Source: Bacteroidota bacterium (GTDB taxonomy: Bacteria; Bacteroidota; Ignavibacteria; UBA10030; UBA8401). From it: DNA of 49,449 bases. The notes beneath the pieces were generated by a model. It was not told where the DNA came from. It saw only the letters and a list, made by a program, of their open reading frames with translations, and made no database searches. The position numbers and the translations under genes were made by a program. This document shows, piece by piece, positions 1 through 49,449 of this stretch; position 1 is the first letter of the stretch, and each line of letters opens with the position of its first letter. Where the stretch lies: NCBI GenBank assembly GCA_030679145.1, contig JAUXTU010000058.1:1-49449 (forward strand), given 5' to 3'.

Positions 1-445
1 TCGCCTCATTCAACGGATAACTCATTGAACAATGGATATCTCCATCTTTTGTCGGTATAGGATCGCCATGCGGATCGATCGACGGGTGACCAAGAGCGTG
101 ATCGATCTTTTCTTCCATCTTGTCGGACATGATATGTTCGAATCGTTCCGCTTCATTATCAATTTCATCCCATCCAAAATGGAGCACTTCCACAAGAAAC
201 ATTTCCCAGAGCCGATGTTTTCGAATAATGCGAAGCGCTAGAAGTTTTCCTTCTTCCGTTAACTCCACACCTTTGTATGGAGTGTGAGTCAACGTTCCTT
301 CCTCTGCAAGTTTCTTGATCATTTCAGAAACGGAAGCGGGAGAGATCTGAAGTTTTTCCGAAAGAGAAGATGTTGTTACTTTTCCTTCATTGGAAGAAAG
401 TTTATAAATGTTCTTTAGATAATTTTCAATTTGTTCGCTCGCCAT
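1..445 (-). CDS. DtxR/MntR-family metal-responsive regulator (C-terminus beyond window)
   Basis: Reading leftward from the ATG at 445-443, the product opens with a winged helix-turn-helix (MASEQIENYLKNIYKLS, then SPASVSEMIKKLAEEG as the recognition helix) followed by the DtxR dimerisation segment with HRLWEMFLVEVLHFGWDEI and a later GHPSIDPHGDPIP stretch; these are hallmarks of DtxR/MntR/IdeR repressors, which bind Mn2+ or Fe2+ and shut off metal-uptake or switch on efflux genes. The frame is still open at base 1, so the metal-binding and any SH3-like C-terminal region are not visible. It lies 54 bp downstream of the transporter at 500-1168 on the same strand, and a DtxR-box-like palindrome stands before that transporter, so autoregulation of the pair is likely. 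Whether it senses Mn or Fe cannot be told. Confidence 0.9.
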   Translation of the reverse strand, partial: MASEQIENYLKNIYKLSSNEGKVTTSSLSEKLQISPASVSEMIKKLAEEGTLTHTPYKGVELTEEGKLLALRIIRKHRLWEMFLVEVLHFGWDEIDNEAERFEHIMSDKMEEKIDHALGHPSIDPHGDPIPTKDGDIHCSMSYPLNEA

Positions 446-462
446 ATTTGTCCTGTTTTCGT

Positions 463-495
463 AGTTGACCGTTACCTTAACGGTGACGGTCAACT
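463..495. repeat. Strong inverted repeat between transporter and DtxR-type regulator
   Basis: Two 14-base arms (463-476, beginning AGTTGACCGT, and 482-495, ending ACGGTCAACT) surround the loop ttaac; only one pair is G.U. It fills most of the 54-bp gap between the two minus-strand genes. It could be an attenuating hairpin that lowers regulator expression or stabilises the transporter mRNA, or an operator of its own. No U-tract follows on the minus strand, so it is not a classic terminator. Confidence 0.6.
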
Positions 496-499
496 GTGG

Positions 500-1168
500 T
501 TAATCATGTTCGCAGCTGCAGGAGTCGTTCAAAGATTCTGCTTTTTCAAAACATTCTTTTCCTTCTTTAAGTGAGAAATATACCAATCCTATTGCTCCTG
601 CTGCATCAACAAACGGAACATGAAATGTTTCGAATAAAAAACTTGAGGTCAGAAGCGTGATGGACATATAGATACAAACAACATTACAGTTTGCATCGGC
701 AATGATTGCTTTTGAATCAAGCTGCTTACCGACCTTCTTTTTGTAATAAACAAGAACAAGCATTGCAACGATAGAAACGAGAGAAATGATCACACCCCAA
801 AATGTTGATTCGGGTTGCTGATTTTGGATCACTGATAGAACTGCGGAAAGTAAAAGTCCACCGGACAATAGATAGAACGACCATCCGGTGATTTTTAAAG
901 CGGTAATTTCAAATTCACTTTTTTTGCTCGTCGGATTATTTGCAATTCTCATGACCATTGCTGCAATTCCAATTCCCGAAATTGTTTCAATAAAACTGTC
1001 AACTCCAAAACCGAATAGAGTGAGTGATTCATCAGAGTAACCGACCATTGTGGAGATCACCCCCTCGGCAATGTTATAGATGATTGTGAAGAGACTTAAA
1101 TAGAAGACAAAATTGTAAAGTTTTTTAGTTTCGGCTATTGTAGAAGTTTGTGGAAGTGAAGTTTCCAT
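500..1168 (-). CDS. CDF-like cation transporter, transmembrane domain only
   Basis: A 222-aa integral membrane protein with about five to six hydrophobic segments. The segment GFGVDSFIE and the later DSKAIIADANCN match the metal-site helices of the cation diffusion facilitator superfamily, where Asp/His residues bind Zn2+, Fe2+, Mn2+ or similar. It is shorter than typical CDF proteins (about 300 aa) and lacks the cytoplasmic C-terminal ferredoxin-like domain, ending instead in a Cys/His tail (CSCEHD) that could bind metal. A DtxR-box palindrome lies 24 bp upstream of the start and a DtxR-family regulator follows, so it is probably metal-regulated. Direction of transport and ion are not shown by the sequence. 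Confidence 0.75.
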   Translation of the reverse strand: METSLPQTSTIAETKKLYNFVFYLSLFTIIYNIAEGVISTMVGYSDESLTLFGFGVDSFIETISGIGIAAMVMRIANNPTSKKSEFEITALKITGWSFYLLSGGLLLSAVLSVIQNQQPESTFWGVIISLVSIVAMLVLVYYKKKVGKQLDSKAIIADANCNVVCIYMSITLLTSSFLFETFHVPFVDAAGAIGLVYFSLKEGKECFEKAESLNDSCSCEHD

Positions 1169-1191
1169 AATTTCCTTAATGTAAAATTCAT

Positions 1192-1207
1192 TTTAGGTTC
1201 ACCTAAA
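1192..1207 (-). promoter_or_regulatory. DtxR-box-like operator in front of the CDF transporter
   Basis: TTTAGGTTCACCTAAA is a perfect palindrome (7-base arms around TC) and resembles the TTAGG-n-CCTAA core of DtxR/IdeR boxes. It sits 24-39 bp upstream of the transporter start, where a bound repressor would cover the promoter or leader. The regulator encoded two genes down the same transcript is the obvious ligand (inference). Confidence 0.65.
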
Positions 1208-1318
1208 TTTAAGTCAAGGAATGTCAAAAGTCAAGGAAATATTAAATAAAGTTTACTTTTCTAAGAAATAAAAAGAATAAGCAGGGAAAGTGAAGGTTAT
1301 AAGTGTAAGCAATGTTTA

Positions 1319-1792
1319 CTATTCACCGAAAATCTTTAACCATTCATCTATTTGAGATTTCGTAAGCGGCACATCGGATTTTTCGGCAACGATGTCATGT
1401 GTTTCGGAAAGAAGATTCGCAAAATAATTTGATGTATGTGTTTGGCAGGAACATACTTTTGCAAAATTTATAATCTCTCTGTCCGATGAAATAATAACGA
1501 GTAACGATCGGTTTTTGGAATGCTCGATCATCTGTTTCATCTTAGCATCAGCACTGATGGGAGAAGAAAAAATTACATGAACCGGCGCGTGACCAGATTG
1601 TTTTGGTGAATTGTTTGGCGTAACGCCGTCGAACACAATTGTGCAGCGAAATTTCTTTCGATGGGTCAATTGTGAAATAGAGTGGATCAATAATTCTCTT
1701 GCTGTTTCGCCATTATGTGCAAGCGTTTTCTTAAGAGGAGGAATTGCATGAATAAGATTATATCCATCGACGATATAATGCAGTTGATTCAT
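1319..1792 (-). CDS. YacP-like NYN-domain (PIN-fold) RNA-binding/nuclease-type protein
   Basis: The 157-aa protein starts HYIVDGYNLIHAI, the first acidic motif of the NYN/YacP (DUF901) family, and continues with TIVFDGVTP, FSSPISADAKMKQMIEHS and VIISSDREIINFAKVCS, which supply the remaining conserved Asp residues of a PIN-like metal-dependent nuclease site. The Bacillus homologue (Rae1/YacP) cleaves mRNA on the ribosome; that role here is by family only. Length is normal. Its ATG overlaps the stop of the potassium channel gene by 4 bp (ATGA), so translation is coupled and the five genes from 10088 leftward form one transcription unit. Confidence 0.85.
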   Translation of the reverse strand: MNQLHYIVDGYNLIHAIPPLKKTLAHNGETARELLIHSISQLTHRKKFRCTIVFDGVTPNNSPKQSGHAPVHVIFSSPISADAKMKQMIEHSKNRSLLVIISSDREIINFAKVCSCQTHTSNYFANLLSETHDIVAEKSDVPLTKSQIDEWLKIFGE

Positions 1793-2751
1793 GATAATTC
1801 TATCTTTTCAAAATCGTGAATGCGTTTCATATTAACGCCGATCGCTTTACCGGATGTTCCTTTTTCAAAGATATCTTTGAATTTTGCCCCCCACACAATT
1901 TCATCAAAGCGATATGAAGAACGGGAATGAACTGTTTGAGAATATGTTTCATCCGTTGCCGTGATTAATACGAACATTTCTGTTTCGGTCTCTTCCAGCA
2001 TAACTTGGTTCTTATTATGTAATGGACTCTTTTCATCGATATCATGAACAATTGTCCAATGCAGAGGAAAGAATGTTACTTTTTGTCGGTCTAAAGGCAA
2101 AGTATGATATTGACGAACTCTGCGCCCATCTTTTTCCTGCATAAACGAAAAAATGATCTGTGCTTCGATATTGATCAATTGACTCGTACGTTGATTGATA
2201 ATGCGAACCATTAACGCCTTTCCATTTTTAAATGGAGCGGTAATAGCATTGTCGCTATATAATATTTTTGCATTTGGTCGCGCAAATCGTGCGAACAATA
2301 ATCCGGTTGCCATTGCAGCACAGAACAGGCCAAAGAACGCTTCAAATGTCATCAGCCAATTTGCCGGGAAATTTCTTGGACTTAACGCACCATATCCTAT
2401 CGTAGCAAATGTTTCAACGCTAAAGAAGAAACAATTCCAAAAATGATTGGTCATTGTTGTGCTTTCAGCACCATTCAGTGCATCGCTGCCGGCAAAATAG
2501 TATCCAAAGGCAAATATAAAATTGATGACAACATAAAAGGCAGACATTATCGAAAGGAATTTTGTCCATGTAATTGTAATAAGCCAATGATACATGCTCA
2601 TTGATTTGATTATGGACATTCCGTCGCGGTCAACATTGAATGTTCCGTCACGGTTCATCATTCGGCTGTTTGCCTGTTGAGAAAGACGAGAACCGAATCC
2701 TAAATCATTTTTATCTTCGCGAATTTGTGTTGTCGCTTTTATTTTTTTCAT
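1789..2751 (-). CDS. Inward-rectifier potassium channel (KirBac type)
   Basis: A 320-aa protein with the canonical Kir layout: N-terminal amphipathic slide segment, outer helix about 63-88, pore helix and selectivity filter TIGYG at residues 117-121, inner helix about 130-155, then a cytoplasmic immunoglobulin-like beta domain (RIINQRTSQLINIEAQIIFSF, ITATDETYSQTVHSRSSY). It forms tetrameric K+ channels in the inner membrane, gated by lipids or ligands in family members. Its start overlaps the end of the upstream methyltransferase by 41 bp. Nothing in the neighbourhood indicates the physiological signal. Confidence 0.93.
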   Translation of the reverse strand: MKKIKATTQIREDKNDLGFGSRLSQQANSRMMNRDGTFNVDRDGMSIIKSMSMYHWLITITWTKFLSIMSAFYVVINFIFAFGYYFAGSDALNGAESTTMTNHFWNCFFFSVETFATIGYGALSPRNFPANWLMTFEAFFGLFCAAMATGLLFARFARPNAKILYSDNAITAPFKNGKALMVRIINQRTSQLINIEAQIIFSFMQEKDGRRVRQYHTLPLDRQKVTFFPLHWTIVHDIDEKSPLHNKNQVMLEETETEMFVLITATDETYSQTVHSRSSYRFDEIVWGAKFKDIFEKGTSGKAIGVNMKRIHDFEKIELS

Positions 2752-3598
2752 GAGGTGTTATTTTTTTTGCAACAATGATACAGCCGTTACCGGTAGTTCG
2801 CTTTCCGATATAATCTATTCCCATGGAAATCATATTGATGGGTAAAAATACAAAATAGAGCGGAAAAAGAGGAATAGAAAACAGAACGTGTTGTGTCTTA
2901 AAATACCATTCAAATAATGCTGATATTTCAAACATTATGGAAGCAAGTCTGCCGAAGGAGTACTGTTGTTCTTCAATAACAAATCCTGCCGCGTGAATTC
3001 GTTGTACAATCGATTCATCAGTGTATGTGTGTGGTCGTCCGATCATTTCATCATAATCAAAGCCATTTTTTTTCGATAAATTTTTATAAAAAGAAAGAAA
3101 TCGTCGATAATTCACAGGAACATATAGAATGAGTTTTCCTTTTTCAGAAAGTGAATTGCGAAATTTCTTTAATAGCGCCACATCATCTTCAATATACATG
3201 AGCACAGCAGAGCATAAAATGATATCCTGTTGATCAGGAAACGCTGATTCTGAGAGGTTGTCCTGAAAGAACGAATAGTTGTTCTTTCCCAAAGACTCCG
3301 CCAGTTGTTTACATAATTGTATGTTTGAGAACGACAAATCAATTCCGGTGACTGAATCAGTGGGTCGAAGTTCCGGAATAGAAAACATGAAATCTCCCAT
3401 TCCGCAGCCCACATCAAGAATATTGCGGGGAGAAGGGTTTGAAGCAAGTATTTTGCGAAATATCCGGCGCACATACCACGTGCGTAATACCATTATTCTA
3501 TTGAACCAATAATACATGAATAACAAGCGTGGAAAACGGATCAGTATTTCCGGTGCCTGTTGATGATGCAGATATTGAGAGAGTTTATTTGTTATCAA
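2711..3598 (-). CDS. Class I SAM-dependent methyltransferase
   Basis: The 295-aa product carries the SAM-binding motif I ILDVGCGMGDFMF, motif II-like VTGIDLSFSNIQL and post-I DIILCSAVLMYIED, which identify a Rossmann-fold methyltransferase. C-terminal hydrophobic stretches (FSIPLFPLYFVFLPINMISMG) suggest membrane association and hence a lipid or quinone-like substrate, but no specific family signature is visible. The ATG overlaps the amidase stop by 4 bp, and its own 3' end overlaps the potassium channel gene. Substrate unknown. Confidence 0.85.
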   Translation of the reverse strand: MITNKLSQYLHHQQAPEILIRFPRLLFMYYWFNRIMVLRTWYVRRIFRKILASNPSPRNILDVGCGMGDFMFSIPELRPTDSVTGIDLSFSNIQLCKQLAESLGKNNYSFFQDNLSESAFPDQQDIILCSAVLMYIEDDVALLKKFRNSLSEKGKLILYVPVNYRRFLSFYKNLSKKNGFDYDEMIGRPHTYTDESIVQRIHAAGFVIEEQQYSFGRLASIMFEISALFEWYFKTQHVLFSIPLFPLYFVFLPINMISMGIDYIGKRTTGNGCIIVAKKITPHEKNKSDNTNSRR

Positions 3599-5235
3599 TG
3601 AAGCACCGGATGTTTCAAGTGATGATTTGTTGCATCCTGGTATTTTTTTGCGACAGCAAGAAGTGTTCCTTCGTCGAACAATTTCCCGGTAAATGTAAAG
3701 CTGACGGGTAATCCTTTCTTATTGAATCCGTTGGGAATTGTGATACTGGGATGACCGGTTAAATTTGTCAGTAATAAATTATCTCCTTCAAGCGAGGGAG
3801 CAATATACAGATCGATGTTATTTTTTTTGATAAGTCTATCCATTTCCTGAATGATCATTGTGCGGAGGCGATTTGCCTGAACATATTCCGCTGCCGATAT
3901 AAATCGCGCTGCACGGAAGATATTAGGCCAATTTCCTTTTCCTTGAAGTACCAATTGTGAATCTTTTCGGCTTCGTGTAAGTTCATCAAATGAAGCCGCA
4001 CATTCAGCATCCAGTATAAATGAAATGCTTCCGATCGGATATTTGGGAAGTTCGATGGGAACAAGTGTTGCACCGAACTTTTTTAATATAGCAATTACAG
4101 AATCGTTGAACTCTTTTCCTTCCTTTACACTGTCAAAATCAGATTTCACATAACCGATACGCAATTTCTTCATGGATATTTTCTTGGGTTCATAGGAAAA
4201 GGGGAGATCATAAATCGTCGGATCGATTCTGTCCGGACCGTAGATTGCATTGAACACCAGCGCACAGTCTTCCACCGTTCTACAGATCGGTCCGAGTTTG
4301 TCCATTGACCAACTGAGCGCCATTGCACCTACTCTGCTGACGCGTCCGTATGTTGGTCGAAATCCTGTCGTTCCACAGACTGTTGAAGGTGAAACGATCG
4401 ATCCCCACGTTTCGGATCCGATCGTGAATCCAAGAAGTCCGGCAGCAGTTGCTGACGCAGAACCTGCTGAAGAACCGCTTGATCCCTTTGTTGTGTCCCA
4501 CGGATTGCGGGTCATACCGCCGAACCAGACATCATCCATTGCAAGTTCTCCCATGGAAAGTTTTGCGACAAGCACCGCACCTGCTTCTTCCAATTTTTTG
4601 ATGACCGTTGCATCATGATCGAATTCCTGGTGTTCATACGGAACAGATCCCCACGTTGTCGGGAATCCTTTTTTTGACACAAGATCTTTTGCGCCATACG
4701 GAATTCCATGAAGCGGTCCGCGATATTTTCCCGATGCAATCTCTTTGTCGGCGCGTTTTGCCTGTTCAAGTGCGAGCGATTCAGTCAAAGTAATAACGCA
4801 ATGCAGCATCGGCGTATATTTCTTCAATCGAATGATGTAGAGCTTTGTCAATTTTTCGGATGTAATCTTTCGTGATTTAATAAGCGAAGCAAGTTCTCCA
4901 ACAGAATAGAATGCAAGATCATCTATATTCTTTGGAAGGGAGACATTCTTCACTCCATCAGGTGAAAATTTACTTTTTCCGATAGGAAGTTTCATTCCAG
5001 TCGGAATTGGATTGAATAATACCGACGGCAATACATTATATGGAATATGTACTGTCCGCATTCGCTCATAACTTTCGCGCCGATATTTCAGATCACCAAG
5101 CATAGAATCGCGCTGGGTTTCATCGAAGCGCAGTCCAAGGATCTTTTCAGCAGACCGAACATCACGGGTTGTGATGGAATCCTGTGCAACCGCCAACAAA
5201 CAGAAGAAAAAAATCAGTGTAAAAAATTGTTTCAT
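3595..5235 (-). CDS. Exported amidase of the amidase-signature family
   Basis: A 546-aa protein with an N-terminal signal peptide (FFTLIFFFCLLAVAQ) and the amidase-signature core: catalytic Lys183 in HGIPYGAKDLV, the Ser-rich loop GSSGSSAGSA (251-260), and the nucleophile region GSETWGSIVSPS with Ser279. The TWGSIVSPS variant is seen in peptide-amidase/aryl-amidase-like members, not GatA, and there are no GatB/C genes, so it is not the tRNA amidotransferase subunit. It probably hydrolyses amides in the periplasm. A good ribosome site (AAGGAGATC) stands before the ATG, 17 bp from the helicase stop, placing it in the same operon. Confidence 0.88.
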   Translation of the reverse strand: MKQFFTLIFFFCLLAVAQDSITTRDVRSAEKILGLRFDETQRDSMLGDLKYRRESYERMRTVHIPYNVLPSVLFNPIPTGMKLPIGKSKFSPDGVKNVSLPKNIDDLAFYSVGELASLIKSRKITSEKLTKLYIIRLKKYTPMLHCVITLTESLALEQAKRADKEIASGKYRGPLHGIPYGAKDLVSKKGFPTTWGSVPYEHQEFDHDATVIKKLEEAGAVLVAKLSMGELAMDDVWFGGMTRNPWDTTKGSSGSSAGSASATAAGLLGFTIGSETWGSIVSPSTVCGTTGFRPTYGRVSRVGAMALSWSMDKLGPICRTVEDCALVFNAIYGPDRIDPTIYDLPFSYEPKKISMKKLRIGYVKSDFDSVKEGKEFNDSVIAILKKFGATLVPIELPKYPIGSISFILDAECAASFDELTRSRKDSQLVLQGKGNWPNIFRAARFISAAEYVQANRLRTMIIQEMDRLIKKNNIDLYIAPSLEGDNLLLTNLTGHPSITIPNGFNKKGLPVSFTFTGKLFDEGTLLAVAKKYQDATNHHLKHPVLH

Positions 5236-5252
5236 ACGATCTCCTTATGATG

Positions 5253-8200
5253 TTACCGTAAATCTAATCTCATAGTCTGTACTCTGTCGCGATAAAAACC
5301 GAGTGACCGGAAGAGTTCTGCAAATCCGGATTCTGATGGTCGAAGATTATTGCAATACTCTATACTAAGTTCATTTCGCTCCGGATATGATGTCCGAATA
5401 TGATTGATGAATTGTTGAAATCCGTGAACAAATGCGTCGTTTGTATCCTCTTTGGAAAGAATGAATATTCTTAATCCGTAATTCTCAATCCAAACGATTG
5501 GCGAACCGTTACTAAAGATAATATAATTTCCCGGTAAACGTGAAATCCGAGGAAGGTCAGCAGTGAACCCTTCGCTTTGAGCGAAGGGTTCACTTGAATA
5601 AAAATCAATTCCGACTCCATAAGGATTTGCTGGATCACACGCATTAACTACAATTGGTATTTCATTGATCTGTTTTCTTGATTTAATTTCATCAAGCATT
5701 CGAACTGCATCAGGCAGTGCGAATTGCATTCCGGAAAGACCTTCTACAAAATATCCGCGCCGAATTTCTCCGCGCATTTCCATTCGCTGGAATTCCATTG
5801 CTAACAATGACCACGGCAATAAATTCTCTTCACGCTTTGCAATTTCCCGAGCGACAACTCCATAGCGAAGCAATAATTGCTGCGCTTGGTGCTGAATTTT
5901 CTCTTCATCAGAAACATGTGCGCCTAGAATGCTTTTTATGTGAACGAGCGACCAGCGGCCGTTCCAGCCGGGAACTTGCTTAAAAGCTTGCCGGACGCTT
6001 TTCAACGCAACTGCTTTCAACGGATTAAGCCGGTGGTTAATTATTTTAATCCGTTCTGCAGGAAGTTCAGATTCGACAGCTCGAAAACGTTTTATGTTCA
6101 ATACTTCGTCAACAACATCGTTTGTAACAAGCCCACGCCAAAATAGTTCCGATAATGTTCGGTTGATTGTTGAAAGTGAATAAGAAGTATGTTCTCTAAT
6201 ATCGGAAAGGAATGACGCGCCGTTCTCTTTGAAGAATTCATACACGTCCAATGCGTGCTTTGATAAGCTTTCAAGCGATTGTTCCTTGGACTTGAGGAAC
6301 AACGCGCCTTCTCCGCGACCGATCCATTGCGACCTTCCTGAATCAGTGCCAACAGAAAAGAATTCACCGCGTTGAGTGAATTGTCGCACATATTTACCAT
6401 CATAGAATTGGATTCGTGTTCGGAAAATTTCCGTTTCCCATAATTCCGGCTGAAGTGAAAATCCCTGAAATTGTTGAAGCAGCGTCCGCATTCCATCATC
6501 ATTTTGTTCTTGTGCGGAAGGATCGCGGTGTTGCCATTTCAATAGTAATTGTGTGAACTGCGCGATGGTTGCCGGCTTGATTTCTTTGCGAAGAATGAAG
6601 ATAGATGCTCGATGGATCCGCTCAAAATTGGGACGGTAACACCATTGTTCTTCTTCGGATTCATTTGTCAGAACTCCGTGAACGATATTCTGGGCTTTTA
6701 ATAATTCCCGAAGAATAGTTTCACATTCATTATTGTCAATTCCGAACCGTTGCGCAATTTTTGTTGTTGTCAATGTTCCGTGTGAACATAACTTTCGAAA
6801 GATGACGTATTGCAACGCTTCAGTTCTGTTAAACTCTTTATCCAGCGATACATCAATGAGCGACAACAGCCATTCTTTGGGAAACACCGCGAATGGTTTA
6901 TAAATTGGCAGTTCTTCGGTTAAAATAAAATATTTATTTTCTCCGATCGCTATTGAAGAAATAATATTCTTAGTTTGCAGTTGTGCGATGAATTCCTTGT
7001 TCTCAATACGACTCAGCAATTCTATTTCCGTTAATTCTCCTAATCGTAACAATACTTCCATCAATTCTTCGGGAGTGCGCGCACGTCGTGTTGGCGCTGT
7101 AAACTGTAATTGTTCTTCAACTTTCTCTACCGCATCGGTACGAACAACTGTTTTCAGTTCTTCGATATTTACAACTTTAGAGATCAATTCTCTGTTCAAT
7201 GAGGCGAATTGCTGTTTTGCGGTATCTTTCGGTTCGTCCCATTGATACATATACACTGCGGCAAAATCGAATAACAATGTTGATGCGAATGGTGATGGAA
7301 CTTCATTTTGAACGGTGTGAATGCGGATCTCTTCTGTTTCGATTTTTGTGATGATCTCTTTGAAATGCTCAAAATCCAGAACATCAGTTAAACATTCGCG
7401 GATCGTTTCGATGACGATTGGGAAATCATTGTATTGACGAACTATTTGAAGTAAGTCAGCTGATTTCAATCGTTGAAGAAAGAAGGGCCTCCGTTTGCCA
7501 GGAGTTCCTTTTGGAAGAAGAAGGGAGCGTTCCGCATTTTGCCTGAAAAGTGCACCAAACAACGGCGACGATGGAATTTCTTCAAGAATAATTTGCTGAG
7601 CAGTTTGCAGCGTGATATCAGAAAACAGATCCAGCGGTAATCGTTCTGCATCGGAACAACGGAAGAGAATTCCATTATCATTATAGAGCATTTGAACGTC
7701 GATGTTCAATCGTTGTTTGAGTGTGTATGAGAGAACGATGCCGAGAAGTCCGTTGACTCCTTTTCCATAACACGAATGAACGACTATGCGCGGGTCGCCG
7801 ACTTCGTCGCGGAATCCTTCTACAACAATTGTTTTGTGTGTCGGAACGATCTGAGTTGATGACCGCTGGTCTTCAACATATTCAATAATATTTCGAGTTG
7901 AGTTGGAATCGATTGGAAACAAGGATAACATATTTATTTTGTCATTTTGAGTCCGATGCTCTTTATCGGACGAAGAATCTGCTTTTAACTCAGCGGTAGA
8001 TTCTTCGTCGCTTCGCTCCTCAGAATGACGACTATTTGAAAGTTCTTCTAGAAACTCACCAATGCGAACACCAAGTTCATACGTTCGACCGATCCCTTCG
8101 CCGCGCCAGAACGGCATACGTGCCGGCTGACCCGGAGCAGGAGTGACGATGACTTTGTTCGCATCAATATCCATCATTCGCCAAACGTTCGACCCAAGTA

Positions 8201-10088
8201 TGAACGTGTCTCCCGCGCGACTTTCATAAATAAATTCCTCGTCAACTTCACCGACTTTTGTTTTTAAATCTTCAAGATAGACACCAAAATATCCGCGATT
8301 GGGAATTGTCCCGGCGTTCATGATTGCAAGAAGTGAAGAGCCGGGGAGGGGAGAAAGTCGATTGTGCAATTTATCCCACATTATTCGGGCGCGAAGTTCA
8401 CGAAATGCTTCATTCGTGTATCGTCCGGCAAGCATTTCAAGGACTGAATGAAAGACACTTTCATTCAAAGTGCGATAACAATATGACTGGCGAATGAGAT
8501 CGAAAATTTCATCAACATTCCATTCTTCTATCCCAACCATTGCAACGATTTGTTGAGCAAGAACATCCAGACAATTTTGAGGAATGAATGTCTGTTCAAT
8601 ATTATGTTCGATCATTCCTTTTGTTACAACAGCGCTTTCGATCAGATCTTCTTTATGTGTGACAAATAATCGTCCTTTACTGTGCGCATTGACCAAATGT
8701 CCTGAACGTCCGACGCGCTGCAAACCACGCGCAACACCTTTGGGAGATTGTATTTGCACAACAAGATCAACTGTTCCAATGTCGATCCCAAGTTCAAGTG
8801 CGGATGTGGTAATTAGTGCGCGAAGTTTTCCGAGTTTTAGATCGGTTTCTAATTGCTCACGAACGGTACGAGACATGCTTCCGTGATACGCAAAAACTTT
8901 TAAAGGGTTTATATCATCCCCGAAAGCTTTTATCGGGGATCCATTCTGTGGATTCCCGTTTTCCTGCCCGTCCCGCAGGTGGGCGTGTGAATGACGAAAC
9001 TTGGAATAGAATGGAACTGCATAATTATTTGTTGTGTCTTGTACTCCATCTAGAAGTTCATTCAATCTTGCAGAAATTCGTTCGGCAAGTCTTCTATTGT
9101 TAACAAAGATGAGTGTTGTTCGATGTTCGTGAATAAGTTGTAATAATTGTGGAAAGACGAGAGACCAAACAGTGTCCATCGGCATATCGGAAAAATCACG
9201 AACAGCACAAATTACTTTTAGATCAACGCTCTTTTTATAACCCGCATCAATAATGTTTACGTTACGCGGAATGAGCTTTTCTTCTTTCCATTCCATTCCT
9301 CCGAGAAATTGTGCAACAGCTTCCAACGGTTTTTGTGTAGCGGAAAGTCCAATCCGAACAAACGAAGCGCGTTGATCATCCGTTCGAGTTTTGCGAACCA
9401 GATGTTCCAATCGTTCCATAGATAATGAAAGATGAACGCCTCGTTTTGTATTGCTGATAGAATGAATTTCATCAACAATAACATATTGCACGGAATGAAA
9501 CAATGCCCGTGATTTTTCAGACGTAAGCATCAAAAACAACGATTCAGGAGTAGTAATCAGAATATCCGGCGGATGTTTTAACATTCGCGCCCGTTCGGTT
9601 TGTGTAGTGTCGCCTGTCCGAACTGCACTTCGGATTTCCGGCATTTTTATTCCTTGTGATTCAGTTTCTTGCAAGATACCATTCAAAGGAATTTCAAGAT
9701 TCCTATGAATATCGTTGTTAAGTGCTTTTAGAGGAGATATATAAAGAACACGAACGCCATTGATAGGATTGTCATTGTGGATACTTTCAGATTTCTTTTT
9801 GGATTTACGAAGAGTTTTTTTCTTCAATCCGGAGTTTTGGTTTGTTTCTATTTCGTCGGAATCTGCAATGATACTTGCTAATGCGATATTCTCTTCCACT
9901 AAATGATTGATACACCACAAAAATGCCGCGAGTGTTTTTCCGGAACCGGTTGGTGCCACGATAAGAGTATGACTGCCTTCGGAAATGGATGGCCAACCTT
10001 GCTGCTGTGGCGGGGAAGGCGGACCAAACGTTCGTGTGAACCATTGGCGAACGACCGGATGAAATTTTTGGAGGATATTTTCTGACAT
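5253..10088 (-). CDS. lhr: Lhr-type large ATP-dependent DNA helicase
   Basis: About 1611 aa, typical of the long Lhr family. Walker A APTGSGKT is at 45-52; VIVDEIHSISNTKRG (DEIH box), GLSATQKPLEAVAQFLGG (motif III), STTLIFVNNRRLAERI (motif IV) and QRVGRSGHL (motif VI) follow, then winged-helix and Lhr-specific domains to the C-terminus. Lhr proteins are 3'-5' DNA helicases linked to repair. I chose the ATG at 10088 over an upstream TTG because family proteins begin close to the FGPPSPPQQQGWPSI motif. The frame contains low-complexity segments at about residues 365-392 and 686-716 that are translated dispersed repeats (see repeat entries), and a 31-bp hairpin near residue 1500. It heads a five-gene leftward operon. 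Confidence 0.92.
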   Translation of the reverse strand: MSENILQKFHPVVRQWFTRTFGPPSPPQQQGWPSISEGSHTLIVAPTGSGKTLAAFLWCINHLVEENIALASIIADSDEIETNQNSGLKKKTLRKSKKKSESIHNDNPINGVRVLYISPLKALNNDIHRNLEIPLNGILQETESQGIKMPEIRSAVRTGDTTQTERARMLKHPPDILITTPESLFLMLTSEKSRALFHSVQYVIVDEIHSISNTKRGVHLSLSMERLEHLVRKTRTDDQRASFVRIGLSATQKPLEAVAQFLGGMEWKEEKLIPRNVNIIDAGYKKSVDLKVICAVRDFSDMPMDTVWSLVFPQLLQLIHEHRTTLIFVNNRRLAERISARLNELLDGVQDTTNNYAVPFYSKFRHSHAHLRDGQENGNPQNGSPIKAFGDDINPLKVFAYHGSMSRTVREQLETDLKLGKLRALITTSALELGIDIGTVDLVVQIQSPKGVARGLQRVGRSGHLVNAHSKGRLFVTHKEDLIESAVVTKGMIEHNIEQTFIPQNCLDVLAQQIVAMVGIEEWNVDEIFDLIRQSYCYRTLNESVFHSVLEMLAGRYTNEAFRELRARIMWDKLHNRLSPLPGSSLLAIMNAGTIPNRGYFGVYLEDLKTKVGEVDEEFIYESRAGDTFILGSNVWRMMDIDANKVIVTPAPGQPARMPFWRGEGIGRTYELGVRIGEFLEELSNSRHSEERSDEESTAELKADSSSDKEHRTQNDKINMLSLFPIDSNSTRNIIEYVEDQRSSTQIVPTHKTIVVEGFRDEVGDPRIVVHSCYGKGVNGLLGIVLSYTLKQRLNIDVQMLYNDNGILFRCSDAERLPLDLFSDITLQTAQQIILEEIPSSPLFGALFRQNAERSLLLPKGTPGKRRPFFLQRLKSADLLQIVRQYNDFPIVIETIRECLTDVLDFEHFKEIITKIETEEIRIHTVQNEVPSPFASTLLFDFAAVYMYQWDEPKDTAKQQFASLNRELISKVVNIEELKTVVRTDAVEKVEEQLQFTAPTRRARTPEELMEVLLRLGELTEIELLSRIENKEFIAQLQTKNIISSIAIGENKYFILTEELPIYKPFAVFPKEWLLSLIDVSLDKEFNRTEALQYVIFRKLCSHGTLTTTKIAQRFGIDNNECETILRELLKAQNIVHGVLTNESEEEQWCYRPNFERIHRASIFILRKEIKPATIAQFTQLLLKWQHRDPSAQEQNDDGMRTLLQQFQGFSLQPELWETEIFRTRIQFYDGKYVRQFTQRGEFFSVGTDSGRSQWIGRGEGALFLKSKEQSLESLSKHALDVYEFFKENGASFLSDIREHTSYSLSTINRTLSELFWRGLVTNDVVDEVLNIKRFRAVESELPAERIKIINHRLNPLKAVALKSVRQAFKQVPGWNGRWSLVHIKSILGAHVSDEEKIQHQAQQLLLRYGVVAREIAKREENLLPWSLLAMEFQRMEMRGEIRRGYFVEGLSGMQFALPDAVRMLDEIKSRKQINEIPIVVNACDPANPYGVGIDFYSSEPFAQSEGFTADLPRISRLPGNYIIFSNGSPIVWIENYGLRIFILSKEDTNDAFVHGFQQFINHIRTSYPERNELSIEYCNNLRPSESGFAELFRSLGFYRDRVQTMRLDLR
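5563..5593. repeat. Perfect 14-bp inverted repeat inside the helicase gene
   Basis: Arms 5563-5576 (GTGAACCCTTCGCT) and 5580-5593 are exact reverse complements around TTG. It is read in frame as part of the sequence YSSEPFAQSEGFT. It resembles a terminator or REP-like stem but has no T-run and lies in coding DNA, so a small mobile or folded element that the protein tolerates is more likely. Confidence 0.6.
7941..8029. repeat. Dispersed palindromic repeat inserted in frame in the helicase gene
   Basis: The stretch begins GTCATTTTGAG and ends TCAGAATGAC, and contains the complementary pair CGAAGAATCT (7971-7980) and AGATTCTTCG (7998-8007). Such GTCATTCTGAG...CGAAGAATCT sequences are recurring dispersed repeats in many bacterial genomes. 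On the minus strand it is translated as a charged segment containing HSEERSDEES, which has no place in an Lhr fold; the frame is kept. Confidence 0.75.
8914..8996. repeat. Second dispersed repeat inserted in frame in the helicase gene
   Basis: Contains the stem ATCCCCGA (8916-8923)/TCGGGGAT (8933-8940), then a GGATTCCCG segment, a CCTGCCCGTCCCGCAGG-type motif, and ends GTGAATGACG. This is the same class of GTCATTC/GAATGAC-ended repeat found at 25909 and 47864. It adds about 27 residues (HSHAHLRDGQENGNPQ...) between motif IV and the VFAYHGSMS segment of the helicase. Confidence 0.7.
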
Positions 10089-10223
10089 TAAAACCAATGT
10101 AAGCAAAAAGGATTTAAGACAAAAAATAACAAGATTATTGTTCCGTACTTCTCAAATTGATTTTCTCTCAAACAATCGCTATACTTTGCAATAAGTCCAC
10201 TGTATTCAGCAAAAAAATGAGTA

Positions 10224-11663
10224 ATGAAGCAGCCAACACGAATTCTATTTATTGAGAACAATCAGGAAAGCATAGCATTGTTTAACAATGAGATGCGAAA
10301 GTCCGGTATTGATCATACGCTGCTCCATATTGCTTCATTTGACCTGATTCCCGAAACACTCGAAGAATTTTCTCCTGAAATTATTGTTTTTGATTACGCT
10401 ATTGTAGAAATAAAGCCATCCGATACAATTTCAATATTGAAGAATATGGTTGCAACGACTCCGCTCATCATTTATTCCAATGTGTTGAATGAAGAGATTG
10501 TTGTTGAATGTATGCGTTCAGGTGCTGCAGATTATGTGTTCAAGCAGCATTCAGCTCGTCTTGGTTCAGCAATTGAAAATGCAATCGATAAACGCCGTGT
10601 ACAAGAAGAATTGCGATCAAGTAAAGAACGCTTCAACACTCTTGCAAAAGTTTCTACCGTTGGAATTTTTCTCACTTCTTCGGATGGATCGTATCTGTAT
10701 GTGAATGAACGATGGACGGACATTACCGGTCTTGGTTATGACAAAGCATTTGGAGAGGGTTTTTTGAATGCAGTTCATTCGCATGACAGAAAACGCATTC
10801 GTACCGAATGGCATCGGTGTGTTCAAGAACAAAGCGCATTCCAATCGGAATACAGAGTATATAGAGAGAGCGACGAAAAAGAATTGTGGGTATTCGGGCA
10901 GGCATTGCCGGAGTTTAATCCCGACGGCTCGCTTGCAGGTTTTGTCGGAACGATCACCGATATCACCGAGCGGATGAATTCCGAAATTGAAATTGACACT
11001 TCTCGCAAGCAGTTACGCGCATTGACTGTTCGCCTGCAGAACATTCGGGAAGAAGAACGAACCCATATTGCGCGCGAAATTCATGATGACCTCGGTCAGG
11101 CGTTGACCGGGTTGAAGATGGATCTTGTTTGGTTGAACAATAAATTAACGGATACCGATGTAGCAATTCAGAAACGAATGAAGTCGATGATGTTGCTTGC
11201 CGATTCCACAATTCACAATGTGAGAAAACTTGCAACCGATCTTCGCCCGGGAATTTTGGATGATATCGGACTTGCGGCTGCGATCGAATGGCAAGGAAAA
11301 GATTTTGGCGAACGAACGGGGATTAATTTTTCATTTCATCTTGACGAAGAATTGCACATTGACGAAAAACGTGCCACGGCATTCTTCAGAATTTTTCAAG
11401 AAGCAGTGACAAATGTTATCCGCCATGCGGATGCAAAAAATATTATCGTTTCGCTTCGTAAAGAATCAAATAATGTTCTGCTGATGATCGAAGATGACGG
11501 AAGAGGTATTGCGCCACATGAAATTACTAACCTCCGTTCCGTAGGATTGTTGGGAATGAAAGAACGCGCAGCAAGTTTCAACGGCGAGGTACAAGTGCTC
11601 GGGCAACATGGCGTTGGTACGACAGTCCGTGTACGAATACCACTTGCTGGATCTTCAACATAA
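10224..11663 (+). CDS. REC-PAS histidine kinase of the HisKA_3 (NarX/DesK) type
   Basis: 479 aa, no membrane segments. Residues 5-120 form a receiver domain with phosphoacceptor Asp57 (IIVFDYAIV); 133-250 is a PAS domain (ERFNTLAKVSTVGIFLTSSDG... FVGTITDITER); the HisKA_3 dimerisation box is at about 275-335 with His287 in REIHDDLGQAL; the ATPase domain closes the protein (NVIRHADAKN, DDGRGIAPHE, GLLGMKERA). It is a cytoplasmic intermediate that can receive phosphate on the REC domain and sense a small ligand through PAS. Such kinases usually pair with NarL-type regulators; the next gene is a receiver-only protein of that style. No clear ribosome site precedes the ATG. Confidence 0.9.
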   Translation: MKQPTRILFIENNQESIALFNNEMRKSGIDHTLLHIASFDLIPETLEEFSPEIIVFDYAIVEIKPSDTISILKNMVATTPLIIYSNVLNEEIVVECMRSGAADYVFKQHSARLGSAIENAIDKRRVQEELRSSKERFNTLAKVSTVGIFLTSSDGSYLYVNERWTDITGLGYDKAFGEGFLNAVHSHDRKRIRTEWHRCVQEQSAFQSEYRVYRESDEKELWVFGQALPEFNPDGSLAGFVGTITDITERMNSEIEIDTSRKQLRALTVRLQNIREEERTHIAREIHDDLGQALTGLKMDLVWLNNKLTDTDVAIQKRMKSMMLLADSTIHNVRKLATDLRPGILDDIGLAAAIEWQGKDFGERTGINFSFHLDEELHIDEKRATAFFRIFQEAVTNVIRHADAKNIIVSLRKESNNVLLMIEDDGRGIAPHEITNLRSVGLLGMKERAASFNGEVQVLGQHGVGTTVRVRIPLAGSST

Positions 11664-11729
11664 GATCTCTATGATTACCATTCGTATATACATTTCCGCA
11701 ATTGTTGTATATTGTTGAATACAATAATT

Positions 11730-12122
11730 ATGCAGAAAATAGACCGACGTAAAAAAATTACTATTTTCATTGTTGATGATTCAGAGATCGTTCGGGATAG
11801 AATTACATCCATGTTATCAGAGGTTCCGGCGGTCAATATTGTTGGTTATGCCGATAATCCGCTTTCAGCAATGGAAGGGATCATCAAATCAAACCCCGAT
11901 GTCGTAATTCTGGATATTTTTCTCATCGGCGGCAGCGGAATTCATGTTCTTAAGAATATTCGTGGAAAAAAAATAACTGCAAAAGTTATTGTGCTAACAA
12001 ATTATGCACAGGAAGAATACCGCAAAAAGTGTTTTGAAGAAGGTGCGGATTATTTCTTTGATAAATCGATAGAATTTGACCGCGTTGTAAATGTTATTAC
12101 AAAAATATCAACCGCGGAATAG
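11730..12122 (+). CDS. Single-domain response regulator (CheY-like receiver)
   Basis: 130 aa from the ATG at 11730 (an in-frame TTG at 11712 is possible but begins inside an AT-rich leader). The receiver is complete: acidic pair in IFIVDDSEIVRDR, phosphoacceptor Asp62 in DVVILDIF, Thr/Asn switch in VLTNYA, and Lys111 in FFDKS. Sequence style is NarL-like, but no DNA-binding domain follows, so it signals by protein contact or passes phosphate on. It lies between the HisKA_3 kinase and the membrane kinase. Confidence 0.88.
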   Translation: MQKIDRRKKITIFIVDDSEIVRDRITSMLSEVPAVNIVGYADNPLSAMEGIIKSNPDVVILDIFLIGGSGIHVLKNIRGKKITAKVIVLTNYAQEEYRKKCFEEGADYFFDKSIEFDRVVNVITKISTAE

Positions 12123-12166
12123 ATCTTTTAAATTATATTCAATTACTAAATAAACGGAGTTATCGT

Positions 12167-14245
12167 ATGAGAGAAGCAATCTTCCGTGCCGGTGCGCTGC
12201 TGATGAATCGTCTTAATTATCTGCAAAAATTTGCGATTGTGGCGTTGCTGTTGTTGATCCCGAGTTTCAGTTTATTGTATGTGGTAACAACTCAGATCAA
12301 TAAGAACGTGGAGTATTCGCAAAAGGAATTAACGGGTATCATCTATAATCATGCACTTCGTCAATTCTTCGAAACGGTGCAGCTCCATCGTGAATATTCC
12401 GTCCGGTTCTTCTTCCAGGATTCCACTGCCCAGCAATTAATGATAATGGCTCAACAGCAGATCGAAGATGCTGTCATAAGCGGTGATTCCGTTGATGCAC
12501 AATTTGGAGACGCATTATCTGTAAGTGAACAATGGAAGAACATTAAGATTGATTGGAAGAACTTGAAGAGCCGTGCATTCACCCATAAGGTGGAAAAAAG
12601 CGTGGAGCTTCACAATAAATTGATGTCTGATATCTTGTCATTGATCGTTGATGTAGCTGATAATTCTAACTTAACGCTGGATACGGATATTGAAACATAT
12701 TATTTGATGAATATTACAAATTTTAAAGTTCTTCAAATGACGGAAGCACTGAGTCGATCAAAGATTTTGCTGCGCTCAATCGATTCGACCGGAATACTTT
12801 CCGCCGATCAGCGAAATTCATTTACCCTGCAAGCAGGAAATATACAACCGTTAATGTCGGATATTGCAGATGGTGTGAATAGAATTAACACGTACAACCA
12901 ACCGATATCACCATTGGTGGAACCATCGTATGTAGATCTTAAATCAACCACAGATCAATATCTTGAGATACTTCAATCGGAGTTGTTGGATGACAGCTTG
13001 CGTACGCTTCATGGAATTGATTATACCATTCTGGATCGTCCCATCAAAGCCGGACTTGATGTATTTGATGTTCAAGTGCCGATCTTAAAGAATTTGATCG
13101 AGCAACGTATTAAAACATTAGAGAACCAAGGATTCATCTATATTACCGGTACATTAATCTTGCTTCTGTTTGTGTCGTATTTGTTGGGTGGATTCTATAG
13201 TTCGGTGGTTGGAACAGTGGCAACACTTGAAAATGTTGCAACGCAGTTGAATGAAGGGAAGATCACCGAAGTGGTTGAAGTTGAAACACGGGATGAGTTA
13301 GGACGTGTAGCACGGTCATTCAACCAAATTGCATTAAGCTTGCTGCAACGAAACAAAGAACTGGAAGATAATAGGACACAAATTGAAGCAACAAACAGAG
13401 CCTTGCGTGAGACTCAAACAGCTCTCGTACAAGGAGAGAAAATGGCATCACTTGGTCAAATGGTCGCCGGTCTTGCTCATGAAGTAAATACACCGCTCGG
13501 TTATGTAAAAAACAATATCGAGATGATGATTAATAACCAACAAATGATCAACGATATTGTAGAAAAATATCAAAAACTGTTGGATATGCTTGTGAATGGT
13601 GTTGAAGACGGTTTGGAAGAAGCAGTTACGGATCTTGCAATGCTTTCTACAGAACTTGAAAAGAATACGGTGTTAGAAGACAGCAAAACAATGTTGTCGC
13701 AGGCACTTGTCGGTACAGAACGTATTCAAGAACTGATCAGAAACTTACGCGAATTTTCCCGACTTGATGAAGCCGATCTTGCAAAGATCGATCTTAATAA
13801 TGCATTGGAAGCAACGCTTGTTATTGCCAACAATGTTATTAAAAATAAAGCTGTCGTCAAAAAAGATTTCACCGCAAATCTTATGGCGGAATGTTATCCC
13901 GCACAATATAATCAGGTTATTCTGAACTTATTGACAAACGCGGCTCAGGCAATTGAGGGACAAGGAACCATCACGATCCGTACATATAAGGAACCTGGCA
14001 ACCCCGATATGGCAGTTGTTAAAATTAGCGATACCGGACGAGGTATTCCCAAAGAGAATCTCGGAAAGATCTTTGAACCATTCTTCACTACAAAGAAAAT
14101 CGGTGAAGGAACCGGATTAGGATTATCGATCTCATATAAGATCATTGAAAAACATGGCGGGTCGATAAAAGTGGAGAGTGAAGTGGGACGCGGAACTGAT
14201 TTTTTTGTGCGTATTCCTGTTATTCAACAGAGAGTTGCAAAATAA
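12167..14245 (+). CDS. Membrane sensor histidine kinase with large periplasmic helical domain
   Basis: 692 aa. TM1 at about 22-41 and TM2 at about 324-345 bracket a helical periplasmic sensor of about 280 residues containing NSNLTLDTDIETYYLM, a segment resembling the nitrate/NIT-like four-helix sensors of many chemoreceptors. HAMP is at about 346-395, a coiled coil leads to the H-box with His438 (GLAHEVNTPLGYV), and the ATPase domain follows (ILNLLTNAAQAI, DTGRGIP, GTGLGLSISY). It starts at ATG 12167 with GGAG 8-10 bp upstream. The response regulator that follows overlaps or abuts it, so they are a likely pair. The ligand is not shown. Confidence 0.9.
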   Translation: MREAIFRAGALLMNRLNYLQKFAIVALLLLIPSFSLLYVVTTQINKNVEYSQKELTGIIYNHALRQFFETVQLHREYSVRFFFQDSTAQQLMIMAQQQIEDAVISGDSVDAQFGDALSVSEQWKNIKIDWKNLKSRAFTHKVEKSVELHNKLMSDILSLIVDVADNSNLTLDTDIETYYLMNITNFKVLQMTEALSRSKILLRSIDSTGILSADQRNSFTLQAGNIQPLMSDIADGVNRINTYNQPISPLVEPSYVDLKSTTDQYLEILQSELLDDSLRTLHGIDYTILDRPIKAGLDVFDVQVPILKNLIEQRIKTLENQGFIYITGTLILLLFVSYLLGGFYSSVVGTVATLENVATQLNEGKITEVVEVETRDELGRVARSFNQIALSLLQRNKELEDNRTQIEATNRALRETQTALVQGEKMASLGQMVAGLAHEVNTPLGYVKNNIEMMINNQQMINDIVEKYQKLLDMLVNGVEDGLEEAVTDLAMLSTELEKNTVLEDSKTMLSQALVGTERIQELIRNLREFSRLDEADLAKIDLNNALEATLVIANNVIKNKAVVKKDFTANLMAECYPAQYNQVILNLLTNAAQAIEGQGTITIRTYKEPGNPDMAVVKISDTGRGIPKENLGKIFEPFFTTKKIGEGTGLGLSISYKIIEKHGGSIKVESEVGRGTDFFVRIPVIQQRVAK

Positions 14246-14318
14246 AATAAAGGTAGTTCTGAAAGGTCAAGAAAGAATAACGATGATGCGATTACATATT
14301 GCATCAGGAGAAGAAGAA

Positions 14319-15317
14319 ATGTCAAAAGTAATGGTGCCTGAAAAATCAAATATACTTTTTGTCGACGACGAACCGATGATTTTATCGTCGTTGAACATGT
14401 TGTTTAAAAATAAATATAAGGTCTATCTTGCCGAGAATGGCTATGATGGATTGGAGATCATAAAGTCTGTTCCGATTAAAGTAATTGTGAGTGATCAGCG
14501 CATGCCCGGCATGCTTGGTCATGAATTGTTGCGCCAAGTAAAAGAGATTAGTCCAAACACTGTCCGAATGTTATTAACAGGATATTCCGATCTTGATGCG
14601 ATCATAGGTTCAGTGAATGCCGGCGAAGTTTTTCGATTCATCAACAAACCGTGGCAGGGCGAGTTCATGCTGTATGTGATGAAACTTGGCGTAGAAATTT
14701 ACGATAAAGTCACAAAACTACAAGAAAACGAGATGCAGAAAAACGAAGAACCGGTCACGGATGAAAATCCGGTAACGGGTCATCGTTTTCATATTGAGGT
14801 TGAAGAAGCAAGCCCAACAGTATTATTTGTTGATTACAGCGAGGAAGAGACCGGAAAACTCATAGATAAGTACGGAAGTTTATTCAATACCGTTGCAGTA
14901 AATTCAATCGATGCTGCATTCCAGGAAATGGCGAAGAAGCCGGTATCGGTCATCGTCAGTAATATCAATTTTGGCGATGTAGATGGTGTCAGTTTTCTTG
15001 ATACGGTCCGCCGTGAATATCCAAACACCGTCTCAGTCATACTTACGGAAGTGAAAGACGCACAACTTGCGATCCGTTCCATCAATGAACTGAACGTGTT
15101 TCGCTATCTTGTAAAGCCAATGCCGGAAGATCAGATTTCGCTCACATTGGAAAAAGCAATTGAGCGAAGTAAAGTAGTTAAGGCAGCGCCGCATAAGAAT
15201 GTATTAAAGATGGCGGAAGAGATTGCACCTGAACGGTTTGTCAAAAATGAAGAAAGTACGCTTCGACTGCGATTGCGAGCCGCTCAAGCATTATTGGCTA
15301 AGAACAAATCTAAATAA
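14319..15317 (+). CDS. Response regulator with one active and one pseudo-receiver domain
   Basis: 332 aa from the ATG at 14319, which has a clear site (AGGAGAAGAAG) just upstream; upstream in-frame codons read through the 3' end of the kinase gene and are rejected. Receiver 1 (10-130) has VDDE and phosphoacceptor Asp59 (VIVSDQRMPGM), RpfG-like. Receiver 2 (165-290) keeps the early Asp (LFVDYS) but has Asn215 where Asp is expected (VIVSNINFGD), so it should not be phosphorylated. No output domain follows; the C-terminal tail is basic. It probably relays by binding a partner and may be locked by the second domain. Confidence 0.87.
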   Translation: MSKVMVPEKSNILFVDDEPMILSSLNMLFKNKYKVYLAENGYDGLEIIKSVPIKVIVSDQRMPGMLGHELLRQVKEISPNTVRMLLTGYSDLDAIIGSVNAGEVFRFINKPWQGEFMLYVMKLGVEIYDKVTKLQENEMQKNEEPVTDENPVTGHRFHIEVEEASPTVLFVDYSEEETGKLIDKYGSLFNTVAVNSIDAAFQEMAKKPVSVIVSNINFGDVDGVSFLDTVRREYPNTVSVILTEVKDAQLAIRSINELNVFRYLVKPMPEDQISLTLEKAIERSKVVKAAPHKNVLKMAEEIAPERFVKNEESTLRLRLRAAQALLAKNKSK

Positions 15318-15360
15318 ATGAATAACATTAACAATTAAAGAGCGTATGACTATGTTGTAA

Positions 15361-15396
15361 ACAATAAGCCCCGCAACCCTTCGCGGGGTTTATTGT
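15361..15396 (+). terminator. Intrinsic terminator after the two-component cluster
   Basis: A 14-bp stem (ACAATAAGCCCCGC at 15361-15374 and its partner at 15383-15396, one G.U pair) with an 8-base loop. The A-rich 5' and T-rich 3' flanks make it work in either direction. It separates the response regulator gene from the repeat-protein genes, whose start lies only 7-28 bp beyond. Confidence 0.85.
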
Positions 15397-15402
15397 TTGC
15401 GC

Positions 15403-17466
15403 ATGAACACACGCGGCATCTGCATGCAAAATATCTCTCAAAAAATAACCGGAGCAGAACATCTGACCGAAGTGATCGTGTTCTTAAAGAATGCCGATCG
15501 GTTTGTTCGTCACGGTGATATTGACCGTGCGATTGATGAGATCATGCGAGCTCGCGAGAAAAATCCGACTATAATGTATGCGCGCGCATACGAAGAATAT
15601 ATACGTTCAATAATCTTACACCGTGGTGATCCGGTTGAGGGCGGCGCGGATAATGCGCAAGCACAGCAAGCTGTCATCAATAATCTTTTGCCAACACTTG
15701 AAAAGATACTGGACCTTGCAATAAAAGAAGTGAAACGCAGTGCAGTATCGGCTTATAAGCAAAAAGAAATGCTTGCAATACAGCATATTCAGCAGCAAGA
15801 AGAACTGAAAGAAGAACAGATTCACGCTTCAAATCTCGCAAAAAAAATATCCGACTATTTAGCACGAGCACAGCAGTTTGAAAAGAAAAATGAATTTCAT
15901 TTTGCACTGAATGAAATCGCGCGCGCGTTCATGCTCGATCCCGCCAATGAACATATTCAGCAGGTTGAAGAACAGATCAAAGCATCGCAGGAAAAATTTC
16001 AACATAGTGATAATTCAGAGAGCAAAGTAAAACAGAACAGCGAACTTCACCGGCATGAACAATTGTTTGAGGAATGGCAGCACCAACGTCTCGAAGGAAA
16101 AAAACTTGAAGAGCAGAAAAGAGAAGAGGCATATCAGCTGGCTCGTACTCAGAAAATAAAACAATATGTGCATCAGGTGCGATCGCTGTATTCGGAAAAT
16201 AAGATCGAAGAAGCACAGAGTCAATTAGGGTTTGTTTTAGTGCTCGATCCATTGAATGAAGACGTACTGGAACTTGATCAGAAGATTCGCGAGGCTCAGG
16301 ACAAAAAACATGAAGAGAAACTTGAACAAAAGAAACAGAAGCTAGAAGCAGAACAGAAGAAGATCGAAACGATTCGTCTTACCATCCAAAAAAATATTGA
16401 TAAAGCAAAGGAATTACTTCAATCTCAGCGTTTTGCTGAAGCGCTTCGCGTGACGACACAGACATATTTCATTGACCCGTCAAATGAAGAAGTGGTTGCA
16501 CTCGAAAAAAAAATATTAGAAGCGGAAGAAGAATCGATCCAAAGGGAAAAAGAATTTCAAATACAGCAGGAAGAGGAACGTCGCCGAAAGCAAGAAACGG
16601 AATTGCACCGTCTGTCGATCCAACAAAAAAAACGGGAACAGATTCGAGAAAGAGTGGATGCCGAAACAAAGTTATTACGGAACGAAGAAGAAGTATTGTT
16701 GTGTCTTTCAAAAGCACGCGGTTTCTTAAGTATTTCCAATCACGATGAAGCATTAGTCCAGATCGGCAAAGCGTTCAAGATCAATCCGTTTGATGAAGAG
16801 ATCGCAAAACTTCAGCGTGAAATTTTAGATGCAGAGAAAAAAGAAAAGCTATCACGAAAGTCAGCGGTTCAGCAGACCACCGAGCAGGTAAAACCCGCTA
16901 ACGAAGTGACGGTAGCATTAGTTCAGGAAGCGATTACTAAAGCCCAAGAACTAAGGAAATCACTTCAATTTCAGGATGCATTGTATGTTATTGCTCAAGC
17001 ATATCGGCACGACCCGATGAATGAAGAACTCTTTGCACTTGAAGGTGATATTCAACAAGAATATCTTAAATATGATGAAGAACAGCAGGCGGAACTTGCA
17101 TCAACAAAGAATAACCAAGGTATCAGAAAGAGTTTGGCAATGGCGCGGGAAAGCCTTTCCCGTGAGGCGTTCGGTGAAGCAATGGCGTGGGTAGACTATG
17201 CGCTCAGTTTCGATATGAAGCGTTTGGATACATTACAACTGCGTGATGAAATTGAAAATGCGGAGCGTTTGGCCGCAGAAAAAAAGGCAAACGAAGAGAA
17301 AGAATTGTTGATACAGACCCACTTAAGTAAAGCGAGGGAACTTATTTCCGAAAATCGGACTTTTGAAGCAATGCTCGAGGTCGATTTGGCTATACGTCTC
17401 AATCCGTCACATAACGAAGCTTTGGCTTTGCGTAAACAGTTCAGTGAAATACCGAAAAATCAGTGA
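15403..17466 (+). CDS. TPR-like/coiled-coil repeat protein, 8 units
   Basis: About 687 aa of unknown family. It is built from eight copies of a roughly 45-residue helical unit with the pattern L..A..F....F..AL.EI..A...DP.NE....LE..I (for example [21 protein letters not shown] and [12 protein letters not shown]), joined by Glu/Lys/Gln-rich coiled coils of 30-50 residues. Single TPR-like hairpins on coiled-coil rods suggest a long cytoplasmic scaffold. There is no signal peptide or membrane segment. The start may be ATG 15403 or ATG 15424 ([10 protein letters not shown]); neither has a good ribosome site. Homologous over its whole length to the next gene, so the three-gene set arose by duplication and unit gain. 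Confidence 0.7.
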
Positions 17467-17571
17467 ATGGGACGTTACGATTCATTATAACATTCTAACC
17501 GCTTTCACTGTTGCTTTGCCCACAGATTTTTTTTTAGATTATAGTGACAACTAAAAATATACAGCGGAAAA

Positions 17572-20103
17572 ATGGTAACACCATCTGAAAATAAATCAAT
17601 ACCGATGTCTGAGCGCTTGAAGGAAGTTGCGCAGCTTCTAAAACATGCTGATAAACTTGTTAAAGAAGGTGATCTTTCTACAGCGTTGGAGTTCATTGCA
17701 AAAGCGCGTTCGTATGATTCACGCCATTTATATGCGTTGGCGTATGAAGAGCGTGTTCGGACACTGCTGAATGCAAAAAACCTTGAAGATGCAAAGAAAA
17801 AATCTGCAGGAATATCACCTGCCGCTCCATCTGAGGGCGAACAGAAGATTGCTCCAATGCTCCAGCATCTTTCTGAGCTCGCGATTACAGAAGTACAACA
17901 CAGTGCAACGGTAGCTGCTCAACATGAACAAGCAGTTGAACTTCAGAAAAAGGAAGAGAAACAACGATCAAAGGATGACGAATTGCGTCGCAGTGCAATT
18001 GAATCGAAAATTGCTGCTTTTCTCACCCGCGCAAATGGATATTTCGAACAAAAGGAATTCAATCGAGCACTTGATGAGATCGCTCGCGCGTATCTTCTTG
18101 ATCCGGTCAATGAAAAGATTCAATTGCTAGAAGAGACGATCCGAAAGAGACAGGAAGAATCAAGACGCGAAGACGAAGCTGAACGACAAAGAAAAACAGA
18201 GGAAGAACGCCAGCGTCGACAGGAACTTCTTAAGTTTCAGTCGTTACAAATTCAAAAAGAAAAAGAGGATAAACTTCAACAGGAAGAACAAGACCGAAAG
18301 CGTGCTCAAGAAGATAAAGTACAACAATATTTGCTGCAAGTGAATGAGCTCTTTCAGGCAAATAAACTTGATGAAGCATTAAGTGAGTTGGCATTTGTTG
18401 TTGTGATCGATCCGTTGAATGAGGAAGTATTGCGCTTAGAACAAAAAATTTTGGAACTACAGGAACGTCAACAGCAAGTTCAGTTGGAGCAATATCAACG
18501 GCAGATGGAGGAGCGTCAGAAGAAACGTGAAATGATTCTGGTAACAATTCGGAAACACATTTCCAATGCTGAAACATTAGCGAAACAGCAAAAATTCACC
18601 GATGCCCTCCGTACGATCACCCGTGCAACAGTGCTCGATCCGCTCAACGAAGAACTGCAGGAGAGTGAACGACGTATCCTTGCAATGCAGGAAGAGCATT
18701 ACCGGCAGGATGAAGAGAGCAAACTTTCATTGCAGGCACAGATCCACGCTCAGCAGGAAGAAGAACTGTTGCGCATTGAAACTACCGGCCGTGAACAAGT
18801 GCTCCTTGGTGAAACCGAGGAAACACGCGTACGTCAGCAAAACGATAAACAAAAAATCCAGCATTTTTTAGAAAGAGCAAAACAGTTCCTTAGTGAGCGT
18901 CAGTTTGAAGCTGCGCTGGGAGAAGTTGCATTGGCTTTTATCATTAATCCGTTTGATGATGATGTGAAGCAGGTAGAGCAGACGATCGTGGTTGAACGCG
19001 AGACATTTCAATCTCAAGAACGCGATCAGGTTCAGCAGGTGCACGATGATCTGCAAAAAAATAAAAATACGGCAAGCGCGAAGATTCGAATGCATCTAAT
19101 GGAAGCTGAACGTCTTCGATCGATCCAGCAATTCAGCAAGGCATTCAATGAAGTTGCTAAAGCATTCATTCTAGATCCATTGAATGAAGACATTCAGGAA
19201 TATGAACAACAACTACAGGTGGAATTTGATGCATTCTTAACGGAAGAATTTAACCGGAAGAATGTGGAAGAACAAACAAAAATGATTAGTCGAAATCTTC
19301 AACATGCCGCAGAACTTGAAGAACGAGGCCTTTTTGAAGAATCGTTATCTGAGATTACAAGCGGACTATCGATCGATGAGAACAATCAGCAATTATTGGA
19401 AATGAAAGATCGAGTTACTGCCGCCTTACTCCGTTGGCAGGAACTGCATAGAGAAGAAACCCGCAATCTTGAAATCCAAAAATTATTGATTATTGCAAGA
19501 GAATATTTGATGGTAGAAAAGTTTGATGAAGCGAAAATTGCGGTGAATAAAACATTAGAGTTATCTCCTGAGCATGCAGAATCATTATTGTTGCTGTCTG
19601 AAATAGAATCGGTTTCAGCTCAGGCAAAAGAGCGCCGCATTATAGAGGTACGACATGAACGAGTTGCCGCTCATCTTGCAGCAGCGCAGACGTTTTTGAT
19701 GTCAAATATCCTTGATAAAGCGTTGGCTGAAATCCTTTCGGGATTAGTATTGGACCCTACCAATGAGGAATTACAAAAGCTTGAGCAACGGATTATGGTG
19801 CTTCATGATGCAAAAATCTCCTCTTCTCGCATACCTTCTTCTACAATGTCGTCTCCCCAGAATATCTCGAAGCAAGAACAGGAGAGACTGATCCGTATTC
19901 ACATTCGAGTTGCATCCGAATTTCGGTCGCAAGACGATTTTGTTAAAGCCCTTGATGAAGTTGCGCATGGTCTGACAGTGGATATGCAGAATCCGGGATT
20001 ACTTCAACTTGATAACGACATTCGCGCAGAACAAGAAGAACACGATATCAAGGCGGCCCAAGGTCTTAAACTCATTTACTCCAGCACGAAAGCGGCGGGA
20101 TAA
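17572..20103 (+). CDS. TPR-like/coiled-coil repeat protein, 10 units
   Basis: 843 aa, a longer paralogue of the preceding gene. The N-terminal unit (LLKHADKLVKEGDLSTALEFI) aligns with that of the neighbour, and nine further units follow, for example LTRANGYFEQKEFNRALDEI and LQHAAELEERGLFEESLSEI, each ending near DP.NE...LE..I. Between them are charged coiled coils (many REEQ/KQ repeats). Cytoplasmic, no enzyme motif. Its TAATG end overlaps the next gene's start. The linker charge pattern is so biased that opposite-strand frames look open; those are artefacts. Function not recognised; scaffold for a signalling complex is a guess. Confidence 0.7.
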   Translation: MVTPSENKSIPMSERLKEVAQLLKHADKLVKEGDLSTALEFIAKARSYDSRHLYALAYEERVRTLLNAKNLEDAKKKSAGISPAAPSEGEQKIAPMLQHLSELAITEVQHSATVAAQHEQAVELQKKEEKQRSKDDELRRSAIESKIAAFLTRANGYFEQKEFNRALDEIARAYLLDPVNEKIQLLEETIRKRQEESRREDEAERQRKTEEERQRRQELLKFQSLQIQKEKEDKLQQEEQDRKRAQEDKVQQYLLQVNELFQANKLDEALSELAFVVVIDPLNEEVLRLEQKILELQERQQQVQLEQYQRQMEERQKKREMILVTIRKHISNAETLAKQQKFTDALRTITRATVLDPLNEELQESERRILAMQEEHYRQDEESKLSLQAQIHAQQEEELLRIETTGREQVLLGETEETRVRQQNDKQKIQHFLERAKQFLSERQFEAALGEVALAFIINPFDDDVKQVEQTIVVERETFQSQERDQVQQVHDDLQKNKNTASAKIRMHLMEAERLRSIQQFSKAFNEVAKAFILDPLNEDIQEYEQQLQVEFDAFLTEEFNRKNVEEQTKMISRNLQHAAELEERGLFEESLSEITSGLSIDENNQQLLEMKDRVTAALLRWQELHREETRNLEIQKLLIIAREYLMVEKFDEAKIAVNKTLELSPEHAESLLLLSEIESVSAQAKERRIIEVRHERVAAHLAAAQTFLMSNILDKALAEILSGLVLDPTNEELQKLEQRIMVLHDAKISSSRIPSSTMSSPQNISKQEQERLIRIHIRVASEFRSQDDFVKALDEVAHGLTVDMQNPGLLQLDNDIRAEQEEHDIKAAQGLKLIYSSTKAAG

Positions 20104-20585
20104 TGTCCATCGATTCATTACAGATAATACTTCGCGAAGTTCAGCAAGAAGTACTTCGTCATCAATATGCATCTGCGTTAAAGATCATCCGTGATGCGAA
20201 GATCATTGATCTTCATAATATCTATCTTTCAACACTCGAACAATTTGTTGCAAAACTTCCTTTGTCTTCATCCAAAGAATTCTCCCAAGAGCTTGCAATG
20301 GAAAATGAACAGATACTGTCATTATTGATCGATCGTTCACTTCGTGATCAAGAACGGAGAACGTCTAAACGGTCGGATAGATTCATTGCGCCGGATGAAC
20401 GGACCGTCATGCTTGAAAAAATCAAGAATAAATATTTTCAACATGCGGATGAATTTATTGAGAAGAAAGAATATGGAAGAGCGCTGGAAGATATCCAGCG
20501 AGTGTATTTTTTTGACCCGCTGAATTTTGTGGCAAAGGAATATGAACAAAAGATAGCCCAGCTTGCGGAGCTGAATAAAAAATAA
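20103..20585 (+). CDS. Short TPR-like repeat protein, 2 units (third paralogue)
   Basis: 160 aa with the same N-terminal unit (LREVQQEVLRHQYASALKII) and one full C-terminal unit (YFQHADEFIEKKEYGRALEDIQRVYFFDPLN split by linker), the minimum form of the family. ATG overlaps the previous stop (TAATG), so it is co-translated. Short single-copy paralogues next to long ones often act as caps or regulators of the same polymer; that is speculation. Confidence 0.65.
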   Translation: MSIDSLQIILREVQQEVLRHQYASALKIIRDAKIIDLHNIYLSTLEQFVAKLPLSSSKEFSQELAMENEQILSLLIDRSLRDQERRTSKRSDRFIAPDERTVMLEKIKNKYFQHADEFIEKKEYGRALEDIQRVYFFDPLNFVAKEYEQKIAQLAELNKK

Positions 20586-20594
20586 ATGCTGGAC

Positions 20595-21152
20595 TTATTT
20601 TGTTATTGAAACCAACCGCGCCAGTGTTCGAATCGACTTCAGATCGATCGTAAATGACTTAACGTCGATCTTTTCATTCTTAGTATCCCGGAAATACAAT
20701 AATCCTCGAACCGATCGAGCCGTGGTCATGCTCTCAATAATTTGTTTGCTGCCAACAACTAAAAATTTTATAACATGTTTTGCGTCTCTCTCATTTCGAA
20801 AACCGGTCTTTTGAATTTTTAATTCGTTGCTCGGCTTACCGTCAATGATAAATTGTACGTGTGTATTTGCCGGAAGCTGCGGTTTTAATGCTGCATTGAA
20901 TTTTCCAATCTCTTCAAACCGAATGGCATACAGCGGACCGCTTCCTTGCCGAATCTCGAAATCAGGATTGAACACTAACTCATAGCCTAATAGACCATGG
21001 GTTGCAAGTTTGTGCTGTACATTGACAGGTGTTGAAAATGTCATCCACCGACCAGGACCATGCTCTTGTATTGTATAGATATCTTCGTTTTGAGAAAATC
21101 CCGCAGATGTAAAAAGGCAAAATATTGAAACAGATAGTAAGAAAATTTTCAT
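20595..21152 (-). CDS. Secreted protein of unknown function
   Basis: 185 aa from ATG at 21152-21150 (GGAG-type site upstream). Signal peptide MKIFLLSVSIFCLFTSAGFS, then a beta-rich mature part with Asp/Arg patches (GPGRWMTFSTPVNVQHKL; VQFIIDGKPSNELKIQK). An upstream ATG at 21230 would add a non-signal-like leader and is rejected. I recognise no family. It converges with the repeat-protein operon. Confidence 0.6.
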   Translation of the reverse strand: MKIFLLSVSIFCLFTSAGFSQNEDIYTIQEHGPGRWMTFSTPVNVQHKLATHGLLGYELVFNPDFEIRQGSGPLYAIRFEEIGKFNAALKPQLPANTHVQFIIDGKPSNELKIQKTGFRNERDAKHVIKFLVVGSKQIIESMTTARSVRGLLYFRDTKNEKIDVKSFTIDLKSIRTLARLVSITK

Positions 21153-21415
21153 TGTAAGGCTCCGAATCAATAATGGACAATGTTGGCAGTTGCGTAAAGC
21201 TACATCAAACGGTGAATATAGTGAAGCCAAAGCAATAGTGGTTTAATGAGGTATTGGTTCTTTTGAAATGTTACTAAATCTGCACAAAAATACCAAAAAT
21301 GCAGTACATTGTAAAGGAATCGAGAAAATTTTTCTAAACTCTCATAGTTTGTTTCCGTAACTTAATACCGCTTACAGTCGTATTATTTCAACTTCAACAT
21401 TTTTTCATTTATTGA

Positions 21416-24205
21416 ATGACAACTTTCTTAGACAGAATGAATATCTATAGAATACTGCTCGGACTGCTGTTGTCATTCTTATTGATTCTATCTGCGGTAA
21501 CATTCTATTCCTTCATTAGTACTCCGACGGACGAAAATGTTTTTCGAAATCCTCTGTCAAACCTGATGGTAGTGAAGAATTTCTCAGCTGAAATGCATGG
21601 TAAACGTGTCGTTCAAAGCACGAGATCACTTCCGATAACGTCAACATTGGATTCCATTATCACCGGCGATCTGATCATCTCTATTAATAACGGAACAGTA
21701 AAAACAATGAAAGATGTTGCAAGAGCCCTTGATGAAGGTCCGCAGAATGATATCCGTTTTGAAGTACTTAGACCGTCAACAAACAATATTCTGTTATTCA
21801 AGACAAAACGTTCTTTATTGAAAACTGAATTTTTAGTATTCCTTCCTTCGCATGTTTTAGTGACCGATGTAACCGTCGGTGGTGCTTCGGACAGGGCTGG
21901 AATGAAGATTGGTGATCTTATTCTGCGAATAAATGAACAAGAATTTAAGACTGATGTCGAAGCTGATAGAATCCTGCGCTTAGGTCAGATCGGCAAATCA
22001 TTAAAATATGAAATTCTTCGTAACAACCGGTTTGTTGAATTAAATGTTGAATTGGCAAAATTTGGGATTCCGATCTCGATACTGATCTTTTGTCTGGCGG
22101 GAGTGCTGTGGATGTGTATCGGGGGTTTCATTATTATTTCAAGACCAAACATTATTGCGGCGCGTCTGATTGGTTCATCATTTCTATTCGTTGGTTTTTT
22201 CATGACAGTGCTTATTGTTCGAAGAGATGTTGATTCGACACCATTCATCATTATCCGAAATATTATCATGAATGGTGGTTTTGTCTTTGGTGTGTCCGCC
22301 ATGTTTCATTCGTTCCATTATTTTCCGCTTGAACGAACTGATCTTATCGATAAAAAGTGGATCATCCCCGGATATTACATTACGGCAATAGTTTCATCGT
22401 TAATCTCGTACGTTGTCAATTCTCCGTTTCCATTAGCTCTTCTATTGATCTACGGAATTTATATTTCTATACGCTACCGCAAAGGTATTTCTCTTGAATA
22501 TAAACGGCTTAATCGTGTGAACAAATGGACATCGTTGATCGTTGGTGTCACTATGTCGATCATTGGTTTCTTTTTCACAAACATACTGCAAGTTATTGTG
22601 GTAGGTGCAATGGGATTAATTTTATCCGCAATTCCTCTGTCATATCTTTTCACCATCGGACGATATCGATTGCTGGATCTGAATTTCCGAGTTCGCAGGA
22701 ACACTCAATACAGTATCGTTACTATTATATGGGGTATTATTGTTTTTTATATTTTAACGTGGACATTTTTTAAACTTCCTATGCTTGAACTTCCGCAGGC
22801 TAATATTGTTTTTACCGGAACGGCAATTGAGATAAACGATACACCTGCACTGGCTTCAGAGCGGGAAGCATCCGAACATGTTATGCTGATGGTCATTGCG
22901 ATCGGTTTAACATTTGTTGTATTGCGTGTGCGAAAAGTCGGTCAGCAGTTAATTGATAAAAAATATTATCGGCAGCAATATGACTATCGCCGCGCCTCGC
23001 TTGAATTGGGAGAAATTCTTGCAACTACATTAACCATGGATGATCTTGCGCGCGGACTTGTTCGTAAATTGAGCGAGTTGATGAAATTAAAACGGGTTGG
23101 TGTGTTGTTCTTTCGCGAGGAGAAAAACTGCTCCTGCCTTTCAGCATACGGATTCGATGGGAAAGTATGGGAAGAATTTTGTATTTCTCACGAACGTGAA
23201 TTGATCACAAGTATTCATCAATTTAAAAATGAATTTAGAATTGACTATTTACCGACCTTGCTCAAAGATGAATTTCATCGTGAAGGATTCCATTACGGCG
23301 TTCCAATTCGCTCAAAAGAAAAATTGATCGGTGTATTGCTGGTTGGAGAAAAACAATCGGAAACAACATTCCGGCAGGAAGATCTGGCATTCCTTTCAAC
23401 AACGGCAAAACAGGCATCCGTTGCAATTGAAAATGCATTTCTCTATGAAGAGTTAGCGGAAAAAGAGAGAATGAAGCACGAGTTGCAAATTGCCCGGCGT
23501 ATTCAGTTGGATTCGCTCCCTCAAACCACGCCGGAAATTCAGGGATTAGAGATTTCGGGAACATCTATTCCTGCAATGGAAGTCGGCGGAGACTTTTTTG
23601 ATTATCTCTCGAATGGAAATGGGGCACTCACTGTTGTGATCGGTGATGTAAGCGGGAAAGGGACGTCGGCAGCGTTATACATGTCTAAAGTACAAGGAAT
23701 TTTGCGATCGCTTCATGGATTCGATCTTTCTCCCAAAGAATTATTTCAGAGAGCAAATAAATTGCTTTGTCAGGATCTTGAAAAACGGTCCTTCGTTACA
23801 GTGCTGGGTGTTGAATTCGATCCCAAAAAACGGTCGGCGATTGTATCAAGAGCAGGACATTTACCGCTGTGGCATTATGAGTTCAAGTCAAAGACCGTGA
23901 AAAAAATATTGCCTCGCGGACTAGGATTAGGATTGAACAATGCATCAGTTTTTACTGCTGAGATGAAAGAGAAAAAAACACAATACGAAAAAGGTGATGT
24001 TTTCCTTTTTGCAACGGACGGAGTCACCGAAGCGCATAATACAGGCGGAGATTTTGGTGAAGAACGTCTTCAGAATATCTTGAGTGATAATGCAGAAAAA
24101 TCTGCACAAGAAATTCAAACAATAATTTTACATGAACTTTCTTCATTTGTTGGTAACCAAGAACAACATGATGATCAGACAGTGGTGGTTGTAAAAGCTG
24201 TGTAA
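21416..24205 (+). CDS. PDZ-membrane-GAF-PP2C (SpoIIE/RsbU) phosphatase
   Basis: 929 aa. Order: TM (about 10-33), two PDZ-like domains (about 50-130 and 140-215, with SIITGDLIISINNG and GASDRAGMKIGDLILRINEQ), six to seven membrane segments to about 430, one more TM near 490, GAF about 540-680 (GVLFFREEKNCSCLSAYGFDG), and a SpoIIE-type Ser/Thr phosphatase to the end with VGGDFFDY, GDVSGKG, FATDGVTEA and DDQTVVV metal-binding motifs. Phosphatases of this class usually dephosphorylate anti-sigma-factor antagonists in partner-switching stress control; no RsbW/RsbV gene is in view. Two terminators follow. Confidence 0.9.
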   Translation: MTTFLDRMNIYRILLGLLLSFLLILSAVTFYSFISTPTDENVFRNPLSNLMVVKNFSAEMHGKRVVQSTRSLPITSTLDSIITGDLIISINNGTVKTMKDVARALDEGPQNDIRFEVLRPSTNNILLFKTKRSLLKTEFLVFLPSHVLVTDVTVGGASDRAGMKIGDLILRINEQEFKTDVEADRILRLGQIGKSLKYEILRNNRFVELNVELAKFGIPISILIFCLAGVLWMCIGGFIIISRPNIIAARLIGSSFLFVGFFMTVLIVRRDVDSTPFIIIRNIIMNGGFVFGVSAMFHSFHYFPLERTDLIDKKWIIPGYYITAIVSSLISYVVNSPFPLALLLIYGIYISIRYRKGISLEYKRLNRVNKWTSLIVGVTMSIIGFFFTNILQVIVVGAMGLILSAIPLSYLFTIGRYRLLDLNFRVRRNTQYSIVTIIWGIIVFYILTWTFFKLPMLELPQANIVFTGTAIEINDTPALASEREASEHVMLMVIAIGLTFVVLRVRKVGQQLIDKKYYRQQYDYRRASLELGEILATTLTMDDLARGLVRKLSELMKLKRVGVLFFREEKNCSCLSAYGFDGKVWEEFCISHERELITSIHQFKNEFRIDYLPTLLKDEFHREGFHYGVPIRSKEKLIGVLLVGEKQSETTFRQEDLAFLSTTAKQASVAIENAFLYEELAEKERMKHELQIARRIQLDSLPQTTPEIQGLEISGTSIPAMEVGGDFFDYLSNGNGALTVVIGDVSGKGTSAALYMSKVQGILRSLHGFDLSPKELFQRANKLLCQDLEKRSFVTVLGVEFDPKKRSAIVSRAGHLPLWHYEFKSKTVKKILPRGLGLGLNNASVFTAEMKEKKTQYEKGDVFLFATDGVTEAHNTGGDFGEERLQNILSDNAEKSAQEIQTIILHELSSFVGNQEQHDDQTVVVVKAV

Positions 24206-24210
24206 TAAAA

Positions 24211-24243
24211 ATTGAACCGTTCGTTTCAAACGAACGGTTCAAT
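24211..24243 (+). terminator. Long inverted repeat terminator after the PP2C gene
   Basis: ATTGAACCGTTCGTTT is followed, after one C, by its exact reverse complement, giving a 14-bp stem with a 5-base loop 3 bp after the stop codon. It has only a modest T-run (no uridines), so it may work jointly with the next hairpin. Confidence 0.7.
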
Positions 24244-24255
24244 TAAAGAAAAGAA

Positions 24256-24276
24256 AACGCCGCATTATGCGGCGTT
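24256..24276 (+). terminator. Intrinsic terminator (AACGCCGCA stem)
   Basis: AACGCCGCA (24256-24264), TTA loop, TGCGGCGTT (24268-24276) followed by TCTTTATTT. A normal Rho-independent terminator for the phosphatase gene. Confidence 0.85.
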
Positions 24277-24346
24277 CTTTATTTGTAGTGCGTTCGAGAA
24301 ACTTAGATGTCATGCTTCTGCGAGAGAACATTTATGTTTGACAATC

Positions 24347-24390
24347 CAGTGTAAATACATTGAAAATAATGTGAAAGATATTTTACACTG
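24347..24390. repeat. Imperfectly spaced inverted repeat between convergent genes
   Basis: CAGTGTAAA (24347-24355) and TTTACACTG (24382-24390), 26-base spacer. Could end the GH30 transcript or bind a dimer; the evidence is weak. Confidence 0.3.
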
Positions 24391-24422
24391 AAATTTTATC
24401 AGCTTTACTATTAAACGTAATT

Positions 24423-25871
24423 CTAAAACACAAACGTGCCAACCGTTTTACCAGGTATAGTAGTTGAAAAGGCCGCATCGCCAAGTTTTACTCTTATCAT
24501 TTGTTTTTCCATGGCGGTATTTGAAACGATAAGAACTATAGACCCGTCAGGATTGATGAATGCTACATTATTTATTGATTTATCAGTAAGATTAGAATAT
24601 ATACGATACGCCCCTACGTTAACAAATTTAGAAATTTGTCCCATCAAATAATATTCACCTGTTAACCAATAATTATCATGATTTTCGGCATCTTTTATTA
24701 TCATTGAATGTCCGGGGGTACCGGTCCATTGCTCCGGTCCTCTTTCACTATTAAGAATTGTAACCCAGCCAATGTAGGTTCTCGACCAATTGTTGAAAAT
24801 ATCAATTATATCACTCACTCCGTCAGCACCCCAATAACTGCGTTCGGTGAAATAGATTGCTTTGTCAGGAAATAAATGATGAACACTTCTAACTTCGTTA
24901 ATAGCCCACGAGTAACCATGAAATGCATTACCATAAATGACAGAATTTGAAACAGTATCAGAAAGAATCGGTTTTATATAGTTTAACGCACCATCATAAT
25001 TATGATCATAAATTAAAATTTTAGTATCTAAATTATTTTTGGTTAATTCTTTACTTAAGGCAATTGATAAATTCCGGGATTGTTCCGATGTAAGCGAACA
25101 GCCGGGATAATCAATCGGCATGTATAGAGGTTCATTTTGTAACGTGATTGCAAAAACAGGAATTCCTTTTTCCTTGTATGCTAATAAAAATTTTGTCAAA
25201 TATTTTGCGTAGACTTCTGTATACTTTGATAAAAAATTACCTCCAACAATTTTTTTTGATGTTTTCATCCACGCGGGCGGTGACCATGGCGAGGCAATAA
25301 ATCGCAGTTTAGGATTAATTTTCAATGCCTCTTGCAGCACACTTACAATATTAAAATCAATATCTTTTTGAATTGAAAAATGCGTTAACAATGTATCTTC
25401 TGTGTTATTTGGAGTATCGTCATAGGTATAAAATTTACGTGATGTAAAATCCGCAGAGCCGATACATATGCGCATCATATTAAAGCCAATTCCTTTGTGA
25501 GGCGAAACTATCAGTTGGAGTAATTCTTCGCGCTTTGTGGTTTTCATACTCGATAAATTAAAAACTGTAGTTTCCTCAAAGGAATATCCGAAACCTTCAA
25601 AAGGTTGATACTTAATTGATGAATCAACAATGATAGTATTCCCAAGTGCGTCTGACGTCTGAAATATCAAATCAGGCTGCTGCGTAAGTTTGTTTGTAAA
25701 CTCCTTAGGGGCATGGAACCATGACGAATCTGCGGGCATTACCTCAGTGGTGAACCACACTTTTACAGGCTTGTAAGTTATATTATTACAATCCATGAAT
25801 ATGAGGCACAAAAAGAGTGAAAGAAAATTCACGGTGAACTTTGCAAAACTAGATGCGCGGAAATTTTTCAT
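24423..25871 (-). CDS. Secreted glycoside hydrolase family 30 enzyme
   Basis: 482 aa from the ATG at 25871 (MKNFRASS). The start was chosen because further upstream codons are a translated dispersed repeat. N-terminal signal/lipoprotein-like segment FLSLFLCLIFMDC, then a (beta/alpha)8 core with FEGFGYSFEE, RICIGSADFT, IASPWSPPAWMK, acid/base Glu247 in TLQNEPLY and nucleophile Glu343 in YFTERSYWG, the hallmark of GH30 (glucosylceramidase/beta-glucosidase and xylanase types), and a C-terminal beta domain. It hydrolyses beta-linked glycans outside the cytoplasm; substrate is unresolved. It ends 34 bp from the convergent phosphatase region. Confidence 0.88.
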   Translation of the reverse strand: MKNFRASSFAKFTVNFLSLFLCLIFMDCNNITYKPVKVWFTTEVMPADSSWFHAPKEFTNKLTQQPDLIFQTSDALGNTIIVDSSIKYQPFEGFGYSFEETTVFNLSSMKTTKREELLQLIVSPHKGIGFNMMRICIGSADFTSRKFYTYDDTPNNTEDTLLTHFSIQKDIDFNIVSVLQEALKINPKLRFIASPWSPPAWMKTSKKIVGGNFLSKYTEVYAKYLTKFLLAYKEKGIPVFAITLQNEPLYMPIDYPGCSLTSEQSRNLSIALSKELTKNNLDTKILIYDHNYDGALNYIKPILSDTVSNSVIYGNAFHGYSWAINEVRSVHHLFPDKAIYFTERSYWGADGVSDIIDIFNNWSRTYIGWVTILNSERGPEQWTGTPGHSMIIKDAENHDNYWLTGEYYLMGQISKFVNVGAYRIYSNLTDKSINNVAFINPDGSIVLIVSNTAMEKQMIRVKLGDAAFSTTIPGKTVGTFVF

Positions 25872-25908
25872 ATTTATTTCTAATTGGGTTAAATACCCCG
25901 ACCTTTCG

Positions 25909-25993
25909 TTGTCATTCCGGCGAAAGTCTACGAAGTGATGCCTTCGGCACCGGAATCCAGAAAAATGGATGCCAGCGTACGCTGGCATGACAA
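25909..25993. repeat. Dispersed palindromic repeat (TTGTCAT...ATGACAA)
   Basis: Terminal inverted repeats TTGTCAT and ATGACAA flank a stretch with the CCGG-type stem and the perfect palindrome GCCAGCGTACGCTGGC. On the minus strand it is open as a MPAYAGIHF-type reading frame that would falsely extend the GH30 protein. Matches the class seen inside the helicase gene and at 47864. Confidence 0.75.
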
Positions 25994-26027
25994 ATACTCC
26001 GCAGCTTGCTGCGAAAAAATTTATTTG

Positions 26028-26099
26028 TAGCGCGTACGGGAATCGAACCCGTATTTAAGCCTTGAGAGGGCTCCGTCCTAACCGTTAGACGAACGCGCC
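26028..26099 (-). tRNA. tRNA-Glu (anticodon CTC)
   Basis: Folds as a standard cloverleaf reading leftward: 7-bp acceptor (first pair G.U), D-arm GTCT/GGAC, anticodon stem GAGCC/GGCTT with loop CTCTCAA giving anticodon CTC, and T-arm ACGGG-TTCGATT-CCCGT. The 3' CCA is not encoded. Bases 26062-26099 lie in the 41-bp repeat shared with 29457-29497, so the 5' half comes from the inserted element and the right copy is a truncated half-tRNA. Confidence 0.9.
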
Positions 26100-26102
26100 G
26101 GT
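26062..26102. repeat. Attachment site repeat, left (attL) within tRNA-Glu
   Basis: A 41-bp sequence identical to 29457-29497, beginning TTGAGAGGGC and ending GCGCCGGT. It covers the 5' half of tRNA-Glu from the anticodon loop plus 3 bp upstream. After 5 unlike bases both copies share ATCTTTGAA, so the homology extends a little further. Confidence 0.9.
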
Positions 26103-26435
26103 GCAAAATCTTTGAAATTCCTATATAATCAACAGATCAAGTGAGACATATTTAGAAAAATTACTGAACAATCCAGCACTTTTCGATGAAATAGTAACCA
26201 CGTCAACCAGAACAAAATCTAATTTTATAATTTACGAAATGAATGTCTGGAGTGCAATAATACTTACTGTTGATTATTTTTTAAGTGGAATGATAATTAC
26301 GCCGAAACAAAACCAGAATTGAATTCTTCTGGTTATCAGGTTTAGAATTATCCGGTTTATAATATCAAATAAATTTGAATTGCATACTATTTTGCTTAAA
26401 TTCCCTACCAGAGGATTAGAGGAAAATACCATACA
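26103..26435. other. Gene-free leader of the element
   Basis: AT-rich, no convincing coding ORF. It holds the candidate AbiE operator and promoter at 26311-26363 and the new upstream region of tRNA-Glu (26103-26160), where I see TATATA-like boxes but no convincing -35 partner. Confidence 0.6.
26311..26363 (+). promoter_or_regulatory. Candidate AbiE promoter with 8-bp inverted repeat
   Basis: AACCAGAA (26311-26318) and TTCTGGTT (26327-26334) form an inverted repeat with an 8-bp spacer, directly upstream of a TATAAT at 26358-26363, 73 bp before the antitoxin start. AbiEi antitoxins repress their operon by binding such inverted repeats; the -35 here is poor. Confidence 0.4.
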
Positions 26436-27236
26436 ATGAAGAAAGTGCTCGGGAATCTTGAACGTCAATTGTTTTCGTACACCCAGTTGCGAGGGTTGCG
26501 AACATTAAAGACCGGTGATCTTACAAAGATACTACAGATCAATTCGATTCAAGAAAGAAAACTATTTGATCGATTGAACGGCGACAAAATGATAACACAA
26601 GTTCGTCGCGGTTTGTATCTTATTCCCCAAAAGCTTCCACTTGGCGGCAAATGGAGCCCAACGGACATACTCGCTATTAATACATTAGTTGAAGATCAAA
26701 AAGGGAAGTATCAAATTTGTGGTCCAAATGCTTTTAATCGGTACGGATTTGACGAACAAATCCCTACGCGAATGTATGTTTACAATAACCGGTTGTCAGA
26801 AGAGCGTACGATTGGTTCAATAGCAATAACATTGATTAAGGTGAATGATAAGCGTCTTGGTGATATTGAAGAAGTAAAAACTAGAGAGGGTGAAATCGGA
26901 TTGTATTCTTCACGGAGAAGATCGTTGCTTGATGCCGTGTACGATTGGTCTCGATTTAATACACTTCCTCGCGCTTATCAATGGATTGAAAAAGAAATTA
27001 CTGCTAAGCGTGTTTTACCAAAAGATTTTGTTGAGGTGACTCTGCGATATGCAGATGTAGGAACGATGCGTAGAATTGGATTCGTACTCGATAAATTGGG
27101 AATACAAAAAACATTACTAGCCAAATTCCGAAAAGTGCTCAAACCATCTTCATCTTTTATCCCGCTCATTCCATCGCTACCTAAACGAGGATCCATTGAT
27201 CGTCAATGGGGTGTTCTTATCAATGGAGATTGGTAG
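26436..27236 (+). CDS. abiEi: AbiEi-type antitoxin / transcriptional regulator
   Basis: 266 aa. The N-terminal winged helix (FSYTQLRGLRTLKTGDLTKIL... RRGLYLIPQK) and the following PNAFNRYGF, GEIGLYSSRRRSLLDAVYDWSRFNTLPRAYQWIE match the AbiEi_4 family, the antitoxin half of type IV abortive-infection systems. AbiEi does not bind the toxin directly; it represses transcription and counteracts its effect. Lies 2 bp ahead of the toxin start in one operon. Confidence 0.85.
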   Translation: MKKVLGNLERQLFSYTQLRGLRTLKTGDLTKILQINSIQERKLFDRLNGDKMITQVRRGLYLIPQKLPLGGKWSPTDILAINTLVEDQKGKYQICGPNAFNRYGFDEQIPTRMYVYNNRLSEERTIGSIAITLIKVNDKRLGDIEEVKTREGEIGLYSSRRRSLLDAVYDWSRFNTLPRAYQWIEKEITAKRVLPKDFVEVTLRYADVGTMRRIGFVLDKLGIQKTLLAKFRKVLKPSSSFIPLIPSLPKRGSIDRQWGVLINGDW

Positions 27237-27237
27237 C

Positions 27238-28101
27238 ATGTCATATTTTACACTTCACAATGATGCAGATCTGTTTCGTGCTTCTATAAACCATACAGCA
27301 GCCGAAACGAAATTTCTCGAACGACTGATTGAGAAGGATTATTTTTGTTCGCTGCTTCTTGAATATTTTTCAACTATCCCTGATTTGGTATTTAAAGGCG
27401 GAACATGCCTTGCAAAAGTACACGCAGATTTTTACCGATTAAGTGAAGATTTAGACTTTACAATTCCGATGCCAGTTGATTCTACACGAAAAGATCGACA
27501 GGAAAAAATTAAACCAACAAAAGAAGCGTTTAAGAAAATACAAACAGAATTACCGGATATTAGAATTAAAGAAGATTTGACCGGTGCAAATAGTTCGATG
27601 CAATACTTGGCTACTTTAGAGTATACTTCACTCATTACTGGTAATGCAGAATCAATTAAATTTGAGGTCAGTCTTCGTGAGCCATTACTCGAAAATATTA
27701 ACAGCTATGATTCACACACCATTCTGCTGAATCCAGTAAATAGTAAACGGGCTTGTTCTGTAATTCAATTACCATGTATTGCAAAACGTGAAGCATATTC
27801 TGAAAAGTTTAGAGCGGCATTAACACGACGTGAGCCCGCCATAAGAGATTATTTTGATATTGATTTTGCGGTATTGAAAGGTGGATTGAAAATTGGAGAA
27901 CCGGAACTCATTGAACTTGTGAAATATAAAGTAGGCATTCCGGGTAATGATAAATTAAACGTGGTTGATAAACGGTTGAAGGCTTTAGAAGAACAGATTG
28001 ATTCACAGTTGAAGGCAGTACTTCGGGAAAAAGATTTCCGTCAATTTGACCTTAAGAGATCATTTGAATTTGTGGTTGAAATGCACTCAAAAGTATCATA
28101 A
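27238..28101 (+). CDS. abiEii: AbiEii-type nucleotidyltransferase toxin
   Basis: 287 aa from ATG 27238 (GGAG site upstream); codons from 27196 overlap the antitoxin and are less likely the start. The nucleotidyltransferase core is present: KGGT at 53-56 followed by SEDLDFTI with Asp71/Asp73, and the ordered YFDIDFAVL segment near the C-terminus. AbiEii-family (MenT-like) toxins transfer nucleotides, in some members to tRNA ends, halting growth upon phage infection. Active residues look intact. Confidence 0.88.
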   Translation: MSYFTLHNDADLFRASINHTAAETKFLERLIEKDYFCSLLLEYFSTIPDLVFKGGTCLAKVHADFYRLSEDLDFTIPMPVDSTRKDRQEKIKPTKEAFKKIQTELPDIRIKEDLTGANSSMQYLATLEYTSLITGNAESIKFEVSLREPLLENINSYDSHTILLNPVNSKRACSVIQLPCIAKREAYSEKFRAALTRREPAIRDYFDIDFAVLKGGLKIGEPELIELVKYKVGIPGNDKLNVVDKRLKALEEQIDSQLKAVLREKDFRQFDLKRSFEFVVEMHSKVS

Positions 28102-28113
28102 ATCAATTAACCA

Positions 28114-28500
28114 ATGGATAAGTCAACTTTTTCTGAACGAGATATTTGCACGAAATTCATAACACCGGCAATTGAAAAAGCTGGATGGGATTTGAATACT
28201 CAGCCAGTCCCGAATATTGAGCCAATTAAACTCCAAGTATTTAAAGATGAAGCAACGAAAGAAACGTACAAACATGAGTCAAGGCTAACTTTAGAACATT
28301 TATTTTATGGACACCCAGACACAGCACAGTATTTTATCGAAGAACGCACTCGTGGTGGTGGTACTCAAATGGATGAGCACAAAAAAATTGAATTCGCTAG
28401 AAATACAGTACAAAATTTGCCTGTAGAAATGTTTGAAGTATTTCGACCAATGTTTGAATTTATTAAAAACAAAATACCGCCACCTCGAGCTGGTCGTTAG
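28114..28500 (+). pseudogene. Chimeric ORF with HsdR-like N-terminus
   Basis: 128 aa. The first 25 residues (SERDICTKFITPAIEKAGWD) match the opening of type I restriction HsdR subunits, then homology stops at about DLNTQ; the rest (KHESRLTLEHLFYGHPDTAQYF..., ending PPPRAGR) is not recognised. No helicase or PD-(D/E)xK motif. Sits 13 bp after the toxin gene. Most simply a remnant joined to other sequence; a real fusion cannot be excluded. Confidence 0.45.
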
Positions 28501-28552
28501 CGGAAAGATGCTTACGAGGTCAACTTAACCCTATTATTGTATTCTCTTGTCA

Positions 28553-29383
28553 TTATCTGAAAATAAAGGGTATTGATATGAAAGAAAATATAACCGATGC
28601 AGTTCCTAAAATATCTAAATCACCAAATGCAGGCAAAGAAATAGGAAGATTTAAGACTGTCTGGGGTAAAGGTAAACGTGCGTGAGAGATAGGGAGAGTT
28701 CGCATTCGCCCAGCTTTTACCTGAAAGTTCTTATCGCTTTGGATGGTAACGAATTTCATAGTTAAATTTACGTTCTCCCACCGTAGATTGGTGATCTCAG
28801 CTCTCCTGCAGCCAGTCGTTACCGCAAATAGTACGATATCTTTGAACTGTTCTTCCGTGATAACACTTACCAGTTTTTCAAAATCCTCTGGCGGTAAGAA
28901 CTGTATTGTTCTGTGTGCGACCTTGAGGAAAGAGATTTTCTCGAATGGATTCTTTTCCAACAGTTCCCAATCGACAGCAACATTGAATGCCCGTTTTAAT
29001 TTCTTGAGACGAATGTTTACGGTATTCGGATCCAGTGTTTGGGACAAATAGATTTTATACTTTTCAATATCCCGAGGAGAGATCGTGTGGATGAAAATAT
29101 TCTCTCCCAAGACCTCCACCAATCTGCGAATAGCGATTTCATGTAAACGATGAGTCCGCTCTGCAGCATTCACTTTAACGAATGTGAGATACTCCTCTTT
29201 AAATTGTTTGAGAGTAATGACCGAACGAATGTTCTTCGTTGCATCCTGTGGAAGTTTTTGATTACGGAGAAACTCTAGTGCTTCGGATTTGTTTTTGGTG
29301 CGGGTAGATATTTTATGTCGACGGCCATCTGCATCGTCATAAAATAAATAATATATACCGTCATAACGGGTTGATAGGAACAT
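28553..29383 (-). pseudogene. Tyrosine recombinase/integrase, truncated
   Basis: The 276-aa frame has an Arm-binding-like N-terminus (YDGIYYLFYDDADGRRHKI), a core-binding domain (YLTFVKVNAAERTHRLHEIAIRRLVE), and the first part of the catalytic domain with Arg in TGCRRAEITNLRW and Lys/beta-hairpin SDKNFQVKAGRMRTLPIS. Beyond RTLPIS the sequence becomes unrelated (ISLPAFGDLDILGTASV...), and no HxxR, H/W or catalytic Tyr is present. A deletion junction near 28690 is likely. It sits next to the right attachment repeat, as an element integrase should. Confidence 0.8.
28578..28685 (+). CDS. Small ORF at the integrase truncation junction
   Basis: A 35-codon plus-strand ORF (MKENITDAVPKISKS... ending KGKRA) antisense to the alien tail of the truncated integrase, with an AAAGGG-type site upstream. 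It may be the start of a gene cut by the same deletion. Only weakly supported. Confidence 0.2.
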   Translation: MKENITDAVPKISKSPNAGKEIGRFKTVWGKGKRA

Positions 29384-29385
29384 TT

Positions 29386-29405
29386 AGGTGACCTTTCGGT
29401 GACCT
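29386..29405. repeat. Two GGTGACC palindromes upstream of the integrase
   Basis: AGGTGACCT, three bases, then GGTGACCT, directly before the integrase start and 52 bp from the attachment repeat. Candidate operator or arm-type site. Evidence is position and symmetry only. Confidence 0.3.
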
Positions 29406-29456
29406 AAAGAACCTAATTATGATGTTTTTCGGTGAGTTTCACCAGAACTGAAGGGG

Positions 29457-29497
29457 TTGAGAGGGCTCCGTCCTAACCGTTAGACGAACGCGCCGGT
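29457..29497. repeat. Attachment site repeat, right (attR), half tRNA-Glu
   Basis: Exact copy of 26062-26102. It is the original 5' half of the tRNA gene, cut at the anticodon loop and now without a 3' half, so it cannot make tRNA. To its right (minus-strand upstream) the sequence retains a GATAAT-like box, plausibly the old tRNA promoter. Confidence 0.85.
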
Positions 29498-29830
29498 TAA
29501 TTATCTTTGAATTTTTTGTGAATTCGCCAACTCGATTTGTCATCGTCGTGTTGAAAAACGGTAATTTTTTTATTTGTGTGCTCGCTTTGTGTCTACGTAT
29601 TTATGACCGAGTGAACTTATACCAATTTACAAAAGGATGATGCTTTCTGCAACAAACCATGTATACAAATTAAAAGAACGTAGAACGTTATTTTCGGACG
29701 TTTCAATATATTAAGTAAATCATACTTTATGATCTTTTTAGTCAAAAAGGATTTTTTCCTTCCAATATTTAGCTTGCCTTCTTTTGAAAATATCTATAAC
29801 TATAACTGTAAATTTATGAGGGGCTGCAAA
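29498..29830. other. Gene-free region between attR and the kinase
   Basis: No convincing ORF. It contains the former tRNA upstream DNA and the leader of the kinase at 29831. The frame extends upstream of 29831 but only in AT-rich, non-conserved codons. Confidence 0.5.
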
Positions 29831-31459
29831 ATGAAAAAGATATTACTGATAGATGATGAAGAAGCGATGCGAACTACTCTTGCTTATGCATTAAAACTTG
29901 AAGGATTTGAATGTTTTACAGCGTACGACGGGAAAAATGGATTAGAACTTGCGTTAGAACAACATCCCGATCTGGTCCTGTGCGACATATTTATGCCGGG
30001 AATGAATGGATTTGAAACGCTGACCGCATTTCGGTCACACGAACAGTTGATGCCAATTCCATTCATTTTTCTAACAGCGCATAGCGAGTCAAATGTTATG
30101 CGGTATGGAATGGAACTTGGTGCAGATGATTTTTTGACAAAACCTGTTAAATCCAGTGAAGTTAAAACAGCAATTCTTGCTCGTTTAAATAGAATGGAGA
30201 CACTTTACAAAGAAGGTGAGCGAAATATTAAAATGATGCGCGATCACCTGGAAGAATTAAAAACGCTTGCCGAAGTGACCCAAAAGATCAATGCCGGAGT
30301 TTTGTTGGAAGATATTTGTGAACAAGTCTATTCAGCATTTAAATCATTTATTCCGTTCAATCGAATCGGATTATCGTTGATCGAAGCATCAGAAGGAATA
30401 GTTGTTGCCCATTGGGCAAAATCTGATTCACCGAATGTTCGCATCTCAAAGGGATACCACCAACCGCTGAAAGGAAGCAGTTTAGAAAAAATATTAACGG
30501 CGAAACAACCTCGCATTATTAACGATCTTGAAGAATATTATAAAGATAAACCGGGATCACAATCAACAAAAGATATTTTAGAAGAAGGTGTTCGCTCAAG
30601 CTTAACCTGTCCGCTAATTGCAATGGGGAAAAATATCGGATTTATATTTTTTTCCAGTTTTGAAAAGAACACGTATAAATTTGAGCATGTAGAAATCTAT
30701 ACACAGTTAGCAGGACAGATTGCAGTGGTATTAGAAAAGGCCCGTCTGTATCAACAATTAATTGAATTGAATGATACAAAGAATAAATTTATGGGAATTG
30801 CCGCGCACGATCTTCGCAATCCGCTGGGAGCAATTATCGGTTTTTCAGAACTGTTAAAAGAGGAACAAGCCATACAATCATCACCGGATCTTCTTGAATA
30901 CGTGCAAAATATTTCCGGCGCAGGAGCTTCGGCGCTTGCGTTGATCAACGATCTTCTTGATTATGCAGCAATTGAAAGCGGACACTTGGCATTAATGCAA
31001 GAAACGGTTGCTATAAAAAAACTCATCGCTCTTGCAATTAAGACACATCAAATGTTTGCGAAAGGGAAAAATATCACCATCTCTGCAGTGCTTGATCCGG
31101 ATATTCCTGAAAATATTATAATTGATAGTAATCGAATCCGTCAAGTCTTGGACAATTTTTTGAGCAATGCTGTTAAATATTCGCATGAGCAGACTCACAT
31201 TACAGTACATATTTCTAAACAAGGTACAAATCTGTGTTGTGAAGTTACCGATCAGGGGCAAGGAATTCCTGAGAATGAATTAAAAAATCTTTTCAAAGAA
31301 TATTCACGGACAACGGTTCTTCCAACCGGCGGAGAAAAAAGCACGGGACTCGGTCTTGCAATAGCAAAAAAAATTGTGAAAGCACATGGCGGAGATGTGG
31401 GAGCAAAAAGTACAGTTGGTGTTGGAAGCACATTTTATTTTACTATTCCAATAAAGTGA
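29831..31459 (+). CDS. REC-GAF histidine kinase
   Basis: 542 aa from ATG 29831 with a GAGGGG site. Receiver 1-125 with Asp52 (LCDIFMPGMNG) and Lys104 (FLTKPVK); GAF about 150-305 (FKSFIPFNRIGLSL... TCPLIAMGKNIGFIFFSS); H-box with His326 (IAAHDLRNPLGAIIGF); ATPase (DNFLSNAVKYS, DQGQGIP, GLGLAIAKKIV). Cytoplasmic, no membrane segment. REC first, kinase last implies it is the receiver of another phosphorelay and then signals onward. It is the gene nearest the cytochrome operon, but no sequence links the two. Confidence 0.9.
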   Translation: MKKILLIDDEEAMRTTLAYALKLEGFECFTAYDGKNGLELALEQHPDLVLCDIFMPGMNGFETLTAFRSHEQLMPIPFIFLTAHSESNVMRYGMELGADDFLTKPVKSSEVKTAILARLNRMETLYKEGERNIKMMRDHLEELKTLAEVTQKINAGVLLEDICEQVYSAFKSFIPFNRIGLSLIEASEGIVVAHWAKSDSPNVRISKGYHQPLKGSSLEKILTAKQPRIINDLEEYYKDKPGSQSTKDILEEGVRSSLTCPLIAMGKNIGFIFFSSFEKNTYKFEHVEIYTQLAGQIAVVLEKARLYQQLIELNDTKNKFMGIAAHDLRNPLGAIIGFSELLKEEQAIQSSPDLLEYVQNISGAGASALALINDLLDYAAIESGHLALMQETVAIKKLIALAIKTHQMFAKGKNITISAVLDPDIPENIIIDSNRIRQVLDNFLSNAVKYSHEQTHITVHISKQGTNLCCEVTDQGQGIPENELKNLFKEYSRTTVLPTGGEKSTGLGLAIAKKIVKAHGGDVGAKSTVGVGSTFYFTIPIK

Positions 31460-31628
31460 AGAAAAAAATGTTTGAGATAGGTTATAACGGATAAATTAGT
31501 CTGTTATAGAAGATATACATCACAGGAAATGAAATATACATTTCAGAGTGTTTTAACTTAATTCAAAATTTTGTATCATTTAATGTGTAATAGTTTGTAA
31601 ACCATTAAATTAAATACAAAATATTAGA

Positions 31629-32504
31629 ATGAAAGATTTTGCCCACCAAGTATTTTTCTGGTTCCTTTTTTTTATAGCCAGCGTTACAATAGTTGCCATT
31701 GGTTTCCGTAATTTTGATTTTTACACACTCTCCTTTGAAGAACGCCCGTTCCATGAACGTTATGATGAACTGAAGCCAAGCGGCATTGAAAGCCATGGAT
31801 ACGGAATCATCGGTTCATGTATGATCATTTTTGGCGTTTCAATGTATTCCTCCCGCAAAAGAATTCGTGCTTTCAAGAATTTTGGGAGCATAAAATATTT
31901 TCTGGAATTCCATATCTTTTTATGTTTGCTTGGTCCGGTACTAGTGCTGTATCATACAACATTTAAATTCGGCGGAATAGTAGCAGTCAGTTTCTGGAGT
32001 ATGACAGCAGTGGCGTTGAGCGGAATTGTTGGGCGGTATCTTTACGTGCAAATTCCAAAAGGAATTAAGGGAGATGAACTGACGGTGAAAGAGCTCGAAG
32101 AAAAAAGTATTGAATTATATCGTGAATTAATTGAAGATTTTGAGCTTGATCCTGTCGATTTGCGAAAGATTGACGCTTTAGCAAGTCCGAAACGAACAAA
32201 AAGCGTCTCCATCGTGTCGTTGCTGACCTTTTTCATCCTTAACGATCTTACCAGAAGAGGCAGATTGAAAAGCATTGTTCAGCATTTGCATGGAAAATCC
32301 GTAGATACAGCCAGCATTAAAAAAATAATTGCCGTTGCTAATGAGCGGATAAAACTGCTCCGCCGCGTACACTTCTTAGAACAGGTAAAAAATCTGTTCC
32401 ATTACTGGCATGTTGTTCATCTTCCTTTCAGTATCATTATGTTTGTTATCCTATTCATCCACGTTGGCGTAGCGATCACATTCGGTTACACTTGGATATA
32501 TTAA
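31629..32504 (+). CDS. Multi-histidine membrane protein, probable b-type cytochrome subunit
   Basis: 291 aa with hydrophobic segments at about 7-25, 60-78, 90-108, 118-136 and 262-285 and conserved-looking His residues within them (LEFHIFLC, LYHTTF, FHYWHVVHLPFSI, LFIHVGV). The pattern fits a b-heme membrane anchor that hands electrons from quinol to periplasmic cytochromes; family identity is not certain. A soluble loop of about 120 residues lies between TM4 and the last TM. It is the first gene of the cytochrome operon, 1 bp before the next. Confidence 0.6.
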   Translation: MKDFAHQVFFWFLFFIASVTIVAIGFRNFDFYTLSFEERPFHERYDELKPSGIESHGYGIIGSCMIIFGVSMYSSRKRIRAFKNFGSIKYFLEFHIFLCLLGPVLVLYHTTFKFGGIVAVSFWSMTAVALSGIVGRYLYVQIPKGIKGDELTVKELEEKSIELYRELIEDFELDPVDLRKIDALASPKRTKSVSIVSLLTFFILNDLTRRGRLKSIVQHLHGKSVDTASIKKIIAVANERIKLLRRVHFLEQVKNLFHYWHVVHLPFSIIMFVILFIHVGVAITFGYTWIY

Positions 32505-32505
32505 A

Positions 32506-33099
32506 ATGAAAAAAAATATTGGAATTACCATTTTACTTGGGATCGTTTTTTGTGCAGGAGTTGCTTTTATACTTTTGCGCAACCGGCATGCTGTTGAAAC
32601 GACACCATTGCCCAGACAATCAGAAAATATGTCAGAAAATATGAATATTCCGAAAGAGACTGCTCCATCAAAACAGAACGTTGTTCCTGTCTATCAAGAA
32701 AAAGTAGATCAGCTAAAAGCATCAGTCGAAAAAAATCCTTCGAATGCCGCTCATATCGCTTCACTCGCTCGATTATTGATGGATGGACACCAAACTTCGG
32801 ATGCAATACGATATTTTGAACAAGCGATTGTCATTCAACCAAAGAACGATTCTCTGTTATTTGATCTCTCCGTTTGCTATTTCACTGAAAAGAAATACGA
32901 TAAGGCAATGGAGACAACGGAAAAGATTCTACGTTTCAAAAAAGACAACCCTAAAGCACTTTATAACAAAGCAATGATTTTTGCAACAAGAGGAAATTCC
33001 CCCGAAGCAGAAAAAGTTTTGAAACATTTGATTGATGTTGCGCCTAACAGTGATGAAGCGGTTCAAGCAAAAGCACATTTCTTTCCGTCAGGAAAGTAG
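32506..33099 (+). CDS. Membrane-anchored TPR protein
   Basis: 197 aa: one N-terminal TM (about 5-23), a Pro/Ser-rich linker, then about three TPR hairpins (AHIASLARLLMDGHQTSDAIRYFEQAI, SLLFDLSVCYFTEKKYDKAMETTEKI, ALYNKAMIFATRGNSPEAEKVLKHL). Resembles NrfG/CcmH-type TPR parts that help assemble c-type cytochromes, and lies between the membrane protein and the first multiheme gene, so an assembly or docking role is the likely reading. Confidence 0.7.
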   Translation: MKKNIGITILLGIVFCAGVAFILLRNRHAVETTPLPRQSENMSENMNIPKETAPSKQNVVPVYQEKVDQLKASVEKNPSNAAHIASLARLLMDGHQTSDAIRYFEQAIVIQPKNDSLLFDLSVCYFTEKKYDKAMETTEKILRFKKDNPKALYNKAMIFATRGNSPEAEKVLKHLIDVAPNSDEAVQAKAHFFPSGK

Positions 33100-33101
33100 A
33101 A

Positions 33102-34730
33102 ATGAAGTTTAATTTTCTTAAAGGAATTTTATATTGCGCTGCTATTACCAGTTTTGCTTCCGCGCAAATATCCCCGGGTGACTTATTTAAAGGGCATCAG
33201 CACTTGGAGGGGATGGATAACTGTACGAATTGCCACACGGTCGGCAAGACATTGGCAAATGACCGATGTCTGGATTGCCATAAAGAGATACAGTCTCGTG
33301 TGTCATTAAAAAAAGGATTTCACGCAACGATCGGTTCAAAGCAATGCGTGGAATGTCATAAGGATCATCATGGACGCGAGTTTCAAATAATCCGGTTCGA
33401 CAAAAAGAATTTTGATCATTCGCCTGTGGGATTTGTGTTGGATGGAAAACATGCAAAGGTTGAATGCGAAAAATGTCATACACCGTCGAAAATTACAGCA
33501 AAAGATATCCAAGCATTTTCTCAAGAACGAAAAACAAAGACATTTTTGGGATTATCAACCGAATGTTTGGCGTGCCATAAAGATGAACATCGGGGACAAT
33601 TCAAACAACAGTGTACGACTTGTCACACTACTACAGAATGGAAAAAAGCAGTTCGCTTTTCGCACGAGAATGCAAATTTCAAATTAGTCGGTGCCCACAC
33701 AAAAGTAGAATGTGCACAATGTCATAAAAAAACATGGGATAATGGTTCAGTAGCGCAATTTATTAAAATGGAATTTTCTAACTGCCAATCGTGTCATACG
33801 GATCCGCATAAGGGAAAATTCAAACAAGAATGCACGCAGTGTCATACCACGGAGTCGTGGCATCAAGTAAAAGGAGAGCAGTTCGACCACTCAAAAACAG
33901 CATTTCCTTTAAAAGACAAACATTTAAAATTGAAGTGTGAACAATGTCATGAAAAAAATCCCAAGGTAAAGAATGTTAGCGGTGAGTTAGGATTTCACAT
34001 CACAAAATTCAGCAAATGCAGTAATTGTCATATTGATGCTCATGGGAAACAATTTGATTCACGAAAAGATGGCGGAGCGTGCGAATCGTGTCATAACGAA
34101 AAAGGGTTTATCCCGGCACAATATGGTTTGGCTCAACATTCACAGAGTCGATTTGCTTTAGTTGGCAGTCATATTGCAACACCGTGTGGAAAATGCCACA
34201 TCGAAGGAAAAATTCAGGCAAAAAGTTCAAGAATATTTCACTGGAAAGAAAACATTGAATGCACAACTTGTCACAACAATATTCATGGTCCTCAATTTGC
34301 CGGTAAAATGACTAACGGCTGCGAAACATGCCATACAATTGAATCGTGGCAAACATTGAAGTTTTTACATGATAAAACAAAATTTCCGTTACGTGCAAAA
34401 CATGCTGCAATCGTTTGTACAGAATGTCATAAAACGAAAAATAATATTGTTCAATATGTTGGTATTGATATAAAATGCAATACATGTCACGAAGATCAGC
34501 ATGCCGGTCAATTGGTGAAGAACGGAAAAACGGAGTGTGAACGGTGTCATATCGACAAGAGTTGGAAATCGTTACTATTCGACCATAATACACAGGCAAG
34601 TTTTTCGCTGACAGGGAAACATTCAAATGTGCCATGTGAAAAATGCCATAAACCGACGGGGGTCAATCAGAAAAAAATTATTAAGTACAAACCATTGGGA
34701 GCCGCATGCGTAGATTGTCATCCAGCTTAA
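33102..34730 (+). CDS. 20-heme c-type cytochrome
   Basis: 542 aa with a cleavable signal peptide (FLKGILYCAAITSFASA). I count 20 CXXCH motifs, from CTNCH to CVDCH just before the end; extra histidines between them allow bis-His coordination. Heme density is one per 27 residues, as in multiheme electron-transfer chains. There is no membrane segment after the signal. Position in a compact operon with a barrel protein suggests a periplasmic or surface carrier. The final 25 bases overlap the next gene. Confidence 0.92.
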   Translation: MKFNFLKGILYCAAITSFASAQISPGDLFKGHQHLEGMDNCTNCHTVGKTLANDRCLDCHKEIQSRVSLKKGFHATIGSKQCVECHKDHHGREFQIIRFDKKNFDHSPVGFVLDGKHAKVECEKCHTPSKITAKDIQAFSQERKTKTFLGLSTECLACHKDEHRGQFKQQCTTCHTTTEWKKAVRFSHENANFKLVGAHTKVECAQCHKKTWDNGSVAQFIKMEFSNCQSCHTDPHKGKFKQECTQCHTTESWHQVKGEQFDHSKTAFPLKDKHLKLKCEQCHEKNPKVKNVSGELGFHITKFSKCSNCHIDAHGKQFDSRKDGGACESCHNEKGFIPAQYGLAQHSQSRFALVGSHIATPCGKCHIEGKIQAKSSRIFHWKENIECTTCHNNIHGPQFAGKMTNGCETCHTIESWQTLKFLHDKTKFPLRAKHAAIVCTECHKTKNNIVQYVGIDIKCNTCHEDQHAGQLVKNGKTECERCHIDKSWKSLLFDHNTQASFSLTGKHSNVPCEKCHKPTGVNQKKIIKYKPLGAACVDCHPA

Positions 34731-37063
34731 CCTCGTTCGCGATAGGTATAGTTGCTGCCATATCGTTAGTAATAAATTTTACGTATGGACAAAGTTCGCC
34801 TCACGGTGCAATTAAGATACCTTGTATAAATTGCCATACAACGGAATCGTGGAAAGAGCTTGCGAAACCAATGAAGTTTAACCACACAACCACCGGTTTT
34901 TCGCTGCAAGGTGCGCATTCAAATGCACAATGTGTTCAATGCCATATAACAAAGCGGTTTACGGGAACAACAACGGATTGCTTTAAATGTCATACCTCAG
35001 ATTTTTCAAAAGCTCTGTCGCCCAATCACCAGCTCGGAAAATTTTCACACGACTGTCTGTCGTGCCACACCATGACCGGCTGGAAGCCTTCAGTATTTCA
35101 GCACTCGAAAACAAACTTTCAATTGATCGGTTCTCATCTTTCGGTTGACTGTGCATCGTGTCATACCAATAATCGTTTTGCAGGTTTGTCACGTGATTGT
35201 TTTAGTTGTCATCAAAAAGATTTTGTTCAATCTATTGCGCCTAATCATGTAACGGGTAAATTTTCTCACGACTGTTTAACATGCCATGCTATGACCGCGT
35301 GGCAGCCCGCAATATTTGACCACAATAAAACCAATTTTAAATTGGTGAATGGACATGCAGGAGTAGAATGTTCTTCATGTCATTCGGGTGGAAAATTTAA
35401 AGCATTGGCAACGGATTGTTATTCATGCCATATGCAGGATTTTGTAACTGCAAAAACATTAGATCATTCGCAATTAACGCACGATTGTTTATCGTGTCAT
35501 ACAACCATTGCGTGGAAGCCGGCGACATTCAATCACAGCAAGACTGCATTCCCGTTGGTTGGTGCTCACGCTTCCGCTACATGTGCATCGTGTCATACAG
35601 GCGGCGCGTTTAAAGGATTGACTACGGATTGTTATACATGCCACACGCAGGATTTTGTAAATGTAAAAACAATAGATCATTCAAAATTAACACACAATTG
35701 TTTGACCTGTCATACATCCTTAAGTTGGAAGCCATCAACATTCGAGCACAATAATACAAAATTGCAATTGACCGGCGCCCATGCTGCAGCGGAATGTAAT
35801 TCCTGCCATGCAACCACCAAGTTCACAGGATTGCCAACAGATTGTTACACGTGCCACACTCAAGATATTGTGAATGTGAAAACAATAGATCATTCAAAAT
35901 TATCTCATGATTGTTTGACCTGTCATACAAATATAAGTTGGAAGCCATCAACATTCGATCACAACAAGACAAAATTACAATTAACTGGCGCCCATTTTAC
36001 TGCTGAATGTAATTCCTGCCACCTTACCACTAAGTTTACAGGATTACCAACGGATTGTTATACATGCCACACGCAAGATTTTGTAACTGCTAAAACATTA
36101 AATCATTCGCAGTTATCGCATGATTGTTTAACGTGTCATACTACGTTTGTGTGGAGGCCATCAACGTTTGATCATAGCAAAACTAATTTTCAATTGGCTG
36201 GAGCGCATAAAACAGCAGAGTGTTCTTCGTGCCATACCAATGGTGTGTTTAAAGGAATACCGTCCGACTGCTTCAGTTGTCATCAGACCAACTTTGCCAA
36301 TACAACAAGCCCCAATCATGCAACCGCGCAATTCTCGCACGATTGTTTATCGTGCCATTCAACCAATAAATGGATACCGTCAACATTTAATCACGCAAAT
36401 ACTGTTTTCCCTTTGTTTGGTGCTCATGCCGCAGTTCTGTGTTCGGACTGTCATAAAAATGGACAGTTTAAGGGAACTTCAACGGTTTGTTATGATTGTC
36501 ATTCGACAGAGTTTAACGGTACGACAACGCCGAGCCATGTAACTTCACAGTTCTCTCACGATTGTTTGACGTGTCATTCAAACATAGCATGGAAGCCCGC
36601 AACATTTAATCACAGCACAACTGCATTCCCATTGGTTGGTGCACACGCTGCTGCTACAGTTGTTTGTATAGATTGTCACAAAAATGGAGTGTATAAAGGA
36701 ACAACAACGGACTGTTATACTTGTCATCTGACTGATTACAATGCAACAACAGATCCTAATCATGTGTCGGGAGGGTATACTTCATTAACGTGCACAACAT
36801 GTCATAATACCACAAAATGGCAACCGTGGATATTTAATCATACACCATCTTTTCCGATTGGTTCAAGCGACAAACATTCGCCGGGGAAATGGACATTGTG
36901 TAATGATTGCCATAATAGTCCGGGGAATTTCAAATCTTTTGCGTGTATCACTTGTCATGAGCATAATAATAAGGCGAGTGTGGATAATGATCATAAAGGA
37001 GAATCAGGGTATTCGTATACGAGTGCAGCGTGTTACCAATGTCATCCGAAAGGGAGAAAATAA
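34706..37063 (+). CDS. 31-heme c-type cytochrome with ten tri-heme modules
   Basis: 785 aa, signal peptide followed by 31 CXXCH motifs in ten tandem modules of about 72 residues (each three hemes: HDCLTCH...W.P..F.H...F.L.GAH...C..CH...FKG...DCYTCH..DF) plus one final heme (CYQCH). Each module contains several non-CXXCH His, so all hemes may be bis-His. Such length and regularity suit a rod or wire. The first and last modules match those of the 10-heme protein downstream, implying internal gain of modules. Starts inside the preceding gene. Confidence 0.92.
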   Translation: MRRLSSSLTSFAIGIVAAISLVINFTYGQSSPHGAIKIPCINCHTTESWKELAKPMKFNHTTTGFSLQGAHSNAQCVQCHITKRFTGTTTDCFKCHTSDFSKALSPNHQLGKFSHDCLSCHTMTGWKPSVFQHSKTNFQLIGSHLSVDCASCHTNNRFAGLSRDCFSCHQKDFVQSIAPNHVTGKFSHDCLTCHAMTAWQPAIFDHNKTNFKLVNGHAGVECSSCHSGGKFKALATDCYSCHMQDFVTAKTLDHSQLTHDCLSCHTTIAWKPATFNHSKTAFPLVGAHASATCASCHTGGAFKGLTTDCYTCHTQDFVNVKTIDHSKLTHNCLTCHTSLSWKPSTFEHNNTKLQLTGAHAAAECNSCHATTKFTGLPTDCYTCHTQDIVNVKTIDHSKLSHDCLTCHTNISWKPSTFDHNKTKLQLTGAHFTAECNSCHLTTKFTGLPTDCYTCHTQDFVTAKTLNHSQLSHDCLTCHTTFVWRPSTFDHSKTNFQLAGAHKTAECSSCHTNGVFKGIPSDCFSCHQTNFANTTSPNHATAQFSHDCLSCHSTNKWIPSTFNHANTVFPLFGAHAAVLCSDCHKNGQFKGTSTVCYDCHSTEFNGTTTPSHVTSQFSHDCLTCHSNIAWKPATFNHSTTAFPLVGAHAAATVVCIDCHKNGVYKGTTTDCYTCHLTDYNATTDPNHVSGGYTSLTCTTCHNTTKWQPWIFNHTPSFPIGSSDKHSPGKWTLCNDCHNSPGNFKSFACITCHEHNNKASVDNDHKGESGYSYTSAACYQCHPKGRK

Positions 37064-37882
37064 TTGGTGCTGCGTGTATGGATTATAAGTCTTTTAACCA
37101 TTGTTCCTATTATGGCACAGGATTCTCCTCATGGACCAATTCAATGGATGTGTACTGATTGTCACTCAACGAATGGATGGAACGAAATGGTTACTCCCAT
37201 GAAATTTGATCATTTGAGGACTTCGTATGTACTTCGTGGTCAACACCAAATGGCTGAGTGTATCAACTGTCATTCGTCATTGAAATTTGTCGGAACGTCG
37301 AAGAATTGTTATTCGTGTCATCGCCAGGCATTTGAATCATCCGTTATGCCAAATCATGTTCAGGCTGGATTTAGTATGGACTGCGAACGCTGTCATTCCG
37401 TTGAAGCCCAATCATGGCGAAGTAGTTTCGATCACAACAAAATAGACTTTCCTTTACGCGGTGCGCATGAAGGTGTTGCATGTAATCAATGTCATAGCAA
37501 CGGTGTATTCCGCGGTGTTCCGATCAAATGTTTTGAATGTCATCAGAAAGAATATTTGGCAACAACTAATCCAAATCATCAAACAGCAAATTTTCCGACG
37601 AACTGTGAAATGTGTCATCGCGCATTAACGTGGCAGCCGGCAGCGTTGTTTCCGCACGAATCCTACTTCCCGATTTCGTCGGGCACGAAACATCGTCCGG
37701 GTCGTTGGAACAGTTGCGGAGATTGTCACACAAATTCAGAAAACTATACACAATTTGAATGCATCAATTGTCACGAGCATAATAAATCATCTATGGATGG
37801 AGAACATAAAGGGGAAGTTTCAGGATATGTTTATCAAAGTTCAGCGTGTTATCGATGTCATCCCAGAGGAGAAGCTGAATAA
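37064..37882 (+). CDS. 10-heme c-type cytochrome, short paralogue of the 31-heme protein
   Basis: 272 aa, ten CXXCH motifs in three tri-heme modules plus one terminal heme. The N-terminus (SPHGPIQWMCTDCH) and the C-terminal module (CINCHEHN...YQSSACYRCHPRG) match the ends of the 31-heme protein. Translation starts at TTG 37064 or GTG 37067, with AGGGAG at 37051-37056. No classical ATG is available, which is unusual in this operon. Its stop overlaps the next start. Confidence 0.9.
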   Translation: MVLRVWIISLLTIVPIMAQDSPHGPIQWMCTDCHSTNGWNEMVTPMKFDHLRTSYVLRGQHQMAECINCHSSLKFVGTSKNCYSCHRQAFESSVMPNHVQAGFSMDCERCHSVEAQSWRSSFDHNKIDFPLRGAHEGVACNQCHSNGVFRGVPIKCFECHQKEYLATTNPNHQTANFPTNCEMCHRALTWQPAALFPHESYFPISSGTKHRPGRWNSCGDCHTNSENYTQFECINCHEHNKSSMDGEHKGEVSGYVYQSSACYRCHPRGEAE

Positions 37883-39486
37883 TGATTCGTCTGAAATTAT
37901 TCTATTTCTTGATTGTTCTTTTTGCATTTAGCGTGAAAGCTGATGAAAAGATACGAACATCTGTTTCGTATATTTCTGCATCGGTTGTGTATCTTAATGC
38001 AGGACGTGAAGCAGGATTTGTTGTTGGCGATACGGTTGATATCCAAAAAAATCAACGAACGATTGCTACCATAATTATCACTGCTGTTTCAAAAAAATCT
38101 TCAGCGGCGCAGATCCTTACCGGTGAAGGAGCAATTAGCGTGGGTGATATGGGAATAAGTAAAAAGAATTTTATTGCGCCAATTCCAGCGGCGGCAATTT
38201 CTATCGATACCTTGAAAGAAAGCACAAAAACGATTGTAAAGTCAATTCCTAAAAGTGTGGCATTAGAAAATAATGAAAACATCATTACCGGAAGGGTATC
38301 ATTGCAATATTCTGGAATGTTTGCGGAAGATTCACGTTTCAATTTGAGCCAGCCTGCGCCGTTGCTTCGATTAAATGTGCGTAATCTGTATGGAACAGGT
38401 TTGGAATTTTCCATGTATACACGCAGTTATTACGATCTAACGAACAGTTATCAACGCTATGGCGGATCGTCTCGGTTTAAAACGAGAATATATGAATTTC
38501 AACTACAACACGATCTTCCCGAAGATCAATTTGGTTATGGAGTTGGCAGAATGACATCGCGATATGTCGGTGGAATGGGTGTGTTTGATGGCGCACATTT
38601 TTTTGCGAGGGAAGGTGATTTTACCGCAGGCATTATGTTCGGCGCGAATGTTTTGCAGCAATCTGTTGACGTCAATTCGGATAATACCAAAGAAGCATTA
38701 TTCGTCAGTTATACTTCAGGGAAAGATTTTTCTCAGCATTATGACGGAACGCTTGCGTATATCCGTCAGCATGTGAAAGGAAATCTAGACAGAGAGTTCC
38801 TCTATCTCCAAAACTATGCTGCGCTGAGTTCTCAACTTTCGATCTATGAAAGCTCTGAATTTGATCTGAATGATATCAACAATGGAGTAAAAAGTTCTGC
38901 GCTGAAACTTTCCAACACATTTTTTTCAGTTAATTATTATCCCGTGCCTTGGTTATCCACCAGTGTTGGTTACGATGGTACACGGTCGGTGTATCTTTTT
39001 GAAACCATGAAATCATTTTCAGACACACTCTTTGACAAAAACTTTATGCAGGGTTTCCGAGCGAATGCTACCGTGCGTCTGCCATATTTCATTTCAATTT
39101 CTAGTGGATTTGTAATCAGGACAAAAAAAGGTGATGCAAGAGATGCTGTGACGATGGACGGTTCTGCTCGAATGAGCGACATTCTTGGTTCAGAAATTGG
39201 AGCAGGAGTTCGATATGCAAAGATTTACGGAGTGTATTCTGATGGGGACAATATCACATTTGATATCGACAGAACATTTTTTTATTCGTTGACGACCTCG
39301 CTTCGATATGATTATTTTTCGTACAGAATTCTTACACTAAGGCAAGACTATGCAACACATACAGCGACCGCAAGTGTGAACTACAGAATATCTCGAACGT
39401 TTTATTCTTCACTCTCCGCGGACGATGTGATGGACAAAACAATGAACAGCATCAGGATATTTGCTGAAATTGGCATGAGGTTTTAA
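37882..39486 (+). CDS. Outer-membrane beta-barrel protein of the cytochrome operon
   Basis: 534 aa with a signal peptide (LFYFLIVLFAFSVKA), a small soluble domain at about 25-95 (VVYLNAGREAGFVVGDTVDI), and from about 130 on an alternating amphipathic pattern with many Tyr/Phe and no hydrophobic helices, ending in IGMRF with C-terminal Phe, the outer-membrane assembly signal. A barrel of this size can hold a multiheme cytochrome as in MtrB-type porins; no sequence match to MtrB is claimed. Confidence 0.78.
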   Translation: MIRLKLFYFLIVLFAFSVKADEKIRTSVSYISASVVYLNAGREAGFVVGDTVDIQKNQRTIATIIITAVSKKSSAAQILTGEGAISVGDMGISKKNFIAPIPAAAISIDTLKESTKTIVKSIPKSVALENNENIITGRVSLQYSGMFAEDSRFNLSQPAPLLRLNVRNLYGTGLEFSMYTRSYYDLTNSYQRYGGSSRFKTRIYEFQLQHDLPEDQFGYGVGRMTSRYVGGMGVFDGAHFFAREGDFTAGIMFGANVLQQSVDVNSDNTKEALFVSYTSGKDFSQHYDGTLAYIRQHVKGNLDREFLYLQNYAALSSQLSIYESSEFDLNDINNGVKSSALKLSNTFFSVNYYPVPWLSTSVGYDGTRSVYLFETMKSFSDTLFDKNFMQGFRANATVRLPYFISISSGFVIRTKKGDARDAVTMDGSARMSDILGSEIGAGVRYAKIYGVYSDGDNITFDIDRTFFYSLTTSLRYDYFSYRILTLRQDYATHTATASVNYRISRTFYSSLSADDVMDKTMNSIRIFAEIGMRF

Positions 39487-39487
39487 T

Positions 39488-40789
39488 ATGAACGAAACTC
39501 TAATCACAATTGTGATAACCGTTCTACTTATTCTTGTTACGGTTATTCCGTATGTAAGAAAATTCCAGAAAAAAGAAAATAAAGCCCGTGAAAAATTTAA
39601 AAAAATGAAGATCTCCGGTCTCGATGAAGCCATGACCATGCACCCGCATATTGATTTGGTGCAGTGTATCGGATGTGGTGTGTGTGTTCGTGCATGCCCG
39701 GAAGGTGATGTACTCGGTTTAATTGAAGGAAAAGCAACGCTCATCCATGGCGCAAAATGTGTTGGTCACGGATTGTGTGCTGAAGCTTGTCCGGTCGGCG
39801 GGATTGAATTGATGATGGCAAAGCCGGGACGTAGTGCAGACCTGCCGATTATTGACGAGAATTTTGAAAGCACAGTAAAAGGAATGTTCATTGTTGGTGA
39901 GCTTGGAGGAATGGGATTAATAAAAAATGCTATATCTCAAGGGAAGAAAGTTATTGAACATATTTCCAAACTGCCGCCAGCGTCAAGGGATGATATGGTT
40001 GATGTTGCAATTATTGGAGCGGGTCCGTCTGGATTAACAGCCGGATTGACTGCGCATGAAAAAAATATACGATATATCATTGTTGAACAAGGTGATATCG
40101 GAGGAACCATTCTTCAATACCCGCGAGCCAAAATTGTAATGACGAATCCTGTTGAACTTCCAATATGGGGTAAACTAAAATTTACAGAAGCAAGTAAGGA
40201 ACAGTTGCTTGAATTGTGGAATAACATTATTGAGAAGGTACAATTAAAAATTGAAACCAATGAAAAGGTAAGCAACATTCTGTCTGCGAATAATGAATTT
40301 GTTCTTACAACGACCACAAAACAAATAACAGCTCGATATGTAGTTCTCGCGCTTGGTCGAAGAGGAACGCCGAGAAAACTTGGTGTGCCGGGGGAAGAAC
40401 GATCAAAAGTTACGTATCGATTGATCGATGCGGCAACGCATCATGACGAGAATATTTTGGTGGTTGGCGGCGGTGATTCGGCGATTGAAGCGGCGATCGG
40501 GCTCGCTTCTCAAAATAATAACAAAGTGACATTATCCTACCGGAAAAATGAATTTTCCCGCATTAAAGAACGGAATAGAACTCACATCGATGATTTTATC
40601 TCCCGAAAAAAAATAACGATCCTCTTTAACTCCGAAGTGAAAGAAATACGGGAAGATACTGTCCTGCTTAGTACGCAAAACGGTGAACTAGAGATCAAGA
40701 ACTCTTATGTGTATATCTTTGCCGGCGGTGAACTTCCCAACGAGTTCCTTAAGAAAATCGGTATACAAATGCATACTCAAGTTGCATGA
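39488..40789 (+). CDS. Membrane-anchored 2[4Fe-4S]/FAD oxidoreductase, TrxB-like
   Basis: 433 aa. One N-terminal TM (about 5-24), then two ferredoxin-type motifs: C60-C63-C66-C70 (CIGCGVCVRACP) and C91-H94-C97-C101 (CVGHGLCAEACP), where His replaces one Cys, as in relatives of this family. Then two Rossmann folds: FAD-binding GAGPSG and NAD(P)-binding GGGDSAIEAA. Function: oxidises NAD(P)H or another reductant and sends electrons into the Fe-S clusters. The orientation puts the active part in the cytoplasm, the natural donor of this operon. Confidence 0.87.
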   Translation: MNETLITIVITVLLILVTVIPYVRKFQKKENKAREKFKKMKISGLDEAMTMHPHIDLVQCIGCGVCVRACPEGDVLGLIEGKATLIHGAKCVGHGLCAEACPVGGIELMMAKPGRSADLPIIDENFESTVKGMFIVGELGGMGLIKNAISQGKKVIEHISKLPPASRDDMVDVAIIGAGPSGLTAGLTAHEKNIRYIIVEQGDIGGTILQYPRAKIVMTNPVELPIWGKLKFTEASKEQLLELWNNIIEKVQLKIETNEKVSNILSANNEFVLTTTTKQITARYVVLALGRRGTPRKLGVPGEERSKVTYRLIDAATHHDENILVVGGGDSAIEAAIGLASQNNNKVTLSYRKNEFSRIKERNRTHIDDFISRKKITILFNSEVKEIREDTVLLSTQNGELEIKNSYVYIFAGGELPNEFLKKIGIQMHTQVA

Positions 40790-40947
40790 ATCTTTAAGGC
40801 AAATAATATTTTTCGCCGACAATAAGATGTTAACCGAGCTATTTAATAGAACAAAGTTAATTGTTCAGGATTATAATTCCCACCTGCAGACCATTGCAAT
40901 AAGGGCAAGAAAAAACTATTTTGGAGAAGGGAAAATCAATTATAGTT

Positions 40948-41871
40948 ATGACCTCTCCGTATAAAAATCTTCCAAATAATATCCTGAAAACCGTAGCATA
41001 TTTTGACGTTTTTGATTATCCGTTAACGACTGAGCAAATATTCCGTTTTTTACCACAAAATTCTATTTCCCATGGCGATGTTGAGAATGCGGTTGAACAC
41101 ATGGTAAAATCAAAAGAATTGGTGAAAGAGAAGTCATATTTTTTACTACCATCAACTCATCGCAACATTACTGAAAAACGAGAAGCAGAAGAACGTCGGG
41201 CAAAAAAGAGATTGAAATATGCGAGAAACATTTCTCGATTCATAAAATCCCTTCCATTTATTAGAGCAGTATTCATTACCGGGTCACTTTCAAAAAATGT
41301 TGCTGCTTCTTCAAGCGACATCGATTTTATGATTGTTGCTGCGCCGGAACGATTGTGGGTCTGCAGAACAATGTTAACCGCGTTTCGAAAGATCTTTCTG
41401 TTCGGCAGCTCAAAATATTTCTGCACGAACTTTTATGTCACTGAAAACGGTTATGCACAGCAACGAAGAAATATCTTTACCGCCATTGAAGTTGCAACGA
41501 CAAAAGTGATATGGAATGAATCGGCATTCTTGGAATTTCAAAGACAGAATCAATGGATGAAAGAATTTTTACCGAATATCAACGTAAGCACAGATCAAAA
41601 ATTAATGATCTCTTCTTCCCGCTCACTGAGTCAGCAGATTATTGAAATAATCCTTAGCATCCTTCCTCTCCGTGCGTTGAACATTAGGCTGATGGAATTT
41701 CACAGAACATACTGGCAGAGATCATTCAATCATACCAGCACCGAGCAATTCAACATGATGTTCATCATTTCACCCGATATTTCTGCAGGCTGGCCCGATG
41801 ATCGTCAGGAAACCATACTGAAGGAATTTCACCACAGACTTTCTTCGTTAGGAATACGGGAATCCTTATGA
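40948..41871 (+). CDS. Winged-helix plus nucleotidyltransferase-fold protein
   Basis: 307 aa from ATG 40948. N-terminal winged-helix-like segment (LKTVAYFDVFDYPLTTEQIFRFL), then a polymerase-beta-type NTase motif GSLSKNVAASSSDIDFMIV. The rest is helical with no motif I recognise. An earlier TTG (40921) would start inside the GGAG-like site, so ATG is preferred. Stop overlaps the radical SAM start; same operon as the next three genes. Substrate unknown. Confidence 0.7.
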   Translation: MTSPYKNLPNNILKTVAYFDVFDYPLTTEQIFRFLPQNSISHGDVENAVEHMVKSKELVKEKSYFLLPSTHRNITEKREAEERRAKKRLKYARNISRFIKSLPFIRAVFITGSLSKNVAASSSDIDFMIVAAPERLWVCRTMLTAFRKIFLFGSSKYFCTNFYVTENGYAQQRRNIFTAIEVATTKVIWNESAFLEFQRQNQWMKEFLPNINVSTDQKLMISSSRSLSQQIIEIILSILPLRALNIRLMEFHRTYWQRSFNHTSTEQFNMMFIISPDISAGWPDDRQETILKEFHHRLSSLGIRESL

Positions 41872-43331
41872 CCGATGTTCTGCTGACGCACTCATACTTT
41901 CTTTATTTTGATCCAAAACAGGCGAAAGCACAAATGCCATATCCGCCTCTTGGAACATTGTATGCAGCAGGATATTTGGAATCAAACAATATCAGTGTAA
42001 AATTATTTGATACAATGCTGTCGTCGTCTGAATCCGAACTTCGGGATGTACTTCGAACGATTCAGCCTAAAATTCTTGTGATTTACGATGACGATTTTAA
42101 TTATCTGAACAAAATGTGTCTTACGCGAATGCGTGAAGCCGCGTTCGTGATGTCTGCAATTGCAAAGGAATTCAATATTCCTGTTTTCGTGCATGGGTCT
42201 GATGCAGCTGATCATGTTGAAAAATATTTGTCAAATCATGCAGACGTGGTAATTATTGGCGAAGGAGAACAGACATTGCTGGAAACATGCAACGCTTATT
42301 TAACAAACCAGCAGTCTCGGTTGAATACGATTCATGGAATTGCATTTGTCTCCAACGGAAAAATTATTACAACAGAAAAAAGAAATGTTATCCGTGATTT
42401 GGATTCACTTCCTTTTCCTGCATGGAATCTCGTTGATGTTGAACGTTACCGGACTATTTGGGAAAAGCACCATGGATATTTTGCTGTGAACATGGTAACG
42501 ACACGGGGATGCCCTTATCATTGTAACTGGTGTGCAAAACCGATCTATGGTCAAGTATACAATTCCCGCTCACCTGAACATGTGGTGAAAGAGTTGATGT
42601 TCCTTCAATCGGAATTGCAGCCGGATCATATTTGGTTTGCGGATGATATTTTCGGATTGAAACCGGGATGGGTGCAGCAATTCTCTAAACTTGTTATTGA
42701 ACATAATGTAAAAATACCGTTCATGATTCAATCCCGTGCTGATTTATTGGCGCACGACGACACTGTAGAAGCATTAGCCAACGCGGGCTGTGTAGAAGTT
42801 TGGATCGGCGCGGAATCCGGTTCACAAAAAATTCTTGATGCAATGGAAAAAGGGATCACGGTCTGGCAGATTTCTGAAGCGCGCCGATTATTAAAAAAGC
42901 ACGGAATCAAAGCATCATTCTTTCTGCAGTTTGGTTATCGCGGAGAATTATTAGAAGATATTCAGGCGACAATTTCAATGGTGAAAGATCTTATGCCGGA
43001 CAATATTGGTATTTCAGTTTCATATCCTTTGCCTGGAACGAAATTCTACGAAACAGTGAAATCAAACATGGGAGAGAAAAAAAATTGGTTCGATTCCGAC
43101 GATCTTGCGATGATGTACCGCGGAACATATTCCCCACGATATTATAAACTACTGCATCGATATGTTCATAAAATATTCCGCTGTAAACAAGGTGTGTCTT
43201 TGTTCAAAGATTTCGTCAGGTTTAAAAGTGCTGTTACTAAAAGCCAACTGAGAAGAATTATTTTACTTGTCTATTATATCCCTGCATTGTTCTTTGATCG
43301 GATACGCTTACGTCAACTTTCGAAAGTATGA
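41868..43331 (+). CDS. B12-binding-domain radical SAM enzyme
   Basis: 487 aa. N-terminal cobalamin-binding-like Rossmann half (PPLGTLYAAGYLESNNISVKLFDT... VVIIGEGEQTLLE), then the radical SAM cluster at Cys215, Cys219, Cys222 (GCPYHCNWCAKP) and the TIM-barrel with AESGSQKILDAMEKGI. Members methylate or rearrange unactivated carbons in lipids, cofactors or antibiotics. Overlaps both neighbours by 4 bp, so it works with the methyltransferase behind it. Confidence 0.9.
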   Translation: MTDVLLTHSYFLYFDPKQAKAQMPYPPLGTLYAAGYLESNNISVKLFDTMLSSSESELRDVLRTIQPKILVIYDDDFNYLNKMCLTRMREAAFVMSAIAKEFNIPVFVHGSDAADHVEKYLSNHADVVIIGEGEQTLLETCNAYLTNQQSRLNTIHGIAFVSNGKIITTEKRNVIRDLDSLPFPAWNLVDVERYRTIWEKHHGYFAVNMVTTRGCPYHCNWCAKPIYGQVYNSRSPEHVVKELMFLQSELQPDHIWFADDIFGLKPGWVQQFSKLVIEHNVKIPFMIQSRADLLAHDDTVEALANAGCVEVWIGAESGSQKILDAMEKGITVWQISEARRLLKKHGIKASFFLQFGYRGELLEDIQATISMVKDLMPDNIGISVSYPLPGTKFYETVKSNMGEKKNWFDSDDLAMMYRGTYSPRYYKLLHRYVHKIFRCKQGVSLFKDFVRFKSAVTKSQLRRIILLVYYIPALFFDRIRLRQLSKV

Positions 43332-44167
43332 TGAAAACAAATTCAATCTCTTCATTTGACTCAAGGGAAAATGCAACTCTTGTCAACATTGCATTCTCAG
43401 CTCAATCGCCGTTGTTTGACATTATTCAAAATAATAATGTGATGCTTCAATGGATGCGTTCAGTTGTTCAGCGCCACGTTGAAGAGTATCTAAAACCGGG
43501 CGATACGATCCTTGACATCAACGCCGGAACCGGAATTGATGCAGTTCATTTCGCAGAAAAAGGATATGCTGTTCACGCAATGGATATTGCTGAAGGGATG
43601 GTGAATGAGATCAGGAGGAAAATTATTTCGAAAGGTTTGGATGATCGCATCACAGCGGAACAGCGTTCGTTCACAGAAGCAGGGGAATTGTCGCCAAAAA
43701 AGTTCGATCATATTTTTTCTAATTTTGGCGGATTAAATTGTGTGAACGATCTCCATCAAGTTGCTGAACAACTGCTCCGAGTCATTAAGCCAAATGGACT
43801 GTTAACGTTGGTGATCATGCCCCCAATCTGCCCTTGGGAAATTGCACATATCTTTCGAGGAGACACAACGATCGGGATGAGACGGCTTCACAACGATGGA
43901 ATTATTGCTCACATTGAAGGACATTATTTCAAAACCTACTATCATACCGTATCGAGTTTGATAAAAAGTTTTGGAGATCAGTGTACCGTTCTCAAAATAC
44001 GGGGAGTGGCCTCGTTTTCTCCTCCTCCGTATATGGAGAAGTTTCCGCAAAAATTCCCCGGTGTGTATTCATTCCTTCAATCATGCGACGAACGATTCTC
44101 AATGTTTCGGCCATTCAACCGATGGGCAGATCAGTTTATCATCACAATGAAAGTTCGAGATATTTGA
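43328..44167 (+). CDS. Class I SAM-dependent methyltransferase
   Basis: 279 aa with motif I TILDINAGTGIDAVHF and VHAMDIAEGMVNEI, and post-motif FDHIFSNFGGLN. Ubiquinone/menaquinone-type (UbiE-like) fold, but substrate is not shown. Overlaps the radical SAM gene and is followed 6 bp later by the deaminase. Confidence 0.88.
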   Translation: MMKTNSISSFDSRENATLVNIAFSAQSPLFDIIQNNNVMLQWMRSVVQRHVEEYLKPGDTILDINAGTGIDAVHFAEKGYAVHAMDIAEGMVNEIRRKIISKGLDDRITAEQRSFTEAGELSPKKFDHIFSNFGGLNCVNDLHQVAEQLLRVIKPNGLLTLVIMPPICPWEIAHIFRGDTTIGMRRLHNDGIIAHIEGHYFKTYYHTVSSLIKSFGDQCTVLKIRGVASFSPPPYMEKFPQKFPGVYSFLQSCDERFSMFRPFNRWADQFIITMKVRDI

Positions 44168-44173
44168 TCATCT

Positions 44174-44650
44174 ATGAGATTCTCTTACAAAAAGAAAATA
44201 GAAATTCCGCCGGATATACTTAACCGCCTTATCGAATTGGGGCAAAAAGCACTGGAAACACGAGATGTTCCTGTCGCCTCGGTTCTATTACATGAGCAAG
44301 AGATCATTGGTGAGGGGTTTAACACTGTGTTCCGTAATAACGCTGCTGGAGAACATGCTGAGGTGAACGCAGTTTCTGATGCAATACAGAAATTAGGGTT
44401 TGAAAAATTCTCAACGTTAAATCGCGACTCGCTTATATTGATCTCTACGTTTGAGCCTTGCCTAATGTGCATTGGTTTATGTACGAATTACAATATCACC
44501 AATGTCTTTTTTTTACAAGAGAAGGAACGGAAGGATTTGATGAAAGAAAGAAAATTATTCATGAAATATTATTTCTTCCGTAAACAAGTTGCGCACAACG
44601 GGGAACAGATTGCCTTGTTCCGAATGCATTCTGATTACCCAAAGGAATGA
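44174..44650 (+). CDS. Cytidine/guanine-type nucleoside deaminase family protein
   Basis: 158 aa with the zinc site HAE at 61-63 and PCLMC at 95-99 (His61, Cys96, Cys99; Glu63 proton shuttle) of the CDA superfamily. Closest in style to free-base/nucleoside or tRNA deaminases, but specificity cannot be called. It ends the operon begun at 40948. Confidence 0.82.
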   Translation: MRFSYKKKIEIPPDILNRLIELGQKALETRDVPVASVLLHEQEIIGEGFNTVFRNNAAGEHAEVNAVSDAIQKLGFEKFSTLNRDSLILISTFEPCLMCIGLCTNYNITNVFFLQEKERKDLMKERKLFMKYYFFRKQVAHNGEQIALFRMHSDYPKE

Positions 44651-44713
44651 TTTTTTAATTAAAATTTCTATACTGTTAGAAATAGAATTTCTTTGTATAT
44701 TTACCACAATTGT

Positions 44714-45106
44714 ATGACACTCATTTCGAACAAAAAAATATTGCTTGTCGGCGACAAAATGCTGATTGAACCGGACAAAGGACAGGAAAAAACTGCCCAC
44801 GGTTTATATCTTCCACCCGGTGTGAAAGAGAAAGATAAAGTTCAGGCTGGTTATATTATTAAGATCGGTCCCGGCTATCCCGTTGTCAATCCAAACTTCA
44901 TCGATCAGGAATCATGGTCTGCACCGAAAGATCCGGTGAAATATATTCCGTTGCAGGCTGAAGAAGGAGATTATGCATTGTTTCTTCGTGATGCAGCCAT
45001 CGAGATCGAATTCGAAGGGAAACAATATCTGATCGTTCAACAATCACATCTCTTGATGCTAATTCGTCCGGATGCTCTGGCAGAATTGGGGTTGCGTGAG
45101 CGATGA
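44714..45106 (+). CDS. GroES-like co-chaperonin
   Basis: 130 aa from ATG 44714. It shows the GroES order: GDKMLIEPDKG, mobile loop EKTAHGLYLPP, GYIIKIGPG, EGDYALFLRDAAIEIEFEGKQYLIV, LLMLIRP. An insertion of about 25 residues (YPVVNPNFIDQESW...) makes it longer than the usual 95 aa. No groEL lies nearby. Probably an accessory or specialised GroES. Downstream gene overlaps its stop. Confidence 0.8.
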   Translation: MTLISNKKILLVGDKMLIEPDKGQEKTAHGLYLPPGVKEKDKVQAGYIIKIGPGYPVVNPNFIDQESWSAPKDPVKYIPLQAEEGDYALFLRDAAIEIEFEGKQYLIVQQSHLLMLIRPDALAELGLRER

Positions 45107-45360
45107 GTGATGATCTATGGATATTCAGTGAACAGAACCTTCATGAACAATTGAAAACCGCTCTTTTCACACACGGATTCTATACCGTTAAGTTCTACAC
45201 AGCCGATGGTTTGTTATCCAAAATAAAAACCGATACATTGTCTGAATTCTATTTGTATCCATCCGGCGGAACATTGCGGGACAGTTCATTCAATTTGGTC
45301 TTTTACGATTCACAGTTTGATACCTATCGCGGTTTTCAACCGCCGCATGTTACTCGTTGA
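45103..45360 (+). CDS. Hypothetical 85-aa protein
   Basis: Overlaps the GroES-like stop by 4 bp (ATGA). No signal, no motif; Phe/Tyr-rich and mixed alpha/beta (FYTVKFYTADGLLSKI... FNLVFYDSQFD). Coupling to the GroES-like gene suggests a linked role; unrecognised. Confidence 0.5.
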   Translation: MSDDLWIFSEQNLHEQLKTALFTHGFYTVKFYTADGLLSKIKTDTLSEFYLYPSGGTLRDSSFNLVFYDSQFDTYRGFQPPHVTR

Positions 45361-45384
45361 ACCATTTTTTATCTTATCCAAACA

Positions 45385-47787
45385 ATGACCCATTCAAACC
45401 TTAATTCCGAAGAAGTTCTTGAAAGTATCAGCGGCGGATTCTTTGCGCTGGATAAAAATTTCATCTTCACTTATTTTAATAAAGCAGCGGAAGAAGGAAC
45501 TCAGTTTTCCCGAAGCGAAGTGTTAGGGAAAAATATCTTTGAAGTGTTCCTCAATTTAGAGAAAGATGAATTGGGTGAAAAGTACCGCCGTGCAATGGAA
45601 ACGCAAACATTCCAATCTCACGAAAAAAGATATCTCGACCAGCAATACGACCGGTGGTTTGATTTTCGCATTTATCCAAATCAAAATGGATTATCGGTTT
45701 TTTTACAGGATGTTACTGAGCAAAAACGTCAGGAGCTTCAACGGAATTTATTATTGGATATTTCCCACGCGATCAACACCGCCGGACAACTTGAAGATCT
45801 TTGTGGAGATATAGTTTTTGCAATTACAAAACACTATGAATTGCCGTTACAAAATGTTCTGCTCTATTTCCATCGTCAGCATGACGAGCAGTTGATCCTT
45901 CTTGCTCCGGATATTCCATTGTCCGAGCTGCAAAGGAATCTCTACTCACTTTCGATTGCAAACAATTCAAAATTTGCCAGTATCGAAGCATTTTCAAGCG
46001 GAAAAAAGATCGTTACAACAGATATTTCCCGCAGCGTATTGTATTCATTTGCGCCGGAAAAAGTTGTTACTTCGAATGTGACGACGCTGGTGTCGCTGCC
46101 GCTTCGAATTGAAAAAGAAAATCTTGGCGTATTGGAAATTCTGATCAATACATCGCGTGCTCTTGTCGAAAAAGAAATGTCGTTCCTTTCGCTCCTTGCC
46201 AGCGAGATCACGCTCGGTATCAGCCGCAGAGGATTGATCGATGAACTGCGTGTGAAGAATGTCGATCTTGAGATCCAGCGTTCACAGACGCAGGAAGCGC
46301 ATGATAAATTGAAAAGATTCCTTGCATTTTTCAGCCATGAACTCCGTTCACCGTTGAATTCGATCATCGGTTTCTCCGATTTGATCACGGAAGAAGGAAG
46401 TGCGATTACACCGGAATTACTTTCACAATATAATGTTGCAATCAAATCCAGCGGAACACATCTGCTCCATTTGATCAACGATATCCTCGACCTTTCAAAG
46501 ATTGAAGCAGGAAAGATGGATCTTCGTTTCGCTCCTGTCGGTATCCGTAATTTAGTCGCCGGGATCAAACAGGTTGTTCAACCGCAGGTTGATGAGAAGA
46601 AACTGACACTTGAAGTTGTGATGGATGAAGAACTGGACGATATTATTGCTGATGGTGTCCGATTGAAACAGATTCTACTGAACCTTATTTCCAATGCGAT
46701 CAAGTTCAGCAATTCAGAAGGGAAAGTAATTCTTTCTGCAAAAAGAAAATACCACGACATTGAATTCTCTGTTCAAGATTTTGGTGTCGGTATTCGGAAA
46801 GATGAAATTCAGAAATTATTCCAACCGTTCCAGCAAACCGATCAGGGTGCGAAAAAGATCGAAGGGACCGGTCTTGGCCTTGCGATCACCAAAAAACTGA
46901 CGGAACTTCATGGCGGTTCATTGTATGTTATGAGTGAGTACGGCGAAGGAAGCACATTCGTTGCCCGCATTCCGATGATGGTGCAGGTGGAAAATGAAGC
47001 AGAGAAAGTATTTAAAAAGATCTCTGAAACAACTGATCCGTTACGCCAGCGGCGAGTATTGATCGTTGAAGACAAACCGCACGCCCGCACCTTGTTGCAC
47101 ACGTATTTAAGCGAAGCCGGTTACATAATCGACATTGCTACAAACGGTGTTGAAGCGCTGGAAAAAGCAAAACTATGGAAGCCGGATGTTATTACGCTCG
47201 ATATCCTTCTTCCAGTAAAAGACGGCTGGCAGGTTCTTCGGGAATTGAAAGATCATCCGTTGTGCAAAGATATTCCGGTGATCATTATTTCCATGGTGGA
47301 TGAACGAAACGTCGGCTTTGGTCTTGGCGCCGTTGAATATTTTGTGAAGCCGGTGCAAAAAGATGATTTGATCGCAGCGGTAAAAAAAGTGGAAGGACAA
47401 GGGAAACAGAATTCAACGAAGATTCTCGTGATCGATGATGACAAATCGGTGACCGATCTTGTGCAGATCATTCTTGAAGCAGAAGGATGCACAGTGATTA
47501 AAGCGCATAACGGGAAAGATGGACTTGTGCTTGCGGAAAAAGAAAAACCGGATTTGATTATTTTGGATCTGGTAATGCCGGAAATGTCTGGATTTAATGT
47601 TGCATATCAATTGAAGCATAGTTCTGCAACATTCAACATTCCGGTGATGATCATGACATCGATGGAAATTGATGATGAAACCAAAGAACAGCTGGAAGGT
47701 TTTGTTGTTTCACTGATGAGGAAATCAGGATTTACAAAACGCGATCTGTTGAACGAGATTGCAGCGATTGAAGGGAAGAAGCATTAA
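45385..47787 (+). CDS. Hybrid histidine kinase PAS-GAF-HisKA-HATPase-REC-REC
   Basis: 800 aa. PAS 8-115, GAF about 130-285, H-box His318 (FSHELRSPLNSIIGF), ATPase to 532 (LNLISNAIKFS, GVGIRKD, GTGLGLAIT), receivers at about 555-670 with Asp606 (ITLDILLPVKDG) and 678-795 with Asp728 (IILDLVMPEMSG). Both receivers look active. No membrane segment. A cytoplasmic phosphorelay hub with no adjacent output regulator. Confidence 0.9.
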   Translation: MTHSNLNSEEVLESISGGFFALDKNFIFTYFNKAAEEGTQFSRSEVLGKNIFEVFLNLEKDELGEKYRRAMETQTFQSHEKRYLDQQYDRWFDFRIYPNQNGLSVFLQDVTEQKRQELQRNLLLDISHAINTAGQLEDLCGDIVFAITKHYELPLQNVLLYFHRQHDEQLILLAPDIPLSELQRNLYSLSIANNSKFASIEAFSSGKKIVTTDISRSVLYSFAPEKVVTSNVTTLVSLPLRIEKENLGVLEILINTSRALVEKEMSFLSLLASEITLGISRRGLIDELRVKNVDLEIQRSQTQEAHDKLKRFLAFFSHELRSPLNSIIGFSDLITEEGSAITPELLSQYNVAIKSSGTHLLHLINDILDLSKIEAGKMDLRFAPVGIRNLVAGIKQVVQPQVDEKKLTLEVVMDEELDDIIADGVRLKQILLNLISNAIKFSNSEGKVILSAKRKYHDIEFSVQDFGVGIRKDEIQKLFQPFQQTDQGAKKIEGTGLGLAITKKLTELHGGSLYVMSEYGEGSTFVARIPMMVQVENEAEKVFKKISETTDPLRQRRVLIVEDKPHARTLLHTYLSEAGYIIDIATNGVEALEKAKLWKPDVITLDILLPVKDGWQVLRELKDHPLCKDIPVIIISMVDERNVGFGLGAVEYFVKPVQKDDLIAAVKKVEGQGKQNSTKILVIDDDKSVTDLVQIILEAEGCTVIKAHNGKDGLVLAEKEKPDLIILDLVMPEMSGFNVAYQLKHSSATFNIPVMIMTSMEIDDETKEQLEGFVVSLMRKSGFTKRDLLNEIAAIEGKKH

Positions 47788-47950
47788 GAAAGTTTGCCAC
47801 ACTCGCTCGCCGCAGGCGGGGATTTCACAGATTTTAGTTCAGTAGAAAACCAATTCTAAAGCAACGTCATTCCCGCACGCTCTTAGCGGGAATCCAGTGA
47901 CGTAATTTGTTCTTTGACAATTTATATTTCCTTTTTGAAAATCGCTTCCT
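47788..47950. other. Sequence between kinase and CRISPR array
   Basis: Holds a CGCCGCAGGCGG-type element near 47806, the dispersed repeat at 47864-47903, and an AT-rich stretch with TTTGACA near 47912 that would suit a CRISPR leader or promoter. No ORF. Confidence 0.5.
47864..47903. repeat. Dispersed repeat (ACGTCATTCCCGC...TGACGT)
   Basis: ACGTCA/TGACGT ends, internal stem TCCCGC...GCGGGA with AATCCAG; same family as 8914-8996 and 25909-25993. Confidence 0.65.
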
Positions 47951-49449
47951 GATTTCAAAGTTTACCCGTCTTCGCCAGAGGCGAACTAGTTTGGCGGGGT
48001 AGAGTTTCGATAGTTCTATTTTATATAGCAATAACTGGAATAGGGTTGTGATTTGATTTCAAAGGTAGAGTTTCGATAGTTGATAGCGGGCGATGTTATT
48101 GTCATGTGTGTTGTGATTTGATTTCAAAGGTAGAGTTTCGATAGTTTACGCTCATTACTTGTGGTCGCCGTTGCAGTTGTGATTTGATTTCAAAGGTAGA
48201 GTTTCGATAGTGCAAGCCGATCTAATGAAAGACGGCACTTTGTTGTGATTTGATTTCAAAGGTAGAGTTTCGATAGTTAACCGGAACGATAATGCAACAA
48301 CCCGCAGTTGTGATTTGATTTCAAAGGTAGAGTTTCGATAGTCAGAACTGAAATTCAAAACAGAGCGAACAAGTTGTGATTTGATTTCAAAGGTAGAGTT
48401 TCGATAGTTTCCCAGGTCGGATGACCGCCGCCCGCAAGTTGTGATTTGATTTCAAAGGTAGAGTTTCGATAGTTTTTCGGGGCTATCACAGGAACTGAAG
48501 GAGTTGTGATTTGATTTCAAAGGTAGAGTTTCGATAGTGAATATATCCCTTCTTTTATCATCATCCGGTTGTGATTTGATTTCAAAGGTAGAGTTTCGAT
48601 AGTATATGAAACTTCTTGAGTCTGAAATGGCAGTTGTGATTTGATTTCAAAGGTAGAGTTTCGATAGTCGGTTCAAATTTTTCATTGACCAATTTATAGT
48701 TGTGATTTGATTTCAAAGGTAGAGTTTCGATAGTCGCGCCCGCGCCTTGTAGAATGTTCATTGGTTGTGATTTGATTTCAAAGGTAGAGTTTCGATAGTC
48801 GGTTCAAATTTTTCATTGACCAATTTATAGTTGTGATTTGATTTCAAAGGTAGAGTTTCGATAGTTGCCACTCGTTCATTATTATTTCCCTTTTAGTTGT
48901 GATTTGATTTCAAAGGTAGAGTTTCGATAGTATGGCACTCGGACAATCACAACCTGTTTTTGTTGTGATTTGATTTCAAAGGTAGAGTTTCGATAGTTCC
49001 GGATGATTCGCAGCGCGTAGATGATGAGTTGTGATTTGATTTCAAAGGTAGAGTTTCGATAGTACTTTGCAGTTTTATGTTCAAGCGTAACAAGTTGTGA
49101 TTTGATTTCAAAGGTAGAGTTTCGATAGTCGGCAACGGGGATGAGCAAGCAGATCATAAGTTGTGATTTGATTTCAAAGGTAGAGTTTCGATAGTGATTG
49201 TAGCGACAATGAGGCTGCGGGTATGTTGTGATTTGATTTCAAAGGTAGAGTTTCGATAGTGTTCAATGAACTTTCCTGTTGTATCAGGAGTTGTGATTTG
49301 ATTTCAAAGGTAGAGTTTCGATAGTTACCATTGCATTCACGTATCATTCCACCGGTTGTGATTTGATTTCAAAGGTAGAGTTTCGATAGTCATTTGAAGC
49401 CCGGACGTATTTGGAATTAGTTGTGATTTGATTTCAAAGGTAGAGTTTC
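47951..49449. CRISPR. CRISPR array, 36-bp repeats, 29-30-bp spacers, right end open
   Basis: Repeat begins GTTGTGATTTGATTTC and ends AGAGTTTCGATAGT (36 bp). Twenty-one full identical-looking repeats (48045-49390), a degenerate first repeat and a repeat cut by the window end (49420) delimit 22 spacers of 29 or 30 bp. The 36/30 geometry with a GTTGTG start suits type II-C or V/VI, not I or III (longer, variable spacers), but no cas gene is in the window, so type is open. First repeat: GATTTCAAAG (47951-47960), a 38-bp insertion, then GTAGAGTTTCGATAGT (47999-48014). Spacers at 48669-48698 and 48800-48829 are identical. Confidence 0.95.

Follow-up and report, generated by a model that had tools for sequence, protein, structure and literature searches.

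A seven-gene Bacteroidota cassette with the parts of a candidate PCC3-like trans-envelope electron conduit and an NAD(P)H-type flavoprotein

The window, meaning the whole stretch of DNA that was analysed, comprises the 49,449 nt of contig JAUXTU010000058.1 from a Bacteroidota bacterium (GCA_030679145.1), and all coordinates refer to it. Between positions 31629 and 40789 lie seven open reading frames on the + strand, three of which encode cytochromes with 20, 31, and 10 CxxCH motifs. The genes, and a repeat inside one of them, are as follows.

31629..32504, + strand: IMP, a polytopic inner-membrane protein of 291 aa (model with five long helices; conserved His pairs)
32506..33099, + strand: TPR protein of 197 aa with an N-terminal TM segment (TPR family match)
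33102..34730, + strand: 20-heme cytochrome of 542 aa with a signal-type N-terminus (20 CxxCH)
34706..37063, + strand: 31-heme cytochrome of 785 aa, built of triheme modules (31 CxxCH; heme spacing)
35396..36237, + strand: 213-bp tandem array inside the 31-heme gene (4 copies, 77% matches)
37064..37882, + strand: 10-heme short paralogue of 272 aa, TTG start (10 CxxCH; heme spacing)
37882..39486, + strand: predicted outer-membrane beta-barrel of 534 aa (model; best PDB matches are outer-membrane barrels)
39488..40789, + strand: NF, a putative membrane-anchored FAD/NAD(P) flavoprotein of 433 aa with two Fe-S motifs (Fer4 and Pyr_redox match)

The successive junctions measure 1, 2, -25, 0, -1, and 1 bp (range -25 to +2), and the reading frames, motif counts, and junctions confirm the original prediction of a seven-gene block with 20, 31, and 10 hemes and gaps of at most 2 bp or overlaps. 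Promoter- and terminator-like sites in this region did not rise above the level in shuffled sequence, so the operon structure is argued from gene spacing. A family search at E <= 0.01 matched TPR, c3/c7-type cytochrome, and Fer4 plus Pyr_redox families among the products; at the same threshold neither the IMP nor the barrel matched a Pfam or NCBIfam family.

Among 247 genomes from the phylum, 20 have the barrel, and every one of these also encodes the IMP; the cassette was also read directly in the gene neighbourhoods of relatives' loci. This co-occurrence is not due to chance. Co-conservation in related genomes, one of the refuting tests proposed at the outset, therefore holds, and the idea of a candidate electron conduit, with parts able to span the cell from cytoplasm to outer membrane, is upheld as applying to a co-conserved set. 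Pairwise-distance correlations among the parts (0.74-0.83) add little weight, because related sequences share ancestry. A single genome collection contains 508 relatives of the IMP, the best 80 of which were kept and read. (It should be noted that viral contigs yielded seven short IMP relatives; no barrel relative was found among them.)

The AlphaFold2 model of the IMP (pLDDT 84.6) has five long membrane-type helices and a cytoplasmic-type helical arm. Its paired histidines lie on helix 3 (H95/H109) and on the last helix (H264/H278), and an SG..G motif (131-135) lies on helix 4. Among the best 80 of the 508 relatives, H95, H109, S131, G132, and G135 are kept in all 80, while H264, H278, and W260 are found in 79, with one gap. 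A Trp at position -4 relative to the first His of a pair is thus nearly constant ahead of H264 (W260); ahead of H95 it occurs in 61/80, and the window protein has Phe there. H56 (72/80) and H261 (79/80) are also widely kept among these best 80. The four paired histidines recur in the Emticicia IMP and in five remote relatives encoded on plasmids, and of seven His positions checked in the remote relatives only these four diheme-type ones are retained, H56 and H261 being absent. The pattern suggests that the IMP is probably a diheme cytochrome b, in which each heme b would be held by one histidine from either helix. Comparison with solved structures gave no relative for the fold: the best Foldseek E value was 0.7, and VIA reached a best Z of 9.7 (rmsd 6.5 over 152 residues), with mostly ABC-transporter and long-helix matches that are treated as background because such matches are usual for helical models. 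Cytochrome b561 entries stood low in both fold lists and were given no weight. A search of PDB sequences with the IMP profile returned a single unrelated row (E 0.47).

The barrel model (pLDDT 81.5, pTM 0.65) has 22 strands from residue 134 onwards, as counted by the author from DSSP elements, preceded by an N-terminal beta domain (residues 22-95); its best matches in the PDB are outer-membrane barrels. With 22 predicted strands it does not appear obviously too narrow, a concern raised with the original prediction. MtrAB, MtoAB, and PioAB likewise combine a barrel with a multiheme cytochrome, but theirs is a decaheme protein, in contrast to the 20- and 31-heme proteins of the cassette. A reading of the locus as MtrAB/PioAB was rejected: the barrel has no PF11854 match, and comparison of its profile with the genome's own MtrB/PioB barrel gave a probability of 2.1.

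Exactly 20 hemes are found in 68 of 77 complete relatives of the 20-heme cytochrome (23 hemes in four, other counts in five). Similarity to the short cytochromes beside remote IMP relatives covers its residues ~23-263, and it is proposed to be the periplasmic bridge and the first partner of the IMP, a placement that would put its N-terminal part next to the membrane protein. Neither this cytochrome nor the 31-heme protein has a PDB sequence relative at E <= 0.001. The 20-heme protein scores 58.9 bits against TIGR03508 (decaheme DmsE/MtrA type; cut-off 192.2). DmsE matches of the cytochromes, which fall below the cut-off, are read as the likeness of heme-dense repeats rather than as membership; MtrC/MtrF-domain matches (43.1 and 53.8 bits) passed the Pfam cut-off of 30 bits, yet are read as the same likeness.

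In the 31-heme protein, triheme modules of ~71-73 residues are set between two end pieces, with a heme spacing that repeats as 32-16-23/25, and each unit of the 213-bp array corresponds to one module. The 10-heme protein has like ends and terminal heme spacing and fewer modules; the two match each other at 6e-75 in a profile-independent comparison. This modularity extends to the relatives. Once six duplicate contigs and ORFs touching a contig end were removed from the barrel-bearing loci, the heme counts of the later cytochromes follow 3n+1 in 56 of 70 complete proteins when CxxCH alone is counted. The figure rises to 64/70 with CX3CH and CX4CH included for every protein, and none of the 56 drops out; the six exceptions lie in loci L037, L038, L040, L050, L053, and L067. 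Chance was rejected as the origin of the pattern on these counts, and a p value that took no account of kinship was given no weight. (In L066 the 20-heme gene is split, and only the 43-heme gene was entered.) Later cytochromes of the relatives reach 64 hemes. The long cytochrome is proposed to form the outer wire, presumably beyond the outer membrane; inspection of the cytochromes by eye revealed no signal for surface export.

All but one of 60 barrel-bearing loci encode NF (59/60; the remaining locus is truncated by a contig end). The gene occurs in two orders, before the barrel in 36 loci and after it in 22. Its ligands C60, C66, C70, C91, H94, C97, and C101 are present in 72/72 sequences, the last four forming the second Fe-S motif (C91-xx-H94-xx-C97-xxx-C101), and position 63 is S, C, T, or A in 40, 24, 7, and 1 sequences. 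The nearest solved relative is YpdA (PDB 7a7b, E 2.1e-34), which has the FAD/NAD(P) module in common with NF; the TM anchor and the two Fe-S motifs are additions of NF. Assignment as a YpdA bacillithiol disulfide reductase was rejected, as NF scores 186.2 bits against that family's cut-off of 339.9 and the loop Cys is missing. Because NF has no Cys beyond the Fe-S motifs, and the window NF carries Ser where YpdA has the Cys of its GPCGL loop, a thiol route is unlikely. A Pyr_redox plus Fer4 protein also lies near the MtrB/PioB barrel in L188.

The TPR gene is an optional member of the cassette; a TPR profile match lies near the IMP gene in 21 of the 60 loci that bear the barrel. Its product weakly resembles CcmH/CycH-TPR (31.9 bits, under the 42-bit cut-off) and is possibly a cytochrome-maturation helper. 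The full cassette is carried on a plasmid of Emticicia oligotrophica (L128), and an isolate of Maribellus sediminis (L086) also has the cassette. Short IMP/cytochrome sets without a barrel also exist, several of them beside copper-resistance genes, and the cytochromes of remote IMP pairs have 7 hemes in the four that were counted. Remote IMPs of Alteromonas and Pontibacter adjoin a flavoprotein with FAD_binding_6, NAD_binding_1, and Fer2; annotated 2Fe-2S proteins stand beside those of Methylophaga, Acetobacter, Methylocystis, Qipengyuania, and Bradyrhizobium, and Pyr_redox proteins are near two more (L170, L171). In three short IMP/cytochrome pairs (L166-L168) no NF-type ORF was found within the fetched stretch.

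The original prediction held the cassette to be unlike the named Mtr, Omc, and Pcc sets. This part is not supported: in parts, heme numbers, and IMP motifs the cassette fits PCC3 as the accessible text of He et al. 2017 (PMC5566968) describes it, and later papers treat PCC3 as well (PMC10734462 and PMC12442390, available portions). As presented there, PCC3 is a set of four genes, mostly from Proteobacteria and first found through Fe(II) oxidizers, with a porin, a periplasmic cytochrome of ~21 hemes, a second, long cytochrome (median 34), and a membrane protein of ~300 residues with five helices, two HX13H motifs, and SGXXG. Equivalents of all four are present here: the five-helix IMP has HX13H on helices 3 and 5 and SGXXG on helix 4, the gene for the predicted 22-strand barrel stands beside long cytochrome genes, 20 hemes compare with ~21, and the 31-heme protein, with relatives to 64, fits the long cytochrome in heme number. 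The match is to the published description of parts and motifs. PCC3 also has WX3H before each His pair; here the Trp is partly kept at the first pair. The differences lie in the Bacteroidota host, in a proposed periplasmic cytochrome of 20 hemes rather than 21, 24, or 27, in the triheme modules and the 3n+1 rule, and in the additions: a nearly universal NF, a TPR gene in a third of loci, and often a second, short cytochrome of the long type. NF sets the cassette apart from PCC3 as published. The same text describes IMP-MHC pairs without a porin, in which a five-helix IMP with two HX13H motifs stands beside a multiheme cytochrome and, in most cases, a further redox protein. The IMP relatives on plasmids fit that description, to which the cassette adds a porin and many more hemes. 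He et al. also drew a likeness of PCC3 to the transmembrane domain of the NOX/FRE ferric reductases. Two HX13H pairs, a flavin and NAD(P)H partner, and electron transfer across a membrane are features that the cassette would have in common with them, but here flavin and Fe-S centres belong to a separate partner protein and the electrons would pass to cytochromes c; the IMP does not match the Pfam FRD domain (PF01794) at E <= 0.01.

Elsewhere, putative novel porin-cytochrome clusters of Bacteroidetes are mentioned, with no gene detail in the text available (PMC6344600), and Ignavibacteria are reported with 33- and 40-heme cytochromes and OmbB- and MtrB-like porins, along with varying heme numbers in large cytochromes of other taxa (PMC7399161, available text); these clusters may include the present cassette. 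The accessible parts of PMC11475568 and PMC13322032 hold nothing on it. Neither NF nor the 3n+1 rule is described in the literature searched, which lay outside preprints, most subscription papers, and supplements. Relative to that literature, the Bacteroidota form with NF, the near-constant 20-heme cytochrome, and the 3n+1 triheme wire appear to be new.

Taken together, these results favour, at a probability of roughly 0.55, a complete trans-envelope conduit of PCC3 type, in which a dedicated flavoprotein that oxidises NAD(P)H forms the cytoplasmic end. NAD(P)H would reduce the FAD of NF, and the Fe-S clusters would release the electrons singly to the IMP, first to a heme b on the cytoplasmic side (H95/H264) and then to one on the periplasmic side (H109/H278). 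The 20-heme cytochrome would accept them there at its N-terminal part, bridge the periplasm, and pass them by way of the barrel to the wire of triheme modules (31 + 10 hemes; relatives to 64), which would extend outside the cell towards a mineral, an electrode, a humic substance, or a partner cell. Of this scheme, the gene set, the motifs, the co-conservation, and the modular heme numbers are observed; heme b binding and pairing, topology, cofactor use, contacts, the outer position of the long cytochrome, export as the usual direction, and the by-passing of quinones are inferred. A stronger form of the idea, somewhat short of even odds, is a quinone-independent wire that is widespread in Bacteroidota and leads from NAD(P)H to the outside by a NOX-like flavin and diheme-b step, a fixed 20-heme bridge matched to the periplasm, and a lineage-tuned triheme outer wire of up to 64 hemes. 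Several points speak against the favoured explanation. H56 and H261, which remote relatives lack, could serve a quinone site; no route of export was found for the long cytochrome; the pairs L166-L168 showed no NF-type ORF in the fetched stretch; fold comparison yielded no relative of the IMP; and adjacent genes do not prove that their products touch.

The quinone question bears directly on the role of NF. The IMP might instead exchange electrons with the menaquinone pool, leaving NF as an accessory enzyme or redox sensor outside the main flux. Quinone activity was proposed for PCC3 by He et al., and the four-gene proteobacterial set has no flavoprotein (PMC5566968, accessible text), so such an IMP may work without one; the conservation of H56 and H261 beyond the diheme ligands, and another conduit-like locus in the same genome with cytochrome b, Rieske, and NapC-type genes, point the same way. 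Against this, NF accompanies the barrel almost without exception, with invariant Fe-S ligands, and other NAD(P)H-type flavoproteins pair with remote IMPs, so that a mainly quinone-linked conduit seems rather unlikely. Much less probable still is a store of electrons in long cytochromes that stay in the periplasm, the barrel being an unrelated or assembly pore. The failure to recognise a surface-export signal by eye and the short barrel-free sets, several beside copper-resistance genes, would suit it, but in the 247 genomes the barrel was never found apart from the IMP (20/20), and barrel and 20-heme distances rank-correlate at 0.817, a value to which shared ancestry contributes.

Export is presumably the usual direction, although the wire could run inward, carrying electrons from reduced minerals, H2, or partner cells to NAD(P)+ or the respiratory chain, a doubtful reading that overlaps with the others. 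The discovery of PCC3 through Fe(II) oxidizers (PMC5566968, accessible text) is consistent with import, as are a remote IMP relative that, on an Alteromonas plasmid, adjoins genes for a [NiFe] hydrogenase and a heme-copper oxidase in the window's own genome. The plasmid-borne cassette of Emticicia oligotrophica, an aerobe, is a further point in its favour. Searches of the window's own genome found COX1 and a [NiFe] hydrogenase and no match for bd oxidase or RuBisCO, the latter counting against import. Several carriers, such as Melioribacter and Labilibaculum, belong to groups of known or suspected metal reducers, which also argues against import; none of this is decisive. The original prediction had left the direction open, and these searches did not settle it.

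Bacteroidota abound in anoxic sediments, soils, and reactors, and few of them are known to exchange electrons with solids. The block, found in many members of the phylum, most likely builds a wire of dozens of hemes that leads from the inside of the cell to the outside and is apparently fed by NAD(P)H. A simpler set, with a putative function, was described in 2017 in iron-oxidizing proteobacteria (PMC5566968, accessible text). The cassette offers a sequence marker for electron exchange with solids, and the combination of a near-fixed 20-heme part with a part that varies in three-heme steps makes the determinants of wire length testable. If NF does feed the wire, electrons could leave the cell straight from NAD(P)H, by-passing the quinones, unlike in the PCC3 model.

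The cassette occupies 31629-40789 of the window as seven plus-strand genes, which encode a polytopic inner-membrane protein (IMP, 31629-32504), a TPR protein, three cytochromes with 20, 31 and 10 CxxCH motifs, a predicted outer-membrane beta-barrel (37882-39486), and an FAD/NAD(P) flavoprotein with Fe-S motifs (NF, 39488-40789). Successive junctions measure 1, 2, -25, 0, -1 and 1 bp, and coordinates, junctions and motif counts all agree with the original prediction of seven tightly packed genes with 20 + 31 + 10 hemes. Pfam/NCBIfam matches the TPR protein, identifies the cytochromes as c3/c7-type, and finds Fer4 and Pyr_redox in the last gene; neither IMP nor the barrel has a family there at E <= 0.01. 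The surroundings contain:

28553-29383, minus strand: a tyrosine-recombinase-like ORF that precedes the cassette by about 2.2 kb; its XerA/C/D matches are well below cut-off.
40921-44167, plus strand: a downstream run of a nucleotidyltransferase (weak match), a B12-binding radical SAM protein and a methyltransferase (Pfam/NCBIfam).

The downstream run has no evident link to the cassette, and the genes that flank cassettes in the compared loci have no match to the cassette and vary in size and strand.

The cassette behaves as one unit. Searches of 247 genomes of the phylum found the barrel in 20 and, with a profile, IMP in 26 (22 at E < 1e-80); all 20 barrel genomes fall within these 22, as co-conservation of the set predicts. 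(Outside the 20, G219 carries a cassette, L163, that includes a 64-heme cytochrome and whose barrel is divergent, and G140 has a broken remnant, L164, at C56:36000-55000, in which IMP stops early, the barrel is a 94-aa fragment and no cytochrome matches.) The four weak-IMP genomes hold a partial IMP with a stop (G097) or short IMP/cytochrome pairs (G110, G129, G157). The carriers thus total 21 genomes, with NF in every one; in G082 the cassette is split over two contigs (L033, L172). Scanning named genomes with the IMP profile gave 508 relatives, and the best 80 of the 508, which were retained, bear titles that name Bacteroidota or the Chlorobi/Ignavibacteria/Kryptonia group, except L069, labeled only 'bacterium'. 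Among 80 distinct loci with IMP (>200 bits) and a cytochrome ORF, counted after removal of six duplicates, 60 contain the barrel. NF is present in 59 of these 60 (a contig end truncates the remaining locus, L041) and the TPR protein in 21; NF lies before the barrel in 36/58 and after it in 22/58.

The cassette had been thought unlike named Mtr/Omc/Pcc sets, but in parts, hemes and IMP motifs it matches PCC3, a porin-cytochrome conduit type named by He et al. 2017, mostly in Proteobacteria (PMC5566968). As described there, PCC3 combines a porin with two cytochromes, one extracellular (median 34 hemes, maximum 85) and one periplasmic (median 21 hemes), and with a five-helix membrane protein of ~300 residues that bears two WX3HX13H motifs and, on helix 4, SGXXG; in Gallionellaceae the heme numbers are 21, 24 or 27, and 10-35 (PMC10734462). 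In the features compared, the window set agrees with the published description except for the Trp on helix 3, and on this comparison we call it PCC3-like. According to a statement in PMC12442390, PCC3 function has not been tested. What is apparently new is the flavoprotein-bearing Bacteroidota form together with the 3n+1 rule given below, no description of which was found in the literature searched.

The structure predicted for IMP (pLDDT 84.6) shows five long helices of membrane type. Helix 3 carries one His pair, H95/H109, and the last helix a second, H264/H278, with a spacing of 14 residues in each. The first pair and SG..G are kept in 80/80 sequences, the second pair in 79/80 with one gap. 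The Emticicia protein retains all seven His; five remote plasmid relatives (Methylophaga, Alteromonas, Pontibacter, Acetobacter, Methylocystis) keep the two pairs but not H6, H56 or H261. By hhalign (probability 96.9), IMP has a further relative in a protein on a Bradyrhizobium plasmid, where the annotation reads 'iron reductase'. Fold comparison of the model did not help toward identity. IMP is probably a diheme cytochrome b, the conclusion He et al. reached for PCC3. Because of their charges, the helix 2-3 loop (mean K+R 5.2, D+E 0.0) and the arm preceding the last helix (mean K+R 21.8, D+E 13.5) are placed in the cytoplasm.

Of 77 complete versions of the first cytochrome, 68 carry exactly 20 CxxCH and 4 carry 23; single cases have 10, 14, 16, 18 and 19. 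The lowest two belong to L066 and L030, where the gene is split (in L030 over two reading frames). Its residues ~23-263 match short plasmid cytochromes (42 records), which suggests that this end may meet IMP. The later cytochromes range from 9 to 64 hemes, and 56 of the 70 complete ones in barrel-bearing loci have 3n+1 CxxCH motifs, rising to 64/70 once CX3CH and CX4CH are counted in all. In the 31-heme protein a heme spacing of 32-16-23/25 is repeated, mirrored in the DNA by a 213-bp tandem array; the 10-heme protein shares both ends with it and has fewer modules. Our reading is a fixed bridge plus a wire tuned by triheme steps. The fixed 20-heme length would be linked to the width of the periplasm, which the PCC3 periplasmic cytochrome has been suggested to be able to span (PMC10734462). 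In the barrel model a beta domain at the N-terminus (22-95) and a linker modelled with low confidence (100-128) precede 22 strands, which run from residue 134 onward. Among solved structures it is matched best by outer-membrane barrels, namely ushers, OprD-type porins and TonB-dependent receptors; an MtrB/PioB identity is ruled out by Pfam scan and profile comparison. By estimate, a barrel of 22 strands should have room for a heme chain if no plug fills it.

In NF an N-terminal TM segment is joined to Fe-S motifs and to a module for FAD and NAD(P) that comes closest to YpdA. Three Cys are kept in the first Fe-S motif, and its remaining place is S/C/T/A in 40/24/7/1 (n=72); the second, C91-xx-H94-xx-C97-xxx-C101, is found in 72/72, which points to a possible His ligand in one cluster. 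Since all seven Cys of the window NF lie inside these motifs, electrons are expected to leave through Fe-S.

We give a probability of roughly 0.55 to a path in which NAD(P)H would reduce NF (FAD, then Fe-S), NF would reduce the two hemes b of IMP, and electrons would then pass along the 20-heme bridge into the barrel and over the triheme-module wire to an outside acceptor. The main argument that IMP may be fed by NAD(P)H, either in place of quinol or in addition to it, is its repeated pairing with different flavoproteins. A remote relative of IMP occurs in fifteen plasmid records, of which seven were examined, plus one from the 20-heme cytochrome matches; in six of these, and in Bradyrhizobium, a gene for an FAD- or 2Fe-2S-type oxidoreductase immediately precedes the IMP gene, and the two oxidoreductases scanned for domains have FAD_binding_6, NAD_binding_1 and Fer2. 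Emticicia carries NF proper, and a Pyr_redox protein lies close to the IMP/cytochrome pair in L170 and L171. Counting against NAD(P)H feeding, no NF-like ORF matched at the short IMP/cytochrome pairs L166-L168, and the four-gene PCC3 outlined in PMC5566968 is without such a flavoprotein. A quinone-linked version, with NF as an accessory, is a rather unlikely alternative. Import instead of export, which overlaps with both the NAD(P)H-fed and the quinone-linked readings, has about the same probability as the quinone-linked version.

The same genome holds two other candidate conduits. One (L185, C78:1-19900) combines a barrel-type ORF of 424 aa, to which Pfam assigns no family, with cytochromes of 14 and 8 hemes; the locus also encodes cytochrome b, Rieske, a 6-heme protein of NapC type and cytochromes of 11, 13 and 19 hemes. 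The other (L188, C67:5000-18000) has an MtrB/PioB barrel (401.6 bits) adjoining an 11-heme cytochrome and, ~1 kb downstream, a Pyr_redox + Fer4 protein of a different type from NF. NrfA- and NapC-type genes are found at a further locus (L187); an own-genome search found COX1 and [NiFe] hydrogenase and no match for cytochrome bd or RuBisCO. With the window cassette and these two candidates, the organism therefore probably has three ways through its outer membrane.

Further relatives occur elsewhere. In plasmids of Methylophaga, Alteromonas, Pontibacter, Acetobacter, Methylocystis, Qipengyuania and Bradyrhizobium (L129-L133, L173, L174), an oxidoreductase of FAD or 2Fe-2S type forms a small module with an IMP relative, whose annotation reads hypothetical or iron reductase, and with a short cytochrome; the four cytochromes counted have 7 hemes each. 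These modules often share the plasmid with copper genes, and that of Alteromonas adjoins [NiFe] hydrogenase genes. Seven IMG/VR contigs classed as viral (L121-L127) encode short IMP relatives of 149-177 aa, with multiheme ORFs, within the stretches fetched, only in L127. Three genomes (G184, G055, G219) have a second, weak IMP/10-heme cytochrome pair (L169-L171) besides the full cassette. On Emticicia oligotrophica plasmid pEMTOL02 (L128) a full cassette (IMP, NF, 23- and 40-heme cytochromes, barrel) lies beside a CcsA gene, and its presence on this plasmid provides a route for transfer between lineages.
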